A DNA stretch of 64,000 bases from Verrucomicrobiales bacterium. Its GTDB lineage: Bacteria; Verrucomicrobiota; Verrucomicrobiia; Verrucomicrobiales; V1-33. Where the stretch lies: NCBI GenBank assembly GCA_028293125.1, contig JAQGPJ010000026.1:62001-126000 (forward strand), given 5' to 3'. Positions within the stretch are counted from its first letter, which is position 1. The number at the start of each line of letters is the position of its first letter. The notes beneath the pieces were generated by a model that was not told the DNA's origin, did no database searches, and saw only the letters and a program-made list of their open reading frames with translations. The position numbers and the translations under genes are program-made. Positions 1 to 64,000 of this stretch are shown piece after piece.

Positions 1-296
1 AGGCCGTGAAAAACGGGGTGGGCCGCGAAACCGCGCACGAGGCCATCAAGGAGCACGCCATTGCGGCCGTGCGCGGGCTGCGCGACGGCTCGGTGACGGA
101 GAACGACGTTCTGAAGCGCATCGCCGGCGATTCCCGCCTGAATCTGAGCCGCGCCCGGCTGGATGAGCTTTTCGCCGCCGGAGCCAACAAGACCGGCGCC
201 GCCACCGTGCAGGTGAATGCCATCGCCGCTCTGGCGAATGACTGGCTGGCCAAATACCCCGCCGCCGCCGGCGTGCAGCCGGGCGAGATTCTGTAA
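1..296 (+). CDS. purB: adenylosuccinate lyase, C-terminal fragment (gene enters from the left edge)
   Basis: The reading frame is open from base 3 and ends in TAA at 294-296, so only about the last 97 residues are present. They match the helical C-terminal domain (ADSL_C) of PurB: the conserved stretch VKNGVGRETAHEAIKEHA is at the very start, followed by a helix-rich tail ending PGEIL. PurB catalyses two fumarate-releasing steps of purine synthesis (SAICAR to AICAR, and adenylosuccinate to AMP) in the cytoplasm. The first in-frame GTG (base 6) is internal, not a true start. The gene converges on the DUF819 gene across a strong hairpin terminator. The call rests on the C-terminal signature alone; the catalytic residues lie outside the window. 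Confidence 0.88.
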   Translation, partial: AVKNGVGRETAHEAIKEHAIAAVRGLRDGSVTENDVLKRIAGDSRLNLSRARLDELFAAGANKTGAATVQVNAIAALANDWLAKYPAAAGVQPGEIL

Positions 297-358
297 AAGC
301 AGCCGGAGCCGGGCTGTCCTCCGCATGGAGGCGGAATCCGTGGATTCCTTATCAAAAT

Positions 359-402
359 GCCCCTTCCCGCTTTAAACCCAGCGGGAAGGGGCCATTTTAT
401 TT
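359..402. terminator. bidirectional intrinsic terminator between purB and the DUF819 gene
   Basis: A perfect 12-bp stem (GCCCCTTCCCGC at 359-370 with GCGGGAAGGGGC at 381-392) encloses a 10-nt loop. It is followed on the plus strand by CATTTTATTT. On the minus strand the same hairpin is followed by GCATTTTGAT. It sits between two convergent genes, as expected for a shared Rho-independent terminator. The left tail of the U-tract overlaps the stop codon of the DUF819 gene. Confidence 0.9.
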
Positions 403-1623
403 CCGCAGGAAAAATTCGATCACCATAATCCCCAGCGGGGTGCCGACAATGTAGCCGTAGAGGCCGATGAGCAGACCGGGCAGGACGAGGCGGGACCAGC
501 CGGCGCTGACGGCCATGGCGGCGGCGGTGGGGGGACCGCCCAGGGTGGCGTTCATGGCCAGGAGCAGTTCCTCCAGATTCACCTTCAGGAGCTTCCCGGC
601 CGCTAGGGCGAAGCCCACATTGAACAAGGCGATAACCGTGCAGAAGACAAACAGCAGCGGGGTCTTGGTCAGCACCAGCCAGAGGTCGGCGGGCAGACCG
701 AGCGTAAATAAGAAAAGCATCAGCATCCAGGAGCCGAACTCATCCATGCCGTTGACCTTTTTCAGCGGCTTCGCCAGCACCGTGGCCAGGATCAGGGAGA
801 TGCTGGTCAGCAGCACGAAGCGGTTGGTGCAGAGCGCGGCCAGCATTTTAAAGCCGGTGCCGGCTTGGGAGATGTCGCCAAACGCCGCCTTCAGACCCCG
901 CTCCGCCCCGAAGGCCAGGGCCAGGGCGATGAAGGCGAATCCAAACGCTTGGGCGATGTCAAAAACAGAGACGCTTTTGCGCTCGGTGTGCTCCGCCACC
1001 ACGCTGGCCCCCTGCCCTTCGGGCGCCGCTTTCTCCGCTTCCTTGATATGGGGATGCGGATACCGGGCACGGAACCATTTGCTGGCTGCAATCGACAACA
1101 TCATCACAAAAAAGCCGGCCATCACAAAATTGTCCGCCACCAGCAGCGGGCTGGTGAGGGACTCGCTGATGCTGTAGCTGTTTTTGATGGCGAAGAAGTT
1201 GACGCCGCCGCCCACGTAGCTGGCAGTCATCAGGCCTGCGGAATGTTCAATTTCCGGCGACTGGATCCAGGGACGCATGGCGGTCACAGCCACAGCGGTG
1301 CCGATCAGAGTGCCAATAGCCGCCAGATTCACGGCGATGAGCGGTCCGCGTCCGGAGCGCAGGATTTCCCGCACGTTGGCCCGGGCCAGCAGCAGCGGCA
1401 CCGCCAAGGGCACCAGCCATTTCTCCACGATATTGTAAACGTCCGCCTCCAGCGGCATGATCCGGGTGTTGGACAGGATCATGGCGATGAGCAGGGCGAT
1501 CACCGCCGCGCTCAGCCGCGCCGCCCATTTGTAGGTCTGCTCCAGCCAGATGGCCAGAGCCGCCCCGCAGGTGATCACGGCCCAGAGTGTGGCGGAGTCG
1601 TCGGGCGAAATGAGGGAGGTCAT
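397..1623 (-). CDS. DUF819 family integral membrane protein (probable transporter)
   Basis: A 408-residue, highly hydrophobic protein with about ten to twelve predicted membrane segments and one charged loop around residues 195-215 (rich in K, E and H). The N-terminal segment, the glycine-rich SYVGGGVNF motif near residue 135 and the late LGGPPTAAAMA motif match the DUF819 (YjcL-like) family, whose substrate is not established. It is the last gene of a minus-strand run, 38 bp after a dipeptide epimerase. Uptake or export of a murein-derived peptide or amino acid would fit that context, but this is inference. Length and topology are normal for the family. Confidence 0.85.
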   Translation of the reverse strand: MTSLISPDDSATLWAVITCGAALAIWLEQTYKWAARLSAAVIALLIAMILSNTRIMPLEADVYNIVEKWLVPLAVPLLLARANVREILRSGRGPLIAVNLAAIGTLIGTAVAVTAMRPWIQSPEIEHSAGLMTASYVGGGVNFFAIKNSYSISESLTSPLLVADNFVMAGFFVMMLSIAASKWFRARYPHPHIKEAEKAAPEGQGASVVAEHTERKSVSVFDIAQAFGFAFIALALAFGAERGLKAAFGDISQAGTGFKMLAALCTNRFVLLTSISLILATVLAKPLKKVNGMDEFGSWMLMLFLFTLGLPADLWLVLTKTPLLFVFCTVIALFNVGFALAAGKLLKVNLEELLLAMNATLGGPPTAAAMAVSAGWSRLVLPGLLIGLYGYIVGTPLGIMVIEFFLRK

Positions 1624-1661
1624 GGTGTGGTGGTCCGAAGGAGTGGAGCGGGCCAGTTCCG

Positions 1662-2693
1662 TCAGGCGAACGCATCCGGCAGCAGCTGGACGCCATTGCC
1701 GTTCTCATCCGGGAAAATGGGTTTCCCTTTCTCCAGCCGGACGCCGGTGGCGATGTCTTTGGCAATAAGCACCGCGCCGTCCATATCCACATAATCCAGC
1801 AGCGGCAGCAGCTGGGCGATGGCGCTGATGCCCACGGAGCTTTCGCTCATGCAGCCCACCATCACCTGCAGTCCGTGTTTCCGCGCCGCGTCGATCATGC
1901 GCCGTCCGGCGGTGAGGCCGCCGGCTTTGGTGAGTTTGATATTGATGCCGTGGAAGCAGCCCGCGCAGCGCTCCACATCCTCCTCCGTCAGGCAGCTTTC
2001 ATCGGCGATCACCGGCAGCACGCATTCCGCGCGCACACGTTTCATGCCCTCCCAGTTGTCCCGCAACAGGGGCTGCTCGATGAATTCCACTCCCAGCGCC
2101 TTCAGTTCCGGGGCGTAGGCAATGGTCTGCTCCGGGGTCCAGGAGGTGTTGGCGTCGATGCGGAAAATGGCGTCCGTGTGCTGCCGCAGCGCCCGGACAA
2201 TGGCGAGGTCATCCGACGTGCCGAGCTTGATTTTATAAATGGGCCAGCCGTCGAACTCCTTCATCTTCGCCACCATGGTTTCGATGGCATCAATGCCGAT
2301 GGTGTAGTCGCTGTCGGGCACTTTGGAAATATCCAGTCCCCACAGCTTCCAGACCGGGGCGCCCTGCAGCTTGCCCCACAAATCGTGGGCCGCGAGGTCC
2401 AGAGCGCAGAGGGCGAAGCGGTTGTGCCCCAGAGAGGGCAGCATTTTTTCCCAGAACTCCGGCGGGGTGGTCAGGGTGGCGGCCTCGATCAGCGGGCGGA
2501 CGGCTTCAAGGGCGTTAACCATCGATTCCACCGTGAACTCCGTGTAGGCCAGACCGGGGGCGGCCTCGCCGTAGCCGATGACCCCATCCTGCTCCAGCTC
2601 CACCAGCAGATTGTGCTGCACGGTGGTGGTGCCGAGGGCGATGGTGAACGGATGCCGCATGGGCAGGTGGATTTCGCGGAGGCGGATTTGCAT
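1662..2693 (-). CDS. dipeptide epimerase (L-Ala-D/L-Glu epimerase type, enolase superfamily)
   Basis: A 343-residue enolase-superfamily protein with the capping domain (about 1-120) and barrel (about 125-320). The signature residues are visible: the K-x-K pair at 154/156, metal ligands D180, E206 and D231 (in RIDAN, FIEQP and IADES), the second catalytic lysine in KLTKAGG near 253-256, and the D-x-D motif (DMD, 303-305) used by dipeptide epimerases to hold the substrate amino group. Such enzymes epimerise L-Ala-D-Glu released from murein so that ordinary dipeptidases can cleave it. It lies between an exported serine hydrolase (58 bp upstream) and a DUF819 membrane protein (38 bp downstream). 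Exact dipeptide preference cannot be read from the sequence. Confidence 0.9.
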   Translation of the reverse strand: MQIRLREIHLPMRHPFTIALGTTTVQHNLLVELEQDGVIGYGEAAPGLAYTEFTVESMVNALEAVRPLIEAATLTTPPEFWEKMLPSLGHNRFALCALDLAAHDLWGKLQGAPVWKLWGLDISKVPDSDYTIGIDAIETMVAKMKEFDGWPIYKIKLGTSDDLAIVRALRQHTDAIFRIDANTSWTPEQTIAYAPELKALGVEFIEQPLLRDNWEGMKRVRAECVLPVIADESCLTEEDVERCAGCFHGINIKLTKAGGLTAGRRMIDAARKHGLQVMVGCMSESSVGISAIAQLLPLLDYVDMDGAVLIAKDIATGVRLEKGKPIFPDENGNGVQLLPDAFA

Positions 2694-2751
2694 GGCTGGT
2701 TGGAAATGGATCGCGGGAAGGAAATGAAACCGGGAGTGGGAAAGCGGGGGA

Positions 2752-4374
2752 TCAGGGATTTTTATTGAAATTCATGCTGGCGAAATCCATGGCCCGCACG
2801 GCTCCGTCGGCATCGGTCAGGAAAACCACCTCCTCGTCCGCATACATGCCAGGGCAAAGGCTGAACACATGGCGGTTCACAGGGGTCAGCCGGTAGTCCA
2901 CCATGTTTTCCGTCATGGCGTAGAGATGGCCATGGCGCTCGCTGACGATGATGGGGAGGAAGTCCGGGCCGTAACTTCCCAGCAGGCCCCCCCAGGACTT
3001 CGGCAGCGGTTTGGAATTGGCGCGCACGCGTGTGAACTTCTGAATGCCGAGCGTGAAGCCGGTGATGGCGCCGTCCTCCCCTTTCTGGAACTCCACGGGC
3101 GCATTGTCATCGATGCGGCTGTTGGCGAGAAACTTCAACCCTCCCGCCGGCGTGAACTTCAGCGGCTGCCCTGACATCTCCCCGGACAGCCGGCCATCCT
3201 TGAATCCGATCCGCGCCCAGTAGCTCTGGGATTCATAGTCGCCGGCCAGGGCAGTGGCCTCGGCAGGCATGGGCGAATCCGCAGCCACAGGCGGTTTTTC
3301 CCCGGTTTTGGCCTCCAGCATCAGGGACAGCGCCAGATCGCTGATGCGGTGGATGCGGCCATTGGCGATGTCCTCGTTGCCGATGACCACCACGGCGATT
3401 TTCGACTCCGGCAGCACCGTGAAGGACGCGGAGTGCCCATACACCGCTCCATTGTGGCCGATCGTCCGGTGAGTTCGGAATTTGCCGATCACAAAGGCGA
3501 GGCCGTAACCGGTCTCCTCCGTGGTGAACTGCGGTTTCCACATGGCCGACAGCGTCTCCGGCTTCACCAGCCCGCGCCCACCGGCCATCAGTGCAGAGGC
3601 GAACCGGCCCAGATCCTCCACGGTGGTGAACAGATTTCCGGCCGGAATGGTGCCCAGATCAAAAAGCGGGGCCGGGATGCGTTTCCAGCCTCCTTTGCCA
3701 TCGGCCACCCGCATGTGGGACACGATCACCCGGTCGCGGTCGGCATGGGCCAAGGTCCAGGCGGAGCTGGTCATGCCCAGCGGCCCCAGAATGCGCTGTT
3801 TCTGCCAGGATTCGAAGGATTCACCCGAAGCACGCTCCACCATCCAGCCGGCAATGGTCGGGGAGACATTGGAATACCGGGTTTTCTCCGTGGGCCGCGT
3901 GGCCAGCACACAGTCCGCCACACTGCGGGCCGTGGGTCCGATGCCGGGTTGGCTTGGGTCAAAGTAGCCGCCGACCGGCGATTCCCGCTGAAGGCCGCTG
4001 CGGTGACAGAGCAGCTGCCGCAGCGTCACCGGCGGCTGGTCCGGAAAGGGGTTCACCGGAGTGACCTCCGGCGGCAGCGGCGCGTCCAAATCCAGCTTGC
4101 CGGCCTCCACCTGCTGCATGACGGAGATGGCGTTGAAGAGCTTGGAGATGCTGCCGGCGCGGAAAATGGAGTCGGCCCTGGCCTCACCGAAGCCGCCGGC
4201 GTAAACCAGCGACTGGTCATCCACCAAGGCTACGGAAACGCCCCCGATGCCCCATTCCTTCATCTCCCCGCGGACGGCGGTTTCAATTTTGGCGATGGCG
4301 GGGGAGTAATCGGCACCTTTCATGATGGATAGCGGAACAAGCAGGGCGGGAAGCAGCAAAGCTGGAATTTTCAT
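2752..4374 (-). CDS. exported beta-lactamase-fold serine hydrolase (class C / PBP4*-like)
   Basis: A 540-residue protein with an N-terminal signal peptide (hydrophobic run at residues 4-17) and a PF00144 domain. The nucleophile motif S75-x-x-K78 (SISK) and the Y167-S-N169 motif are intact, and HNGAVYGHS supplies the third active-site element. The C-terminal third (about 370-540) is beta-rich and matches the accessory domain often attached to these hydrolases. Family members hydrolyse D-amino-acid peptides, beta-lactams or esters. With a murein dipeptide epimerase directly downstream, a periplasmic role in trimming cell-wall peptides is the best inference. The 36-bp gap upstream of its ATG is AT-rich and may hold an internal promoter. 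Substrate unknown. Confidence 0.85.
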   Translation of the reverse strand: MKIPALLLPALLVPLSIMKGADYSPAIAKIETAVRGEMKEWGIGGVSVALVDDQSLVYAGGFGEARADSIFRAGSISKLFNAISVMQQVEAGKLDLDAPLPPEVTPVNPFPDQPPVTLRQLLCHRSGLQRESPVGGYFDPSQPGIGPTARSVADCVLATRPTEKTRYSNVSPTIAGWMVERASGESFESWQKQRILGPLGMTSSAWTLAHADRDRVIVSHMRVADGKGGWKRIPAPLFDLGTIPAGNLFTTVEDLGRFASALMAGGRGLVKPETLSAMWKPQFTTEETGYGLAFVIGKFRTHRTIGHNGAVYGHSASFTVLPESKIAVVVIGNEDIANGRIHRISDLALSLMLEAKTGEKPPVAADSPMPAEATALAGDYESQSYWARIGFKDGRLSGEMSGQPLKFTPAGGLKFLANSRIDDNAPVEFQKGEDGAITGFTLGIQKFTRVRANSKPLPKSWGGLLGSYGPDFLPIIVSERHGHLYAMTENMVDYRLTPVNRHVFSLCPGMYADEEVVFLTDADGAVRAMDFASMNFNKNP

Positions 4375-4410
4375 AACACCGGTATATGGGTATATTAGAC
4401 GGGTTTTTTG

Positions 4411-5595
4411 TCAGAGGAGGGAGCGCAGTTCTGAAAGCAGATGATCAATCTGCTCCGGCATGTGGTCCGCGAACACTGCGAACCGCAGAATGCCCTGCGG
4501 CGGGATGCCGCTGTAGGCCGCGATGTAGGGCAGCAGGATGCCTTTGGATTTCAGAGCCTCGTAAATCCCGCGCATGGTCTCCGCCTTTTCCAAGGCCACA
4601 CCGAAGTGGGCCGTGCGTCCCGGCGGCGGATTCAATCCGAGATCCCGCAGGCCGCCCCGCAGCCGGGTGATATTCTCCTGAAGCCGCTGGCGCAGCTCCG
4701 GCTGGCGGATCACCAGTTCCAAGGCCTTGGCGGTGGAGCCGGCCACGGCGGATGCCGGGGCGCTGGAGCCATCGAAATAATGCGAGGACGACCGCGCTTT
4801 CTCCACAAACGCCGCCGTGCCCGGAATGACCCCTCCAAAGCCCCCGAGCGCCTTGGCCAAGGTGCCGCACACCGCCAAGCGGACCGGTGAATCCGAATCC
4901 GCAGACTCTCCTCCGTTCACCTGCGGCCACAGACCCAACTCATCCAGCAGACCGCGTCCATCCGGGCCCAGCACCCCGAAACCATGGGCGTCATCCAGCA
5001 GCAGCACCGCCTGCTCCCGAGTTTTCAGCACCTCCAGATATTCCGTTACCGGCGCGGTGCCGCCGTCCGATGGCCCCACAGCATCGGCCATCACCAGCAC
5101 CCTGCCCCACGGAGCCGCCACCCGCCGCAGATCCTCGGGATCACCGTGACGGAAGGTGATCACCGGCACGCCCGGCAGCCGCGCGGCCTCCTGCACGCAG
5201 TAATGCGAGGATTCATCCAGCAGCACCGCCTCCATACGGTCCGCTGTGGCGGATACAAGGATATGATTCCCCGCATAGCCACTCCCGAAATAAAAGGCGT
5301 CCTCCGTGCCGAAAAACTCCGCCGCCCGCCGTTCCACCTCCAGCACGGGGGGATTGGTGCCAAAGCGTCCGCGGGAGGTCGCGGAGTGCACGCCGTACTT
5401 CCTTAAAGCGTCGCAGCCGGCCTCCACCACCTCGGGATGCGTGGCCAGCCCCAGATAACCGGTGCCTCCAAAATACAGATAGGAGACACCGTCGATGACC
5501 GTTTCCGGTCCGGGCGCGGATAGCATCAGGGAATAGGAACGCATGGAGAGGAAAAGCCGGGCCGCAAGGAAACGGCCAAGAGTCTCCGTTTTCAT
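4411..5595 (-). CDS. PLP-dependent alpha-oxoamine synthase-like enzyme (KBL/AONS family)
   Basis: 394 residues counted from the ATG at 5595. Fold-type I PLP features are clear: H131 in the DESSHY segment for stacking on the cofactor, the D202-D-A-H204 motif, and the Schiff-base lysine K248 in GTLAKALGG followed by the glycine-rich loop. The family (8-amino-7-oxononanoate synthase, glycine C-acetyltransferase) condenses an amino acid with an acyl-CoA. No other biotin gene lies nearby, so I do not call it bioF. It is first in the operon containing the serine hydrolase, epimerase and DUF819 genes. An in-frame ATG at 5679 would add 28 residues without family resemblance; the start at 5595 gives the usual family length. 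Confidence 0.78.
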   Translation of the reverse strand: MKTETLGRFLAARLFLSMRSYSLMLSAPGPETVIDGVSYLYFGGTGYLGLATHPEVVEAGCDALRKYGVHSATSRGRFGTNPPVLEVERRAAEFFGTEDAFYFGSGYAGNHILVSATADRMEAVLLDESSHYCVQEAARLPGVPVITFRHGDPEDLRRVAAPWGRVLVMADAVGPSDGGTAPVTEYLEVLKTREQAVLLLDDAHGFGVLGPDGRGLLDELGLWPQVNGGESADSDSPVRLAVCGTLAKALGGFGGVIPGTAAFVEKARSSSHYFDGSSAPASAVAGSTAKALELVIRQPELRQRLQENITRLRGGLRDLGLNPPPGRTAHFGVALEKAETMRGIYEALKSKGILLPYIAAYSGIPPQGILRFAVFADHMPEQIDHLLSELRSLL

Positions 5596-5706
5596 CACGG
5601 ACCCGTGGATTTTGATCCAGGCACCGCCTTCAGGGTCTGGCCGTGGCAGGAAATGCAGGCTCCTCCATCCTTCCACCATCCTCCGGCAAACTCAAATTGA
5701 CCCGGC

Positions 5707-6426
5707 ATGTCCCTTTCCATGATGGGGAGGCTCAGAGGGCATTATCTGCGAATGGTGGGAAAACCTGCCGCCTGTCATCCACAATCCACCCAAGTTTTCC
5801 ATGACTCCGAATCCGACATCGCGTATTCATGCCACCCTGACGATGGCCTCAGCCAAATCGTTCACCCTATCTCCATACACAGCGTGTCCACGGAAAATTC
5901 AAGCATTCGTATTTGGCGGGAAAATGTCAGAGTCGTCAATCCCGATGATTGCGATCAATTGAGCTCACTTACTTTGGATGATCATGTCCATGGCGGTTTG
6001 AGACTTGAGATTGGTGGACGGCTTGTTCCCCATCTCGGCTTTTTTGGACCGGATGATGTTTGTTTCGGAACCTGGCTTGCAGAGCTTGGCCACGTGGCGA
6101 AGGCTTTCCGGGCTGGAACAGAGGGGCGGCACCTGTTTGACGAGGGTGAGCAGGGACAACCCGCATTCCTCTTCGAGCGTCACCACGACAGTGCCTTCCT
6201 CAGCATCGTGGGCTCAATGTACGGCGGCGAGCCGGACCCTGACTGGCAGCGGGCGCCATTCTCACCTCATGAATTTCTGCGGGAGCAGGATCGGTTCAGA
6301 GAGTCGTTCCACGCCTTTCTTCAGGCTGAGGCGCCGCACGTGGCGGATCTTTGGATGCGTGAGCACGCTCAGGCGCCATTTATCAAGCAGGATGACCGGG
6401 ATCATGATGCCAACAGTCGGAGATAA
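5707..6426 (+). CDS. hypothetical protein, first gene of an AT-richer two-gene islet
   Basis: I do not recognise this protein. The frame is open for 239 codons, but only the part from about residue 60 onward (GTG at 5884) looks convincingly coding. It is acidic and aromatic-rich, with segments such as GGRLVPHLGFFGPDD and FSPHEFLREQDRF, and lacks signal peptide or membrane segments. The first 60 codons could be non-coding, so the true start may be 5752 (ATG), 5884 (GTG) or elsewhere. The next gene overlaps its end by 23 bp, suggesting coupling. Codon use and base composition are visibly AT-richer than on either side, a hint of acquisition. Small soluble unknowns in tandem sometimes prove to be immunity or antitoxin-like proteins, but nothing here shows that. 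Confidence 0.5.
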   Translation: MSLSMMGRLRGHYLRMVGKPAACHPQSTQVFHDSESDIAYSCHPDDGLSQIVHPISIHSVSTENSSIRIWRENVRVVNPDDCDQLSSLTLDDHVHGGLRLEIGGRLVPHLGFFGPDDVCFGTWLAELGHVAKAFRAGTEGRHLFDEGEQGQPAFLFERHHDSAFLSIVGSMYGGEPDPDWQRAPFSPHEFLREQDRFRESFHAFLQAEAPHVADLWMREHAQAPFIKQDDRDHDANSRR

Positions 6427-7027
6427 CCCCTTCTCCACACTTTCCGCCAGAAACCAAAGCGCCATAATGACGAAGCTCCACTTCATGCACCGCAGCTTCA
6501 GCGGCCACTGCTGGGATATCTGCAACATGCTGGAGGACGAGAAATTCCGTAAATCTCTTGTGTTTGAGGACTCGTGGTATTTTCTTCACCATCAATTCTT
6601 CTGCAGGGATGGCATCTGCAGTGAGACATCCGCCACGGTTCAAACCCATCTCTACAATCTGGCTTCCGTGCTTTACCGTGATTTTGAGTCATGGACTGTG
6701 GATGGCCCTCATGAGGTTGAGCGCTACACCGCCATCATCACGGAGCTGGTGGAGGTCGCTGAATACAGTTCCTCCTTTCCTGTATCGTTATGGTCATTTG
6801 GGGATGAGACGACCCGTGAATTTTTAGATGAGCGGCTCGCTCCCCTGCCCTCATCCGAACAAATCAGTCATTTCCTGAAGCTGCCCCACATGACCCGTCA
6901 TGAGTTGGAGCGGATCCCCTATCGTTACAGTGAGCCGAAGCTGGCGTTGAAACGCTACAGGAACGAACTCGCGGCTTTCAACCGCCGCCGCAAGCTCGCC
7001 GCTAAAAACGCACAGCGTTCCCAATGA
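6404..7027 (+). CDS. hypothetical protein, second gene of the AT-richer islet
   Basis: About 207 residues from the ATG at 6404 (a later ATG at 6467 is possible). The frame extends further upstream to 6005, but that portion overlaps the preceding gene and is serine/arginine-rich as a shadow frame would be. The protein is soluble and helical, rich in F, H, W and Y (for example SGHCWDICNML and EDSWYFLHHQFF), and ends in a basic tail (RRRKLAAKN). No known domain is recognised. It overlaps the end of the first islet gene by 23 bp and converges on the UdgX gene 60 bp downstream. The composition differs from the flanking GC-rich genes. Confidence 0.55.
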   Translation: MMPTVGDNPFSTLSARNQSAIMTKLHFMHRSFSGHCWDICNMLEDEKFRKSLVFEDSWYFLHHQFFCRDGICSETSATVQTHLYNLASVLYRDFESWTVDGPHEVERYTAIITELVEVAEYSSSFPVSLWSFGDETTREFLDERLAPLPSSEQISHFLKLPHMTRHELERIPYRYSEPKLALKRYRNELAAFNRRRKLAAKNAQRSQ

Positions 7028-7087
7028 GTTCCATAAGCGGCCAGCATTCTCACGGCCAAAGCCGTCCGCCCCGGAATGACCCGCCTT

Positions 7088-8572
7088 TCAGGCTTCCGAG
7101 GCCAGCGTCAAATCCGCCATGAACTCAGCCATGGCCCGCTCCTGTGCTGGCCCCTCGGGCAGCCGCAGCAGGTGGCTGGGGTGGTAAGTGAGGATCACAC
7201 GCTCCGCCAGTTCCGGAGCCTGCACCAAGCCACGCTCCTGAGTCACTTTCACCTCCCGGCCCAGCAGGCTGGCCGCCGCCGTGTTTCCCAGCAGCACTAG
7301 AACGGCCGGCCGCACACGAGCCAGTTCCGCCAGCACCCAGGGGCGGCACTGGCGCACCTCCTCTTTGGCGGGGGTGGCGTGCTTTCTGCGGCGTCCGGCT
7401 CCCGGAATCCATTTGAAGTGTTTCATGGCATTGGTCAGATAGACGTCACTTGGCTCAAGACCGGCCATGACCATGGCATTGCGAAGCACCTGACCGGCGG
7501 GACCGGTGAAGGGTTTGCCACAAAGGTCCTCCTGATCGCCGGGCTGCTCCCCCACCACCATCACGCGGGCATTCTCCGGCCCCTCACCGTTCACGGTCCG
7601 AGTGGCCTGCTCCCACAGCGGACAGGCGCGGCAGCAGGCAGCGGCCTTGTGCAGTTCCTCCAAGGAAAGGGCCGCCAAGTCCGAAGAAGCAGGAATAGTT
7701 TCAGCAAAAACCTCATCATGGCGCTTCAGAAGCTGGTGGATATAGGCATTCCGGGGCACCGGAGCAGCCTCCCGGCCCGGCGTTTCCAGCATGGTCTCCA
7801 TGCGGGGCTGGCTTTCCGCGATCAGTTCCGGAATGAGGCGCGCCTCCGGCAGGTTTTTCCAGTATTTGAGCGGCATCTCATTGCGCATGGCCGCCACCTT
7901 CAGGCGCGCGGGATTGAAAATGCTGCGGTAGTAGGTGCGCCACAGGGCATCCAGGTTGTCCTCCCCCGGCACTTGGTCCTTGGGCAGGCCCGGCGTGAAA
8001 TGCAGGGTTTCCCCGTCCCAATGGGCGCACTCGTCCGGAGTTAGGATGGACCAGTCCATGCCGGCGAACCGTTTCACAAAAAATGGCACCGCCAGCCGGA
8101 CACAGCGTGATGGAGGCTCAAACCATGCCACGAACTGCTCCCGGCCTGATTCCCCGTCCGTGCCCACCAGCCGGAAGCGGACAAAGGAGTGCATTTTGTG
8201 GATATCGCGCGCCACCGCTTTGCGCCAATCCTCCGCAAGGCGCACGCCGGCGTCGGTGGGCACATGCAGCAGATAGGGCTCACCGCCCCGCGTCAGCCGC
8301 CACAGCAGCCGGTAAAGCACGGCGGGCCGCCGGGGATCCACATGTGCCCACGCCATGCGCGCCAGATTCACAAAAGCGGACGGCACCCGCCAGCTCTGTT
8401 CCTCCGCAGGGGTGCCGGTGGGAATGGAGGCCTCCTCCGGCGGCTGGAAAAGGCTTTCGCCCTGAGCGGCATCCGTCCAGTCCACCTCCTCCGGTGGCAC
8501 GCCCTGGGCCATCAGCTTTCTGGCCTGATCGCGCCAGGATTCGAAACCGGGACCGAAACTGACGGAGCGCAT
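7088..8572 (-). CDS. DUF4130 - UdgX fusion: uracil-DNA-binding/excising protein
   Basis: 494 residues in two parts. Residues about 1-265 are a DUF4130 domain. Residues about 300-490 are a family 4-like uracil-DNA glycosylase with the UdgX hallmarks: cysteines C313/C314/C317 and C409 for an Fe-S cluster, motif GEQPGDQED (341-349) and the special R-loop GRRRKHATP (393-401), whose H398 corresponds to the histidine that bonds covalently to the abasic site in studied UdgX proteins. HPSHLLR (464-470) closes the active site. The longer frame to 8647 overlaps the upstream gene; the start at 8572 begins MRSVSF, as expected for DUF4130. The gene is 40 bp downstream of its radical SAM partner, so the two are probably co-transcribed and act together in base repair. 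Confidence 0.9.
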   Translation of the reverse strand: MRSVSFGPGFESWRDQARKLMAQGVPPEEVDWTDAAQGESLFQPPEEASIPTGTPAEEQSWRVPSAFVNLARMAWAHVDPRRPAVLYRLLWRLTRGGEPYLLHVPTDAGVRLAEDWRKAVARDIHKMHSFVRFRLVGTDGESGREQFVAWFEPPSRCVRLAVPFFVKRFAGMDWSILTPDECAHWDGETLHFTPGLPKDQVPGEDNLDALWRTYYRSIFNPARLKVAAMRNEMPLKYWKNLPEARLIPELIAESQPRMETMLETPGREAAPVPRNAYIHQLLKRHDEVFAETIPASSDLAALSLEELHKAAACCRACPLWEQATRTVNGEGPENARVMVVGEQPGDQEDLCGKPFTGPAGQVLRNAMVMAGLEPSDVYLTNAMKHFKWIPGAGRRRKHATPAKEEVRQCRPWVLAELARVRPAVLVLLGNTAAASLLGREVKVTQERGLVQAPELAERVILTYHPSHLLRLPEGPAQERAMAEFMADLTLASEA

Positions 8573-8612
8573 GGAGGTTTTTGTCCGGTTCCGGTGTGAA
8601 TGCGGGTCCGCG

Positions 8613-9914
8613 TCAGAACTCCCCGGAGCGGACCGCCAGAGTGTCATCAGCGGTGGGCACCGGCGTGGCGTGGAAGTTCATCTCCAGCTGCTTCAGGGGC
8701 AGGAAGCGCTGCCGCAGGGCGTCGCCGTCCAGCAGGCGGGCGCGGGGTGTGTGGTCCGCCGTCATCACGAAGGGCAGGCATTTGTTCAGATTGAGCCTCA
8801 GCCGCTTCAGGTCAGCCACATGCAGACGGCAGTGCCGGCGCGCCTCAAGGATGCGCAGCACGTTGCGGATGCCGAGCCCCGGCACCCGACAGAGCAGCTC
8901 CCTCGGGGCTTTGTTGACGTCCACCGGAAACACCGCGCGGTTTCCCAGGGCCCAAGCGAGTTTGGGATCGATCTCCAAAGGAAGCCGGGGAGCGGAGGCG
9001 GGCACCAGTTCCTCCACTTGGAAGCCGTAGAACCGGAGCAGCCAGTCGGCCTGATAAAGCCGGTGCTCGCGGAGCAGCGGCGGCGGCTTGAGGGGAAGCA
9101 GACTTGAAGGTTCGGGAATGGGGCTGAAGCCGGAGTAATACACTCTCTTCAGTTGATAGGACCGGTAAAGCTGGTCCGCCCGGCCCAGCACTGCGGCGTC
9201 GTCGGAGTCGTCGGCCCCCACCAGCATCTGGGTGCTCTGTCCGGTGGCGAAAGGCGGTCTGCGTGCAGGCCGCGCCGCTGCCGGCACCGTGCGGCCCCCG
9301 GACTCTTTGGCCTCCTCGATCCGGAGGCGGATTTTGCCCATGGCCTCCTGCGTTTTCACGAGATTCTTTTCCGGAGCCAGTTTTGCCAGTCCGGCCTCGG
9401 TGGGCAGCTCAATGTTGATGCTGATGCGGTCGGCATAGCGCCCTGCCCGCTCGATAAGCTCCTGCGAAGCCTCCGGAATGGTCTTTAAATGAATGTAGCC
9501 ACGGAACCAGTGCTCCTCCCGCAGGCGGCGCGCCACCTCGATCACCAGCTCCATGGTGTAATCCGCATTGCGGATGATGCCGGAACTCAGAAACAGCCCC
9601 TCAATGTAGTTCCGTTTGTAAAAGTCCAGCGTCAGCTGCACCACCTCCTCCACCGTGAAACGGGCGCGGGTGACGTTGCTGGACCGGCGGTTGATGCAGT
9701 AGTGGCAGTCGTAGAGGCACACATTGGTCAGCAGCACCTTGAGCAGGCTCACGCAGCGGCCATCCGGAGTGAAGCTGTGGCAAATCCCCGCCCCGCCGGT
9801 GGAGCCCACGCCCCGGCTGCCCTGCGAGTCCTTCCGAGCGGCACCGGAACTGGCGCAGGAGGCGTCGTATTTAGCCGCGTCCGCGAGGATTTGAAGTTTC
9901 CGGTCGATGTCCAT
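8613..9914 (-). CDS. putative DNA modification/repair radical SAM protein (TIGR03916 type)
   Basis: 433 residues. The radical SAM cluster motif C66-x3-C70-x2-C73 (CLYDCHYC) is intact and follows a Ser/Gly-rich N-terminus with additional cysteines. The middle is a typical radical SAM partial barrel. The C-terminal region holds a helix-hairpin-helix segment (RVPGLGIRNVLRIL), which implies DNA binding. This family occurs next to DUF4130 proteins, here fused to UdgX in the next gene 40 bp downstream. The predicted job is removal or alteration of a damaged base; the actual substrate is unknown. A low-complexity Ala/Arg/Pro insertion lies near residues 207-222. Confidence 0.9.
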   Translation of the reverse strand: MDIDRKLQILADAAKYDASCASSGAARKDSQGSRGVGSTGGAGICHSFTPDGRCVSLLKVLLTNVCLYDCHYCINRRSSNVTRARFTVEEVVQLTLDFYKRNYIEGLFLSSGIIRNADYTMELVIEVARRLREEHWFRGYIHLKTIPEASQELIERAGRYADRISINIELPTEAGLAKLAPEKNLVKTQEAMGKIRLRIEEAKESGGRTVPAAARPARRPPFATGQSTQMLVGADDSDDAAVLGRADQLYRSYQLKRVYYSGFSPIPEPSSLLPLKPPPLLREHRLYQADWLLRFYGFQVEELVPASAPRLPLEIDPKLAWALGNRAVFPVDVNKAPRELLCRVPGLGIRNVLRILEARRHCRLHVADLKRLRLNLNKCLPFVMTADHTPRARLLDGDALRQRFLPLKQLEMNFHATPVPTADDTLAVRSGEF

Positions 9915-10182
9915 AATTACAGCATTCTAAATACGCCTTCAGACCCTTCCCAAGCCTGCGGAATTATCTTTTTTACAGGCGCTTTTCGGGCGGATTCAAG
10001 GAGCAGCACGGAGGGTGCCGCCGGTCAGGATTTGTGGTCAGGGCACGGGTGGAGGAATAAAGGGAAGGCTGCGTCCGGGCGCAGGGACTGCCGCCGTCCC
10101 GGAGATTTTTGAAAAGATCGCCTAACAATTCAGAAAAGCGCAACCCGTGCGGCCATTACACCCGGAAAATCGTTTTCACATC

Positions 10183-10767
10183 ATGGCAGACCCTTTCCAC
10201 CCCGATGTTTCCGGCCCTGAAAAAGCCGATATGGCTGTGGCCCGGGCGGTGTCCCCTTACCGGAACACGCCGGTGGTCCGCGCTATTTCCCATTTTGCAA
10301 AGTTGGGGGATCAGCCGCCGCTGATGACGGTTTCCTCAGCGGTGCTCGGCATCGGTCTCCTGACGGGAAACAAACGCCTGGCGCGGGCCGGCCTGCGCAT
10401 GATCGCCGCCAACTCCCTGGCCCTCGTGGCGAAGAATTTCGTCAAGGAGCGGGTCGACCGGACCCGGCCTGAACTGCTGATCCGGGAGGGCCGGTACGAG
10501 ATGCGTCCGGGAACCAGTGACGACCACGCCAAAAGAAGCTTCCCCTCGGGACACAGCGCCTGCGCGACGGCCACGACGCGGGCCTTCGCGCGGGAGTATC
10601 CGGAATACGGGCAGCCCGCCAAGGCGGCGTCCTCTCTCATCGCCCTGAGCCAAGTGCCGCGGGGCACTCACTACCCGACGGATGTCGTAGCCGGCAGCGT
10701 AATTGGGTTTCTTGCCGAATGGGCGGTGGATAAACTCCTCCCCCGCCGGCGGAAAAAGCCGGATTGA
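10183..10767 (+). CDS. PAP2-family (type 2 phosphatidic acid) phosphatase
   Basis: 194 residues from the ATG at 10183; a GTG at 10147 would add 12 residues. All three PAP2 blocks are present: K88-x6-R95-P96, PSGH (121-124) and S156-x6-H163-x3-D167. The arginine that normally follows the serine in the third block (SR) is replaced by Q157, a departure from consensus at a phosphate-contacting residue. Two or three hydrophobic segments (about 50-62, 75-86 and 168-185) suggest a membrane-associated enzyme acting on lipid phosphates such as phosphatidic acid, PG-phosphate or undecaprenyl diphosphate. It diverges from the radical SAM gene, with 268 bp between them that must hold both promoters. Confidence 0.85.
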   Translation: MADPFHPDVSGPEKADMAVARAVSPYRNTPVVRAISHFAKLGDQPPLMTVSSAVLGIGLLTGNKRLARAGLRMIAANSLALVAKNFVKERVDRTRPELLIREGRYEMRPGTSDDHAKRSFPSGHSACATATTRAFAREYPEYGQPAKAASSLIALSQVPRGTHYPTDVVAGSVIGFLAEWAVDKLLPRRRKKPD

Positions 10768-10940
10768 GCTTAATCACGTGCCGTGCAGACCGGCCCATAT
10801 CGTTGTGAACAGGCGGTCCGGCCCGGGCAAGGCTGCCTGAAAAATCCTCGCAAGGGGTATGCCAGCTCCCTGTCCGCCGTTCACCGGAGTCAGCATTCAG
10901 CATTTCAATCACGCCCTGCCAGCGGAAGTCCGCTTTTTCC

Positions 10941-11906
10941 TCAGCGCTTTCCCCGACGGCGTCCCGCGCGGTCCTTTTCAATCACGCCGCGCAGCCATTC
11001 AGGGTTGGGCAGACAGGCCTCCCCCGCATAACCATACAGCGGGCGGTCGGCGCGGCCGGAGAATCCCAAGGTGGTCCGCACAAATCCGGTGACGGTGACA
11101 CCGATGCAGCTGTTGATCCCCGCCAGCCGTCCGTCCGCCAGCACCAGCGGCCCGCCGCTGTCCCCGAAGTTCAGGGGCACATCATGGCCAACCACCCGCC
11201 AGGCGGTCCCGTTTTCATCTGTCTGCACCTCCGAGACATTCAGAATGCGTCCGGCGGCGGTCGCCCCCAGCGGATTGTCATGCACGATCCCCGACCATCC
11301 AGTGGCCGCCACCGCAGTGTCGGGTTTCAGCCGTTCCACTTTGGCCAGCTGAAAGGGAAAGGCCGGTGTCACCGGTGCCTGGATGACCGCCAGATCCGGC
11401 CCATGCGGCCCGGTATTGCCCAACCAGACCACACGGGCCTGGGTCTTGATCAGCTGCAGGCGGTCGTTGAGCGCCACCAGGGTCATATCGCCATTGGTCA
11501 CGCAGTGCGCGGCGGTGAGGAAATAACCATCCTTGGTGATGGGCACCGCGGAGGAGATGGAGCCGGACTTGCCGGTGAAGCTGACATCAAAAATCTCGGA
11601 ACCGTTTTTGCCGGCATGGCTGCCCACGGAAATGGAGTCCCAGTGGGAGAGCAGGAGCCCGGTGCGCACCTCCACCGTCTTCAGCAGAGGCGCGGCTTCC
11701 CTGGAGCCGGTTGACCAGCCATGGAGGCTGGGGGCTTTGCGCAGCTGCAGGGCTTTATCCACCTGTCCCATGGTCATCTGCCCCACCACCGCGGTGCAGG
11801 AGGGGAGCAGAAACACGGCGCACACCGCCAGCCATGCACGCTGAATCCATTGCGGGAGACACCGGCGGGAGGAATGATGCGGATCGGAGGAGGGCAAAGA
11901 ATTCAT
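10941..11906 (-). CDS. trypsin-like serine protease, predicted lipoprotein
   Basis: 321 residues from the ATG at 11906; the longer frame upstream lacks support. A signal peptide ends in a lipobox (LPSC, C37), so the protein is probably lipid-anchored. The chymotrypsin-fold triad is complete: H134 in TAAHC, D171 in DLAV and S250 in GDSGGP. The insert after the serine and the RRRGKR tail are not family features. There is no PDZ domain, so it is not a DegP/HtrA-type protease. It likely cleaves extracytoplasmic proteins; substrate unknown. It converges on the PAP2 gene and lies downstream of the giant LTD/CotH gene, 375 bp away, so it probably has its own promoter. Confidence 0.85.
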   Translation of the reverse strand: MNSLPSSDPHHSSRRCLPQWIQRAWLAVCAVFLLPSCTAVVGQMTMGQVDKALQLRKAPSLHGWSTGSREAAPLLKTVEVRTGLLLSHWDSISVGSHAGKNGSEIFDVSFTGKSGSISSAVPITKDGYFLTAAHCVTNGDMTLVALNDRLQLIKTQARVVWLGNTGPHGPDLAVIQAPVTPAFPFQLAKVERLKPDTAVAATGWSGIVHDNPLGATAAGRILNVSEVQTDENGTAWRVVGHDVPLNFGDSGGPLVLADGRLAGINSCIGVTVTGFVRTTLGFSGRADRPLYGYAGEACLPNPEWLRGVIEKDRAGRRRGKR

Positions 11907-12281
11907 CGGACGCGGATCGGACCACCGCCGGGAGGGAAAGGGACGATTCAGCCGCACCGCCAAAACTCCGTCCAAAACCGGATCCGGCGCGTGCTGGACA
12001 GAATACAATGCCAAAGAATGCTCGGGCTGCAAGGGCGGGGTCCTTTGGGAATGGAATTCAGAAAAACCTCTATCAGGGCAGGCGTCTGCGGAGAGAGGCT
12101 GATCTTTTCAATGCAGCAACGCCGCCCGATTGAACCGGCGGTTATGAACAGCCGAAGCAATTCCAGAACCATTTTCCTGCTGAATGAGGCAGGATCCGTC
12201 AAGGAAGGCGGCAGTGCCTGGATTCAGTGCCGGGAAGCCCATGAACAGCCATGGACTTTCCGGCCAAACCGGAGGATGACT
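11907..12281. other. 375-bp gap without a convincing gene
   Basis: This stretch lies between the start of the protease gene and the stop of the giant LTD/CotH gene, both on the minus strand. It should contain the promoter of the protease gene and the 3' end of the giant transcript. An 84-codon minus-strand frame crosses it but lacks a ribosome-binding site and looks non-coding. I see no hairpin followed by a T-run. Confidence 0.5.
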
Positions 12282-15200
12282 CTATTTTTTCTGAACCTGA
12301 AGACGAAAGAACCGGGCAGTTCCAGCCGCCGCCGAGGCATCCCAAGTCTGCCACGATTTCAGGTCCGCGCTGCTTTGAACAGTGACGGTCACCGCTTCGG
12401 CATTGGGATCCAGTGGCCAGGAGATGGCCGGCTTTCCATCCACGCCCAGGGTGATCACCGGATCGCCGGGCCGGGAGGCGGCGTTGGTGTCGCTGGTGCC
12501 GAAGGCGTATTCCAGCAGGGCATTGAAACCATCACGGTCCGCATCCGCCATGGGATCTCCGGGAAAGACCACAGCGTCGGAAGTTCCAGGGCTTCCGTTC
12601 ACTTGCGTGCTTTCCCGCCAAGTGTAGTCATCCGGATCGGGGCTGGTGCTGCTGATCACCCGCACCAGCGTTTTCCCGTCGCCGTCAGTGGAGGGGATGT
12701 TGTCCTTGTATTCGAAGCGGAAGATCACCTGACCGTTCGCGGCGTAGAGCACGATGGATTCGCCCGCATTGTCCAGCGCTCCGGTAAAGTCGCCGACCAT
12801 ATTCAGGCCCGCGCCATACATGGCGGTCATGGCCGCCGCGTTTTTCACCACCAGAATCCTCGCGCCCGGAGCCAGCTGCACCCCGGAGGCGAACAGGAAG
12901 GAGAAGCCCTGGCTGTTCTCATCATCGAAGTGGCAGCCGGAGAGGTCCAGCGTGTCGGAGGTGATGTTCAGCAGCTCCACAAACTCTGTGAGATCACCGC
13001 TGCCGGGAGGGTTGTAGTTGAGCTCGCTGACCAGCAGCGTGCCTGCCGCCGCCGGGAAAACGGTGGCGGTGGCGGTGATGGTGATCGGGGCGCTGCCGGT
13101 CACATTGTCGTCGCGGTCCACCGCCTCCAGCACGTAAACCTGGGTGCCGCCGCGCACGGGGATGTCGATGCTCCATGAATCCACATCCGTCCATGTCACC
13201 GGCAGCGGGCTATTGCTGCCCCGCAGCCGGATATTGGCCACATCAATCCAGCCGTCACCCCTCACATTCGCTGTGGGCGTGGTCACCGTCAGCGGACCGG
13301 CGGTGGTGATGCGGAAAGGCACCTGGGCCACGGCGGTGTTGACCTGGGCGCGGGCGTAGTTGGCCCGGTTCCGGAGGAAGCTCAGGGAGCTGGTCATGCT
13401 GACCCCGAACCGGCTGTAGTGAGTGGCCCACCGGGTCAGATAGGCGTCATTGAAGGATTTGTTCAGGAAATCCAGCACATGTCCCCAGTAAACCCGCTTC
13501 CATGCGGGCGTGGCGATGAACTTCGCCAACTCAGGGTTTGGCGTCAGCGAGGCGCTGGGGTTCGACTGGTCGAGAAAATCGAAATCCCAGGGAATGTGCA
13601 CCATCTTTCCACCGGGTGGCGTGTAGAAAATGGCGTTGTGCTGCGAGCCGACGGCATAGGTGTCCGTGGTTCCAAAAAGAATGGGCCCGACGAGGCTGCG
13701 CAGGAAACTGTTTCCGTCCACCAGCGCATTGGTCTGGGTGAGGAAATTGGCCCCCGACTGACCGAGAGCGGTCACCGCCGGAATGATTTTGCTGTAGTCA
13801 TCCTCCTCCCGGTTGTTGCGGATCAGCCAATGCCAGCGGTAGCGCTCCTTCTGCGCCAAAGTTCCCAAGCTGCCCACGGACACGCCGGCGACGCCCTCGC
13901 CCTCCTGGGGGTACTTCAGACCTTCCGGCGTATTGCCCACCGTCTGCGTCAGGGGATAGATCAGTTCATATTTGAAAAACGTCCCGTCCGCGCCGTTTTC
14001 CCACTGGCCGTCGAGGTATTCCGAATCAAACCGGGATTTGGAGAAAATGGCGGCACCTGTGAAATTCGTTTTAGTTCCGATGATCCGCACAATGTCATCC
14101 TCGGTGGTGTAAACACCGCCTGCGGCATTCATCACCGCTTTGATAAGGATTTCGTACTGGTTCTGAGCGACCCCCCCGGAGCGGTCAATGGCCACGGTGG
14201 TATGGGTGCCCAGAAACGGCTCATCGCGGCCGAAGTCCACGATATACCCCACCCGCAGGTCGCTGCTGCGTCCATGCTCGCTGCTTTTCAGGCGGACGCT
14301 GGCATCGTAATACACCTCCTGGTCATCATAGATGAAGGTGCAGGGCAGCTTCTCATTGCTCATCTGATTGACGTTCGTGTGGATGAACGTCTGGTCCGCG
14401 GTGGTCATGACCACCCGCAGATTGTGGGGTTTGCCTCCGGTGCTCAGCGAGTAGTTCGAGGCATTGTCATTCCATGGAATGATGGCGCGGGAATCCGGCC
14501 CGGCGGCGGGGAAAAAGCTCTCCGCTCCCTGCCCGTCCACGGCCCTGACATAAAACTGCACCTTGGCCGACAGCGGCTTGCCGGGAATGACGGCGGAATA
14601 CTGCCCGCCTGACCCTGCGGTCATGGGTGTGGAGGTGAATGCCGCACCGTTGGTGGAGGTGAACAGCTCCACGGAGGCCAAGCCCTGCGGATCGTTCACG
14701 GTCACCGTGACCGTTGCCGGGGCATTCGCCGCCGGCAGCACCGGGCTGTGGGAAAGATTCGCGAAGGTCGGCCCGGCATTGGCAACACGATTGGAGTTCA
14801 CCGCGCCTGGAGTGCCGCCGCTGTCGGGGGCGCTCAGCAACGTGGTCTGCGCCAGGCGGTTCAGATAACACCGGGTGTTCAGCTTGTTGGAACCCTTCAG
14901 CCACCGGGCCCGCAGGCTGATTCTGTAGGTTCTGGCGGCATTCAGGGTCACATAGGATGTGCCCACGCGGAAGGTGGTCTCCGCGTGGTTGCTCATGTGC
15001 TCGGTCGGACCCACCGCTTTAAGCTTCAGCACTTTGTTGCCGGGATTGTCCGGATCGTCCACCACCATGCTGTGGCAGTGGTTGCCCACCAGTCTCCACT
15101 TCCCGGCGGCACCGGGAGTACCGGCGGTGTCATTGGTGAAGCTGCCGTTCTGAATCAGCTCGCGGTTGGTGCCGGCGGGATCCTCGATCACACTGACATC

Positions 15201-18005
15201 GTCAATGAGCACCTCCCCTTCAGAAAGCAGTCCCATGATGAACTCATTGTAATAAGTGGGGTCGTTTCCGATATTGGCTCCGGTGCCCTGATAGGTGATG
15301 GTTTCCCACTTCCCGCGAGCCGTCTCATTGCTTTCGCTCCACGACTCAGCCTTGCTGTTGTCGGCGTTGGGATCCTTCAGCTCCAGACTGCATCCGGAGC
15401 CGTCCGCCCATTCCGCCCAGCGGCCACTGTCAAAATAGGACACCTCATCCACCACATTGTCCGCCGCGTCCCGCAGGCGGATCATCTCCCCCTTCCCTGA
15501 CAGGCTGCCACTCCAGGGCCCCAGGGCCGGAACACCGGGATGGGCGGCGGCGAAGGACGCCATGTCCCCCGTGATCACCAGATAACCATTCGCGGGCACA
15601 ACCGTGCCTCCGGGGAAAAGGTAATCCACCCCGTCGGAGAACTTCCAGTCGCCAATATTCACCGGTGCGCCGCTTTTGTTGTGAAGCTCCAGCCACTGCT
15701 CCGCGGAGCCGCTGCGGGATTTGTAGAAAATCTCATTGATGACCAAGGCATCGCTGACGGTGGTGACATTCGGCGAGCCGAAGCTCGGGGCGTCCGGATG
15801 CCCCCATCCGCCGTCCGGCGTCAGACCCCGCAGCCGTCCCGTGACCACCCGGGAGTCCGCAACCTCATAACCGGTGCTCCCCACGAGGCTGAGCCTTTCC
15901 CCATCCGCCGGGGTGAAGCCCAGCGCCGTGGTGTCCAGCACCAGGCGCGCTCCGGCGGCCAGTGCGGAGGCAGGCAGCGGCACCGTTCTGCCGGCGCTGG
16001 TGGTCAATGTCCAGCCCGTCAGATTGAGCACCGAGGCCGAGGCGTTCGTCAGCTCCACTTTGAAGGCGGGGTCAACCGCTCCGGAGAGTTCACTGAAAAC
16101 CAGTGTGGGCGCGGTGTCCGCGGGAGGGGCCAAGGTTTCCACCACCACCAGATCCGCTCCAAAAAGGAGGTCATTCTCCCCGGCCGCCTGGCTCACCTCC
16201 ACCGACAGCACATTTTTCCCATGCAGCAGCTGAGTCCCAGGCAGGGGAACCGCCGCCGTGGGAAAGGAGGCATTGGGGATGGCCGACACCGCCGGCACAT
16301 TGTTGCGGTAAATCTCGACACCGTTCAGGTAATACACCGCTCCGTCGTCCGCCACCGGCCACAGTTCCAAGGAAGCCCGGGTGGGATTTCCGGTGTAATT
16401 GAAGGTGGTGCGGAAATACCGGGGCTCCGGTCCCGCCTGCACCGTGGTCGTCACCACCGGGCTGGGCAGGGGCGGAGTCACCGGACCGCTGACAGCCTCG
16501 GCGGTGGGAGCAGTGAGGGGAGTATAGGCGCCGGCGGTAAGTCCGGCAATGGACCGCGCCGGAAGTGCCTTGGACCACACCGCCACATCCGAAATGCGCC
16601 CTTTGAAGCATTCGGCGCTGCCCAGCGGATCACCTCCGATGAAAAAAGGCATCGTGCCTGTCTGGGGGGCGCTGACCCGCTTGGTGCCGTTGAATTTTCC
16701 ATCGCGGTAGGCGGTGAGCACCTCCTGCTTTTTCACGAAGGCCAGATGGTGCCAGACACCGGTGTCACTCAGGGGAGTGGTGAAAAACGCGGTATTCTCC
16801 ACTCCGCTGCGGGTATAGGTGGCGCCCGTGGCGGACATTTTGAGATAGTCCAGCGGAGTGAAACTGCCTGATCCGTCAAACTTCGAGCGGTTGCCCAGAA
16901 TGACCGCCGTTCCCTGCTCCACCGGCCCGCTGTTGGGATCGCCCGCCGTGACCGCCAAGGGATCAGCCCCGCTTTTCACCCAGCAGACCCACGTGAAATC
17001 CGTGGTCAGACTTTGCTTGGGAATAAAGGCGTCGGCAATGCTGATGCGGTCATCCACCCCGTCGAATTCCGCCACCTGCCCGCGCACCGGGTCATTCACC
17101 CAGGCCGCCCCGTTCATCAGCGAACCCGCCGGCTTTCCCTCCACGGAATTCGCGGCGGCCACGCCCTCCGCCTCATTCAGCCTCCACCATCCAAGGATAT
17201 TGGTGGCCGGACCGCTGAGCGCCGGCTGCACGGCGTCCGCCGAGGCTCCGCCGCCCGTGAAAAGCCCTGCCCCTGAGGACCAGGCGGTGTCATCGAATCC
17301 GACCTCCCTCCAATTGGCCGGCGGGGCCGTGCCGTTGTCCGAGTAGGCCCAAACCGCGCCGGTGGGCACCATCCGGACCCTGGTGGGAGCGGTGCCGGCT
17401 TCCAGGAAATTTGCCCGGCCCGGAGTGCCGCCGATCTCATTGCTGGCGGTCCACAGCTGCGGATTGTCCCCGGCACTGGCCTTCCGCCGCGCCAAGGTGA
17501 CACCGCCGCCGTCCGGGCCCACCGGCCATTCCCCGCTCTCGGAGTACTCCACCTCATCCATGATCCGTCCGGTCTGATTCACCAGTCGGATGCGGTCACC
17601 CGCGTTGTTGAGGCTGCCGGTGAAGGGGCCCATAGCCCCCGCAATCTGCGAGGGTGCCGCCGCGATGACCACATAGGCACCGCCGGGGAGAATGAAATTG
17701 GGAGGGAACTGATAGTTGATGCCGCCGGTCAGCGCCCAGTTGGAAAGGTTGACATCCACTCCCTGCAGGCTGCGCAGTTCCACCCATTCCGTCTGATTGT
17801 CACCGGGGGGATGGTACTGGATTTCATTGATGACCACCACACTGTCATACGCTGCCGCCTGTGCGGAGCGGGGCGCTGCGGCCAGCGCCAAAGTCACAGC
17901 GGATAAAATTCGGGCGGACAGGGAGAGGGAAAGACGCGGCAAGGGGTTGGGCACGGGAATCATAGCCAGTGGGGGGGGCGGCAGAAGGGGGGGACGAACG
18001 GACAT
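12282..18005 (-). CDS. giant exported lamin-tail / CotH-kinase-like surface protein
   Basis: 1,907 residues from the ATG at 18005. The frame is open a further 168 codons upstream, but that part overlaps a plus-strand gene and looks non-coding. Order: signal peptide (ends about SAQAA), lamin-tail domain (VVINEIQYHP), concanavalin/LamG-like domain (GWWRLNEAEG onward), a beta-sandwich with VYYLNGVEI, a second and a third lamin-tail domain (LVINEIFYKS), a carbohydrate-binding-like region with EVLIDDVSV, a short Ig/Fn3-like region, a CotH-like domain ending HIPWDFDFLD, a fourth lamin-tail domain (LLVSELNYNP), and a calcium-loop-like tail (DADRDGFNALLEYAFGT). CotH proteins are atypical kinases of secreted proteins. 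The probable location is the cell surface or outside; the target is unknown. Confidence 0.85.
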   Translation of the reverse strand: MSVRPPLLPPPPLAMIPVPNPLPRLSLSLSARILSAVTLALAAAPRSAQAAAYDSVVVINEIQYHPPGDNQTEWVELRSLQGVDVNLSNWALTGGINYQFPPNFILPGGAYVVIAAAPSQIAGAMGPFTGSLNNAGDRIRLVNQTGRIMDEVEYSESGEWPVGPDGGGVTLARRKASAGDNPQLWTASNEIGGTPGRANFLEAGTAPTRVRMVPTGAVWAYSDNGTAPPANWREVGFDDTAWSSGAGLFTGGGASADAVQPALSGPATNILGWWRLNEAEGVAAANSVEGKPAGSLMNGAAWVNDPVRGQVAEFDGVDDRISIADAFIPKQSLTTDFTWVCWVKSGADPLAVTAGDPNSGPVEQGTAVILGNRSKFDGSGSFTPLDYLKMSATGATYTRSGVENTAFFTTPLSDTGVWHHLAFVKKQEVLTAYRDGKFNGTKRVSAPQTGTMPFFIGGDPLGSAECFKGRISDVAVWSKALPARSIAGLTAGAYTPLTAPTAEAVSGPVTPPLPSPVVTTTVQAGPEPRYFRTTFNYTGNPTRASLELWPVADDGAVYYLNGVEIYRNNVPAVSAIPNASFPTAAVPLPGTQLLHGKNVLSVEVSQAAGENDLLFGADLVVVETLAPPADTAPTLVFSELSGAVDPAFKVELTNASASVLNLTGWTLTTSAGRTVPLPASALAAGARLVLDTTALGFTPADGERLSLVGSTGYEVADSRVVTGRLRGLTPDGGWGHPDAPSFGSPNVTTVSDALVINEIFYKSRSGSAEQWLELHNKSGAPVNIGDWKFSDGVDYLFPGGTVVPANGYLVITGDMASFAAAHPGVPALGPWSGSLSGKGEMIRLRDAADNVVDEVSYFDSGRWAEWADGSGCSLELKDPNADNSKAESWSESNETARGKWETITYQGTGANIGNDPTYYNEFIMGLLSEGEVLIDDVSVIEDPAGTNRELIQNGSFTNDTAGTPGAAGKWRLVGNHCHSMVVDDPDNPGNKVLKLKAVGPTEHMSNHAETTFRVGTSYVTLNAARTYRISLRARWLKGSNKLNTRCYLNRLAQTTLLSAPDSGGTPGAVNSNRVANAGPTFANLSHSPVLPAANAPATVTVTVNDPQGLASVELFTSTNGAAFTSTPMTAGSGGQYSAVIPGKPLSAKVQFYVRAVDGQGAESFFPAAGPDSRAIIPWNDNASNYSLSTGGKPHNLRVVMTTADQTFIHTNVNQMSNEKLPCTFIYDDQEVYYDASVRLKSSEHGRSSDLRVGYIVDFGRDEPFLGTHTTVAIDRSGGVAQNQYEILIKAVMNAAGGVYTTEDDIVRIIGTKTNFTGAAIFSKSRFDSEYLDGQWENGADGTFFKYELIYPLTQTVGNTPEGLKYPQEGEGVAGVSVGSLGTLAQKERYRWHWLIRNNREEDDYSKIIPAVTALGQSGANFLTQTNALVDGNSFLRSLVGPILFGTTDTYAVGSQHNAIFYTPPGGKMVHIPWDFDFLDQSNPSASLTPNPELAKFIATPAWKRVYWGHVLDFLNKSFNDAYLTRWATHYSRFGVSMTSSLSFLRNRANYARAQVNTAVAQVPFRITTAGPLTVTTPTANVRGDGWIDVANIRLRGSNSPLPVTWTDVDSWSIDIPVRGGTQVYVLEAVDRDDNVTGSAPITITATATVFPAAAGTLLVSELNYNPPGSGDLTEFVELLNITSDTLDLSGCHFDDENSQGFSFLFASGVQLAPGARILVVKNAAAMTAMYGAGLNMVGDFTGALDNAGESIVLYAANGQVIFRFEYKDNIPSTDGDGKTLVRVISSTSPDPDDYTWRESTQVNGSPGTSDAVVFPGDPMADADRDGFNALLEYAFGTSDTNAASRPGDPVITLGVDGKPAISWPLDPNAEAVTVTVQSSADLKSWQTWDASAAAGTARFFRLQVQKK

Positions 18006-18164
18006 GACAGCCCGTGCCTTCCAACATGAGGTTTTAAAGTTTGCCGGGTAATCCAGCCTCAATGCAAGCTTATTCACCCCGCAGACCCGGTTTTCCACTA
18101 CTTGCCGGATGAAAAACCCGGATGCATGGGGGAGTTCCCTACCCTGCCTCTGCGTTTCTTCCCT

Positions 18165-18488
18165 ATGAATCCCACCGCCCCCGTGCACTTTCTTCGTCGG
18201 ACTGCCCAGTTTGAGGGTCTGTCCTTTCTGGTGCTCCTGTTCATCGCCATGCCGCTCAAATACCTCGCCGGCCAGCCCATGGCAGTGAAGGTTTTTGGCA
18301 TGATTCACGGCGTGCTTTTTGTGATCCTCTGCCTTGCCCTGCTGCGGGCCCATCTGGCGGCGCGGTGGGCCGCCGGGCGCAGTGTGCTGGTTTTTGCATC
18401 CTCCCTGATTCCCTTTGGGCCAATGCTGATTGACCGCCGTCTCCGCGCCTGGGAGGCCGAAGCCGCCTCCGGAAAGCCCCGGGCCTGA
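18165..18488 (+). CDS. DUF3817 family small membrane protein
   Basis: 107 residues from the ATG at 18165; a longer frame to 18102 has a charged leader unlike the family. The FRRTAQFEG-like opening (LRRTAQFEGLSF) followed by two or three hydrophobic helices (about 20-33, 42-60 and 72-88) matches DUF3817 (YdzA-like) integral membrane proteins of unknown function. It diverges from the giant LTD/CotH gene (160 bp between starts) and converges on the TPM-like membrane gene, with only 24 bp between stop codons. No partner gene is evident. Confidence 0.8.
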   Translation: MNPTAPVHFLRRTAQFEGLSFLVLLFIAMPLKYLAGQPMAVKVFGMIHGVLFVILCLALLRAHLAARWAAGRSVLVFASSLIPFGPMLIDRRLRAWEAEAASGKPRA

Positions 18489-18512
18489 TGCCGCACGTGG
18501 ATCCTTCACAGC

Positions 18513-19655
18513 CTAACCGGACTTCCGCCTGACCGGCGGAAAAGTCAGCACCGCCGAGCACCCGCCGCAGTGGGGGGCACCCAGGCGTGGATGAAAATCC
18601 TGCATCGGCAGGAAAACCGGACTGTGGGGAGTGGCCACCCGCCGCCGCCGGAACAACAGCCATGGACCCGCCACCATGACCGCCATCACTCCCACCAGCA
18701 GCAGACACTGCCATGCGGGAATCCCTGAAGAACCCTCCCGGCGGCCGGAACCCAGAGATCCCGGGAAGGCGAGTTGGTGCAGGCGCACCGCCGCCTTGTA
18801 GCAGAACCGCTGCAGCTGGGCCGTCCCGCCCTCTGTGCGCCGCGCATCCCGGATGCAGTCCGTCATGACGGCGTCCAACTGCTCCACAGGGAAACGGCGG
18901 GCGGCACCGGCGGAGAAAACAGCCTGGGTGCGGTCAGGCTCCTGAAAATAATAGAACACCAGCAGCCCCGGAGAGGTGTTTTCAAACCACCTCCGCATCA
19001 GGGTATCAATGTCCAGGCCTGCGGGCAGCTTCTGGCCGGGGCCGAACACCAGCAGCGTGGTGCGGAAGTGGATATCCCCGTTCAGCCAGCGGCGGACCCG
19101 CGATTCCATTTCCACTGCCTCCGGCCCGTCCAGCAAATGCTGGGGATCCAGAAAGGCCTGATCGGGATGTTTTTCAAAATAGACTGCCGCCCATTCCGGG
19201 CTCAGCACGCCGGCGGGCGCAGTCTCCTGCCCATTCATGGAATGTCCATAATCCGGAGACAGCGGCTCCAAACCGGGGGTTGGCTGCATCGGCCAGATTT
19301 GTGGCGGGAAAAGCCCCCCGCCCTGGTTGGCGGGCCGCAGACGGTTGAGAATCTCAGACCGCTCTCTTTCCTGCCAGCGGGGCAGTTCCACCTGTGACTG
19401 CTGAAAAGGAATGAGGCGGTCCGGTTCAAACTCCTGAGGCAGCTCCTCATCCTTTTCGGATTTGGTCCGCTGCTCCTCCGGACTGGCCGCCGCCGGAGCC
19501 GTTTCAGAACCTGTGGCAGACTGGACTGGTGGATCTTCAGAGGGCCGGGAAGTCTCCTGCGCCACGGCCATGAGCGGAACCAAAATAAGAAACCACATCC
19601 CTATCCTGGCCAAAGGCACCAGCAGGGACCGATGGTTTGCCTGGACTGATTTCAT
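18513..19655 (-). CDS. exported TPM-domain-like membrane protein with C-terminal zinc half-site
   Basis: 380 residues. A signal sequence (about 12-32) is followed by a low-complexity E/P-rich linker, then a region (about 165-300) resembling the TPM/TLP18.3 fold: LLVFGPGQ, LVFYYFQEPDRTQAVFSAG. A membrane segment (about 322-340) and a basic tail with a CGGC pair follow. TPM proteins are membrane-linked, and some help protein quality control or envelope assembly. Its ATG overlaps the stop codon of the upstream TPM-like gene by 4 bp, so the two are translationally coupled and likely work together. The assignment rests on fold-level resemblance. Confidence 0.6.
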   Translation of the reverse strand: MKSVQANHRSLLVPLARIGMWFLILVPLMAVAQETSRPSEDPPVQSATGSETAPAAASPEEQRTKSEKDEELPQEFEPDRLIPFQQSQVELPRWQERERSEILNRLRPANQGGGLFPPQIWPMQPTPGLEPLSPDYGHSMNGQETAPAGVLSPEWAAVYFEKHPDQAFLDPQHLLDGPEAVEMESRVRRWLNGDIHFRTTLLVFGPGQKLPAGLDIDTLMRRWFENTSPGLLVFYYFQEPDRTQAVFSAGAARRFPVEQLDAVMTDCIRDARRTEGGTAQLQRFCYKAAVRLHQLAFPGSLGSGRREGSSGIPAWQCLLLVGVMAVMVAGPWLLFRRRRVATPHSPVFLPMQDFHPRLGAPHCGGCSAVLTFPPVRRKSG

Positions 19656-20350
19656 CCCTTATCCCTCCTCCTTCCCAAATTCCCAACCAGCCCGCCGCCG
19701 TCCGGTTTGGTTGCCGGTGCCGGCTTGGGCAAAGGCACGGGCTCACCCAGTTGCTTCACTGCCGGGAACGGTCTGGCATCCGGGGGTGCCGGAGGCGCGA
19801 ACGCCGCCGGATCGCGGGCCGCCTCCCGGGTGCGTTGAATGAGCCTCCTCGTCAGACTGCGGGTCACTTCCCGCACCGCCGTCACATACCGCCCCTGCGC
19901 GAACGCCTTCCGCCCGGCCTCCAGCACGCCGCCCAGCTCGTCCTGTCCCAGATAGCTCTCCAGAAAATACCCCACTGTCAGGCCCGCGGCTCCCGCCTCC
20001 GGATCCACCACCAGCACCAGACCGCACTCATTGGGGCGCAGGACGTCCATGTCCGGAATGGCCGCGTGGTTCAGCAGCCAGAAGCCAAACTGCCTCGGAC
20101 TGGCCGGTGCGGGCAGCGCCCCGGCAAACACCATCAGGAACAACTGCGGAAACCGGCGCTCGAACTCCTGCTGCACCGCCCTGATGGACAGGCGCTCCGC
20201 CTGGGTGAAAATCCCATCGGCATCCGTCAGCCGCTCGACCGAAACCGCGCCATGGCCCAGCTGCGCATCCGGCACTTCCAACGAATAACCACAGCGGCGG
20301 CAGGATTCCTCCGCCGGTGCCACGGGCTGGATGCACCTGGGACATTTCAT
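19652..20350 (-). CDS. TPM-domain-like protein with N-terminal zinc ribbon
   Basis: 232 residues from the ATG at 20350 (the frame could start 12 codons earlier). The N-terminus has two CxxC pairs (CPRC, CRRC), a zinc ribbon. The following region contains LVLVVDPEAG and GYFLESYLG, fitting the TPM/YgcG-like fold, and the C-terminus is proline-rich and basic. No signal peptide or membrane helix is visible, so it may be the cytoplasmic or peripheral partner of the exported TPM-like protein encoded immediately downstream with an ATGA overlap. Function unknown. Confidence 0.6.
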   Translation of the reverse strand: MKCPRCIQPVAPAEESCRRCGYSLEVPDAQLGHGAVSVERLTDADGIFTQAERLSIRAVQQEFERRFPQLFLMVFAGALPAPASPRQFGFWLLNHAAIPDMDVLRPNECGLVLVVDPEAGAAGLTVGYFLESYLGQDELGGVLEAGRKAFAQGRYVTAVREVTRSLTRRLIQRTREAARDPAAFAPPAPPDARPFPAVKQLGEPVPLPKPAPATKPDGGGLVGNLGRRRDKG

Positions 20351-20489
20351 GGCAAAACCCTGCTTCAATGCTGTCATTCTGCGCAAGGCCCGCCCGAGGT
20401 CAAATTTTCACGCACTCATCCGCGAAATTTTCCGTTCCTATGGATAATCCGCTCTGCACTCGTTGGGAGTGCTTATAACCTGCCCCTGC

Positions 20490-21989
20490 TCAGGGCTGGG
20501 TCTGAGTCTCCGGCTTGGCCGTCACCTTGTTCGCGGCATCCTCCCGCCACTCCCCGGAGGCGGCCGCGTCCTGCAGGCTGATCGTGATAGTGATGTCGCC
20601 GGCCGCTGCCGCCGGATTCAGGGGCCAGGCAAAAATCTCCAGCGCCCGGGCGCGGTCACCAACCTGCAGATCCGGCATGTTGTCGGAGTCCGCATCCTCC
20701 AGCAGCTTGTCGTCCGCAGAGCGGAACGCCCCGTCGCCGTCCGCATCCACCGCCAAAAGGCGGCCGGTGTCGTAATCAAAAATCTCCAGCCGGCAGGGGG
20801 CGCTGGACACCACCCGCACGTTCTCCGTGTGCACCCGGCTGCCCCGGTAATAAATCTCGTGGTAAAGCGGCACGCTCCATCCGGCCTGCAGGCGGAATTC
20901 CCCCACATTCACCACTGAGGAGGCCGGCAGTCCGCTGGTGAAATAAAACTCGCCGAAGGCGGTGCGCGTCTCCTGCCCATCGCTCCATTCCACGGTCACC
21001 TTCTCCTGCCCGCCCTCCGGGCCCCGCTCCACAAAGACGGGCATCTGCTGGCCGGGCAGCAGACGCAGGCTGCGCTGCGCCCCCACAGCATCCCCTTTCC
21101 CCACGGACACATAGGCACCGGACTCCCCGGTCTCCCAAGCGGTCACCGCCGAATGCTCCGGCGAGATTTTAAGGGTGCCCTCCACCGTGAAGGGCGAGGC
21201 ATTGGTCAGCACAAAACGGGTGCGGCCCACCTCGCGGTCCGACGCGGACACCAGCACCCGGCTGTCCGAAGGCTGAAGATCCAGGCCCTCCACCTTCGCG
21301 CCGCCGGGGCCGGCCTGGGCTATCAGCCCCGCTCCCGACGCGCGCTCCGTGCGCAATGCCGCCTGGAGGGAGTCCGAAAGCTCCACCGGCCTCTCCTTCA
21401 GCACCTGATCGATCCGCACCCAGACCTGCTTCAGCCGCCAGCCGTGCTTCTCACGGCGGCACAGCCTGGCCATCTGCAGAAAAGCCTCCAAAGCCCGTGG
21501 CACCCGGTTCAGATCCAGCGCGACCTGGGTGGCCCGGTCCTGGGCCTTGACCGCCATCAGCCATTGCCCGCCATCACGCAGCAGATCCGCCCACATGGCG
21601 AAAAGACTGATCTCCTCGCCAAGCATGCTCCACTCCCGGACCCGGGCCAGCAGATCCTCCATGGCCGGAGAGATATCCACTGAGGAATCCTCCTGAAAGG
21701 TGAACTTCACCCACCACTTCTCCGCCTCCAGCCACGTCCGACGGCTGCCCCGGCTTTCGGCAATGCCGGCAATCCGCTCCAGATCCCGCCGGGCCTCGGC
21801 CAGATTTCCCTTCTTTCCATTCTGGATCACATACGCCAGCTCAAAGCGCAGATCATTCCCCTCCCCCAGCCATTCCTCCGCTGTGCCGCCCAGAGCCGAA
21901 AGGTCCACCGGGGCATCGGCGGCATGCGACGCCGGCGTGGACAGCCCGAAGGCACCGGTCAGGAGGAGAGTGAAACAGATTCGTCGCAT
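20490..21989 (-). CDS. exported hypothetical protein
   Basis: 499 residues with a clear signal peptide (cleavage near SHAADA, residue 24). The N-terminal half (about 30-210) is helical with spaced repeats reminiscent of degenerate TPR hairpins (EARRDLERIAGIAES; RALEAFLQMARLC). The C-terminal half is beta-rich, with D-x-D-x-D-G loops (VDADGDGAF; DADSDNMPD) that resemble calcium-binding dockerin or thrombospondin-type-3 loops. I do not recognise a named family. It precedes the TPM-like pair on the same strand by 139 bp and may or may not share their transcript. A periplasmic or surface location is likely. Confidence 0.65.
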   Translation of the reverse strand: MRRICFTLLLTGAFGLSTPASHAADAPVDLSALGGTAEEWLGEGNDLRFELAYVIQNGKKGNLAEARRDLERIAGIAESRGSRRTWLEAEKWWVKFTFQEDSSVDISPAMEDLLARVREWSMLGEEISLFAMWADLLRDGGQWLMAVKAQDRATQVALDLNRVPRALEAFLQMARLCRREKHGWRLKQVWVRIDQVLKERPVELSDSLQAALRTERASGAGLIAQAGPGGAKVEGLDLQPSDSRVLVSASDREVGRTRFVLTNASPFTVEGTLKISPEHSAVTAWETGESGAYVSVGKGDAVGAQRSLRLLPGQQMPVFVERGPEGGQEKVTVEWSDGQETRTAFGEFYFTSGLPASSVVNVGEFRLQAGWSVPLYHEIYYRGSRVHTENVRVVSSAPCRLEIFDYDTGRLLAVDADGDGAFRSADDKLLEDADSDNMPDLQVGDRARALEIFAWPLNPAAAAGDITITISLQDAAASGEWREDAANKVTAKPETQTQP

Positions 21990-22285
21990 GGGCGGACCAT
22001 ATTAAGGCGTTATCGTTCATCGGAACATGGAATTTTTCACTTTTCTTACAAAAACCTGTCTCTGGAAAAGCCGTTCCCACAGCATCCTTTGAAATTCCAT
22101 AACGCGCTTACCATCCGTTTACAAAACATCCACCCCGGAGCACAGGATATCCATGGCGGCATTAAAACCGCACAACCGGCACCCGCTTTCGGAGCCGGGG
22201 CCGGTTGACCGGGATTGTAGCCGGTTGTGGACCGGAAACAGAGCTGGGGTTTACCGCTTTTACTTTGCCGCAGCGGATCAGCCGG

Positions 22286-23863
22286 TCAGACCGGCGGCGG
22301 AAGCAGCACCTTTGGGAAAAGAGGCTGGGGCTCGCCAAGCGTGTGTCCGTCAGGCAGCAGCCCCCATTGCAGATCCTGCAGAGTGAATCCGGCGGGCGGC
22401 GTCCATCCCAGCTGTGTCTGGATTTTGGCGGCGGCGGCGGGAATGGCGGGGGACAGCAGCACGCTGAGATGCGCCAGCGCCTCCATGACGTGCCCCATGA
22501 TGCTGGCCACCTGGTCCGCCTGGGCGGGGTCCTTGGCCAGTTTGAAAGGAGACGTGTGGTCGATGAACTCGTTGGCCTGCCGCGCGGTGTCGAGGCAGTC
22601 CGCCAGCACCCGGTGGATCTGCCAGGTCTTCATGTGCTCCATCGCGGCACCGGGCAGCGAGGCCACCTTCTCCCTCAGCGCCACCTGTGCCGGGGAATCG
22701 AACGCGGTGTGCCGCAGGACGCCGCCGAGATACTTCCGCGCCATGTTGAGAGTGCGGTTCAACAGATTGCCCAGAATATCCGCCAGCTCCTTGTTATAGC
22801 GGAACAGCACGCGCTCGTCACTCATGTCGCTGTCCTGGCCGGTGGTGATTTCCGAAAGGAGGAAATACCGCAGGCCGTCCGTGCCGATGACGTCCGCAAT
22901 GTCATTGGGGTTGACCACATTCCCGAGGCTTTTGCTCATCTTCTCGCCCCGGACATTCCACCAGCCGTGGACCACCAGTTTCGGCATTTGGTCATCCGTG
23001 AAGCCACAGGCGTGCAGCATGATGGGCCAGTAGATGCCGTGGGCGGGAATGAGGATGTCCTTGCCGATGACATGGGCATCGCAGGGCCACAGACGGTCAA
23101 ACGACGGCAATCCCGAGGTTTCCGGGCTGGCATCGCGGTAGCCCGCGAAACTGATGTAATTGGTCAGGGCGTCAAACCAGACATAGGTGACAAAATCGGA
23201 ATCGAACGGCAGCTCAATGCCCCAGGTGAGGCGGCTCTTGGGACGGGAAATGCACAGGTCCATCCCCTCGGATCCATTCACGGCATTCAGCAGCTGCGTC
23301 ATGCGGTTCGGCGGAAAAACAAAGTCGGGTGTGGCCTCCAGAAACCCGCGCAGCCATGGCACGTGGTCGCTGAGCCGGAAATACCAGTTTTCCTCCTCCA
23401 GCTGCACCACCTCACCCCATTCCGGTCCGAACTCCCCGGCTTCGTTGCGGTCCTTGTCGCTCAGGTATTGCTCCTGCCGGTTGCTGTAGAACCCGCTGGT
23501 GGTCTTTTTATAAAGCTGTCCGCTGTCGTAAAGCTGCTGCAGCAGGTCCTGCACGATGCGGGTGTGGCGGGGATCGATGGTCTCCACCCAGCCATCGGCG
23601 CGCACGCCCAGCCTTTCCCAGAGCGCCAGAAATTTGTCCGTGACTTCCCGCACATACTCCCGTGGCGGCACCCCGGCCTTTTCAGCGGTCTGCTGCACCT
23701 TCTGTCCGTGCTGGTCCACACCGGTGAGAAAATAAGCCTCGTTGCCCGCCAGCCGCTGAAACCGCGCCATGGCGTCGGCCAACACCTTTTCATAGGCGTG
23801 CCCGATGTGGGGCGCACCATTGGTGTAGTCGATGGCGGTGGTGATGTAATACGGCTTTGGCAT
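22286..23863 (-). CDS. metG: methionyl-tRNA synthetase
   Basis: 525 residues. Class I synthetase motifs are intact: HIGH (PHIGHAYE, residues 18-21) and KMSKS (GEKMSKSLGN). The GVDQHGQKV segment matches MetRS. The zinc-knuckle insertion carries no CxxC pairs (GFYSNRQEQYLSD replaces the usual cysteines), so this is a zinc-free form. The C-terminal tRNA-binding/dimerisation domain found in many MetRS proteins is absent; the protein ends soon after the anticodon-binding helices. It charges tRNA-Met in the cytoplasm and is essential. It follows the sirtuin gene by 137 bp on the same strand. Confidence 0.95.
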   Translation of the reverse strand: MPKPYYITTAIDYTNGAPHIGHAYEKVLADAMARFQRLAGNEAYFLTGVDQHGQKVQQTAEKAGVPPREYVREVTDKFLALWERLGVRADGWVETIDPRHTRIVQDLLQQLYDSGQLYKKTTSGFYSNRQEQYLSDKDRNEAGEFGPEWGEVVQLEEENWYFRLSDHVPWLRGFLEATPDFVFPPNRMTQLLNAVNGSEGMDLCISRPKSRLTWGIELPFDSDFVTYVWFDALTNYISFAGYRDASPETSGLPSFDRLWPCDAHVIGKDILIPAHGIYWPIMLHACGFTDDQMPKLVVHGWWNVRGEKMSKSLGNVVNPNDIADVIGTDGLRYFLLSEITTGQDSDMSDERVLFRYNKELADILGNLLNRTLNMARKYLGGVLRHTAFDSPAQVALREKVASLPGAAMEHMKTWQIHRVLADCLDTARQANEFIDHTSPFKLAKDPAQADQVASIMGHVMEALAHLSVLLSPAIPAAAAKIQTQLGWTPPAGFTLQDLQWGLLPDGHTLGEPQPLFPKVLLPPPV

Positions 23864-24000
23864 AGCCTGTCACTTTCGGTGGGGCAATGCGGTCACGCAA
23901 TGGAACTTTGCTTTTCAGCCCTGTGCCGCAGGGAACTCCGAGTCCTGCCAATCCAAGTTCTCCGGCCGATCGCCAGGTTCCTCCCGCCTCTCTCCTGTGG

Positions 24001-24723
24001 TCAGCGGCTGCCGGCTTCCTGCAGCAGTTTGTCCACCCAGTCCGTGACGGTCCTGCCCGCAGGCCCGGCGTGGACTTCATGAAAAAGCGCGCTGGAGGCG
24101 GTTTCCTCAAGATTGAACTCATGGCATCTGGCCCGGCGCCGGCGGGCGTGATCCACAAAGCCCGCCGCGGGGTAGACATTGCCGCTGGTGCCAATGGCCG
24201 CAAAAATGTCGGCGCTGTCCAGCGCCTCAAAGATGGTGTCCAGCTCCAGCGGCACCTCGCCGAACCATACAATGTGCGGTCTCAGCGGTCCGCCGCAGTC
24301 CCCGCATTGGGAGGACCCGTCCAGATCCTCCATCCATGGGGACACACCCCCGCACTCCCCGCACCGGGCCTTGAAAATCTCCCCGTGCATGTGCAGCACT
24401 TCAGGGGAGCCGCCGCGCTCGTGCAAATCGTCGATATTCTGGGTCACCAGAGTGACTTTTCCAGGATACTCCCGCTGCAGCCGTGCGATTCCGCGGTGGG
24501 CATCATTCGGCAGTTTATCCCGGATGCCGCACCGGCGTTCGTTGTAGAAGCGGTAAACGAGAGACGGATTTCTCCTGAAACCCTCAGGCGAGGCCACATC
24601 CTCCACCCGGTGCCCCTCCCAAAGCCCCCCTGCCCCGCGGAAGGTCGCGATGCCCGACTCCGCGGACACCCCCGCTCCCGTCAAAATGAAAATAGAGGGA
24701 AACTCCTTCATGCTGTGGTCCAA
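24001..24723 (-). CDS. cobB: NAD-dependent sirtuin deacylase, class III-like
   Basis: 240 residues. The Rossmann motif TGAGVS (15-20) and the SGIATFR loop, the TQNIDDLH motif (94-101), the catalytic H113 in HMHGE and the four zinc cysteines (C121, C124, C140, C143) are present. Y60 and R63 (in FYNERR) are the pair that lets class III sirtuins such as E. coli CobB remove succinyl and malonyl groups as well as acetyl groups. It therefore probably deacylates lysines broadly in the cytoplasm. It sits 55 bp after an ExbD gene and before metG; neither neighbour suggests a specific substrate. ATG at 24711 is an alternative start four codons in. Confidence 0.9.
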   Translation of the reverse strand: MDHSMKEFPSIFILTGAGVSAESGIATFRGAGGLWEGHRVEDVASPEGFRRNPSLVYRFYNERRCGIRDKLPNDAHRGIARLQREYPGKVTLVTQNIDDLHERGGSPEVLHMHGEIFKARCGECGGVSPWMEDLDGSSQCGDCGGPLRPHIVWFGEVPLELDTIFEALDSADIFAAIGTSGNVYPAAGFVDHARRRRARCHEFNLEETASSALFHEVHAGPAGRTVTDWVDKLLQEAGSR

Positions 24724-24778
24724 TGCTCCGGCAGCCGCCTGCCGCCGGCACCGCGCCGGAATTCAGGCGCCTTCCGGC

Positions 24779-25213
24779 TCAGAACTCATCCTCCACGGAG
24801 AAGGAGACGTTGGTGATTTTCGCCGCCTGCATGGCATTCATCACGGAGGCGATCACATCCCATTTGGCGTCGGAAGCCGCGCTGATGGTGACAATGATGG
24901 GGGTGTCGCCCTCGGCGGTGCTCTGATCCTTCAGGCTTTTGAAGGTCGCCTTCAGTTCGTTGGCGTTCACCGGCTCCTCGTTGTGGGTGATGTTGCCCTC
25001 GGCATCAATGGCGATGGTCTCCTCCATGGGGGTGTCCTGGGTCGAGTCCACGCTGGGCTCCGTGGAGGGCAGCGTCATTTTCAGCTGCGTCTCCACTACC
25101 TTGTCCGTCGCCAGGGACATAAAGAAGAGCATGATCACGAAGATCACGTCCAGCATCGGCGCGATCTGGAATCCGACATCGCCATCCAGTTCAGCGTGCT
25201 TTTTCTTTCTCAT
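24779..25213 (-). CDS. ExbD/TolR-type biopolymer transport protein (second copy)
   Basis: 144 residues: a short basic cytoplasmic start (MRKKKH), one membrane helix carrying the essential aspartate D22 (IAPMLDVIFVIMLFF) and a periplasmic domain ending SVEDEF. This is the ExbD/TolR architecture. It lies 18 bp after another ExbD gene and just after an ExbB/TolQ-type channel, so the two ExbDs may form a heteromeric stator. It turns proton flow into movement of a periplasmic partner; TonB or TolA is not found here. Confidence 0.9.
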   Translation of the reverse strand: MRKKKHAELDGDVGFQIAPMLDVIFVIMLFFMSLATDKVVETQLKMTLPSTEPSVDSTQDTPMEETIAIDAEGNITHNEEPVNANELKATFKSLKDQSTAEGDTPIIVTISAASDAKWDVIASVMNAMQAAKITNVSFSVEDEF

Positions 25214-25231
25214 GAATTCCTTGGGATTGAG

Positions 25232-25669
25232 TCACTTGCTCTTGTTGACGGTGGCAAAGGAAACCTTGGCGGTGGCCTGGGAAACCACGGCGATGGCGGC
25301 GGACATCTCGCGGGCGGGCGTGTTTTTGTCACCGCGGATGATAACCTCGAATTTATCATTCCCTTCCGCCTTGGCCTGAAGCAGCGCCACCAGAGGCTCG
25401 AAGTCACCCTCATAGTCCCTGCCTGCGTAATTCAGCACCGCCTTCTGCTCGTTCTCGTTCCAGATAACATTCAGCAGGGCCTGATTGGGATCCGGCTTGC
25501 GCTCCATGGAGTCGGGGGCCACGGGCACCTTCACCCGTTCATCCACCTGCTCCACCTGGGCGCTGCTGATACTGACAAAAAAGACAAGGAGCACCAGCAG
25601 CACGTCCACCATGGGCGCGATTTGGAATTCCGGCTCTCCGCCTTCAATACTGCCTCCGCCGCTTGCCAT
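25232..25669 (-). CDS. ExbD/TolR-type biopolymer transport protein (first copy)
   Basis: 145 residues with a Gly-rich N-terminus, a single membrane helix with D23 (IAPMVDVLLVLLVFF) and a periplasmic domain. The helix is strongly similar to that of the next gene, while the periplasmic domains differ, so this is divergence after duplication rather than a recent copy. It is 92 bp downstream of the ExbB/TolQ channel gene and 18 bp upstream of the second ExbD gene; the three genes read as one unit. It would be part of a proton-driven stator in the inner membrane. Confidence 0.9.
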   Translation of the reverse strand: MASGGGSIEGGEPEFQIAPMVDVLLVLLVFFVSISSAQVEQVDERVKVPVAPDSMERKPDPNQALLNVIWNENEQKAVLNYAGRDYEGDFEPLVALLQAKAEGNDKFEVIIRGDKNTPAREMSAAIAVVSQATAKVSFATVNKSK

Positions 25670-25761
25670 GTGAGTGGGGTTCTAACAAATTAAACCAGGG
25701 TTTGAAAACCGGCATCGGCCCGGCGCGGAAAGCACCGGACCAACCAGCCGGTGAAAACAGA

Positions 25762-26595
25762 TCAGAGTGCCGGAGCACCGGCGGCGGCAGTGCTGGCGCC
25801 CTCCACCCAGTTGGGAGCGTTGGCGTACAGCTCCTGATCGCCGATGTGCACGCCCTCGGCCAGATGATAGGGGAACTTGCGGAAGAGGTTGCCGATCTCC
25901 GACTGCACTTCGGCGAGGTTGCCGATCAGGCGGTTGCGGAGGAAATAGAAGGCCATGAAGGCCGGAATGGCGACGATCAAACCGGAGGCGGTGGCGATGA
26001 GCACCTCACCGATGGCTGCCGCCAAGGTGCCGGTGTTCGCGGCCACGTTGCCCGCTCCCAGGCTGTCAAAGGCCTTGATCATGCCCGTCACCGTGCCCAC
26101 CAGACCGACCATGGGGGTGCAGACCCCGATGACGGACAGGTAGGAGATACGGGTGGAGACTTTGGACTGCTCATGGGCGAAGGCATCGACGATGCCCTCC
26201 TCGGTCGCGGCTTTCCCATCTCCAACATTGATAAGACCCGCGCGGGCCACATTGTTGAAGGCGGACCCCCGCTCCAGGGTGGACTGGTAGGCCCCCACAT
26301 AGTCGCCGCTGCGGAAAAAGTCGCGCAGAGTTTCCAGATCCTCCTCCGGCATCAGTTTTTTCAGCCCTGTCCGCATGGAGCAGTCGATGATCAGCCACAC
26401 CATGGCGACGGAGAAGCCGAACAGCGGAATCATGATCAACCCGCCCTCCTTCAGAATGGTGAAGAAGCTCTTGGAGTGCGGAGCGGCACCACCACCGGCG
26501 GCGGCGGCCTCCTGGGCACCCGCAAAGCCGGCGGCGGCCAAGACAAGCGCGGTGACAAGCAGAGGACTGAAACGGGCGAGGGAACGGGTTTTCAT
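25762..26595 (-). CDS. MotA/TolQ/ExbB-type proton channel protein with cleavable signal
   Basis: 277 residues. A signal peptide (about 1-27, FAGAQEAAA) is followed by a membrane segment (about 50-68), a cytoplasmic loop, then two helices (about 155-178 and 195-222) with the ExbB signature GTVTGMIKAF and the GLIVAIPAFMAF motif. ExbB/TolQ pentamers surround ExbD/TolR dimers and conduct protons. The signal peptide, normal in some phyla, places the N-terminus outside. It precedes two ExbD genes, with two TPR-protein genes upstream on the same strand. Confidence 0.9.
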   Translation of the reverse strand: MKTRSLARFSPLLVTALVLAAAGFAGAQEAAAAGGGAAPHSKSFFTILKEGGLIMIPLFGFSVAMVWLIIDCSMRTGLKKLMPEEDLETLRDFFRSGDYVGAYQSTLERGSAFNNVARAGLINVGDGKAATEEGIVDAFAHEQSKVSTRISYLSVIGVCTPMVGLVGTVTGMIKAFDSLGAGNVAANTGTLAAAIGEVLIATASGLIVAIPAFMAFYFLRNRLIGNLAEVQSEIGNLFRKFPYHLAEGVHIGDQELYANAPNWVEGASTAAAGAPAL

Positions 26596-26709
26596 GGGAA
26601 AATTTTGAGTCGGGAGTGACTAAGAGTCAGGGTTGGAATCGTCAAGATATATCTCTGTTCACAAAGAAGAGGGCGGCGTGATGGGACGGGCGGGAAGCAG
26701 GGCATGGGC

Positions 26710-27522
26710 TTACTTCCCGGCCAATTTCTCAAGATCCGCTTTCTCCTTTTTAGCGGCATCCGCCTCCGGCGTTCCAAGGTAGCGCTCGGAGATGCGGTTG
26801 TAGCTGTCCATGGCGTCGCGGAACCGGCCCAGCCGGCTCAGGGAGCGGGCGGCCCCCAGATCGGCACCGGGCAGAAACGCGGCTTCCGCACCGTAGAACA
26901 CCGGCACATGCAGATAGGCATCCAGCGCCTCCTCGAAGGACTCGCGTTTGAACTGGATAGCCCCCAGCAGCAGATAGAGCCGGGCGGCGGTGTCGGAGTC
27001 CTTCACCGACTTCAGCACGCTGTTGACCTTGGTGAGCGCGGGATTGGTGATGCCCTTCTGGAACTGCTCCAAGGCATCCAGCATGGTCACGCGGATCTGC
27101 AGCTGGGGAGGCAGCGCCATGTTGCGGAGCTCCGACATCAGACGGGAGGCCTCGTCGTATTTGTTCTGCCGCACCAGGCTTTCCGCCACCAGCAGACTGG
27201 CCGGGGCATACCAGGATCCCGGCTTGTCCTTCCACAGCCGGTGCAGGTCCTGCACCGTTTTGGCTTTGGCGTGGGCCTCATCATACTTCGCTTTCAGAAT
27301 CAGATCGTCGGCGGCGGCCAGCTCCTCCGGTTCGGGGAACTCCACGCGGGCCACACTGGAGGCGGGGATTTTCGGCCCGCCCGTTTTACGCTGCACATCG
27401 GTGCCGGTGATGCTCACATCGGCGAACTCCACCGAGCCGTTGGGGAAAATGAGCGTCTGAGCCGGGGAGAGAGAGGCGCAGGCCAGCAGCAGGGCGCTTG
27501 GAAGCGGAAGGAAAAGTCTCAT
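26710..27522 (-). CDS. exported tetratricopeptide-like protein
   Basis: 270 residues. A signal peptide (cleavage about SLSPAQ, residue 22) is followed by a short beta-strand region (SVEFADVSITGTDV) and then helical hairpins of TPR type across about 85-260 (for example KYDEASRLMSELRNM and LGRFRDAMDSYNRISERY). It is predicted to be periplasmic. It lies 114 bp upstream of the ExbB-like gene and 34 bp after the giant TPR gene, so it is probably a component or cargo receptor of the ExbBD machine. No specific family name is recognised. Confidence 0.75.
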   Translation of the reverse strand: MRLFLPLPSALLLACASLSPAQTLIFPNGSVEFADVSITGTDVQRKTGGPKIPASSVARVEFPEPEELAAADDLILKAKYDEAHAKAKTVQDLHRLWKDKPGSWYAPASLLVAESLVRQNKYDEASRLMSELRNMALPPQLQIRVTMLDALEQFQKGITNPALTKVNSVLKSVKDSDTAARLYLLLGAIQFKRESFEEALDAYLHVPVFYGAEAAFLPGADLGAARSLSRLGRFRDAMDSYNRISERYLGTPEADAAKKEKADLEKLAGK

Positions 27523-27556
27523 GCGGGAAATCTCGGGGTGTCGGATAAAACAAAGG

Positions 27557-30500
27557 TTAATTGCCCAGGACGCGCAGGCGCTCCTTGACCTTGGCGAAAT
27601 CCGGCTCGTTCTGCAGTTTGGCGGCGCTTTTGGGATCGTTCACAGCCTCACGGTAAATGGCCACGGCATCCAGGGCCTTGGTCATTTCCTCCTTCATCTG
27701 GCCGGCGCGCAGATAGCCCCGGGCCATCCAGGATGGAAAGGCTTTGAAACTCAGATAGAGGCGCTGGAAATAATTGAAAGCGTCAGGAAGCATCTTCTGC
27801 TTGTATTTGATCTCCCCCATCAGCCAGGTGGCTTCGGCCATCACGTCCTTGGGCACGGATTTGTCCCCGAACATCTCCTTCACCAGCGTCTCGCACTCCG
27901 CGTACTTTTCAGTGTCAAAAAGCACCCGCGCCTTGCCGATAACCGCCTGGCTGTATTTCGCGCCCGGGTAGTCATTGATGGCCTGCTCGAACCGCTTGAG
28001 GGCGTTTTCGTAATCCTTGGCCTTGTAGGCCATTTCCCCCAGCCCGGTCAGTCCCCAGTCCATATACGGGGACTGGGGGAAGAACTGGATCAGGCGGTTG
28101 TAGTAGGTGGCCGAGCGGTCCTCGGCACCCCGGGTCAGATAGTAGTCGGCCACCGTCGCCAGCAGGCGGGGGCTGAGATCCTCGGCGGTGAATTCCGTGG
28201 CCAGTTTCTCCGCCAGGGCGTCGGACTGTTTGGGTGAGGTGTCCACCACCGGCTTGCCGTCAGGCCCTTTCTTTTTGGGAACCGCCCGCTCCAGCGACTT
28301 GTAAAGCTCGCTCTTTACATACACCAGACGCGCCTTGCCCACGTTCGTGAGTTTTCCGTCACCCACTCCCAGCAGCTGATCCAGCGCGGCCTCCGCCTGC
28401 TGGCCCTGCTCGGCCACTGTGGGGGGCGGCGGCGCGGGAGTGGCGGCGGCGGCAGCCGGAGCGGGAGTGATGACTTTGGGATCCGCCGGCACAGCCGGGA
28501 CCGCTGCGGCGCGGGGCTTCTTTTTGGGAATGCAGGATTTGGCCAGCTGCTGCAGCAGGTCCTCCACGCCTTCCTTGGAGGGGCTGTTGATGTTCTCCAG
28601 CACCTGCTCGGCAAGGAATTTTTTCACCTTCTCCTCGTTCGCTGTTTTCTCCTCGGGTGTTTTGCCCTGCCGGACGATCGATTTGCCGATCCAGCTGATG
28701 GCCTCCAGCGTTTTGGGGCTGTCCGGATAGGTTTTCAGGAAATCCTGGTACATGTCCCCGATCTCCTTCCACCGGCCCTGGCGGGTGAGCAGCGGCCGCG
28801 CCTGGCTGAGGCAGTAGTCCACCACCGCGTCACTCCGTCCCTTCACCGCCCCCATCATATAGGCGTCGGCGGTCAGGCGGTCGATATCATCGGACTTGAG
28901 GCCCAGCTCCTTCTGCTCCTCGAAACTCATCTCCTTGTAGGTGTCGCCGATGAGCGCGTAGCTGTCGGCTTCCGTGGTGGTGCCGGGATAGCTTTTGATG
29001 ATGTCCTGGCATTCATCGATCACCTTCTTCATGTTCGATGGTTTGCCCTTGGCCTTCTTGCCCTGCTCCTCGCCCTTCATCATCATCGCCAGCCGGTAGC
29101 GGGCATCGCCGATGTACTGGCCGTTGGGATACTTGGTCCTGTAGGCTGAAAGCTCCCGGATGCTGGCCGCATAGTCGTTCTGGAAGAAGAACGTGAGGGC
29201 ATACATGTAGTCGATGTTCTCCATCACCGGGGAATCCGGCACCTGGGCGCGGAAATTCTCCGCCGCCTCACGGGCTTTGACGAAGTCGTACCGCTCCAGA
29301 TAGTTCTGCACCTGGATGGCGAGGAACTGCGCCTTGTTCGGCGAGTTCTCCAAGTACTTCATCACCTCGTCGTAAACCTTGCTGATCCTGTCCTGGTCCT
29401 TCGTTTTCTGGACCATGGCGATCAGCACTTCCGCGACCTCCTGCACATTCGCGCCGGCGGTGTGCTGCTTCAGATACTCGCGGCACAGGGATTCGGTTTT
29501 GGCGATGATCTTCAGGCCGTCCTTGTCCGGGGATTCCGGGGCCAGACGGGAATTGGCCACAATCAGGCCGAAGAGCACGGTGGGCCGGTCCTCAAATGCG
29601 GGGAAGTTGTCGTAAAGCCACTGGAAGCCAAGCCTCGCCTCCCAAAAGCGGTTCAGCTGGGCAAAGCACCGGCTGATGCGGTAATACACCACGGCGTCAT
29701 AATTCTGCTCCTTCTCCAGCTGGGCGATCTGCGCTTTGGCCTGGGCGGCGTAGGCGCGGATGCGGTCCATCTGGGCGGAGGCGGAGACGGAGTCCGGGCC
29801 CTTGAGCGCCACCACTCTGGCCAGGCGCTCCAGTGAGCGGTCGTAGTCCCCTGACAATTCCTTCAGCGTGCTGACCACCTCATCCCGGCTGCGCAGGTTC
29901 TGGAAGGCCTGGAGCGCTTTTTCCTCCTTCTTGCTGCTCATCAGCTGGTCCGCCAGCTTCAGGGCGGTGTAGTTGATCTCGTTCACCAGCGGACGGGCAC
30001 CGGAGGAGCGCTTCACGCGCTCCAGCAGAGCCACTCCCTTCTCCGGCTGGTCCTCCTCGAAAATATCACAGAGCTTCAGAGCCTGACGGACCTCACCGGG
30101 GGTTTTGATGCCGGGAGCCAGGGCGGTCTCAAACAGCGTCACGGCCTTGGACTTCTGACTGCTTTCCACGTAGCACTCACCCAGTTCGATGTTCACATCG
30201 TCCTTGAAGAGGGGATTGCCGTTTTTCAGCGGCTCGTAGGCCAGAATGGCTTCCGCCCATTTTTTCTGCGCCCGGAGAATGCGCGCCAATGCCAGTCTGG
30301 CCTGATAAACATTCGCTCCCTTGGGATATTTGGTGACGTATTCGTTGAAAACCGCCTGAGCTTTGGCATGGTCGGGAACATTGAACCATGAGGCCCCGAG
30401 AATGAAATACAGCGGTTCCAGCAGTTCGATCTTGGCGCTTGTCTTCTTGGCAGCCTCCAGAAGGGCTTGGTAATTCGCCGCGGCGGTGGTCCAGTCGCCC

Positions 30501-30739
30501 TTCTCCCATGCTTTGGCGGCGTCCTGCTCCACTTTCTTGGGATCCGAGATATCCACCTTCGCGGGCGGGGCCGCCGGGGTGGCGGGTGCGGCCGGCGGAT
30601 CCTGGGCCAGGAGCGGGGAGACTGCCGCCAGCAGGACCAGGCCATAGGGAATGCAGGCGCTCCTTGAAATCAAAAACCGTTTGTTCACAAGCTGAAAGGG
30701 AGTTTTCCGACGGCCTCCGGAAAAGCCGTCCGGGGTCAT
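27557..30739 (-). CDS. large exported TPR-repeat protein (1,060 residues)
   Basis: A signal peptide (hydrophobic core LVLLAAVSPLLAQ, about 34-46) and a Pro/Ala-rich linker precede a long array of tetratricopeptide-type helical repeats covering almost the whole protein, interrupted by a Pro/Ala low-complexity stretch at about 735-770 (AVPAVPADPKV). Members of this architecture in related bacteria accompany ExbB/ExbD genes. An alternative start is GTG at 30688 (VNKRFL), which would put the signal peptide at the very N-terminus. It is first in the minus-strand series leading to ExbB. The function is unknown, but periplasmic protein-protein scaffolding is likely. Confidence 0.75.
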   Translation of the reverse strand: MTPDGFSGGRRKTPFQLVNKRFLISRSACIPYGLVLLAAVSPLLAQDPPAAPATPAAPPAKVDISDPKKVEQDAAKAWEKGDWTTAAANYQALLEAAKKTSAKIELLEPLYFILGASWFNVPDHAKAQAVFNEYVTKYPKGANVYQARLALARILRAQKKWAEAILAYEPLKNGNPLFKDDVNIELGECYVESSQKSKAVTLFETALAPGIKTPGEVRQALKLCDIFEEDQPEKGVALLERVKRSSGARPLVNEINYTALKLADQLMSSKKEEKALQAFQNLRSRDEVVSTLKELSGDYDRSLERLARVVALKGPDSVSASAQMDRIRAYAAQAKAQIAQLEKEQNYDAVVYYRISRCFAQLNRFWEARLGFQWLYDNFPAFEDRPTVLFGLIVANSRLAPESPDKDGLKIIAKTESLCREYLKQHTAGANVQEVAEVLIAMVQKTKDQDRISKVYDEVMKYLENSPNKAQFLAIQVQNYLERYDFVKAREAAENFRAQVPDSPVMENIDYMYALTFFFQNDYAASIRELSAYRTKYPNGQYIGDARYRLAMMMKGEEQGKKAKGKPSNMKKVIDECQDIIKSYPGTTTEADSYALIGDTYKEMSFEEQKELGLKSDDIDRLTADAYMMGAVKGRSDAVVDYCLSQARPLLTRQGRWKEIGDMYQDFLKTYPDSPKTLEAISWIGKSIVRQGKTPEEKTANEEKVKKFLAEQVLENINSPSKEGVEDLLQQLAKSCIPKKKPRAAAVPAVPADPKVITPAPAAAAATPAPPPPTVAEQGQQAEAALDQLLGVGDGKLTNVGKARLVYVKSELYKSLERAVPKKKGPDGKPVVDTSPKQSDALAEKLATEFTAEDLSPRLLATVADYYLTRGAEDRSATYYNRLIQFFPQSPYMDWGLTGLGEMAYKAKDYENALKRFEQAINDYPGAKYSQAVIGKARVLFDTEKYAECETLVKEMFGDKSVPKDVMAEATWLMGEIKYKQKMLPDAFNYFQRLYLSFKAFPSWMARGYLRAGQMKEEMTKALDAVAIYREAVNDPKSAAKLQNEPDFAKVKERLRVLGN

Positions 30740-31034
30740 AAAACCGGGGTGAAGCTCAAAGTATTCCGAACCGCTTTGGTGAATGCAATGACTATTTGTT
30801 CCGGCCTTTCCGTTTCATGGGATCTTAGGGCGCACAGCCCCCCGGAACCTTGTGGAACCTTCTTTCCGGCATCCCTCCTCCGCCACATGCCCGTTAAAAA
30901 TCCTGGAGCAAAGTGGATTTCCGCTTAGCATTCCGGCTGAATGCCTGCGGTTCCCTTTTCACGCCGCAGAGGGCGGGGGACGGATGAAAGCAGGCATTGC
31001 ATTGATTCAATCCAACCGTATCCCACCACCTCCG

Positions 31035-32120
31035 ATGAAGAAATTTCTCACCACCACGGCCGCCATGGGTGCCGCCGTTCTGAGCCTGGCCACCACCGGG
31101 TGTTTCAAGGCCGAAAGCAAAAACACCGTCAATGCGGACGGCTCCGCCAAATTCAATACGGTCATGGAATTCAATCTGGCGCCCATCATGAGCATGCTCG
31201 GAGCGGGCGGGGCCGGAGCCAATCCGATGGGGGACAACCACAATTTTCTGATGACAGTCATGCGCTCCATGGCTCCTGAGGTGGACGCCTGGACGGAGGC
31301 CAAAGTGGAGACCACCAAGCTGGGCGCCACCAAAATCACGCTCGGTGGCTTCGTGAAGGATTTCACGGCCGGCGCGGACCTTAAAAAGTCCCTGTCCGCC
31401 AACCCGGAATTCGCCGCCAAGGCCGCCGATCTCCCCGATTTCAAATTCATTGAATCCACCAAGGACACCGCGACCGGCAACTGGGTCATCACCATGCCGG
31501 GGGTGGATGAGATCATGGAGGTCTTTGGCGCCCTTCAAAAAAAAGCCGCCAAGGACAAAGCCTTCACCCCTGGCAGTCTGGATGAGGTCACCGAGGAGGC
31601 CATCGCCGCCAAAATGACGGAGGTCCGCACCCAGTATGCACAGTTCAAGCCCATGGCGGCCATGATGCTCAAGGACATGTCCATCACCAGCGAAATGGAG
31701 GTCGGCGGCGAGATTCTGGAGGCCCATGTCTTCGAAAAATCCGGCCCCGGGAAAGTAACCGCCACTTTCAACGGCCAGCAGCTGATCGAACTGGTGGATG
31801 GCATCATGACGGATGACAAGCTGCCGGGGAAAGTCGCCAAACTGGCCGCAGCCCTTAATGAAGGGCCTGAAAGCACCAAGGTGGGCCCTGCGCTGCGTGA
31901 GTTCATCACCCCGCTCATCAGTTCCTTTTACGGCGGTTCCAAGGCTCCGAAGCTGGTCATCAAACCCTCGGCCAGCCCCGCGTTCAACTACAGCGCGGAA
32001 GTGGCCAAGGCCAAAGCCAATATGTCCCCCGAGCTGAAGCAGCTGGTGGACGAGGCTTCCAAGCCCGCCGTCCCGGCTGACGCCGGCGGACTGCCCGCTC
32101 CCAAGAAAAAAGCCGCCTGA
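31035..32120 (+). CDS. predicted lipoprotein of unknown function
   Basis: 361 residues from the ATG at 31035; a longer frame to 30852 has no family support. A signal peptide ends in a lipobox (TTGC, C23). The body is alpha/beta with many K and A residues (KAADLPDFKFIES; AAKMTEVRTQYAQF) and ends in a lysine-rich tail. I do not recognise the family. It diverges from the large TPR gene (295 bp between starts) and is followed by a clear terminator at 32191-32220, so it is probably transcribed alone. Likely attached to a membrane facing the periplasm. Confidence 0.7.
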   Translation: MKKFLTTTAAMGAAVLSLATTGCFKAESKNTVNADGSAKFNTVMEFNLAPIMSMLGAGGAGANPMGDNHNFLMTVMRSMAPEVDAWTEAKVETTKLGATKITLGGFVKDFTAGADLKKSLSANPEFAAKAADLPDFKFIESTKDTATGNWVITMPGVDEIMEVFGALQKKAAKDKAFTPGSLDEVTEEAIAAKMTEVRTQYAQFKPMAAMMLKDMSITSEMEVGGEILEAHVFEKSGPGKVTATFNGQQLIELVDGIMTDDKLPGKVAKLAAALNEGPESTKVGPALREFITPLISSFYGGSKAPKLVIKPSASPAFNYSAEVAKAKANMSPELKQLVDEASKPAVPADAGGLPAPKKKAA

Positions 32121-32190
32121 GTGCGGGCTGCCGCCGGGAACCACCCTCCTGCCAGGGAATGGCGGCTGATCCGTCTTGGAGAATGCAACT

Positions 32191-32220
32191 CTCCGCTTTC
32201 CCAACCCCGCGGAGTTTTGT
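32191..32220 (+). terminator. intrinsic terminator after the lipoprotein gene
   Basis: CTCCGC (32191-32196) pairs with GCGGAG (32209-32214) around a 12-nt loop, followed by TTTTGTTTG. It lies 70 bp after the lipoprotein stop codon and just before the MoeB-like gene, so that gene needs its own promoter or read-through. Confidence 0.7.
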
Positions 32221-32250
32221 TTGTCCGGCTGAACCTGTGATTCCCCTTTT

Positions 32251-33378
32251 CTGAAAACCCCTTCCCCATCCGCAGCGGCGGAGTTCAGCGCGTCTGAACT
32301 CCGCCGTTTTGCCCGGCACCTGACCCTCCCCGGCATCGGACTGGAGGGGCAGCGCCGCCTGAAACAGGCCTCCGTGCTGGTGCTTGGAGCCGGCGGGCTG
32401 GGCTCCCCCGCCCTGCTTTACCTGGCCGCCGCCGGCGTGGGCCGCCTGGGGGTGGTGGATCCTGACGAGGTCAGCCTCAGCAACCTGCAGCGGCAGGTGC
32501 TCTTTGACACCACCCGGATCGGCCAGCTGAAAACGGAGGCCGCCTGCGACCGGCTGCTGGCCCTTTACCCCGAGTGCACGGTGGAGGCCCGGGCCGAAGC
32601 CTTCACTTCCGCCAATGCCCTGACCCTGGCGGCGGATTACGATCTGATCCTGGACGGCACGGACAATTTTCCTTCCCGCTATCTCGCCAGCGACACCGGC
32701 GTGTGGCTGGGAAAGCCTGTCATCTACGGCTCCATCCACCGGTTTGAAGGCCAGGTCTCCGTCTTTGCCCCGCACCTCGGCGCCCCCTGCTACCGCTGTA
32801 TGTTTCCGGTGCCGCCACCGCCCGGGACCGTGCCGGACTGCTCCACGGCAGGCGTGCTGGGTGTTCTCGCCGGACTGATCGGCACCCTGCAGGCGGGGGA
32901 GGCAGTGAAGCTGATCACCGGCGCGGGCACACCGCTGCTGGGGCGGATGCTGCATGCTGATATGCTCGGCACCCGGTTCCGGGAATTCAGACTCCGGCGC
33001 GATCCCGCCTGCCCTGTCTGCGGGGAAAATCCCTCCATCACGGAGCCGGTGGATTATGCGTTTTTCTGCGGAGTGGCTCCGGTGGAGCCGGACCTTGAAA
33101 TGCCCGCCGCCCGACTGGCGGATATCCGCCGGACTCATTTTATTCTGGATGTGAGGGAACCTTGGGAGCATGCCCTGCTTCCTTTCACGGCGGACCGTTG
33201 GATTCCCTGGCAGGAAGTGGGCGCGCAACTGGAATCACTGCCCATGGACCGCCCCATCCTCACGGTCTGCCGGATCGGCCTGCGCAGTCAGGAAACCGCC
33301 CGCCTGCTGCGGCACCGGGGCCATCCCTCGGCGGCCAGCCTGCACGGCGGACTGGACGCCCTGCATACGGAGGCCTGA
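32251..33378 (+). CDS. moeB: MoeB/ThiF-type E1-like adenylyltransferase fused to a rhodanese domain
   Basis: 375 residues if the CTG at 32251 is the start. The ATP-binding GAGGLGS (46-52), the DGTDNF motif, the catalytic-type cysteine C197 (VPDCSTAGVLG), zinc pairs C180/C183 and C254/C257, and a C-terminal rhodanese domain with C340 (VCRIGLRS) are all present. Such proteins adenylate the C-terminus of a MoaD- or ThiS-like sulfur carrier. The first canonical start, GTG at 32374, would delete the conserved N-terminal segment LRRFARHLTLPGIGLEGQ, which is translated in frame upstream. No ATG, GTG or TTG precedes that segment after the in-frame TGA, so a CTG start or a sequencing or assembly error is implied. 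No molybdopterin or thiamine gene neighbours it. Confidence 0.82.
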   Translation: MKTPSPSAAAEFSASELRRFARHLTLPGIGLEGQRRLKQASVLVLGAGGLGSPALLYLAAAGVGRLGVVDPDEVSLSNLQRQVLFDTTRIGQLKTEAACDRLLALYPECTVEARAEAFTSANALTLAADYDLILDGTDNFPSRYLASDTGVWLGKPVIYGSIHRFEGQVSVFAPHLGAPCYRCMFPVPPPPGTVPDCSTAGVLGVLAGLIGTLQAGEAVKLITGAGTPLLGRMLHADMLGTRFREFRLRRDPACPVCGENPSITEPVDYAFFCGVAPVEPDLEMPAARLADIRRTHFILDVREPWEHALLPFTADRWIPWQEVGAQLESLPMDRPILTVCRIGLRSQETARLLRHRGHPSAASLHGGLDALHTEA

Positions 33379-33458
33379 CAAAGGCGGAGAATGTGCCGGC
33401 ATCCGGTTTTATCCGGGCACGGGAATCCTCAACCTGCGGTGCTGGAGACCGGTCTCCA

Positions 33459-35060
33459 CTACAGAGTGTCCGGATTGAATACCGGCTGCCGCAGAATTTC
33501 AATCAGCCGCCAGGCCACAGCGGCATTCAGAATCCAGAGAGCGGCCTGATAAACCCATGCGGTCCATGGAGGGGCATTGCGGATGAGGGCCATATCCAGC
33601 AGATTCTCCGCTCCCCACACGACGCTGAAAACCAAAGGCAGATACAGCGACAGCATGAACCGGTCACCGTGCCCGATGGGATGGTACCAGCCGTAGAGCA
33701 GAGCATAAGCGAGCAGGGTGCCCACCACGAACATGCCCGCCGCCCCCGCCCCGCAGGGCAGCGGCATCCCGGCTCCGGCATGAGCCCGGCGCCGGCTCCA
33801 CATCAGCACCGCCGCCCCCAGGAACACCGCTGCCGCCGCTCCCAGGTAAATCCCCCGCCGGTCCAGCAGGACCCGCCAGCCGGCGAATGGCCTGTCCGGA
33901 TTTTGTTTCACAATTTCGGGGGCCAGCCACTGCGACATCGTCTGCCAGTACCCATCCACCAGGCGGGACGCCATCTGCTCCGTGGTATGGGTTTTGGCAT
34001 AACGCCAGAGGGAGGGTTTGGTGCCCTCCGGCATCTGCTCCAAGGCGGCTTTGCCGGGGTAATTCCGCATCCAGTCCTCACCCTGGGCGAAGTTGTCGAA
34101 CCACATCCACGCCTCCGGGTAGCTGAAACGGGCATCGCCCCATTTCTCCTCCGCATAGGAATACCGCGGGCTGACAACAGCCATCCACCCCAGCGCAAAA
34201 ATGATCAGGCCGAAAAAATGGTTCCGGGAGGTCCAGCGGTACTCCTGCTCCTCCTTCCGGAACCAGCCGCCCAGAAAGCGCCAGGCGCTGACGGCGAACC
34301 ATGTCAGCAGGAGCGGCTCCACGGAGGTCTTGGCCAGCCACGCCAAGCCGCTGAGCACGCCGAACAGGCAGTGCAGCCACAGATCATTCTGAATCAGCAG
34401 CCGCACCGCGCAAACCCAGGACAGAAAGAAGAACAGGTAATACAGCGGCTCCGGCTGGAAATACACGGCCCTCGGCAGCAGGGCGCCGAAAGCCCCCAGC
34501 AACAGCACCGCCACCACCGCCGCGGGCCGGAAGGCGCGCGCCATCACCAGGCCCAGACACCACAGGAAAACCAGCACGATCGAGACATTGACCCATTTCC
34601 CCCTCACAAAAAATTCCCGATCCGCTTCCGATACCGTGAATTCCGAATACACCGCCTCCTGCGGAGCCAGCCGGGACGCCACCCAGGGCCACAGCGGGGC
34701 CACGACACCGTCCGTGCGGTGGGGCATGTCCTGATGCAGAGTGCCGCTCCAGTCCTCGCTGGTTGCCGTGGCTGCCTCATCCCGGGTGAGCAGCGCCTGG
34801 TTGATATTGTGCTTCTGATCCTGATCCCCCTGGACCTGCCCTGTCTTCACATCCCGGACCGGGCCCAGCTGCAGATTTGTCTGCTGAATCAGTTGTCCCG
34901 CCAAATACCAGCACAGAGCCAGGATCAGGGTCAGGGCCAGGGCGCTGATGCCGAATTCCAGCCATCCCCGCTCCAGGGAAACAAGGGTGACCGTCCGTTT
35001 GGGGATGGATGCCGGCTCCCGCTCCATGGCCTGCGGGTTGGGATTGAAAGGAACACTCAC
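33459..35060 (-). CDS. polytopic membrane protein, GT-C glycosyltransferase-like
   Basis: 533 residues with about ten hydrophobic segments and a long first extracytoplasmic loop (about 55-150) carrying conserved-looking acidic residues. The layout (N-terminal TM, large loop, many TMs, W/Y-rich middle part) resembles GT39/GT83 lipid-linked sugar transferases, but I see no decisive motif and the family assignment is tentative. No sugar-biosynthesis genes adjoin. It is 24 bp downstream of the FAH-family hydrolase gene on the same strand and converges on the MoeB-like gene. Confidence 0.55.
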   Translation of the reverse strand: MSVPFNPNPQAMEREPASIPKRTVTLVSLERGWLEFGISALALTLILALCWYLAGQLIQQTNLQLGPVRDVKTGQVQGDQDQKHNINQALLTRDEAATATSEDWSGTLHQDMPHRTDGVVAPLWPWVASRLAPQEAVYSEFTVSEADREFFVRGKWVNVSIVLVFLWCLGLVMARAFRPAAVVAVLLLGAFGALLPRAVYFQPEPLYYLFFFLSWVCAVRLLIQNDLWLHCLFGVLSGLAWLAKTSVEPLLLTWFAVSAWRFLGGWFRKEEQEYRWTSRNHFFGLIIFALGWMAVVSPRYSYAEEKWGDARFSYPEAWMWFDNFAQGEDWMRNYPGKAALEQMPEGTKPSLWRYAKTHTTEQMASRLVDGYWQTMSQWLAPEIVKQNPDRPFAGWRVLLDRRGIYLGAAAAVFLGAAVLMWSRRRAHAGAGMPLPCGAGAAGMFVVGTLLAYALLYGWYHPIGHGDRFMLSLYLPLVFSVVWGAENLLDMALIRNAPPWTAWVYQAALWILNAAVAWRLIEILRQPVFNPDTL

Positions 35061-35084
35061 AGGCGTTGCAGGCTTGAATTCGGA

Positions 35085-35942
35085 TTACATGTGCCCAACC
35101 ACCACCCTCTGCTGCTGATTTCCCAGCGAGCCCGCCGAAGCCTCCACCACATCCCCCTGCTTCAGGAACAGGGGAGGCACCTGCCCCGCCCCCACCCCGG
35201 AGGGTGTCCCCGTGCTGATCACATCTCCCGGCAGCAGGGTCATGAAGCGGCTGATGTAGCTGACCAGATACGGCACCGGAAAGATGAGGTCGGAGGTGGA
35301 GCCGTCCTGCATCGTTTGGCCGTTGACCTTCAGATTCAGCGGCACACTGCCGTGGTCCGGCAGCTCGTCGGTGGTCACCAGCCAGGGCCCGAAGGGGGCG
35401 AAGGTGTCCGCGCTTTTGCCCTTCACCCACTGGCCGCCGCGTTCTTTCTGCCAGGCCCGCTCACTGTAATCCAGCATGATGCTGTAGCCGGCCACAAAAT
35501 CCAAGGCGTTGCTTTCCGGCACCTGCCGGGCTTTTTTGCCGATCACCAGCGCCAACTCCACCTCCCAGTCCACTTTCTCCGCACCGGGGGGAATCTCCAC
35601 ATCGTCATAGGGTCCATGCCACGCGGAGGACGCCTTCATGAAAAGCACCGGCTCCGTGGGAATGGCCGCGCCCGTCTCCTCCGCGTGCGAACGGTAATTC
35701 AGTCCCACGCAGACGATCTTGGAGGGCCGGGCCACCGCCGGACCGATCCGGGTGCCGGCCGGAACCTCCACCGCTCCATGCAGATTCCCCTCCACCCATT
35801 CCCTCAGCCGGTCCAGTCCGTGGCCGGCAAAAAAAGCCTCGTGATAATCGGTCACAAAAGCCGGAGCCGCGACCTGCCGTCCATCAGCCAGCAACAGTCC
35901 CGGACGCTCCGCACCGGCCGGTCCAAATCGGATGAGTTTCAT
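35085..35942 (-). CDS. fumarylacetoacetate hydrolase-family protein
   Basis: 285 residues from ATG 35942. The C-terminal FAH domain is complete: CVGLNYRSHAEE (about 79-90), metal-binding acidic residues in DWEVELALVIGKKAR, GYSIMLDYSERAWQ, and the final STGTPSGVG loop. Family members hydrolyse or isomerise acylpyruvates and related diketo acids using a divalent metal. The N-terminal 70 residues are the usual small accessory domain. No other aromatic or hydroxy-acid catabolic gene lies nearby, so the substrate is open. It is 24 bp before the GT-C-like gene, on the same strand. Confidence 0.88.
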   Translation of the reverse strand: MKLIRFGPAGAERPGLLLADGRQVAAPAFVTDYHEAFFAGHGLDRLREWVEGNLHGAVEVPAGTRIGPAVARPSKIVCVGLNYRSHAEETGAAIPTEPVLFMKASSAWHGPYDDVEIPPGAEKVDWEVELALVIGKKARQVPESNALDFVAGYSIMLDYSERAWQKERGGQWVKGKSADTFAPFGPWLVTTDELPDHGSVPLNLKVNGQTMQDGSTSDLIFPVPYLVSYISRFMTLLPGDVISTGTPSGVGAGQVPPLFLKQGDVVEASAGSLGNQQQRVVVGHM

Positions 35943-36054
35943 AGCGCCCACCCAAGCATCCGCCCGCCTTCGTGCAAGGCATTAGAGAAAGTGCGCGTGG
36001 CATAAAGGTCAGCCGCGCCTGTCCAGGCTCCCGCTGCCGGAACGCTATTGGCGG

Positions 36055-37122
36055 TCAGTATTTGAGAACCGGAGGCTTCTCGGGCTCCGCGTCCGGAGCG
36101 GGGAATTTCAGCGTGCGGGACGGCTCGCGGCCATGGCCGGTGATTTCGATGCGGTCGGGATAAAAATCCGCGCGGGCGTAGGCGTTGGTCTCCGTGTCCA
36201 GCATGCCACGGAGGTTCACAAAATGAATGCCGTGTTTGGCGCAGTAATTCCCGGCATGGTTGTGGCCGTTGAACCACACCGCGACCACATCCCGGAACTC
36301 CTCCACCAGCGCCTCCACGGGCCCGTTGTCCCACAGGGTGTGCACATCCACGGGCAGCAGGGGATAATGGCAGACGATCGCCACTTTCCGCCTGTCGGCG
36401 CGGGCGGCCGCCAGTTGGTCCCGCAGCCATGCCCGTTGTTTTTCCCCCAGACCCCCGGAGTAATCCTCCAGCTTCCGCTTTGAGGCTTTCCTGAACTCCT
36501 CCGCCGCCAGATACGGCGGGCTTCCGGCGGGGGATGAAAAGAGGCTGAGCTCATTGCCGTCCAGAAAGATGAACCGCCACAGGCCGCGCTCCTTCACATA
36601 GTAGGGCGCCGGCATGCCCAACAGTTCCGGGACTTTGGCCTTCAGAGGATCGGCCACGCTGTAGTCATGGTTCCCCGCCACTTGGAACACCGGGACCGGC
36701 GCGGCCTTCAGCAGCGGCATCACCACCCGGAAACTGTTCCCGTCCCGGTCGATGACGTCGCCCATGTGCAGCAGAAACTCCAGGTCGTCCGGCTTTTCCG
36801 TAAGCGCGGCAATGGCATCCGCCAGCTTCTGGGGCGAACGCCGGTAAAGCCGCTGTGGCATGTTCGCCGGAGTGTCCGCATCCGCATACTGGCAGTCCGT
36901 GAGAATGCCGATGCTGAATGCGCCGGAGGCCTTCCCGGCGCTGCCGGGGCCGGCTTTTGCGCCAAGGTCCGTCGGAGGTTCGGTCGCCGCCTGGGCAGTC
37001 CCCCGCTCCGCCGCCAAAGCACTTCCACCCATCACTCCCGCGCCCATCAGCCGTAAAAAGCCAGCTCTCCGCAGTTTTCTGGCCCGCCCGCTTGCATGTT
37101 CCCTGCCGGCTTTGTGTTTCAT
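36055..37122 (-). CDS. Tat-exported metallophosphoesterase (ADP-ribose/CDP-alcohol diphosphatase-like)
   Basis: 355 residues. The N-terminus has a twin-arginine signal (LRRAGFLRLMG, R18-R19) with a cleavage region near GTAQAA. The calcineurin-like metal motifs follow in order: TDCQYAD, MGDVIDR, GNHD, CHYP and GHNH. The D-x-Q-Y-A-D variant of the first motif is typical of the Mn-dependent ADP-ribose/CDP-alcohol diphosphatase branch. It would act in the periplasm on a phosphoester or diphosphate. It is 112 bp upstream of the FAH-family gene on the same strand. Substrate assignment is by resemblance only. Confidence 0.85.
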   Translation of the reverse strand: MKHKAGREHASGRARKLRRAGFLRLMGAGVMGGSALAAERGTAQAATEPPTDLGAKAGPGSAGKASGAFSIGILTDCQYADADTPANMPQRLYRRSPQKLADAIAALTEKPDDLEFLLHMGDVIDRDGNSFRVVMPLLKAAPVPVFQVAGNHDYSVADPLKAKVPELLGMPAPYYVKERGLWRFIFLDGNELSLFSSPAGSPPYLAAEEFRKASKRKLEDYSGGLGEKQRAWLRDQLAAARADRRKVAIVCHYPLLPVDVHTLWDNGPVEALVEEFRDVVAVWFNGHNHAGNYCAKHGIHFVNLRGMLDTETNAYARADFYPDRIEITGHGREPSRTLKFPAPDAEPEKPPVLKY

Positions 37123-37298
37123 GCGTGAAATTTAGTGTGGTGCAACGGAAACGCCACCAAAAGTTGTTTCCCTCATGGCGCGCTCCGGGCTATGCTGCTG
37201 GTTTGGACGCTTGTGCCCGAAAAGTATTCAGCCAGGGAATCCGCAGTGGGGGGAAAGGGTGGAAGCCCTGACAACAACCGGAGCCCAGGCGGCGGGAT

Positions 37299-37850
37299 TC
37301 ATTTCCGCACCGCGACGCGCAGGTGGAATCCCGTGAACTCATACCGCCGATGCAGCTGTTCCAGGGTGAGCACCTCCCGCCCCCGCAGTGGATCCCCGGT
37401 CACATATCCATCCCCTTCCCGGCCCAGCACCGGGATGAAATGCCCGATGGTTCCCAGCCTCACCCCCACCACCGCCGGAAGCCCCGAATCCGGCGCGAAT
37501 CCTGGCTGGAAATCGAACCGGGCATTGAATCCCCGCGCCGCGGCGGCTCTGGCCAGATACCATGCCTCCGTGCCGCCGGCGCAGGAGTGGGCCTCCGCCG
37601 CCAATACGGATTCCTTGTCCTGCCTGCCAAAATACCGCAGAATGGTCGCCCGCGATGCGGGCCCGCAGCGCCCCCTCGTCCACTTCCGCCGGCTTCGGAC
37701 GGCGGTGATGCAATGGCTGGACGTCCACCCGGAGAGGCTGGCAGCAGCGGGCCGCAACGTGCTGAATGCCGCCGCCGCCGTGGTTGTCTGGATGGCCTCC
37801 AGCGTCTCAGGAAGCACCCAGGATTGGAGGCGGACTTTCCCAGGTCCCAC
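37299..37850 (-). CDS. peptidase C39-like protein, N-terminus unresolved
   Basis: 183 codons from a GTG. The C-terminal 115 residues fit the C39 papain-like fold: the catalytic-cysteine motif CGPAS with ATILRYFG after it, then GTEAWYLARAA, the histidine in GHFIPVLG, and GDPLRGRE. Upstream of CGPAS the sequence in this frame looks non-coding (Ser/Thr/Ala-rich), whereas another frame reads a natural-looking RPKPAEVDEGALRARI. A frameshift near 37660-37680 could therefore have separated the N-terminus. There is no export signal or ABC domain. It is probably a degraded or truncated C39 gene; whether it is expressed is uncertain. Confidence 0.45.
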   Translation of the reverse strand: MGPGKVRLQSWVLPETLEAIQTTTAAAAFSTLRPAAASLSGWTSSHCITAVRSRRKWTRGRCGPASRATILRYFGRQDKESVLAAEAHSCAGGTEAWYLARAAAARGFNARFDFQPGFAPDSGLPAVVGVRLGTIGHFIPVLGREGDGYVTGDPLRGREVLTLEQLHRRYEFTGFHLRVAVRK

Positions 37851-37890
37851 GGAGCCCGCGGGTCTGCCGCCCTGGCTTGGGGCGTTTCAC

Positions 37891-38175
37891 TTAGACCACC
37901 CAAAATCCGGGCGGTGTATGCCCGGCTTCCACTTCCGCTTTCTGGTGGGTGGTAAGAGGCACTGTCTGGGTGTAGGCGCAGGAATCCGTCTCGCCGGGCG
38001 CGATGACCCGGAGAGCTCCCCAATCGGCATCCTTGATATTAGGGACTCCCGCCTCCTGGGCAGCTTTTGCGTCCTCCGCAGAGTCGTAACTACCGATGAT
38101 CACGGCGGAGTCCGCGACCAGCAGATAGCAAGGGCAGGTGTTGGTGATGCTCCGTTGGTTGGTGACGGTGTGCAT
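37891..38175 (-). CDS. small hypothetical protein
   Basis: 94 residues with no recognised domain. The part IGSYDSAEDAKAAQEAGVP looks like genuine coding sequence, and the C-terminus has a CxxC-like pair early (NTCPCYLL). No ribosome-binding site is visible upstream of the ATG. It lies 40 bp upstream of the C39-like fragment on the same strand, in a stretch of doubtful, mostly broken ORFs. Confidence 0.35.
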   Translation of the reverse strand: MHTVTNQRSITNTCPCYLLVADSAVIIGSYDSAEDAKAAQEAGVPNIKDADWGALRVIAPGETDSCAYTQTVPLTTHQKAEVEAGHTPPGFWVV

Positions 38176-38410
38176 TTTTTGATTCTGGTTGCTGGAATCA
38201 GACGGGAACGGGGCGGCATGCGACGGGGCGCTGTCCTTTGGATTTGCGAGGAGGGCTTGGACCTTCGCTGGCAGGCTGGCTTCGATGCTCCGGACGTGGA
38301 TAGCAGCGGCTGGCCCGGCTGCTCCCCATGGCTCAAAAGTTGTTTGTATGCAAATAATTTACTTTTGTCGAAGTCTTTTCTGATAGTACGGGTTTGACCT
38401 CCAGCTCGCC

Positions 38411-38700
38411 ATGGAGTCCGCCCTCCGGCTTTACCGTGAGCTGGCCGGGGAGCTGGGAGCCTGGGGGATGGCCTGGCGCTCACCGACGGGGTGCGGCAGG
38501 ATTACCCTATGGAAATCCGGTTGGCGGCCTGTGAGTTTCTTCACGCCTACAGCAAGTGCCTCGCCAGGCACGCCACCATGGCCAGCAACCGCTCCATCTG
38601 GCTGATGGGCCCGGATCCGTATGAGAAGCCGCAGCAGGACCCGGAGCCCGGCCCTGAAATCCGGCTGGACGAATCCCAGCCCCGGCCCGGCCTGAACTGA
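38411..38700 (+). pseudogene. possible frameshifted small gene
   Basis: An ATG-led frame (MESALRLYRELAGEL) and the next frame (GDGLALTDGVRQDYPMEIR onward, ending QPRPGLN at a TGA) each look coding in part and would join into one protein of about 95 residues if one frameshift near 38455-38465 were corrected. The second half is rich in acidic, proline and aromatic residues near its end (PDPYEKPQQDPEPGPEIR). No named family. A strong hairpin follows at 38719-38746. Confidence 0.3.
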
Positions 38701-38718
38701 CCCGCCCGAAAGCAGCGT

Positions 38719-38746
38719 GGCCCCGGGGTCCGGAAACCCTGGGGCC
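38719..38746. other. strong inverted repeat in the degraded stretch
   Basis: GGCCCCGGGGT (38719-38729) pairs with ACCCTGGGGCC (38736-38746) with one mismatch and a 6-nt loop. No T-run follows on the plus strand, so it is not a classical intrinsic terminator. It lies between two putative gene remnants. Confidence 0.5.
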
Positions 38747-38770
38747 GTGTGCAAATGATCAACAGGAGTC

Positions 38771-38806
38771 CTGAACGAAAAGCTGGACCGCATCCTCGCG
38801 GAGTAG
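38771..38806 (+). pseudogene. possible truncated ORF behind a good ribosome-binding site
   Basis: AGGAG (38764-38768) stands just upstream of CTG-AAC-GAA-AAG, giving LNEKLDRILAE before TAG at 38804-38806. This resembles the helical start of many small proteins and suggests a gene cut short by a stop codon and without a canonical start. It is a remnant at best; no function can be assigned. Confidence 0.2.
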
Positions 38807-38889
38807 CCGCCCCCGGGCCCCGCATCGGGCTGGACTAATACACCACCGCCCGCCTGGCCGGGGCCGTCAGCCCCACCGGCATGCTGCAC

Positions 38890-39189
38890 TCAGACGCTCG
38901 GCGGGCGTCCCCGCCCGGCTGGGGGGCGGCCCACTGACGCGAGCCACTTTGAAGCCGTGGTGACGCAGACCCCGCGCCTCCTGGCCACCGCCGACGGCGA
39001 ATCGGTGGGGTTCAGCCCTTCAGGCGCAACCCGGGTCAGAAAGGCCAACGGGATGGACAGCCGTTTACGTGCCGCCTTGGCCGCTGACGGGGTTACACCC
39101 GCCAGTTTCGCCACATGATGGCAGCCCCGCGCCCAGTCCGCCGCGCTGATGGTGTCCCATGCAATGTTTTTCGGTCCGGTTTGTCCCAT
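38890..39189 (-). CDS. small HTH-like hypothetical protein
   Basis: 99 residues. The middle portion (ADWARGCHHVAKLAGVTPSAAKAARKRL) has the spacing of a helix-turn-helix, with basic residues in the second helix and a basic proline-rich tail. No family name recognised. The short length and degenerate surroundings leave it uncertain whether this is a functional regulator or a remnant of a mobile element's control gene. Confidence 0.35.
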   Translation of the reverse strand: MGQTGPKNIAWDTISAADWARGCHHVAKLAGVTPSAAKAARKRLSIPLAFLTRVAPEGLNPTDSPSAVARRRGVCVTTASKWLASVGRPPAGRGRPPSV

Positions 39190-39401
39190 GATTGTTTTTC
39201 AGTTAAACGCCCGGAACACGCTGAATGGATACACCGCGTTTTTCCAAGCCGCACGGGCGGCAGCCGTGGTGAAAGCGGCTTTTCTTGTCCCGTCGGCATT
39301 GGGCCGCAAAGGCCTCTGGCTGCGTCCGCGCCGCCGAAGAGTGCGGCGACCCCGCTCAGAGCGTCGGAGCCCGTCAGGGGCACCGGCTGGCCCTCCTGCC
39401 G

Positions 39402-39671
39402 TCATCGGCCCACCTTGACCTCACCACCGGGGGTGCCTGCATTTTTCAGCCTGAAGGTGGGGCCGCCCTGACTGACCTCGGCAGCGGGGGTAAGGATTCT
39501 TTTCAACCAAGGGAATGGCCCTGGCAGGACACCGGGCACCGCACCTGCCGCCGCCAGTGCCGCCAAGAAAGCCCGCCGCCTGCGGGGAATGCGTTCCGCC
39601 ACCCGCCACGCCACAAAAAAAGCGGCCAGGGAGAGAATCGCGGAAAGGACACCGGGCCAGTTGGGATTCAT
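39402..39671 (-). CDS. small, possibly truncated membrane protein
   Basis: 89 residues beginning MNPNWPGVLSAILSLAAFFVAW, a plausible membrane helix, followed by a basic segment and a second hydrophobic stretch. The last 30 residues look non-coding, suggesting that a longer membrane protein was cut short. It lies directly upstream of argA on the opposite strand. No family recognised. Confidence 0.35.
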   Translation of the reverse strand: MNPNWPGVLSAILSLAAFFVAWRVAERIPRRRRAFLAALAAAGAVPGVLPGPFPWLKRILTPAAEVSQGGPTFRLKNAGTPGGEVKVGR

Positions 39672-39853
39672 CTTCTGCGACGGCGGACAGCGGCTTGGCC
39701 CTATTGTGCCGGGGGCGGATCCGGAATGGCAAGCATGGAGAGTTTCAGGCCGCCGGAAAACAATTTCCTTTCAGGCACACACGATGGGGTCTTGATTTTC
39801 AGGGCCGGGGTCGTTATGTCCGCCTCCCGCAGGCGTGCGGCTTTTACTGAGAG

Positions 39854-41137
39854 ATGAAATACGATGATATCCGGGGCATTCTCCGCTATGTGCCGCAGTT
39901 CCGTGGCCAGACCTTTGTGGTGCTGATCGACAGTGGGATTATCGAGCATGAGAACATGGCCAATGTCATGCTGGACCTGGCGGTGCTGCATTCCCTCAGC
40001 ATCCGCCTGGTGGTCGTGTTCGGAGCCCGTCATCAGATCGCGGAACTGGCCCGGAAACGCGGCGTGCCGCTGTCCAATTCCGACGCCACCGGCGTGACGG
40101 ACGACGTGACGCTGGAAGTGGCGCTGGATGCCATCAGCCGCCTGACCACGAACCTGATGCAGCAGCTCACGGTGGCGGGCCTGCGCGCCGGAGTCTCCAA
40201 TGCCGTGATGGCCCACCCCGCCGGAGTGATCCGGGGCCGGGATCTGGGCAGCACCGGCACTGTGGACCGCGTGGAGACCAAAGTGCTGAAGCTGTTTATC
40301 GACGAGGGCGTCATTCCCATCGTGCCGCCGCTGGGCTACGAGCGCCAAGGCCGGGTGCTGCGCATCAACTCCGCCGCCACTGCTGTGGACACCGCCATCG
40401 CGCTGGGGGCCTCCAAGCTGTTGTTTGTGGGACCCGGAGCCATCGAGGACAGCCAGGGCGCCCGCATCCGCCAGCTTTCCGTGGAGGAGGCCAAGGCGCT
40501 TGCCGATCAGGCTCCGGAGGGGGTGGACAGTCTGAAGTATGTCCAGATCCGCCACGCCGCCCGCGCCTGCGAGGGAGGGGTGCCCCGCGCGCATTTTTTG
40601 GACGGACGCACGGACGACGCCCTGCTGGGCGAGCTGTTCAGCATCGAGGGCGTGGGCACCATGATCTACGCCGACGCCTACCAGCAGATCCGCGCCGCCC
40701 GCCGCATGGATGTGCCCGGCATCATGCAGCTGGTGAAGCGGGCGGTGGATGACGAGGAGCTGGTCTCCCGCAGCCGTCACGAAATCAGGGAGAGCCTGGG
40801 GGATTATTTCGTGCTGGAGGTGGACGGGCAGATCGTCGGCACCGTGTCCGTGCATTCCTATCCGGAGGAGAAACTGGCGGAGGTCGGCTTCCTCTACATC
40901 AAGCGCACCCACGAAGGCATGGGTTTTGGCCGCAAGCTTGTCAGCTTCGCGGAGAGGCGCGCCCGCGCCTTCGGGGCCAAAACCATCTTCGCCCTCAGCA
41001 CCCAGGCTTACAATTTCTTTGAGAACAAACTGGGCTTCCTCCCCGCCGACGACGCCCTGCTTCCCCCCGACCGTCTGGAGAAGCTCCGTAAAAGCGGCCG
41101 CAACTCCCGCCTCATGGCCAAGGTGCTGCGGGGGTGA
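39854..41137 (+). CDS. argA: amino-acid N-acetyltransferase (N-acetylglutamate synthase)
   Basis: 427 residues in the classical ArgA layout: an amino-acid-kinase-like domain (about 15-285; FVVLIDSGII, VVVFGARHQI, NSAATAVDTA) that usually binds arginine for feedback control, and a C-terminal GNAT acetyltransferase domain (about 285-427; LAEVGFLYIKRTHEGMGFG, NFFENKLGF). It uses acetyl-CoA to acetylate glutamate, the first committed step of arginine synthesis. No other arg gene is nearby. Length is typical for the bifunctional form. Confidence 0.92.
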   Translation: MKYDDIRGILRYVPQFRGQTFVVLIDSGIIEHENMANVMLDLAVLHSLSIRLVVVFGARHQIAELARKRGVPLSNSDATGVTDDVTLEVALDAISRLTTNLMQQLTVAGLRAGVSNAVMAHPAGVIRGRDLGSTGTVDRVETKVLKLFIDEGVIPIVPPLGYERQGRVLRINSAATAVDTAIALGASKLLFVGPGAIEDSQGARIRQLSVEEAKALADQAPEGVDSLKYVQIRHAARACEGGVPRAHFLDGRTDDALLGELFSIEGVGTMIYADAYQQIRAARRMDVPGIMQLVKRAVDDEELVSRSRHEIRESLGDYFVLEVDGQIVGTVSVHSYPEEKLAEVGFLYIKRTHEGMGFGRKLVSFAERRARAFGAKTIFALSTQAYNFFENKLGFLPADDALLPPDRLEKLRKSGRNSRLMAKVLRG

Positions 41138-41340
41138 GAGCTGTTTCACTGCAGGCTCCCGCAGTTCATAGGCGGCAGACAGAAAATTTGAGGAAGTTTA
41201 CTTCTTCCGCAGCAATACGCCTGAACAGCTGCGCATTTTGTTAACAAACCTCCACCGAAGAGAGCGGAAAAGCAGCTGAACGGCGGTTTCCATCATCAAC
41301 TGAATCCTCCTTTCCGTGCGGGCCGTAAGGGTTAACCTGA

Positions 41341-42627
41341 GTGCCGTCTGCATTGCCCTGGATGAACTGGAACCGCTGGTCCGCCTTTTTCTGTCTTTGC
41401 GGCCTGGGCACGTTTATTCCCGCCGTGTTTGTGCCTGCCATGCTGGTGGCGAACGCCGTGGACGGGCCACGGTGGTATTCGGTGTGGAGCGGCATTCTCG
41501 GCTTTTTTCATGCCGGGCAGACCTTTCTGGCGCTGCTCATCTGCTGCTTCAGTCTGGTGTTTCCCCTGCTGAAGTTCGGGCTGGGCCTGCTGTGCTCCGC
41601 CGGCGGCGGGATTTTGCCGCACTCCTGGCGGCGCAGGATTGTGGCGGTGACCTCGTGGTCGGCGAAATACTCCATGCTCGACGTGATGGTGATCGCCATG
41701 CTGATCATGCTGGTGAAGGTCAACGAATACGTGCGGGTGCTGCCCTCGCTGGGACTTTATCTGTTCTCGGCGTCCATTTTTCTCTCCGCCCTGGCCGGTG
41801 CCGCGCTTAACCGTGCCATTGCGGCGGAACGGCGTTCCGCAGGGACAGTGCTCGGACCGGGGCCGGCACCGGAAAAGGCCCCATTGGCGGAGGAATCCCC
41901 TAGCCGTTCCGCAATGGCATCCAGCCCGGAAAATGAAAAGCAAAACCGGCATTCCGCCTTTCCCCGCTGGTTGCTTTGGACCGGGCTGCTCATCACAGGT
42001 CTGAGCGTGGCTGGTTACGGCGCTTTGCTGCTCCGCCGGGATACCGGCGGAACGGTGCAGTCGGTGGAGCTGAGCCGCCTGACCAACCGTGGGGACCTCC
42101 GCCGGTCCGTGGAGAAAGCCATCGCCCTCAAGGAACTGACCAAAGATGAGCACCGGCTGTTCTCCCGCGACACCCTGCGGCGGTTTCTGGAACTGGGGCA
42201 GGCGGTGACCACGGATGCCGGGTGGAAAGAACCCGAAGCCTGGGTCTCCCTGGAGACCCGCCAAGGCAAAACCGTGCTCTCCCGGACGGTTCCGAATGTG
42301 GACCTGGATGATCCGGTGTTGAAACTCACCTTTCCCCTGAAGGAACCCGTGCAGCGCGCCGACATCGCCGCCGTGCGTCTGATTTCCAATATCCAAGTCG
42401 CCAAAGTGATCCGCGTCCCCATTGAGGAGGAGCTGATCCGCGCGGACAGCGATCCTTTCCGCAAATGGACCAAAACCTGGCACGGACGCATCTTCAGCTT
42501 TGAGCTCGACGGCCCGCCCGGTCCCGCGCTCCGCCAAGCTATCACGGTTACCGCCTGCGGCGCTCTTTCCGCTCTGTGGGCACTTGCAGCCCTGCTGACC
42601 CCGGGCCGGCGGCGGATACAGAACTGA
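41341..42627 (+). CDS. PqiA-like (paraquat-inducible protein A) membrane protein
   Basis: 428 residues. The GTG at 41341 has AAGGG nine bases upstream; the ATG at 41362 is a weaker alternative. The N-terminal part (about 10-160) carries four membrane helices in PqiA style (TFIPAVFVPAMLVA; SMLDVMVIAMLIMLVKV), a charged linker lies at about 165-205, one further helix at about 210-230 (LLWTGLLITGLSV), and the remaining region, facing outward, is mixed alpha/beta with a final helix near 400-418. PqiA proteins accompany MCE-type lipid transport, but no PqiB or MCE gene is present. It is separated from argA by 203 bp and converges on the BSP gene across a terminator. Confidence 0.7.
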   Translation: MPSALPWMNWNRWSAFFCLCGLGTFIPAVFVPAMLVANAVDGPRWYSVWSGILGFFHAGQTFLALLICCFSLVFPLLKFGLGLLCSAGGGILPHSWRRRIVAVTSWSAKYSMLDVMVIAMLIMLVKVNEYVRVLPSLGLYLFSASIFLSALAGAALNRAIAAERRSAGTVLGPGPAPEKAPLAEESPSRSAMASSPENEKQNRHSAFPRWLLWTGLLITGLSVAGYGALLLRRDTGGTVQSVELSRLTNRGDLRRSVEKAIALKELTKDEHRLFSRDTLRRFLELGQAVTTDAGWKEPEAWVSLETRQGKTVLSRTVPNVDLDDPVLKLTFPLKEPVQRADIAAVRLISNIQVAKVIRVPIEEELIRADSDPFRKWTKTWHGRIFSFELDGPPGPALRQAITVTACGALSALWALAALLTPGRRRIQN

Positions 42628-42734
42628 CTATTGCCGTGCTTTCCAGCCGTTTCGCAAGTTTCCCAGGAAGGATACAGCTGCGGAATATTGAAAAGCACTC
42701 CCTCTTTGTGCAAAACTCTGAAGGGAAAAAGAAA

Positions 42735-42772
42735 CCCGCCACGGGGGCAGGATGCGCGCCGTGGCGGGGAGT
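42735..42772. terminator. bidirectional terminator between the PqiA-like and BSP genes
   Basis: CCCGCCACGG (42735-42744) pairs with CCGTGGCGGG (42759-42768), a perfect 10-bp stem. On the plus strand it is followed by GAGTTTTAAC, on the minus strand by TTTCTTTTTCCC. It serves the two convergent genes. Confidence 0.8.
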
Positions 42773-42825
42773 TTTAACAGTTTGATCAGACGGGCAGAGG
42801 AGCCTGTCCGGTCATGGCCGGAGCC

Positions 42826-44199
42826 TTATTTCTTGGCGCTTTCGGCGAGGGATTTTTTCCAGTCAGCCTCCAGCTCCTGGACGGTTTTGCCGGTCCACTC
42901 CTTCCACAGCTCATCCTTGTAGCCGGTGCTGAAGGTGGCATTGAGCCTCTGCGGCAGGTGCTTGACATGGTGGCGCACCACCCAGTCGAAGAAGTTGGCG
43001 GTCACGCGGTAGCTGGCATTGTATTTGGCGCGGTCGGGATTGCGGATCACGGCCCCGTTGGACTCCGGCTCGAAAAGGAACCAGCGGATATAATCCGCCA
43101 CTCCCTCCACCACCCAGGAGGGCACACCGCGCCGGCGGCTCCGGTTCCCCCAGTCGCTGGTCTGGGCGATATGCACGATCTCGTGGATCACGCAGCCGAC
43201 AGCCTCGCCCTTCTGCTGGGAGCGCAGGAAGTCTGAACTGACCACGATGTTGCCGCCGGAGGCGTAGGCGGGAATGCCGCGGTTGCCGGGGATGATGACC
43301 CCCTCCTGCAGGCGCAGGGAGAAAGAGACGGGCGATGAATAGCCGGGCACCGCCAGCATATCCACGATTTTGGGATACCAGATTTTGACCTCGGGCACGA
43401 CCTTCTGCTCAAACCATTCCCGCAGGTCCGGAGACTTGGTGGAGTCCACCACAAACTTGTATTTGCCGTCGTCGGTCTGGAAGGTGTCGAGGATCTTCTC
43501 CACGGACACCCGCTTCACCTCCGGCGCGGCGGCGTCGATGACATCGATCTCGCTCCAGAAGGTCTGGCCAAAGCCTGATGGATCCTCGTTGGGCTGGGTT
43601 TCAAGAAGCAGGTAGCGGGTTTTGCCCAGCGTGCCGTCCTTGCCGCCGGAAATCTCCGCCCCGTGCTGGCCCGGTCCTTTTCCGGAGGTGTCCACTTTGC
43701 CCGCCAGCCTCCAGCCGGATTTTTCAGGGTCCGCCCCTTCCCCGGGATCGGCTTTGAAATCCGGGGCTGTTCCCTCGGACGAATAGAGCGTGTAACGCTG
43801 GGCCGCGCGCCCTCCCTGATGCCAGGAGTAGGTGGCCACGCTTTTCACATCAATGACCTTGCCCAGATCGATGAGCAGACGGCCTTTCCCAGTATCCCGG
43901 GAGAAGAAAAAATTGCCGGCGGGATCGTCGTCGTTGCCGGGAATTTTGCCATCGTGCAGCACCGCCGGGCTCTTGCCGGCATTGGGGTCGGCGGAGCCTC
44001 CGATGATTTTGAACTCCGCGCCCGCGGCGGCATCGTCGATGGCGGGAGACGGCACTGATTCAAATTTGAAACTGTCGTCGCTGCGGGAATAACCAGTGCT
44101 GACGGTGGCATCGGCGCAGGCGGCGGAGACCAGGGCGTACCAGATGGGGAGAACGGAGAGCCGGAGAGGTTTGGATAATGGCATAGGGATGGGTTTCAC
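42826..44199 (-). CDS. secreted BSP-family (basic secretory protein) zinc protease with discoidin-like N-terminus
   Basis: 457 residues. A signal peptide (about 1-31) precedes a beta-rich domain (about 35-225; GRLLIDLGKVIDVKSV, SEIDVIDA) resembling F5/8 type C binding domains. The C-terminal domain (about 235-450) has the zinc motif H339-E340-I-V-H343 and the downstream W-V-V-E-G-V-A-D-Y, as in PF04450 basic secretory proteins, which are predicted metallopeptidases. It probably binds and cuts an external target. It lies downstream of the DUF2851 gene on the same strand by 81 bp. Confidence 0.8.
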   Translation of the reverse strand: MKPIPMPLSKPLRLSVLPIWYALVSAACADATVSTGYSRSDDSFKFESVPSPAIDDAAAGAEFKIIGGSADPNAGKSPAVLHDGKIPGNDDDPAGNFFFSRDTGKGRLLIDLGKVIDVKSVATYSWHQGGRAAQRYTLYSSEGTAPDFKADPGEGADPEKSGWRLAGKVDTSGKGPGQHGAEISGGKDGTLGKTRYLLLETQPNEDPSGFGQTFWSEIDVIDAAAPEVKRVSVEKILDTFQTDDGKYKFVVDSTKSPDLREWFEQKVVPEVKIWYPKIVDMLAVPGYSSPVSFSLRLQEGVIIPGNRGIPAYASGGNIVVSSDFLRSQQKGEAVGCVIHEIVHIAQTSDWGNRSRRRGVPSWVVEGVADYIRWFLFEPESNGAVIRNPDRAKYNASYRVTANFFDWVVRHHVKHLPQRLNATFSTGYKDELWKEWTGKTVQELEADWKKSLAESAKK

Positions 44200-44280
44200 G
44201 GAAGGGGGAATTCTGCTCCGGTTTTGTTTCGGAATCCGCGCCTTTCACACGTATGAGTGCAGGCTTGCAGCGGATCGGAA

Positions 44281-45744
44281 TCAGTCCTGTCCCGCCGCTT
44301 CCAGCGGCGGCGCGGATAGCTGCTCCGGCATCGGGCAGTCCCGGCATCCGGTGTGGTCCTCCAGACAGAAATCCTCATAAATCTGAAGCAGCGCCTGCTG
44401 CTGCCACAGTTTGCCGGTCAGGCGGTCCGGATCGGGATAGCCGTGAAACAGCCGCACGGCGGCGCGGCGGGATTTTTCATTGTCCGCCGGAGCCGGCAGC
44501 CGCCGGTACTCATCCCAGGCTTTTTCATTTCCCGCCACCGCGAGGGGAAAGCAAAGATTGGCCAGGATCTCCGTCAGCCGGGCACTGCCCAGCAGGGCCA
44601 TGGGTTTGGTCGCGGGGGAGGCGTGCAGTGTGTAGTGCCGGTCCCAGTAGGGATGGGTCAGGGTTTCCGCGAACGCCTTCACGGCTTTCACGGAGAACCC
44701 CGGGCCCGTCAGCACCCGACGGACCTCCGGCCAGTTCCGGACCAGCACACACAGGGCGGCGATGCGGCGCTGGGGATGGTTCAGCGGGCGGGTGCCCGTG
44801 AGGCTCCATCGCAGAGGGAGCCGGGGTAAACCGGGAGCAAAAGCGTCGCGGTAACTCCACCAGCAGTCCCACAGACCACGCAACCAGCGGCGGGTCTCGG
44901 GATCGGCGTGGTCAAAATCGTCACCGGTCAAAAAGCCGGAAGCTCCGAAAAGCAGAGCCTCCGCCTCGGCTCCACCCCCCGGGCGGGTCTTCAGGAATTT
45001 CAGCGGCAGGCGCTGCGCCAGCACGGTCAGCGGCAGGCGGTTGCGGCTGTAGCCGAGGGCATCGGCCAATGTCTGGTAAAGCATCTGATCCTCCCCGTGA
45101 ATGGCGGCGATGCGGCGCAGACGGGCGGCCTTGCGCTCCAGACGGTGGCGGGCGGCATCCTCCAGAACAGCCAGCGTCCTCTCCGGCCCCAGGCGGCGGA
45201 ACACCTCCAGGCAGCGTCCGGGCCTGGCAGCAGGGGGTGGGACCTCCGGGAAATGCCGCACCGGCGATTGGCGGTCCAGTCTCACCTGCGGCACCAGCCG
45301 GTGCTCATCGGTCCGGGTGAACCACTGGCCTCCCCCACGCTGCCCCAGATGCAGATGCAGGACCGTATCACGGTAGGCGGGATTCAGGGCATGCCCATGA
45401 TGTTCCCAGTCACGGGCGTCGCGGTCCAGTTCAATGCTGCCGGTTCTGACCTCACCATTCACGGTGACCGTGCAGCCGCGGAAGTCGGGGCCGGCCCCGT
45501 GATTCCACCAGCCGAAGTCCACGATGCGGACTGCCTCCCCGTCCATCGTGACAAATTCATGGCCAAAATCGCCGGCGAACCAGCGGCTCTGCCAGGCCAG
45601 CTCATCCGGTTCAATCTGTTCCCGCCCGCGGTCAACCTCCGCCTCCGGCTCGGCAGCTTTGGAAAGCGGCGGGGACTGCTCCGCCAAAAAGGCCAAATAA
45701 CGGCTGCTGGCGGACTGCGGCGGCGGCACGGAAGGCGGATTCAC
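44281..45744 (-). CDS. DUF2851 family protein
   Basis: 487 residues if the GTG at 45744 is the start; the frame continues to 45837 but that part overlaps the preceding gene. Hallmarks of DUF2851 are present: VDFGWWNHGAGPDF, VRTGSIELD, DWEHHGHALNPAYRDTVLHLHL, and a C-terminal region with CRDCPMPEQL. The function is unknown; resemblance of the first half to nuclease-type folds has been proposed for the family, but I cannot confirm it from motifs. It directly follows the TIGR03790 gene (10 bp). Confidence 0.82.
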   Translation of the reverse strand: MNPPSVPPPQSASSRYLAFLAEQSPPLSKAAEPEAEVDRGREQIEPDELAWQSRWFAGDFGHEFVTMDGEAVRIVDFGWWNHGAGPDFRGCTVTVNGEVRTGSIELDRDARDWEHHGHALNPAYRDTVLHLHLGQRGGGQWFTRTDEHRLVPQVRLDRQSPVRHFPEVPPPAARPGRCLEVFRRLGPERTLAVLEDAARHRLERKAARLRRIAAIHGEDQMLYQTLADALGYSRNRLPLTVLAQRLPLKFLKTRPGGGAEAEALLFGASGFLTGDDFDHADPETRRWLRGLWDCWWSYRDAFAPGLPRLPLRWSLTGTRPLNHPQRRIAALCVLVRNWPEVRRVLTGPGFSVKAVKAFAETLTHPYWDRHYTLHASPATKPMALLGSARLTEILANLCFPLAVAGNEKAWDEYRRLPAPADNEKSRRAAVRLFHGYPDPDRLTGKLWQQQALLQIYEDFCLEDHTGCRDCPMPEQLSAPPLEAAGQD

Positions 45745-45754
45745 AGGTGGCGGA

Positions 45755-47314
45755 TCACGGAGTGGGACGCAGTTGCTGGAGCCAGGCCCGGGCGGCCTCC
45801 ACCTCCGGTGCTTTGGGATAATCCTCCAGGAGGTCACTCAGAATTTTGGCGGCTTTGCGGCCGGAGCCCTCCCGGCGGCGGGCATCGGCCTGCTCCATCA
45901 GGATACGGATTTTATCCGGAGCTGACGTATAAGTCTGGAGGGCCAGCTTGAACCACTCCGCGGCGGCCAGCTCCGGGGTCTCTGTCCCCGCCTGGGAATG
46001 CAGGGCCATGAATTCGTAGATGGGGCCGCTTTTCAGAGTCGCCGCCGCCGCCTTCAGGTTCTTCATCAGATCGTCATTGGCAGGCCCGTTTTTGCCCCAG
46101 CGCGCCATCGCCAGCCGCAGCGCCTTATAATCCGTATTCTTCTTTTTGTCATTGGACACGGGATTGACCGGAAAGGGCGTGTACAGCGGGTCCCCCAGCA
46201 CCACCGACATCCAGGACAGGGCGGGTGTCGCCCCCCAGGCGGCCTCCCCCAAGTTCTGCCCGGCCAGGAGCCGGCTCGTGAATTTGTCCAGATGCGTGCA
46301 CAGGGCGAGATAGGGCTCCCAGGTGTTTCCCAGCACCCCGCACGCCCCCTTCGACAGCAGCGGCCCACACCAGTACTCAAGGGGGCTGCGGACCGTGGTG
46401 GCGCTGAAGGAGTGGATATGGCAGGCCACCGCCCCCTGACGGAATTTCATGGCCGGATTCAGAAACGGCCCATCCGCCTGCCCTGTGTACCAGCCAAAAT
46501 ACAGGGCGGCATCGGTCATGGGATAATTGACCGGCAACGTGCCTGCCAGGGAATCGACCACGGTGGGGATGCCCTTCATCTCGCACTGGCCTGCAATCGC
46601 CAGGAGCCAGTCCTCGCCCTGTTTGTATCCGGCCTCATTTTTCAGGGCCAGATCGACGTAGGCTTTGCCATACAGGCCCTCGGCCTCCACCGCCATGGCG
46701 TCATCCACCAGCCGCTTCGCCGTGGCCTTGTCCGGACCGTCCAGCCGGCCCACAATGAACATGGGGGTGATAGGCAATTGATAAAAGCGCTCTTTTTTGT
46801 CAAAATAGGGATTGTTCAGCGGCCCTTTCACCGCCTTGTCGAACGCTCCCAGGAGGGCCAGTTCGGAGTCCACGCTGGCGGCGTTGCTCTGGCCCAGGGC
46901 GGGTGCGGGCCCGTCCTCGCTGATGCGGAGAGGAAGGCCGCGGATGAGGGTCAGCACCCGGACGGTGGTCTGCATGGCGATGGTGCCCTGGCCAGCCACT
47001 TGGCCGACCCGCCAGAAACGGCGCTCCACCAGGGCGGCACGGAGGGGATCCTCAATGGTGCTTTTGAATTCCGCGCGGGTGATGGTCTCCTCCGCGCTGG
47101 TTTGAAGGGCGATGAGGTGGTCCTCCTCAATGCCGCGCTTTTTGGCATAATAAAGGGCCAGTTCCTTCGATTCAGCGTTTTTTCCATTGTAAACCACCAC
47201 CGTGACGGGCCGGTAATCAAACTCCTTCTGCTGGGCGGAGCAGGTGAGGCGGACCAGTCCCGAAACGAGAAGCGTGACGGCAAGTCCGGCAATCAGGGGA
47301 AGTCGTAATTTCAC
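45755..47314 (-). CDS. TIGR03790 family exported protein
   Basis: 519 residues from the GTG at 47314 (a GTG at 47350 is possible). A signal peptide (about 1-27, LPLIAGLAVTLLVSGL) is followed by a domain with VVVYNGKNAESKELALYYAKKR, FIVGRLDGPD, HSFSATTVRSP and VLGDPLYTPF, characteristic of TIGR03790, a family of unknown function. The C-terminal part is helical and TPR-like. Periplasmic location is expected. It is 10 bp upstream of the DUF2851 gene, so the pair is likely co-transcribed. Confidence 0.85.
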   Translation of the reverse strand: MKLRLPLIAGLAVTLLVSGLVRLTCSAQQKEFDYRPVTVVVYNGKNAESKELALYYAKKRGIEEDHLIALQTSAEETITRAEFKSTIEDPLRAALVERRFWRVGQVAGQGTIAMQTTVRVLTLIRGLPLRISEDGPAPALGQSNAASVDSELALLGAFDKAVKGPLNNPYFDKKERFYQLPITPMFIVGRLDGPDKATAKRLVDDAMAVEAEGLYGKAYVDLALKNEAGYKQGEDWLLAIAGQCEMKGIPTVVDSLAGTLPVNYPMTDAALYFGWYTGQADGPFLNPAMKFRQGAVACHIHSFSATTVRSPLEYWCGPLLSKGACGVLGNTWEPYLALCTHLDKFTSRLLAGQNLGEAAWGATPALSWMSVVLGDPLYTPFPVNPVSNDKKKNTDYKALRLAMARWGKNGPANDDLMKNLKAAAATLKSGPIYEFMALHSQAGTETPELAAAEWFKLALQTYTSAPDKIRILMEQADARRREGSGRKAAKILSDLLEDYPKAPEVEAARAWLQQLRPTP

Positions 47315-47387
47315 AGGCGTTAGTGTGGCACAGGGGCGTTGATTGCCCACTGGAAAATTCTGTATCCCCGCATTCCGGGCAGGCCGC

Positions 47388-48200
47388 TCAGCGGACCAGC
47401 AGCAGCCGCAGGGCGGACAGGGCGGACAGAATCAGCACCACCGCCTGGAACGGCCCCTGCGGCATGCGGTGCACCGCCGCCCGGCCCAGCGCCAGACCGG
47501 CGAGCACGGTGGGGACGAGCACCACGTTCAGCGTCAGCGATCCCCCGCTGATCAGTCCCAGGTGCAGGCTGAACGGGACCTTGCTCAGGTTCACGAGCAG
47601 AAACAGCCATGCCATGGTGGCCACAAATTCCTTTTTGGGCAGTTTCTGGATCAGCAGGTAAATGGTGGCCACCGGACCGGCGGCATTGGCGATCATGGTG
47701 GCCACGCCGGTGAAAAGCCCGGTGCCGCGGGTGAAAGCCTTGGAATGCGGGAGATGCTCCGCCAGGCGGGGCATGCGGCTGCGGACCAGATGCACCGCCA
47801 GCATCAGCAGCACCATGGCTCCGATCACCGGACGGAACGCCGCGTCCGGCAGTCCCAGCATGATCAGCCAGCCCAGCACGATCCCGGACAGCACCGGCGC
47901 TGACAGCGCCCGGATGTGGTGCCAGAGAATCTCCTGGCGGAACATCAGCGCCGCTATAACGTCCGCAAAAACCAGCAGCGGCAGAACCACACCGCTGGAG
48001 GCCTTGCCGGGCACCACCTCCGCCATCAGCAGCACCGTCAGCATGCCCACGCCGGAAAGCCCTGCTTTCGATATGCCGCAGCACAGCCCCGCCAGCAGCG
48101 CCAGAGTCCACTGTCCCGGAGTGAGCTGCGGCCAGTCCCAGCCCGATGCGGCGGTGACCAGGGCTGTGGCGGACGCGTGGATATCAGTCAGTGAAAACAT
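47388..48200 (-). CDS. TauE/SafE family sulfite/anion exporter-like membrane protein
   Basis: 270 residues from the ATG at 48200; the longer frame adds an unsupported leader. Eight hydrophobic segments and the internal repeat (AGLCCGISKAGLSGVG; TGVATMIANAAGPVAT) match TauE/SafE, which move sulfite, sulfoacetate or related anions. The substrate is not clear, and no sulfonate-degradation genes adjoin. It diverges from comEC (114 bp between starts). Confidence 0.88.
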   Translation of the reverse strand: MFSLTDIHASATALVTAASGWDWPQLTPGQWTLALLAGLCCGISKAGLSGVGMLTVLLMAEVVPGKASSGVVLPLLVFADVIAALMFRQEILWHHIRALSAPVLSGIVLGWLIMLGLPDAAFRPVIGAMVLLMLAVHLVRSRMPRLAEHLPHSKAFTRGTGLFTGVATMIANAAGPVATIYLLIQKLPKKEFVATMAWLFLLVNLSKVPFSLHLGLISGGSLTLNVVLVPTVLAGLALGRAAVHRMPQGPFQAVVLILSALSALRLLLVR

Positions 48201-48314
48201 GAAAGGATGCAGCGCAATGGGCAGCGGGCCGCGGCCCGCCGCCACGGGAAATTTGCCCGTTTCCGGCAATGGGATTGGGATTGCCAATAACGTTTCCCTG
48301 GCCATTCATCCGGC

Positions 48315-50714
48315 ATGAAACCACGATGGCAATGGCTGAAATCCAGGTGGACCGCCCTGTCCGCCTGGGGGCGCCAGCTCCGGGAGCCCCTGTTTGGTGT
48401 GGGGGTGGCCGCCATCACGGGGATTCTGCTGGCGGACTGGCGGCCCGGAATGGCGGTGCCCTGGAGCGCAGCCGCCGCCGTGACGGTGCTGCTGATGTTG
48501 GCGGCCAGGGCGGCGGGGCACTCCGGAGGGTGGCGGGTTTATGTGGCGGCCCTCAGCGTTTTCGGACTTCTGCACACCCTGCGGATGCGGGACCCGCTGC
48601 GGGAAACCGTGGCCGCGCATCTGCACGCCGGAGCAGCCACCACCGCGCGGGTGACGGGGGTGGTGGGCGATGCCCCGGTGGAGAGCGCCGGCGGCGGCAG
48701 CTGGAGCTTTCCCCTGTCCGTGGAGCGGCTGACCGTAGGGCAGGATCCATGGCCCGCCGGTGGCGCCATGCTGTATGCCAGAGTGACGGAGACCCTGACT
48801 CCGCCGGTGTACGGCGACCGCGTGGAGCTGTCAGGCATTCTGATCCGTCCACAGGAGGTGCGGAATCCGGGCGAGTTCGATTTTGCGGCCTTCCTGCTGC
48901 GGAACGGTTACTCTGCCCAGTTCACCGCCGGCGGCAGGCCGGAGGAATGCCGCATCCTGGCCCGGGGGCAGGGTCATCCGGTGACTGCGGCGGCCCTCGC
49001 CAGCCGGGACTGGATCGGGCGGATGGTGACGCAGGATCTGGAGGACTCCCCGGAAATCGCGGCCACCGTGAGGACCATGGTGCTGGGCACGCGGGAAAAG
49101 ACCCCGCAGGATATCGAGGACGCTTTCCGGGCCAGCGGCACCATGCATATCTTTGCAGTCAGCGGGCTGCACATCGCCTTGTTTGCCGTGATCCTGACCT
49201 TCACGCTCAGCCGCACGCCGCTGCCGCGGGCCTGGATCATCGTGCTGAGCCTGGGGCTGATGGTGTTTTATGTTTTCGTCACGGGGCTGCGGCCCAGCGC
49301 CTGGCGGGCGGCCATCATGGTGGCGCTGGTGCTCATGGGGCCATGGTGGAACCGCGAAGCGAATCTTTTCAACTCCCTGGCGGCGGCCGCCCTGCTGCTG
49401 CTGGGCTGGGACACCCGGCAGCTTTTCCAGCCGGGCTTTGTGCTGTCCTTTGGCGTGCTGCTGGCTCTGGCCCTGCTCCAGCGTCCCATGTCGGGCGTGG
49501 TCAGTGTTCTGATGGGGCGCTCCACGGCCCCTGATCCCTTTCTGCCGGAGGAGCTTTGGAACCGGAGGCAGCGCCTGTGGTTCGGGGTGCGCCGCCGGCT
49601 TTGCGATGCCGTGGGGCTCTCGGCCGCCAGCACCTTGGGCACCCTGCCCCTGATGATCGGCTACTTCCGCATGGTCACGCCGGTGGGCATTATCGCCAAT
49701 CTTTTTCTGGTGACGCTGTCGGCCTGGATTCTGGCGGTGGCCTGCGTCAGCCTGCTGTGCGCGGGTGCGGGACTGCCCGCGCTGGCCGCTGTCTGGAACA
49801 ATGCCAACTGGGCGCTGGCATGGGCGTCCATCGCCCTGGCCAAATTTTTTGCCGGACTGCCGGGCGGCCACCTGCGGGTCGATCCCTCGCGGCTGTGGCG
49901 CGGCAGTCCCTGTGAGATCACGGTGCTGGCCCTGGAGCATGGCGGAGGCGCGGCCCGCATCGACACCCCGTCCGGACGGCAGTGGCTGGTGGACTGCGGC
50001 GGACTGAAGCATTGGAACGGCACCCTGCGGCCCCATCTGGAGCGCGCGCCCGTGAATGCGCTGGACGGCCTGATCCTGACCCATGCCGACACCTACCATA
50101 CCGGGGCGCTGGCTCCGCTGAGGGAGTTGTTCCATCCTTGGAGAGTCCTGCGCGGTCCGGGTGATCAAAGACACAGGGAGGCTCAGGAGCTGTCACCGGG
50201 ACAGGTGCTGCGCCCCGATGACCGGACCACGCTGGAGGTGCTCTTTCCCCCGCCCTCCTGGCGGACCTCCGTGGGGGATGACCAGTCGGTGGTTCTGCGG
50301 CTGGAGTGCCGGGGCTGGCGCGTGCTGATGATGAGCGACGCCGGCTTCCGCACGGAGAAGGCCCTGCTGGAGTCCGGCCAGGATCTGCGGGCGGATGTGC
50401 TGGTGAAGGGCCGCCACGGATCCGACCACTCAGGGCTGCCGGAATTCATCAACGCGGTGGGACCCCGGGCTCTGATTTATTCCAATAACCGCTTTCCGGA
50501 AATGGAGCGCACTCCGGGTGCCTGGCGGGAACGCATGGCCGCCAAGGGGATCGTGATGTTCGACCAGGCTCTGACCGGAGGCGTGACCATCTCCATGGAT
50601 GATCAGGGAATCCGGGTGCGCGGCTATCTAAGCGGCGTGCAATGGTCCGCACCGGCAAAGCCGGTCCCCGTGTGGAGCGCTCCTGTTGAAAAAGCGGGCC
50701 CATTGATCCGGTGA
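48315..50714 (+). CDS. comEC: ComEC/Rec2 family DNA-uptake channel
   Basis: 799 residues: an N-terminal membrane region with DUF4131-type domain (about 30-180), a Competence domain with many helices (about 215-530; MHIFAVSGLHIALF is the signature), and a C-terminal metallo-beta-lactamase-like domain (about 535-760). In the metal motif, the usual H-x-D-x-D-H reads H590-A-D592-T-Y594-H595, with tyrosine in place of the second aspartate. ComEC carries single-stranded DNA across the inner membrane during transformation, and the MBL domain may degrade the other strand. No other competence gene is present here. Confidence 0.92.
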   Translation: MKPRWQWLKSRWTALSAWGRQLREPLFGVGVAAITGILLADWRPGMAVPWSAAAAVTVLLMLAARAAGHSGGWRVYVAALSVFGLLHTLRMRDPLRETVAAHLHAGAATTARVTGVVGDAPVESAGGGSWSFPLSVERLTVGQDPWPAGGAMLYARVTETLTPPVYGDRVELSGILIRPQEVRNPGEFDFAAFLLRNGYSAQFTAGGRPEECRILARGQGHPVTAAALASRDWIGRMVTQDLEDSPEIAATVRTMVLGTREKTPQDIEDAFRASGTMHIFAVSGLHIALFAVILTFTLSRTPLPRAWIIVLSLGLMVFYVFVTGLRPSAWRAAIMVALVLMGPWWNREANLFNSLAAAALLLLGWDTRQLFQPGFVLSFGVLLALALLQRPMSGVVSVLMGRSTAPDPFLPEELWNRRQRLWFGVRRRLCDAVGLSAASTLGTLPLMIGYFRMVTPVGIIANLFLVTLSAWILAVACVSLLCAGAGLPALAAVWNNANWALAWASIALAKFFAGLPGGHLRVDPSRLWRGSPCEITVLALEHGGGAARIDTPSGRQWLVDCGGLKHWNGTLRPHLERAPVNALDGLILTHADTYHTGALAPLRELFHPWRVLRGPGDQRHREAQELSPGQVLRPDDRTTLEVLFPPPSWRTSVGDDQSVVLRLECRGWRVLMMSDAGFRTEKALLESGQDLRADVLVKGRHGSDHSGLPEFINAVGPRALIYSNNRFPEMERTPGAWRERMAAKGIVMFDQALTGGVTISMDDQGIRVRGYLSGVQWSAPAKPVPVWSAPVEKAGPLIR

Positions 50715-50782
50715 CCGGACAGGACCGGACAGCAGAGAGAGGCCTTTGCAGCACCCGCCTGCTCCGCTCCGCAAACTGTTTA

Positions 50783-51259
50783 TCACCGCCTCCGTTGCGC
50801 CAAAGTCCGCCGCAGCTCCTCGGTATTGAAAGCCGACTGAATCCAGTTCACTTCCGGGCGGCGGCCGGGAATGAGCAGGACCTCCGCCACATCAAAGCGC
50901 CATGGAAACTCCTTTCCATGCAGCAGCCGCAGCCAGCCCTGGGCTCCGCGCACGATCAGCCGCTGCTTGTCCGGCGTCACGGCGTCGGCGGGACGGCCGA
51001 AAGCCGTGGAGGTGCGGGTTTTCACCTCCACAAAGGCCAGCACCTCCCCGTGCCGGCAGACGATGTCGAGCTCCCCGCCCTTCGGAGCCCGGTAATTGCG
51101 GTACAGCACGCGGCAGCCGCGCGTGTGCAGCCAGCGGGCGGCGATGCGCTCCCCCAGCCGCCCCACCGTGTCCTTGTCCGGCACCGCAGCCCCCTCAGAG
51201 AGCCAGCGTGAGTTGAGCAACGGGCTGAAACGAGCGGCGATGGTGCGGAGAAGGTCCAT
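50783..51259 (-). CDS. YraN family (UPF0102) nuclease-like protein
   Basis: 158 residues from the ATG at 51259. The restriction-endonuclease-like core is clear: LGERIAARWL, GGELDIVCR and VLAFVEVKTR, giving the E/D/ExK set. Family members are small, probably Holliday junction- or DNA-repair-related nucleases without a settled role. Its start lies inside the rnhB gene (65-bp overlap), and yraN/rnhB adjacency is common in bacteria, supporting the call. Confidence 0.9.
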   Translation of the reverse strand: MDLLRTIAARFSPLLNSRWLSEGAAVPDKDTVGRLGERIAARWLHTRGCRVLYRNYRAPKGGELDIVCRHGEVLAFVEVKTRTSTAFGRPADAVTPDKQRLIVRGAQGWLRLLHGKEFPWRFDVAEVLLIPGRRPEVNWIQSAFNTEELRRTLAQRRR

Positions 51260-51821
51260 GGTCCTGCAGGGCGGCAAGGTGGGCGGCGGTGCCGTATCCC
51301 TTGTGGCCGGCGAAGCCGTACTGGGGAAATCCGGCATCCAGTCCGTGCATGATGCGGTCACGCTCCACTTTGGCGATGATGCTGGCGGCGGCAATGCTCA
51401 GGCTGAGGCTGTCCCCCTTCACCACCGCCTGCTGCGGCCAGGCGAAATTCCGCACCGGCAGGCCGTCGATAAGCACCATGTCCGGCGTGCCGCCGGCCTT
51501 GACCACCAGCGCCTCCACGGCCCTCGCCATGGCCAGATGGGTGGCGCGCAGAATGTTCAGCCGGTCGATCTCCTCCACCGAGGCCAGGGCAAAGGCGAAG
51601 AGAATGCGGTCATCACCGGTGATCTCCGCATGCAGTTCCCCACGCACGGCGGCGGTCAGCTTTTTAGAGTCATTCAGGCGGGCATGCCCATAGTCTGCGG
51701 GCAGGATCACCGCCGCGGCCACCACCGGCCCGGCCAGAGGGCCGCGCCCGGCCTCATCCACGCCGGCGATGCGCAGGCAGCCGTTCAGGCGGTGATGGGA
51801 TTCCAAAGCGAGATCGGGCAT
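51195..51821 (-). CDS. rnhB: ribonuclease HII
   Basis: 208 residues. The RNase HII signature is intact: GVDEAGRGPLAGPVV (D and E of the active site), NDSKKLTAAVR, VLIDG and the terminal AAASIIAKVERDR motif. It removes ribonucleotides incorporated into DNA and the RNA of RNA:DNA hybrids. It is followed by yraN with a 65-bp overlap on the same strand. The C-terminal extension beyond the family core (about 190-208) is proline- and histidine-rich. Confidence 0.95.
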   Translation of the reverse strand: MPDLALESHHRLNGCLRIAGVDEAGRGPLAGPVVAAAVILPADYGHARLNDSKKLTAAVRGELHAEITGDDRILFAFALASVEEIDRLNILRATHLAMARAVEALVVKAGGTPDMVLIDGLPVRNFAWPQQAVVKGDSLSLSIAAASIIAKVERDRIMHGLDAGFPQYGFAGHKGYGTAAHLAALQDHGPSPHHRRSFQPVAQLTLAL

Positions 51822-52145
51822 GGGAGAAAAGGAAAATCAGGCACGGAGCCAGGCAAGCAGGCAAAACAGCGGTTGTGGACGGGTAAATCCTTCACTGGCA
51901 ATAAGCCGCTTTCAAGACCTTACCGTTGCCGGATTGAGCCTTGGATTGCTTTCAGCCATTCCATTTCATTCCGTGCCTGCCGGACAGTGTAAACCGATGG
52001 CAGCCGCGTAACAGCGTGCGGCCCGGTCCCCGCCACCCTCCCGCCAAGCAAAAAACCGCGCCTTTTTTAAAAGGCACGGTTTAAAAAAATCAAACACCGC
52101 ACCGTGCGGCAGGCACCGTGCAGGATTCCATTGGCATGGAATGAA
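51822..52145. other. 324-bp gap with rnhB upstream region and rplS terminator
   Basis: This gap lies between the rnhB start and the rplS stop, both genes on the minus strand. It holds the rplS terminator (52050-52090) and, presumably, the rnhB promoter nearer 51822-51900. No coding sequence is supported: a 63-codon plus-strand frame overlapping it has no features. Confidence 0.5.
52050..52090 (-). terminator. intrinsic terminator of rplS
   Basis: AAACCGCGCC (52053-52062) pairs with GGCACGGTTT (52073-52082) around a T/A-rich loop, with one mismatch. On the minus strand it ends in a long T-run after GGCGCGG, so it terminates rplS transcription 55 bp past the stop. It is flanked by A- and T-runs on both sides and may be bidirectional. 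Confidence 0.85.
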
Positions 52146-52496
52146 TTACTTGCGGGGAGCCTCCTTGACGGTCACGGCGTCCTTGCCCACGCGCTTGCGC
52201 AGGTAGTTGAGCTTGGCCCGGCGGACCTGTCCGCGTTTGGTGACCTCGATTTTGGAGATCAGAGGGCTGTGGATTGGATACACGCGCTCCACGCCTTCAC
52301 CGTAGCTGATCTTGCGGACGGTGATCGCCTGGCTTTTGCTGATGCCCTGCTTGCCGATGATGATTCCTGCAAAAATCTGGATACGCTCCTTGCCGCCTTC
52401 GACGACGCGGTTGTGGACCTTCACAGTGTCACCCACATTCAGGGTGGTTGTGTCGGACTTCATCTGTTCACGGTGGATCTTCTCAAGAATATTCAT
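52146..52496 (-). CDS. rplS: 50S ribosomal protein L19
   Basis: 116 residues from the ATG at 52496; a longer frame is not part of the gene. L19 signatures are visible: MNILEKIHREQMK, GDTVKVHNRV, RIQIFAGIIIGKQG and the RVYPIHSPLI loop. It sits at the subunit interface of the ribosome near the A site and is usually in an operon with trmD, rimM and rpsP, but here it is alone. The upstream region carries a hairpin with U-tract (52529-52554) that could be a leader attenuator. Confidence 0.95.
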   Translation of the reverse strand: MNILEKIHREQMKSDTTTLNVGDTVKVHNRVVEGGKERIQIFAGIIIGKQGISKSQAITVRKISYGEGVERVYPIHSPLISKIEVTKRGQVRRAKLNYLRKRVGKDAVTVKEAPRK

Positions 52497-52852
52497 GGCG
52501 GTGTGAGCCCGCAGGGGGCCAAATAAAAAACCCGCCGTTGTCCGGCAGGCGGTTTCAAAAAGGGACGGGGAAGTAATCCGGTGTCGGGGAGGACGCAACG
52601 GAAATCTTTCGGGACAGGCACTTTCCGCCAAGGCCGCATCCGGAGGTGTTTTTCCCCATCCGGCCGCCGTATGCCGGAGGAAAGGACCGCCGCCGGAAAC
52701 GCATCAGCGGGCCATAATATCCATTCCATATATGGGCAAACCGGGTGCTGGGCATTCCGTTTCCGGCCTTGGTGCGGGGGCATGGAAGGCCCTTGAAATG
52801 GAACCGTGAAAGCCTTTGACGCGCCGCCGCCAGGCATTACGGTTCGCGCCTT
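52497..52852. other. 356-bp divergent intergenic region between rplS and the FKBP gene
   Basis: It contains the promoter and leader of rplS on the minus strand, including the hairpin at 52529-52554, and the promoter of the FKBP gene on the plus strand. No tRNA or small gene was recognised. No clear consensus promoter could be fixed by eye. Confidence 0.5.
52521..52554 (-). promoter_or_regulatory. terminator-like hairpin in the rplS leader (candidate attenuator)
   Basis: On the minus strand, AACCGCC pairs with GGCGGGTT (one bulged G) around an 11-nt loop, followed by TTTTTTATTT. The hairpin ends 33 bp before the L19 start. No minus-strand gene lies upstream that would need a terminator, so a leader attenuator, perhaps responding to L19, is plausible. 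Experimental proof is lacking. Confidence 0.5.
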
Positions 52853-53539
52853 ATGCGTAAAACTATCCTCTCCGCCGCCGCCGGCCTGGCCATGGCCGGC
52901 ATCGCCGGGGCCCAGGAAAATCCTGCGGCCACCGCCGATCCAAGCTACGTCATCGGCACCAATATCGCCCAGAACATGAAAAGTCAGGGGGTGGAGGTGA
53001 ATCTCGACAGCCTGCTGGCGGGCATGAAGGATGTGCTCCACGGCAAGGGCTCCAAGTTTTCCCAGGCCGAGGCCCAGGAGATCATGAGCAAATTTCAGGC
53101 CGACATGCAGACCAAAGCCGCCGCCAAGGCTGAAGCCTCCAGCAAGACCAATGCTGATGAGGGCAAAGCTTTTCTGGAGAAGAACGGCAAAGCCGAAGGC
53201 GTGAAGACCACCGCCAGCGGCCTCCAGTATCAGGTGATCAAGGAAGGCACCGGCGCCAAGCCCAAGGCCACGGACAAGGTGAAGGTGCATTATCACGGCA
53301 CTTTGCTCAACGGCACCGTGTTCGACAGTTCCGTGGATAAGGGCGAGCCTATCAGCTTCCCGCTCGACGGTGTGATCAAAGGCTGGACCGAGGGCGTGCA
53401 GCTCATGCCCGTGGGCTCCAAGTACAAGTTCTTCATTCCCTCCGAGCTCGCCTACGGCTCCCGCGGTGCCGGCAACGACATCGGGCCGAACGCCACTCTG
53501 ATTTTTGAAGTGGAGCTCCTCGATATCGAGAAGGAGTAG
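52853..53539 (+). CDS. periplasmic FKBP-type peptidyl-prolyl cis-trans isomerase
   Basis: 228 residues. A signal peptide (cleavage about GIAGAQ, residue 20) precedes an N-terminal helical dimerisation region (about 30-110, YVIGTNIAQNMKSQGVEV) and an FKBP domain (about 125-228: KVHYHGTLLNGTVFDSS, FPLDGVIKGWTEGVQLM, FIPSELAYG, LIFEVELLDI), as in FkpA/Mip. It catalyses proline isomerisation and helps fold exported proteins. It diverges from rplS and is followed by a strong terminator. Confidence 0.93.
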   Translation: MRKTILSAAAGLAMAGIAGAQENPAATADPSYVIGTNIAQNMKSQGVEVNLDSLLAGMKDVLHGKGSKFSQAEAQEIMSKFQADMQTKAAAKAEASSKTNADEGKAFLEKNGKAEGVKTTASGLQYQVIKEGTGAKPKATDKVKVHYHGTLLNGTVFDSSVDKGEPISFPLDGVIKGWTEGVQLMPVGSKYKFFIPSELAYGSRGAGNDIGPNATLIFEVELLDIEKE

Positions 53540-53576
53540 GACGGACCTGACCCCGGATTTCACCCCCAAACACTTC

Positions 53577-53611
53577 GCCGGTGTCCTGTTTTGCAGGGCA
53601 CCGGCTTTTTT
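53577..53611 (+). terminator. intrinsic terminator of the FKBP gene
   Basis: GCCGGTGTCCTG (53577-53588) pairs with CAGGGCACCGGC (53594-53605) around the loop TTTTG, with one internal mismatch, followed by TTTTTTA. The T-run overlaps the stop codon of the convergent L,D-transpeptidase gene. Confidence 0.92.
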
Positions 53612-54422
53612 ATTGCCTTTGGGTTCCGGCTTTCTCCACATCCAGAACCAGGCGCGGGGATCCCGCGGGATCCAGCCAGCGCAGGATAAAACGCACATCC
53701 TTCCGTGACAAAGCTGTGCAGCCGGAGGTTCCCACTCCGGGCTCCTGCCGGATATGGAGGAAGATGCAGGAGCCCGCGCCTGGACGGTTGGCGGGATTGT
53801 GGGCGATGGCCACACCCTCATCATACAGCCCGTCCGTGCGGCGCATGATCTCGGCGCTGCTCCAGTCTGGCCGGGGAATGGCGGCTTCATCGACCACCTG
53901 ATTGTAATACCGCGATTTCACGTCATCCACACCCCGGAGGGTTTCCGTGCATTCCCGCCAGGGCAGTTTCACTCCCGTCATCTCCGCCGCCGTTTTGACT
54001 CCAAACGCCCATGGCAGGACAAAAACACCCGCCGGACTGCGCCCGTCACCCTCGATTTTGTCAGGAAAGCCTCCGGGATTGACCAGCCGCGGCTCCCCTT
54101 CCCCCCACGCGGCTCCATTCCGGCCGATCACCGCCTCCAGCGGACCCGCTTTGATTCTCCATTCATCATGGTAAGCCGCCGCCCTGCGGGCACGGACACC
54201 GGTCCGCTCCAGCAGCCACACACGTGCCGATGGCCGGTCACGGCTGTGCGCCAGCACCAGAACCACCTGCCGGCACTCCGGCGGCAGCACCGCCGCCATG
54301 GCCGGCGGAATGAGGCCGCTGCCATGTCCGGAGATCACGTCTTCCCGCCGCGGCCAAAACCACCACCAGGAGAGGCCCCCCGCCAAAATCAAAAACCCCG
54401 AAACCAGCAGCGGAAATTTCAT
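53610..54422 (-). CDS. L,D-transpeptidase (YkuD family) with N-terminal membrane anchor
   Basis: 270 residues from the ATG at 54422; the long upstream frame is antisense to tetR. A single hydrophobic segment (about 4-22) anchors or exports the protein. The catalytic block has H223 in FLHIR and C235 in TSGCTAL. These enzymes cross-link peptidoglycan stems through meso-DAP or attach lipoproteins to it. The family normally shows HxxG..SxGC(I/V)R-type motifs; here GTSGCTALSR is close. It diverges from tetR (126 bp between starts). Confidence 0.85.
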   Translation of the reverse strand: MKFPLLVSGFLILAGGLSWWWFWPRREDVISGHGSGLIPPAMAAVLPPECRQVVLVLAHSRDRPSARVWLLERTGVRARRAAAYHDEWRIKAGPLEAVIGRNGAAWGEGEPRLVNPGGFPDKIEGDGRSPAGVFVLPWAFGVKTAAEMTGVKLPWRECTETLRGVDDVKSRYYNQVVDEAAIPRPDWSSAEIMRRTDGLYDEGVAIAHNPANRPGAGSCIFLHIRQEPGVGTSGCTALSRKDVRFILRWLDPAGSPRLVLDVEKAGTQRQ

Positions 54423-54489
54423 GTGGATGACGCACCGTGACGCCTCCTCCGCAAGCCTGCTATCCGGGAATTGAGATTTTTGAAAAAAA

Positions 54490-54507
54490 CTTGACCGAAC
54501 AGTCAAG
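54490..54507. promoter_or_regulatory. candidate TetR operator palindrome
   Basis: CTTGAC (54490-54495) and GTCAAG (54502-54507) form a perfect inverted repeat with the 6-nt spacer CGAACA. It lies 41 bp upstream of the tetR start and 67 bp from the divergent L,D-transpeptidase start. The arrangement fits autoregulation by the TetR protein. Binding is inferred. Confidence 0.6.
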
Positions 54508-54548
54508 AATGCGATGAATGAACCGTTTCCCGACTTCACCCTCCACCC

Positions 54549-55166
54549 ATGGCCCGCTGCTGCGACACCAAAGACCGCCTGATTCAGGCTGCCTATGATC
54601 TCATATGGGAAAGCAGCTACGGCTCGACCAGCGTGGATCATATCTGCGAGCGGGCCGGCGTGCGGAAGGGTAGTTTCTACCATTTTTTTGAATCCAAAAG
54701 CCATCTCGCCCTTGCGGCGCTGGAGGATGGCTGGAACCGGAAAGTGACCCGGCTGAATGAGATTTTCTCCCCGCTGACCCCTCCTCTGGAGCGGTTTGAA
54801 AAGTTTGCCGCCTTTGTGCTGGAGCATCAGGTCCAGCAGCTGGAGCGCATCGGTTATGTCTGCGGATGCCCTCTGTTCTCACTGGGTTCCGAGGTCAGCA
54901 CCCAGGATGACAGACTGCGGCTGAGGATCGAGGAGATCCTGGGCCAGCACCACCGCTACTACGCCTCGGCCATTCTGGATGCCGCCCGGCAGGGACTGAT
55001 GGATGGATCGCAGCCGGAGGAGACCGCAAGGATGCTCAGCATTTATGTCCAGGGCACCCTGACCCAGGCACGGATCTCCAATGATCTGAGCCCGGTCCGC
55101 GATTTGGCGCGGGGGATGCTCGCCATTCTGAGTTTGAGGCCCGCCTCCGTCATCCCCGCTGCTTAG
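54549..55166 (+). CDS. TetR/AcrR-family transcriptional regulator
   Basis: 205 residues. An N-terminal TetR helix-turn-helix is evident (about 10-52: TKDRLIQAAYDLIWES, TSVDHICERAGVRKGSFYHFF). The C-terminal ligand-binding part has a cysteine pair (GYVCGCPLFSLG) that could respond to reactive or electrophilic compounds, although that is speculation. It is upstream of two RND cassettes, a typical place for a pump repressor, and the palindrome at 54490 lies in its promoter region. Confidence 0.9.
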   Translation: MARCCDTKDRLIQAAYDLIWESSYGSTSVDHICERAGVRKGSFYHFFESKSHLALAALEDGWNRKVTRLNEIFSPLTPPLERFEKFAAFVLEHQVQQLERIGYVCGCPLFSLGSEVSTQDDRLRLRIEEILGQHHRYYASAILDAARQGLMDGSQPEETARMLSIYVQGTLTQARISNDLSPVRDLARGMLAILSLRPASVIPAA

Positions 55167-55242
55167 CGGCGGTTCTGGTCTCCCGAATCAGGAGACAACC
55201 AGTCAACTCCATCCTGCCGGAGTCCGATTTCCAATTTAATCC

Positions 55243-56439
55243 ATGAAACGATTCCTTCCTCTCCTGTCTGCGGCAGCCTTTGCCTTCGCCTCCTGCAACC
55301 GCGCTAAAAGTCCGGCGGGGGCGGGAGGTCCCCAGGGGCCGATGCCGGTGATGACCCAGACACCGGTTTCCCAGAAAATCTCGGACTGGGATGAGTTCAC
55401 TGCCCGCATCGAGGCGGTGGAATCCGTGGAGATCCGGCCGCGCATCACGGGTTATATTGACAAAGTGGCGTTCCAGGCCGGACAGATGGTCAAGGCCGGG
55501 GATCTGCTGTTTGAGATCGATCCCCGTTTTGAGGAGGCGGCCCTGGCCACCGCGGATGCGGCTCTGGCCACCGCCGAAGCGAAGCTGAAAAGCGCCCAGA
55601 GCGAGGCCGACCGCGTGGACGTCCTGATCAAAAGCCGTGCCATCTCCAACGAGGAGGCCGACACCCGCCGCAATGCGCTGGCGGTGGCCAAAGCCGCCGT
55701 GCGCTCCGGCCAGGCGGGACGGGACGGCGCGCTGCTGAATCTTGATTTCACCAAAGTCCGCGCCCCTGTTGATGGCCGCGTGGGCATCGCCCTTCAGACC
55801 AAGGGCAATTATGTCAGCGGCGTGGCGGGCTTCACCACTCTGCTGACCTCCGTAGTCAGTGTGGATCCGGTGTATGTTTATGCCTCCGTGGATGACGCCT
55901 CCTTTCTGCGCTACAGCCGTCTGATCCGGGAAAAAAAGCTGCCGGACCCCAAAGTGGAGAAGGTCGCCGTGGAGCTGAAGATCGAGGGCGGCAGCGAATG
56001 GACCCACAAGGGCTGGATCGAGACTTTCGACAACCGCATCGACCCGACCACCGGCAGCATCGCGGTGCGCTGTGTCTTTCCCAATCCCGACGGCAGCCTG
56101 GTTCCCGGCTCCTTCTCCCGCCTCCGCATCCCCGGCGGCCCGGAGTATGACGCCATGCTGATCGATGAGAAGTATGTCCAGACCAACCAGGACGTGAAAT
56201 ACCTGATGGTGGTCAGCCCGGACAGCAAGGCGGAGGTCCGGCCCGTCACTCTGGGCCGCAGCTACAAGGGGCAGCGCATCATTCTCTCCGGCCTCACCCC
56301 CAGCGACAAGGTGATCACCAGCGGTCTTCAGATCCTGGCCCCCGGCGCTCAGGTCCAGCCCATCGCGCCGCCGCCTGCCGCCACGGCGGACGCGGCCCAG
56401 GCGCCCAAACCGCCCGCGCCCACCACCGCCTCCCGCTGA
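55243..56439 (+). CDS. RND efflux periplasmic adaptor lipoprotein (first cassette)
   Basis: 398 residues. The signal ends in a lipobox (FASC, C18). The order is the membrane-fusion protein standard: beta-barrel/lipoyl halves (SVEIRPRITGYIDKVAFQAGQMVKAGDLLFEI), alpha-hairpin (about 100-150), lipoyl and beta-barrel (VRAPVDGRVGIAL), ending in a Pro/Ala-rich tail. It joins the inner-membrane pump to an outer-membrane channel. It follows tetR by 76 bp and precedes the permease by 161 bp. Confidence 0.92.
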   Translation: MKRFLPLLSAAAFAFASCNRAKSPAGAGGPQGPMPVMTQTPVSQKISDWDEFTARIEAVESVEIRPRITGYIDKVAFQAGQMVKAGDLLFEIDPRFEEAALATADAALATAEAKLKSAQSEADRVDVLIKSRAISNEEADTRRNALAVAKAAVRSGQAGRDGALLNLDFTKVRAPVDGRVGIALQTKGNYVSGVAGFTTLLTSVVSVDPVYVYASVDDASFLRYSRLIREKKLPDPKVEKVAVELKIEGGSEWTHKGWIETFDNRIDPTTGSIAVRCVFPNPDGSLVPGSFSRLRIPGGPEYDAMLIDEKYVQTNQDVKYLMVVSPDSKAEVRPVTLGRSYKGQRIILSGLTPSDKVITSGLQILAPGAQVQPIAPPPAATADAAQAPKPPAPTTASR

Positions 56440-56456
56440 TCCGGCAAGCGGGGCAT

Positions 56457-56534
56457 GCCCGGCGCACGGAATGTGACAGGTTGACCGGTCCCTGACGGCC
56501 CTTCCTGTCAAACCCCTGCATTCCGTGTCCGGGC
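56457..56534. other. large imperfect hairpin between adaptor and permease genes
   Basis: Three successive stem blocks pair across 78 bp: GCCCGG with CCGGGC, CACGGAATG with CATTCCGTG, and TGACAGG with CCTGTCA. They are separated by small bulges, and the central loop contains GACCGGTC, itself palindromic. No T-run follows directly, so it is not a simple terminator. A role in mRNA processing or in setting the adaptor/permease ratio is possible. Confidence 0.7.
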
Positions 56535-56600
56535 ACCGCTACCCCGCCTCACATCCGGCGCGCCCCACCCATCCTTTGTCTATTTTTACCTAACATTCCT

Positions 56601-59600
56601 GTGTCCATCAGTCACTTTTTCATCACCCGCCCCATCTTCGCGGGGGTGCTGTCGGTTCTCATCACGGTGGTCGGAGCCATCTCCCTCAAGTCACTGCCCA
56701 TCAGCGAGTATCCGGAGATCGTGCCGCCCACCATCGTGGTGGTGGCCGCCTATCCGGGAGCCAGCCCCGACGTCATCGGCACCACGGTGGCCTCTCCCTT
56801 GGAGGAGATGATCAACGGCGTGGAGAACAGCCTCTACATGTCCTCCCAGGGCACGGCGGACGGCACCATGAGCCTGACCGTCACCTTCAAGCTGGGCACG
56901 GATATCGACAAGGCCCAGGTGCAGGTGCAGAACCGTGTGAACCAGGCCCTGCCCCGCCTGCCACAGGAGGTGCAGCGCATCGGCGTCACCGTCACCAAGC
57001 AGTCGCCCGACCTGACCATGGTCGTCCATCTGCGGTCACCGGGTAAAAAATACGATGAGATCTTTGTCCGCAACTACGCCACCCTCCAGGTGAAGGATGT
57101 GCTGGCCCGGCTGCCCGGGGTGGGCCAGGTGCAGCTTTTCGGATCCGGCGACTATTCCATGCGTGTCTGGCTGGATCCGGAAAAGGCCGCCTCCCGCAAT
57201 ATCACCGCCACCGACGTGGTCGCCGCCATTCAGCAGCAGAACGCGCAGGTCGCCGCCGGCTCCGTGGGCGCGCCGCCGCTGAAGGACGCCACCGCCCTGA
57301 CGCTGACCATCAATGCCAAGGGCCGTCTGACCACTGAGGAGGAGTTTGGAAAAATCGTGATCAAAATCGGTGCCGAGGGGCAGCCTGTTTACCTCAGCGA
57401 CATCGCGCGCCTGCAATTGGGGGCCAGCGACTACGCCCTGCGCTCCCAGCTTGACAACGAGCCCGCCGTTGCCATTCCCATTTTCCAGCTTCCGGGATCC
57501 AACGCCCTGGATCTTTCCAAAAGTGTGCGCGGCGCCATGGAGGAACTGTCCAAAGCCTTCCCGCCCGGACTGGAGTACAAAATCGCCTACGACCCCACCG
57601 TCTTTGTGGACAAGTCCATCGACGCCGTCATCCACACGCTTCTGGAGGCGGTGCTGCTGGTGGTGCTGGTGGTGATCCTGTTCCTCCAGACGTGGCGCGC
57701 CTCCATTATCCCGCTGGTGGCGGTGCCCGTGTCCCTCATCGGCACCTTTGCGGTGATGCACGCGCTGGGTTTCTCCATCAACAACCTGTCCCTCTTCGGT
57801 CTCGTGCTGGCCATCGGGATCGTGGTGGATGACGCCATTGTGGTCGTGGAGAATGTGGAGCGGAATATTGAACTGGGAATGACCCCGATGGCGGCCACCG
57901 AGCAGGCCATGAAGGAGGTGACCGGCCCGATCATCGCCACTGCCCTGGTGCTGTGCGCGGTGTTTATCCCCACCGCCTTCATCAGCGGCCTGACGGGCCA
58001 GTTCTACAAGCAGTTCGCCATCACCATCGCCATCTCCACGGTGATTTCGGCCTTCAACTCCCTGACCCTCTCCCCCGCGCTCAGCGCCATCCTGCTTCAG
58101 CAGCACGGGGCCAAAAAGGATCTGCTGTCGAGAGGCATCGACCGTGTGTTCGGCTGGTTTTTCCGGGGTTTCAACAAATTCTTCAGCGCCGCCTCCAAGG
58201 GGTATGGCTGGGGTGTTCAGAAGACGCTGCGCTTCAGTCTGGTGGCCCTGCTGGTTTACGGCGGCCTTATTTTCCTGACCGCCAAGGTCTTCAACAAAGT
58301 CCCCACCGGCTTCATCCCCGCCCAGGACAAGCAGTATCTGATCGCCATCGGCTCTCTGCCCAACGGCACTTCCCTGGAGCGCACCGAGGCCGTCATCCGG
58401 CGCATGTCGGAGATCGCGCTGGAAACCCCCGGCGTGGCCAATTCCGTGGCTTTCCCCGGTCTGTCCATCAGCGGTTTCACCACCAGCGCCAATGCCGGTA
58501 TTGCCTTTATCTGTCTCAAAGATTTCGAGGAGCGTAAAACGGAGGAGACCAGCGGCAACGCCATCGCGGCGGTGATCCAGAAGCGTCTCTTTCAGGAGAT
58601 TCCGGATGCCCTCGTGATCGTGGTGCCGCCGCCGCCCGTGAACGGCCTGGGCACCAGCGGCGGCTTCAAGGTTCAGATCCAGGACCGTGCCAGCCTGGGC
58701 TACAAGCAGCTGTATGAGGTCACGCAGAAGGTGATGGCCAAAGCGCGGCAGAACCCGGCTTTCGATCCCCAGCAGGTCTATTCCAACTTCCAGATCAATG
58801 TGCCCCAGCTGCAGATTGATGACAACCGCGTGAAGGCCATCGCCCAGGGGGTGAATCTTCAGGAGCTTTACGCGACCCTCCAGATTTACCTGGGCTCGCT
58901 GTATGTGAATGATTTCAACCGCTTTGGCCGCACCTACAAGGTGGTGGTGCAGGCCGACGAGCCCTTCCGCCGCACGCGGGAGGACATCAGCAAGCTGAAG
59001 GTCCGGAACGCCCAGGGGGCGATGATCCCCATCTCCTCTCTGATCCATGTGAGCGACTCCTTCGGCCCCGACCGCGTGATGCACTACAATTCCTTCCCGG
59101 CGGCGGACATCAATGCCACCCCTGCGGCGGGCTACAGTTCCGGTCAGGCCGAGGCGGCCATGACGGAAATTCTGAAGGAGGTGCTGCCGCGCGGCATGAA
59201 TTATGAATGGACGGAGCTGAAATACCAGCAGGTGCTGGCCGGCAACACCGCGGTTTACATCTATCCGCTGTGTCTGCTGCTGGTGTTTCTGGTGCTGGCG
59301 GCACAGTACGAAAGCCTGCGCCTGCCACTGGCGATCATCCTCATTGTGCCCACCTGTCTGCTCAGCGCCATGCTCGGGGTGATGATCAGGGGGGGGGACA
59401 ACAACATCTTTACCCAGATCGGCCTCATCGTGCTCGTCGGTCTGGCGTGTAAAAACGCCATTCTGATCGTGGAGTTCGCCCGTGAGAAACAGGCCCACGG
59501 CATGAGCGCCGCCGAAGCCGCGCTGGAGGCCTGCCGCCTGCGTCTGCGTCCGATTCTGATGACCTCCATCGCCTTCATCGCGGGGGTGTATCCCTTGGTG

Positions 59601-59825
59601 GTGAGCACCGGAGCCGGCTCGGAAATGCGTCAGGCCATGGGCACGGCGGTCTTCGCCGGCATGATCGGCGTCACCCTCTTCGGCCTCTTCCTCACCCCGG
59701 TCTTCTATTTCCTCCTCATGAGCCGCGGTGCTGCCCCGAAACTCCACGCCGCGGAGGCCGATGCCCTGGCCCCGTCCCGTTCAGGCGATCACTCCTCCCA
59801 CAGCCATCCGCACTCCGCGCACTGA
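56601..59825 (+). CDS. RND multidrug-type efflux permease (HAE1 family, first cassette)
   Basis: 1,074 residues starting with GTG (VSISHFFITRP). The HAE1 plan is intact: TM1 after FITRPIFAGVL, two large periplasmic loops and twelve TMs, including TM4 with the proton-relay aspartates in GIVVDDAIVVVENVERN. The C-terminus is histidine-rich (HSSHSHPHSAH). It exports hydrophobic or amphiphilic compounds by proton antiport as a trimer. It follows its adaptor by 161 bp containing a large hairpin. The substrate is not predictable. Confidence 0.93.
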   Translation: MSISHFFITRPIFAGVLSVLITVVGAISLKSLPISEYPEIVPPTIVVVAAYPGASPDVIGTTVASPLEEMINGVENSLYMSSQGTADGTMSLTVTFKLGTDIDKAQVQVQNRVNQALPRLPQEVQRIGVTVTKQSPDLTMVVHLRSPGKKYDEIFVRNYATLQVKDVLARLPGVGQVQLFGSGDYSMRVWLDPEKAASRNITATDVVAAIQQQNAQVAAGSVGAPPLKDATALTLTINAKGRLTTEEEFGKIVIKIGAEGQPVYLSDIARLQLGASDYALRSQLDNEPAVAIPIFQLPGSNALDLSKSVRGAMEELSKAFPPGLEYKIAYDPTVFVDKSIDAVIHTLLEAVLLVVLVVILFLQTWRASIIPLVAVPVSLIGTFAVMHALGFSINNLSLFGLVLAIGIVVDDAIVVVENVERNIELGMTPMAATEQAMKEVTGPIIATALVLCAVFIPTAFISGLTGQFYKQFAITIAISTVISAFNSLTLSPALSAILLQQHGAKKDLLSRGIDRVFGWFFRGFNKFFSAASKGYGWGVQKTLRFSLVALLVYGGLIFLTAKVFNKVPTGFIPAQDKQYLIAIGSLPNGTSLERTEAVIRRMSEIALETPGVANSVAFPGLSISGFTTSANAGIAFICLKDFEERKTEETSGNAIAAVIQKRLFQEIPDALVIVVPPPPVNGLGTSGGFKVQIQDRASLGYKQLYEVTQKVMAKARQNPAFDPQQVYSNFQINVPQLQIDDNRVKAIAQGVNLQELYATLQIYLGSLYVNDFNRFGRTYKVVVQADEPFRRTREDISKLKVRNAQGAMIPISSLIHVSDSFGPDRVMHYNSFPAADINATPAAGYSSGQAEAAMTEILKEVLPRGMNYEWTELKYQQVLAGNTAVYIYPLCLLLVFLVLAAQYESLRLPLAIILIVPTCLLSAMLGVMIRGGDNNIFTQIGLIVLVGLACKNAILIVEFAREKQAHGMSAAEAALEACRLRLRPILMTSIAFIAGVYPLVVSTGAGSEMRQAMGTAVFAGMIGVTLFGLFLTPVFYFLLMSRGAAPKLHAAEADALAPSRSGDHSSHSHPHSAH

Positions 59826-59833
59826 ACGCCGCC

Positions 59834-59863
59834 TGCTGCCCGCATCTCTGCTGCCCGCATCTC
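59834..59863 (+). repeat. 15-bp perfect tandem duplication
   Basis: TGCTGCCCGCATCTC occurs at 59834-59848 and again at 59849-59863, nine bases after the permease stop codon. A simple slippage-type duplication in non-coding DNA; no function visible. Confidence 0.85.
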
Positions 59864-59898
59864 TAATAGCGGAACACCTCCAAGAAAAATTTTCATGA

Positions 59899-59914
59899 GG
59901 AGAGCCGGCTCTCC
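59899..59914. promoter_or_regulatory. perfect 16-bp palindrome upstream of the second cassette
   Basis: GGAGAGCCGGCTCTCC is perfectly self-complementary. It lies 125 bp upstream of the second adaptor gene, close to an AT-rich tract (AAGAAAAATTTT, 59883-59894) and to another GC palindrome (GGCCGGCC). It could be an operator or the hairpin of a weak terminator; no T-run follows. Confidence 0.5.
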
Positions 59915-60038
59915 GCGGGGCCGGCCTCCGCAAACAGGTTGATCCTTTCCCATTGTGCCGCTGGAAGGCGAAAGCATGAATTTCAACTCACATAAACGGC
60001 CCCCCCCTCCCTCTCCGTTCCCCAAACCCCTCCCCCTC

Positions 60039-61259
60039 ATGACTGGCCGAATCCCCGCCATCGCCCTGATGCTTTTGGCAGCCCTGCTGTCAGGCTGTTC
60101 CAAAAATAAAAAAGCTGCCCAGGCCCAGGCTGTGCCCAAGGTCACCGTCGCGTTGCCATTGGTGAAAAAGATTGTGGAATGGGACGAGTTTGTCGGACGT
60201 TTGGAATCGCCGAAAATGGTGAACCTCCGGGCCCGGGTTGGAGGATACCTGGAAAAAATCCATTTCAAGGAAGGAACGGAGGTCAAAGAGGGCGATCTCC
60301 TGATCACCATCGATCCCCGCCCTTTCGCCGCCACTGTTGAAGGCGCGCGCGCCGATCTGGAGCGGGCCCGCGCCCACGCCGCCCTGGCGAAAAACGAGGC
60401 CGTCCGCGCCGAGACCCTGATCAAATCCCGCGCCATCGCGGCTGAGGAGTACGAAAGCCGCCGGAATGCCGCCGCCGAAGCCGAATCCGCCGTGCAGGTG
60501 GCCGCCTCCACGCTGAAAAAAGCGGAGCTGGACCTTGAGTTCACCAGTGTCCGGGCCCCGATCACCGGCCGCATCAGCTATGCCCCAGTCACCGAGGGCA
60601 ACCTGGTCACCGGCGGTGAGAAGGATTCCACCCTGCTGACCACCATTGTGGCGCTGGACCCGCTGTATTGCTACTTCGAGGTCGATGAGCAGTCGGCTTT
60701 GAAATACCGGGAGATGCACCGCCAGGGCCAGCGCGTGAGCCCGCTTTTCGAAGCTGTGCCCTCGGAGATGGGGCTGTCCAATGAAAAAGGATTTCCGCGG
60801 AAGGGACAGGTCGATTTTGTGGACAACATGCTGCGCCCGGACACCGGCACCATCCGGGTGCGCGGCACGTTCGCCAATGCCGACAAGCTGATGGCTCCGG
60901 GCTTTTTCGCCCGCGTGCGCATTCCTGGCTCCGGGGAGTACGAGGCCATGCTGATCCGCGATGAGGCCATCGGCAGTGATCAGGGACGGCCCTTTGTCTA
61001 TGTCATCGGAGCGGATGGAAAAGCGGAGTACCGCCCTGTCGAAACCGGTCCCATGCAGGACGGCCTGCGCATCGTGAAAGCAGGTCTGAAGCCAACGGAT
61101 AAAATCGCCATCAATGGCGTCATGGCGCTCCGCAACGGAACCGTCACCCAGCCCGGGGAGGGACAGATGGCCCTGCCTGCCGCTCCCGGTCAGCCGGCGG
61201 GGTCCGCTGCTTCCGCCGCATCCGCCCCGGCCCGGTCTTCCGCAAAGATCGGCAGTTAG
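60039..61259 (+). CDS. RND efflux periplasmic adaptor lipoprotein (second cassette)
   Basis: 406 residues from the ATG at 60039; a longer frame from 59955 adds a proline-rich leader. The lipobox LSGC (C20) ends the signal. The adaptor features repeat those of the first cassette (VNLRARVGGYLEKIHFKEGTEVKEGDLLITI; alpha-hairpin; VRAPITGRISYAP). The sequences are clearly diverged, so it is not a recent duplicate. It precedes the second permease by 53 bp. Confidence 0.92.
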   Translation: MTGRIPAIALMLLAALLSGCSKNKKAAQAQAVPKVTVALPLVKKIVEWDEFVGRLESPKMVNLRARVGGYLEKIHFKEGTEVKEGDLLITIDPRPFAATVEGARADLERARAHAALAKNEAVRAETLIKSRAIAAEEYESRRNAAAEAESAVQVAASTLKKAELDLEFTSVRAPITGRISYAPVTEGNLVTGGEKDSTLLTTIVALDPLYCYFEVDEQSALKYREMHRQGQRVSPLFEAVPSEMGLSNEKGFPRKGQVDFVDNMLRPDTGTIRVRGTFANADKLMAPGFFARVRIPGSGEYEAMLIRDEAIGSDQGRPFVYVIGADGKAEYRPVETGPMQDGLRIVKAGLKPTDKIAINGVMALRNGTVTQPGEGQMALPAAPGQPAGSAASAASAPARSSAKIGS

Positions 61260-61312
61260 GAACGGCGTCCCTCCGGAGCCCCATGCTCCGAAACCCCCAC
61301 TCCCCCTTTCCG

Positions 61313-64000
61313 ATGAATGTTCCCCGTTTCTTCGTTGACCGGCCTGTCTTTGCGGCGGTGGTCAGCATTGTCATCACCATGCTGGGCGCGCTGGCGTACT
61401 TCACGCTGCCCATCTCCCAGTATCCCGAAGTCATTCCGCCCACCGTGGTTGTCAGCGCCAACTACCCCGGCGCCAACGCCTCGGTGCTGGCCGACACCGT
61501 GGCCACCCCGCTGGAGCAGGAGATCAACGGCGTGGAGAACATGCAATATCTCTCGTCGTCCTCCACCTCCGACGGACGATTGCAGATCACGGTCACCTTC
61601 AAGCTGGGCGTGAATCTTGACCAGGCGCAGGTGCTGGTGCAGAACCGCGTGAACGCCGCCCTGCCCCGCCTGCCGGAGGAGGTGCGCCGTCTGGGGGTCA
61701 GCGCTCTCAAGCGCTCGCCGGACCTCACCATGGCCATTCAGTTCTACTCGCCCGACGGCAGCCGGGACGTGCTTTATCTGGCCAATTATGTCAATATTCA
61801 GGTGCAGAACCGCATCGCCCGCGTGTCCGGGGTGGCGGAGGCCTCGTCCCTCGGCGGCTTGGATTTCACCATGCGCATCTGGCTGGATCCGGAAAAACTG
61901 GCTGTCCGCAGCCTGACAGCGCCGGACGTCGTCAGTGCCATCCGTGAGCAGAATATCCAGGTGGCAGCCGGCCAGCTGGGGCAGCCCCCCGTGCCGCAGG
62001 GTCAGCAGTTTCAATACACTCTTACCACCCAGGGCCGGCTGAAAAGCGCCGAGGAGTTTGACCGCATCGTCCTGCGCACCGGTGCCAATGGCGATGTCAT
62101 CCGTCTCAAGGACGTGGCCCGTGTCGAGCTGGGCGGCAAGGACTACGCCCAGAAAAGCTACCGCGACGGCTTGAACGCCGTCTCCCTGCGTGTGTTCCAG
62201 CTGCCGGGATCCAACGCCCTGGACACCGCCGACGCCGTGCGCGCGGAGATGCTGCGCATCAAGGAGCGTTTTCCCACCGGGGTTGACTACAGTATCAACT
62301 ACGACCCCACACAGTTCATCCGCGACTCCATGAAGGCGGTGCTCCACACCCTCGTGGAGGCCGTGCTGCTGGTGGTGCTGGTGGTGGTGGTGTTCCTGCA
62401 GAGCTGGCGCGCCTCGATCATTCCGCTGGTCGCGGTGCCGGTCTCGCTGATCGGCACCCTCGCGTGCCTGGCGGCGTTCGGCTTCTCGCTGAACAACCTG
62501 TCGCTCTTCGGGATCGTGCTGGCCATCGGGATCGTGGTCGATGACGCCATCGTGGTGGTGGAGAATGTGGAGCGCTATCTGGAAAAAGGCTTCACCCCGC
62601 GGGAGGCCACCATCCACGCCATGAAGGAGGTGACCGGTCCGGTCATCGCCATCGCCCTCGTGCTCTGCGCGGTGTTTATTCCCACCGCGTTCCTCAGCGG
62701 CATCACCGGGCAGTTCTACAAGCAGTTCTCCATCACCATCGCCGCCTCCACAGTGATCTCGGCGATCAATTCCCTGACCCTCTCTCCCGCTCTGGCGGCG
62801 CTGCTGCTGCGCCCGCACAGCGCCAAGCCCGACCTCTTCACCCGCGGCATCAATGCCGCGTTTGGCTGGTTCTTCCGGCTCTTCAACAAGTCCTTCAACT
62901 CCCTTTCCGAACTCTACGGCAAAACGGTGGGCAAGGTCATCCGCCACGCCGTCATGGCTCTGGTGCTTTACGGCGGCCTGATCGGACTGGCGCTCTACTC
63001 ATTCAACAAGGTGCCCACGGGCTTCATCCCGCAGCAGGACATGGGCTACTTCATGACCGTCATCCAGCTGCCGGACGGCGCGAGCTTCGAGCGCACGGAC
63101 GCGGTGGTGAAGCGCGTGGACGAGATCGCCCGGAACACGCCGGGCATCGCCCACACCTTCGCCATCTCCGGCTACTCCAACGTGCTCCAAGCCAACCAGA
63201 GCAATCTGGGGGCCTGCTTCGTGATTCCCGCCCCTTTCGAGGAGCGCGGCAGTGATCCCTCCCTGCACTCCAATGCCCTCATGGCCAAGCTGCGGGAAAG
63301 GTTCGCGGACATCCAGGAGGCCCGGGTCCTTGTGCTGCCGCCGCCGCCCCTGCGCGGTCTGGGCAATGCGGGGGGCTTCAAGCTGCAGGTCGAGGACCTC
63401 AACAACGCCGGCCTGCCCGCACTGGAGGCCGCCACCCGCCGCCTGACGGATGCCCTCGCGGGGGAGCCGGGCTTCAACTCCGTGATCACCGGCTTCCGGG
63501 CCAACAACCCGCAGTTTAATCTTGAAATTGATCGGGCCCGCGCCAAGACCATGGGGGTCTCCATCTCCGCCATCAATGACACCCTGTCCACCTATCTGGG
63601 CTCCACCTACGTCAATGACTTCAATCTCTTCGGCCGCACCTGGCAGGTGATGGCCATGGCCGAGCCTGCCTACCGCATCAAGCCCGAGGACATCGGCCGC
63701 CTGCGCACCCGCAATGCCAAAGGGGAGATGGTGCCGCTGGGAGCCCTGGTCAAGGTGCAGAAAATCGGCGGGGCCGACCGCGTGCAGCGCTACAACATGT
63801 TCGTCGCCTCGGACGTCAGCGGCAACACGGATGTCTCGCTGAGCACCGGGGACATGATCCGCCGGGTGGATGAGATCGCCAAGTCCGTGCTGCCCGACGG
63901 TTTTGACTATGAGTGGACGGACCTGACCTACCAGCAGATCCAGGCGGGCAATTCCATCGTTTACATTTTCCCGCTCTGCATTCTCTTCGTCTTCCTGGTG
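61313..64000 (+). CDS. RND efflux permease (second cassette), truncated by the window edge
   Basis: The frame starts ATG-AAT-GTT at 61313 (MNVPRFFVDRPVF) and remains open to base 64000, 896 codons. TM4 with GIVVDDAIVVVENVERY and the KVPTGFIPQQD segment identify an HAE1-type RND pump. Compared with the first permease the periplasmic loops differ throughout, so the substrates may differ. The last TMs and C-terminus lie beyond the window. It follows the second adaptor by 53 bp. Confidence 0.93.
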   Translation, partial: MNVPRFFVDRPVFAAVVSIVITMLGALAYFTLPISQYPEVIPPTVVVSANYPGANASVLADTVATPLEQEINGVENMQYLSSSSTSDGRLQITVTFKLGVNLDQAQVLVQNRVNAALPRLPEEVRRLGVSALKRSPDLTMAIQFYSPDGSRDVLYLANYVNIQVQNRIARVSGVAEASSLGGLDFTMRIWLDPEKLAVRSLTAPDVVSAIREQNIQVAAGQLGQPPVPQGQQFQYTLTTQGRLKSAEEFDRIVLRTGANGDVIRLKDVARVELGGKDYAQKSYRDGLNAVSLRVFQLPGSNALDTADAVRAEMLRIKERFPTGVDYSINYDPTQFIRDSMKAVLHTLVEAVLLVVLVVVVFLQSWRASIIPLVAVPVSLIGTLACLAAFGFSLNNLSLFGIVLAIGIVVDDAIVVVENVERYLEKGFTPREATIHAMKEVTGPVIAIALVLCAVFIPTAFLSGITGQFYKQFSITIAASTVISAINSLTLSPALAALLLRPHSAKPDLFTRGINAAFGWFFRLFNKSFNSLSELYGKTVGKVIRHAVMALVLYGGLIGLALYSFNKVPTGFIPQQDMGYFMTVIQLPDGASFERTDAVVKRVDEIARNTPGIAHTFAISGYSNVLQANQSNLGACFVIPAPFEERGSDPSLHSNALMAKLRERFADIQEARVLVLPPPPLRGLGNAGGFKLQVEDLNNAGLPALEAATRRLTDALAGEPGFNSVITGFRANNPQFNLEIDRARAKTMGVSISAINDTLSTYLGSTYVNDFNLFGRTWQVMAMAEPAYRIKPEDIGRLRTRNAKGEMVPLGALVKVQKIGGADRVQRYNMFVASDVSGNTDVSLSTGDMIRRVDEIAKSVLPDGFDYEWTDLTYQQIQAGNSIVYIFPLCILFVFLV

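Follow-up and report, generated by a model that had tools for sequence, protein, structure and literature searches.

Gene organization of the locus

Two adjacent genes on the minus strand of the window, the whole 64,000-nucleotide stretch of DNA analyzed here, encode a radical SAM protein and a DUF4130-UdgX fusion protein (all features below are on the minus strand and are given in window coordinates). The radical SAM gene (positions 8613 to 9914; 433 amino acids) scores 550.2 bits with TIGR03916 against a cut-off of 343.5, and the fusion gene (7088 to 8572; 494 amino acids) lies directly downstream, as a sequence-only reading of this DNA had stated, its ATG at 8572 being 40 nt past the radical SAM stop. 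This start agrees with the numbering H398 that the same reading gave to the catalytic histidine; an alternative longer ATG at 8647 would create a 35-nt overlap with the radical SAM gene and turn H398 into H423. The joining of UdgX to DUF4130 in one protein also stands: TIGR03915 (DUF4130 domain, 7841 to 8545; 194.4 bits versus 112.25) and TIGR03914 (UdgX domain with linker, 7103 to 7837; 254.6 bits versus 189.95) are both over their cut-offs, as are the Pfam families DUF4130 and UDG. The AlphaFold2 model of the fusion has a pLDDT of 91.8 and a pTM of 0.62, at which the mutual placement of the two domains is not fixed by the model. Both reading frames are intact and contain the family-invariant residues.

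The proposed genetic link between the two genes holds throughout their relatives. The same order and strand, radical SAM gene and then DUF4130 gene, occur in all 78 readable relatives, and the DUF4130 gene starts no more than 30 nt from the radical SAM stop in 69 of them, both far above chance. DUF4130 is fused to UdgX in the operons of 66 of these 78 close relatives. The readable set comprises 80 loci minus two, L035 and L109, which break off immediately behind the radical SAM gene and for which DUF4130 was left uncounted; two viral loci lie outside the 80. Residue conservation in the fusion was read from an alignment (A2) of 63 fused rows, consisting of the window and 62 of 65 listed complete fused genes (L047, L059, and L076 omitted); L070, cut by a contig end, and L087, which is split, are absent from that list. 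A reading of the pair as a defense system was rejected, with no PADLOC-DB family matching either protein at an E value of ≤0.01.

Active site of the UdgX domain

The residues H398, E342, Q343, and H464 match at the sequence level the covalent active site of Mycobacterium smegmatis UdgX (MsmUdgX). The R-loop RRRKH with the putative nucleophile H398 (7379 to 7393) aligns with KRRIH109 of MsmUdgX, and H398 and R396 are conserved in 63/63 fused rows; phmmer places GRRRKH398 on the GGKRRIH109 loop of the MsmUdgX structures (E value of about 1e-49), in agreement with the earlier assignment of a covalent-type R-loop. Motif A, GEQPG (at residue 341, with E342 and Q343; 7538 to 7552), is present in every fused row, and so are H464 and R470 of motif B, HPSHLLR (at residue 464; 7163 to 7183), in which H replaces S/A at the fourth position. 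The UdgX part of the AlphaFold2 model overlays DNA-bound or crosslinked MsmUdgX with Z scores of 30.3 to 30.4 (30.4 to 6l6s) and an rmsd of 1.8 over 199 residues. The placement of H398 in the predicted active site is based on this alignment taken together with the domain overlay. The putative Fe-S ligands C314, C317, H385, and C409 (7346 to 7633) also correspond to the Fe-S positions of MsmUdgX, the three cysteines being present and H385 occupying the position of the third cysteine of family-4 UDGs. H385 is found in 63/63 fused rows and the three cysteines in 58/63; the other five rows, as well as L059, have lost the Fe-S cysteines and kept the nucleophile. A fused UdgX with the nucleophile and without any Fe-S cysteine, such as that of L054 or L105, offers a natural test of the role of the cluster.

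Conserved residues of DUF4130 and the radical SAM protein

In DUF4130, residues D107, H125, R132, W150, R168, and W174, together with F219-N220-P221, R223, W238, and P242-E243, are kept in 74/74 rows. A search of the PDB with a DUF4130 sequence profile found no relative, and the matches listed for a fold search with the whole fusion are filled by UDG rows. The radical SAM protein, over the curated TIGR03916 cut-off and over that of Pfam Radical_SAM, carries the CX3CX2C motif of the radical SAM [4Fe-4S] cluster (C66, C70, and C73; 9696 to 9719), which is invariant in 80/80 rows and in 9/9 more divergent rows. Three further cysteines, C20, C45, and C54 (9753 to 9857), are invariant in the same 80/80 and 9/9 rows and may form an auxiliary metal or cluster site; the AlphaFold2 model of this protein has a pLDDT of 87.2, with low confidence (pLDDT of 45 to 74) for residues 11 to 60, where these cysteines lie. 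Residues 331 to 360 (8835 to 8924) form a helix-hairpin-helix-like stretch, scoring 17.5 bits with Pfam HHH_3, below the cut-off of 27. Among the matches listed for a fold search with the radical SAM model, HydE, HydG, and lipoyl synthase lead and biotin synthase is also near, with Z scores of about 16. Spore photoproduct lyase (SplB) is likewise a radical SAM protein in DNA repair; the window protein instead matches TIGR03916 in NCBIfam, and SplB is not among the fold matches listed, outside which further families may still match.

Relation to known systems

The window pair is a further copy of a known, predicted bacterial DNA-damage system. It matches all three members of the NCBIfam set TIGR03914/TIGR03915/TIGR03916 over their curated cut-offs with no departure from the set, whose models are linked by name and represent names rather than tested functions. 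This fits the earlier description of the DUF4130/radical SAM pair as a predicted, unproven repair system, and we found no tested function for the pair. MsmUdgX (PDB 6iod and 6l6s) has in common with the window protein the R-loop histidine, GEQPG, HPSxLLR, the Fe-S positions, and the fold, whereas the window UdgX is fused behind DUF4130 and encoded next to a radical SAM gene. COG4277 is presumably the TIGR03916-type radical SAM/HhH family. An SOS-regulated two-gene operon of COG1573 and COG4277 is already in print, and the available part of that paper cites Erill 2016 for Verrucomicrobia (PMC8565304). According to the same part, that operon likewise pairs a UDG gene with another gene and is SOS regulated; SOS boxes lie upstream in relatives of the window, but the window copy has no recognizable box. 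In the available text of PMC3765255, DUF4130 is called a "predicted mutagenesis-related enzyme" associated with radical SAM proteins, UDGs, and SOS mutagenesis genes; its radical SAM partner is named there as SplB-like, whereas the nearest solved folds listed for the window protein are HydE, lipoyl synthase, and biotin synthase. Our literature search, with subscription papers mostly outside it, returned no paper combining UdgX with DUF4130 or UdgX with a radical SAM protein.

SOS boxes and mutasome genes around the operon

Of 78 relatives, 65 have a LexA-type box upstream of the operon. GTTC-N7-GTTC boxes are present in 54 of the 78 upstream stretches (background, 3.1%), and CTG[T/G]-N8-10-[A/C]CAG boxes in 11 others (background, 5.5%), the strict form of the latter occurring in 8/78 (background, 0.2%). 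Of 16 rows from the window's phylum, the window included, 7 have a TGTTC-N4-GAACA site with at most one mismatch no farther than 28 nt from the start; these sites were initially chosen by eye, and 7/16 is the recount by rule. The window operon itself has no recognizable LexA box, its best TGTTC-N4-GAACA site having 3 mismatches and being no better than 44.5% of random stretches.

Genes of the error-prone mutasome neighbor the operon in part of the family. Among 82 loci, dnaE2 is a neighbor in 12 (confirmed in three), imuB in 11, and imuA in 8; adjacency to imuA-imuB-dnaE2 is seen in 13/82 loci from four lineages, and most loci are not beside a mutasome. Seven loci have the order imuB, box, radical SAM gene, fusion gene, dnaE2, and in one lineage dnaE2 stands directly behind the fusion, so that the operon runs into dnaE2. 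Around the window operon, the stretch from 2.7 to 18.5 kb yielded no identifiable imu or dnaE2 gene.

Co-occurrence of the pair and UdgX

Co-occurrence was examined in 355 genomes of two phyla, 155 from the window's phylum and 200 from the phylum of a Pseudoxanthomonas genome (G159). The radical SAM gene and DUF4130 are over their cut-offs in the same 9/155 genomes of the first phylum and the same 31/200 of the second, i.e., together in 40/40 and never apart. Caulobacter vibrioides, used as a control genome, matches all three families. UdgX is over its cut-off in 24 of these 40 pair genomes and missing from 16, and neither partner of the pair is over its cut-off in 10 of 34 UdgX genomes. The radical SAM enzyme thus pairs with DUF4130 and not with UdgX, and it is therefore the partner of DUF4130 and no dedicated release factor for UdgX crosslinks. 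The proposal of the sequence-only reading that it releases the covalent UdgX-DNA intermediate is not supported, given this contrast of 40/40 with 24/40. In the second phylum sample, 23/29 UdgX genomes also have the pair; UdgX is commoner with the pair than chance, suggesting some functional tie.

Losses of UdgX recur within the family. The DUF4130 gene stands without UdgX in 11 of the 78 close relatives, and 10 of the 11 genomes contain no other gene that reaches the UdgX cut-off. On the radical SAM tree, in which two rows are long branches, the starred branches force at least 11 changes in UdgX presence. Three of the four solitary UdgX genes that were read (G241, G221, and G225) start with relics of a DUF4130 tail, and in G241 an SOS-type box lies just upstream of the relic. 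This pattern indicates that the UdgX domain is an optional, separable add-on rather than the target of the radical SAM enzyme. The survey thus shows the pair as the conserved core and UdgX as an optional module lost many times, and a solitary UdgX gene can be what is left of a radical SAM/DUF4130-UdgX operon.

Proposed role of the system

The cellular purpose of UdgX is still open according to the available part of PMC10359453. We consider it probable that the radical SAM/DUF4130 pair is a core DNA-damage system active in SOS replication and that UdgX is a separable module for covalent uracil capture. The two members of the pair would each be an obligate half of a single enzyme system. Across the family in general, they would be produced once LexA repression is lifted, with the error-prone polymerase DnaE2 encoded alongside in some lineages. 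The radical SAM half may bind DNA through its C-terminal helix-hairpin-helix and act by AdoMet-radical chemistry on a lesion or on a product formed from it, and DUF4130 may serve as a recognition or second catalytic subunit; we know of no lesion, substrate, or product for TIGR03916 or DUF4130. Where present, UdgX would remove uracil from DNA and then stay bonded to the C1' sugar atom via H398. This bond could shield the site and, while SOS replication proceeds, hold DUF4130 at uracil-containing DNA and the radical enzyme with it by way of DUF4130. As proposed for UdgX generally, proteolysis or RecA-dependent repair would then clear the crosslink, with no obligatory radical SAM step. The core-plus-module result makes the function of the pair and the added value of the fusion testable.

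Two other readings are unlikely, to a similar degree. In a sequential pathway, the radical SAM/DUF4130 pair would make a damaged base uracil or uracil-like, and UdgX would then excise and cap it; the direct fusion of a UDG to the pair and, for most relatives, the gathering of all parts into a single SOS-type unit are consistent with this, and the many UdgX losses with the pair retained argue against it. These losses are not decisive because another UDG-superfamily gene could substitute: 149/155 genomes of the first phylum sample match TIGR03914 at an E value of ≤0.001, i.e., such a gene is present nearly everywhere. Alternatively, the whole unit might be a shield for uracil or abasic sites in single-stranded DNA, guarding gaps and channeling them to the ImuB-DnaE2 mutasome with radical SAM base chemistry unneeded. 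Both the mutasome adjacency in four lineages and the lineage with dnaE2 directly behind the fusion fit such a shield, and AP-site protection is a role proposed for UdgX in the available part of PMC10359453; however, the invariant cluster motif and three more invariant cysteines argue for real chemistry, and mutasome genes are absent beside most loci.

More doubtful is the idea that the window operon is a horizontally shared copy of little use whose SOS control is gone. The missing LexA box and the window's four nearest tree rows by path, three without UdgX and one unreadable, would fit, but both frames are intact with family-invariant residues and the radical SAM gene is common to close Verrucomicrobiaceae kin. 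About equally doubtful is a scheme in which the covalent bond between UdgX and DNA serves as a purposeful step of catalysis: UdgX would hold the deoxyribose while the tethered DUF4130/radical SAM unit acts on that sugar or a neighbor in an SOS replication gap, DnaE2 would take the processed site, and pairs lacking UdgX would carry out this chemistry untethered. Least probable of all is the cleavage or resolution of the UdgX-DNA intermediate by the radical SAM enzyme, which the co-occurrence data led us to reject as the main reading: the shared operon and fusion of most close relatives and the UdgX enrichment in the second phylum speak for it, but the pair occurs without UdgX in the 16 genomes and 10 relatives noted above, UdgX occurs without the pair in 10/34 genomes, three with a DUF4130 relic, and the available text of PMC10359453, on mycobacterial UdgX, proposes RecA-dependent pathways or proteases for clearing. 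The preferred core-plus-module reading leaves this clearing to such routes.

A phage origin of the system was also considered. Phage records contain two weak matches to DUF4130, and PHROGs gives weak matches only; relatives of the radical SAM protein include two viral contigs, one of which (L114) stands beside Sphingomonas on the tree.

Gene pair and covalent-type active site

The window carries a radical SAM gene (positions 9914-8613, minus strand; TIGR03916) and, after a gap of 40 nt, a gene on the same strand (ATG at 8572 to 7088) for a 494-aa fusion of DUF4130 (TIGR03915) followed by UdgX (TIGR03914). In a profile search, the window proteins score above the NCBI curated cut-off for each of the three models, bearing out the fusion and its radical SAM neighbor proposed in the sequence-only reading. 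The model names SAM_7_link_chp and rSAM_link_UDG indicate that the three-way link was already known to the model authors, and the window copy is a real and intact member of a known, putative SOS-linked operon. Also on the minus strand lies a 2,075-aa ORF (12282-18509), which we take from its sequence to resemble a lamin-tail/CotH-type secreted protein.

The covalent-type R-loop with H398, likewise proposed from the sequence, held up: phmmer aligned GRRRKH398 to GGKRRIH109 of Mycobacterium smegmatis UdgX (MsmUdgX), and in fold overlays the UdgX part of the AlphaFold2 model of the fusion (pLDDT 91.8) superposed on ssDNA-bound MsmUdgX (PDB 6iod; Z 30.3; rmsd 1.8 over 199 residues) and on a crosslinked MsmUdgX mutant (PDB 6l6s; Z 30.4; rmsd 1.8 over 199 residues). 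According to PMC10359453, H109 of MsmUdgX bonds to sugar C1', and PMC10776899 reports that the enzyme captures uracil-DNA and not a ready-made AP site. Eight residues (E342, Q343, N381, H385, R396, H398, H464, and R470) are invariant in all 63 aligned fused proteins, window included. The Fe-S cysteines C314, C317, and C409 are retained in 58 of these; all three are missing from the other 5 (L054, L069, L096, L099, and L105) and from L059, a locus outside this alignment, and the covalent active site is intact in all six. The Fe-S-less rows fall in two places of the radical SAM tree (L054/L099/L059 and L069/L096/L105), so loss of the putative Fe-S site probably occurred on two occasions, each time with the covalent site retained.

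Six cysteines of the radical SAM protein, C66/C70/C73 together with C20, C45, and C54, show no variation across 80 rows or across the 9 rows of a more divergent set. The nearest solved folds among the matches listed are HydE (Z 16.4), lipoyl synthase (16.2), and biotin synthase (15.8), with some lipoyl synthase matches extending back to residues 1-3. The N-terminal stretch, modelled at low confidence, may hold a candidate auxiliary cluster.

Radical SAM and DUF4130 occur together, with UdgX as a probable optional module

Across 155 genomes of the window's phylum and 200 genomes of a second phylum centered on a Pseudoxanthomonas genome (G159), radical SAM and DUF4130 matches above cut-off occur in the same 9 and the same 31 genomes, respectively, that is, together in 40 of 40. 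UdgX is above cut-off in 5 genomes of the first sample, of which the window's genome alone has the pair, and in 29 of the second, 23 with the pair and 6 without; 8 pair genomes of the second sample lack UdgX. Overall, 24 genomes have all three families, 16 the pair without UdgX, and 10 UdgX without the pair, counts that are not independent events because the genomes are related to each other. In two further genomes (G035 and G241), DUF4130 matches weakly, under its cut-off, and nothing exceeds the radical SAM cut-off.

Scanning genomes with the radical SAM alignment turned up at least 593 relatives, and the best 80 loci were read, 2 of which end before the second gene. DUF4130 comes next on the same strand in all 78 others, confirming the proposed genetic link. 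It is fused to UdgX in 66 (one cut by a contig end), lacks UdgX in 11, and is split between frames in 1 (L087). Mapped on the 88-row radical SAM tree, UdgX presence switches 12 to 13 times, at least 11 of them forced by well-supported branches; the window has UdgX, but its nearest relative (L034, 77% identical) does not, nor does L036. Ten of the 11 DUF4130-alone genomes have no UdgX above cut-off, and G159 has a separate one. Among four solitary-UdgX stretches read (G241, G221, G225, and G341), the first three (L120, L121, and L122) start with a DUF4130 tail, which is broken across frames in G221 and directly preceded by a GTTC-N7-GTTC box in G241. In the reverse case, G325, the radical SAM match is intact and the UdgX match breaks at the expected motif A. 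As read from these sequences, the DUF4130 relics and the broken UdgX indicate that decay of one part, whichever it is, can leave the other in place.

The best-supported of our new inferences is that the radical SAM enzyme works for DUF4130 and that UdgX is an optional module for covalent capture. That radical chemistry follows on the UdgX crosslink, as in the earlier proposal that the enzyme may release the covalent intermediate, is possible, but the evolution of the parts does not call for it.

A second, more distant radical SAM family (245 to 297 bits, under the TIGR03916 cut-off; N terminus like YDLACAC) was seen in 25 of the 155 phylum genomes (G150, G142, G009, and 22 more; loci L012-L032), none of which has a DUF4130 match. 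At L021, its gene adjoins a family-4-type UDG gene. The other UDG of the window's genome (L002, G000:C92:104279-104878; GEAPG motif) apparently lacks the N-terminal CxxC pair of family-4 enzymes.

SOS-type boxes and mutasome neighbors

Upstream stretches of 250 nt from 78 relatives contain the alphaproteobacterial-type box GTTC-N7-GTTC in 54 (background, 3.1%) and the CTGT...ACAG type in 11 others in loose form (background, 5.5%), its strict form being found in 8 of 78 (background, 0.2%); the bacterial group given to each box type is our assumption. Either box occurs at 5 of the 11 DUF4130-only loci and is therefore independent of UdgX. TGTTC-N4-GAACA, with at most 1 mismatch and at most 28 nt from the start, is found in 7 of 16 rows of the window's phylum; upstream of the window operon, the best such site has 3 mismatches, which is at the level of random stretches. 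The window's genome has four perfect palindromes of this pattern and none of a reversed control, one of them at the start of a PA0069-family radical SAM gene (L117, G000:C21:20285). PMC8565304 describes a UDG/COG4277 operon as part of the SOS networks of Bacteroidetes and refers to an SOS-regulated UDG-based system reported earlier in Verrucomicrobia and Alphaproteobacteria. Given that paper and the boxes in relatives, SOS control is already known for this kind of operon and is re-found here, the window copy being without a recognizable box.

The largest recurrent neighbor clusters in 82 loci are dnaE2 (12) and imuB (11); imuA (8) ties with an unrelated ABC-transporter-like cluster. At least one of the three occurs in 13 of 82 loci, from four lineages, and in 11 of the 57 with full 6-kb flanks. 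In a profile search, three dnaE2 copies were identified as error-prone DNA polymerase and one ImuB copy weakly matched Pol IV models; no model matched the remaining ImuB or the ImuA sequence, and their names are our presumption from sequence. Seven Sphingomonadales loci (L049, L063, L065, L082, L085, L095, and L106) share a single-strand arrangement (imuB, box, radical SAM, fusion, dnaE2) in which the dnaE2 frame overlaps the fusion stop or starts within ~50 nt of it; at L091, the dnaE2 part is present and imuB was not detected. DUF4130 is called "mutagenesis-related" and tied to radical SAM proteins and UDGs in PMC3765255.

Phage and plasmid occurrences

A distant DUF4130 gene lies near the end of the Bacteroides phage BKO1-TP1 record (PQ571268.1:45666-46199); it may belong to the phage or be host DNA that was packaged. 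In PLSDB, relatives of the radical SAM gene are found on 158 plasmid records, most often from Phaeobacter, Paracoccus, and Azospirillum, and 142 of these records are called non-mobilizable.
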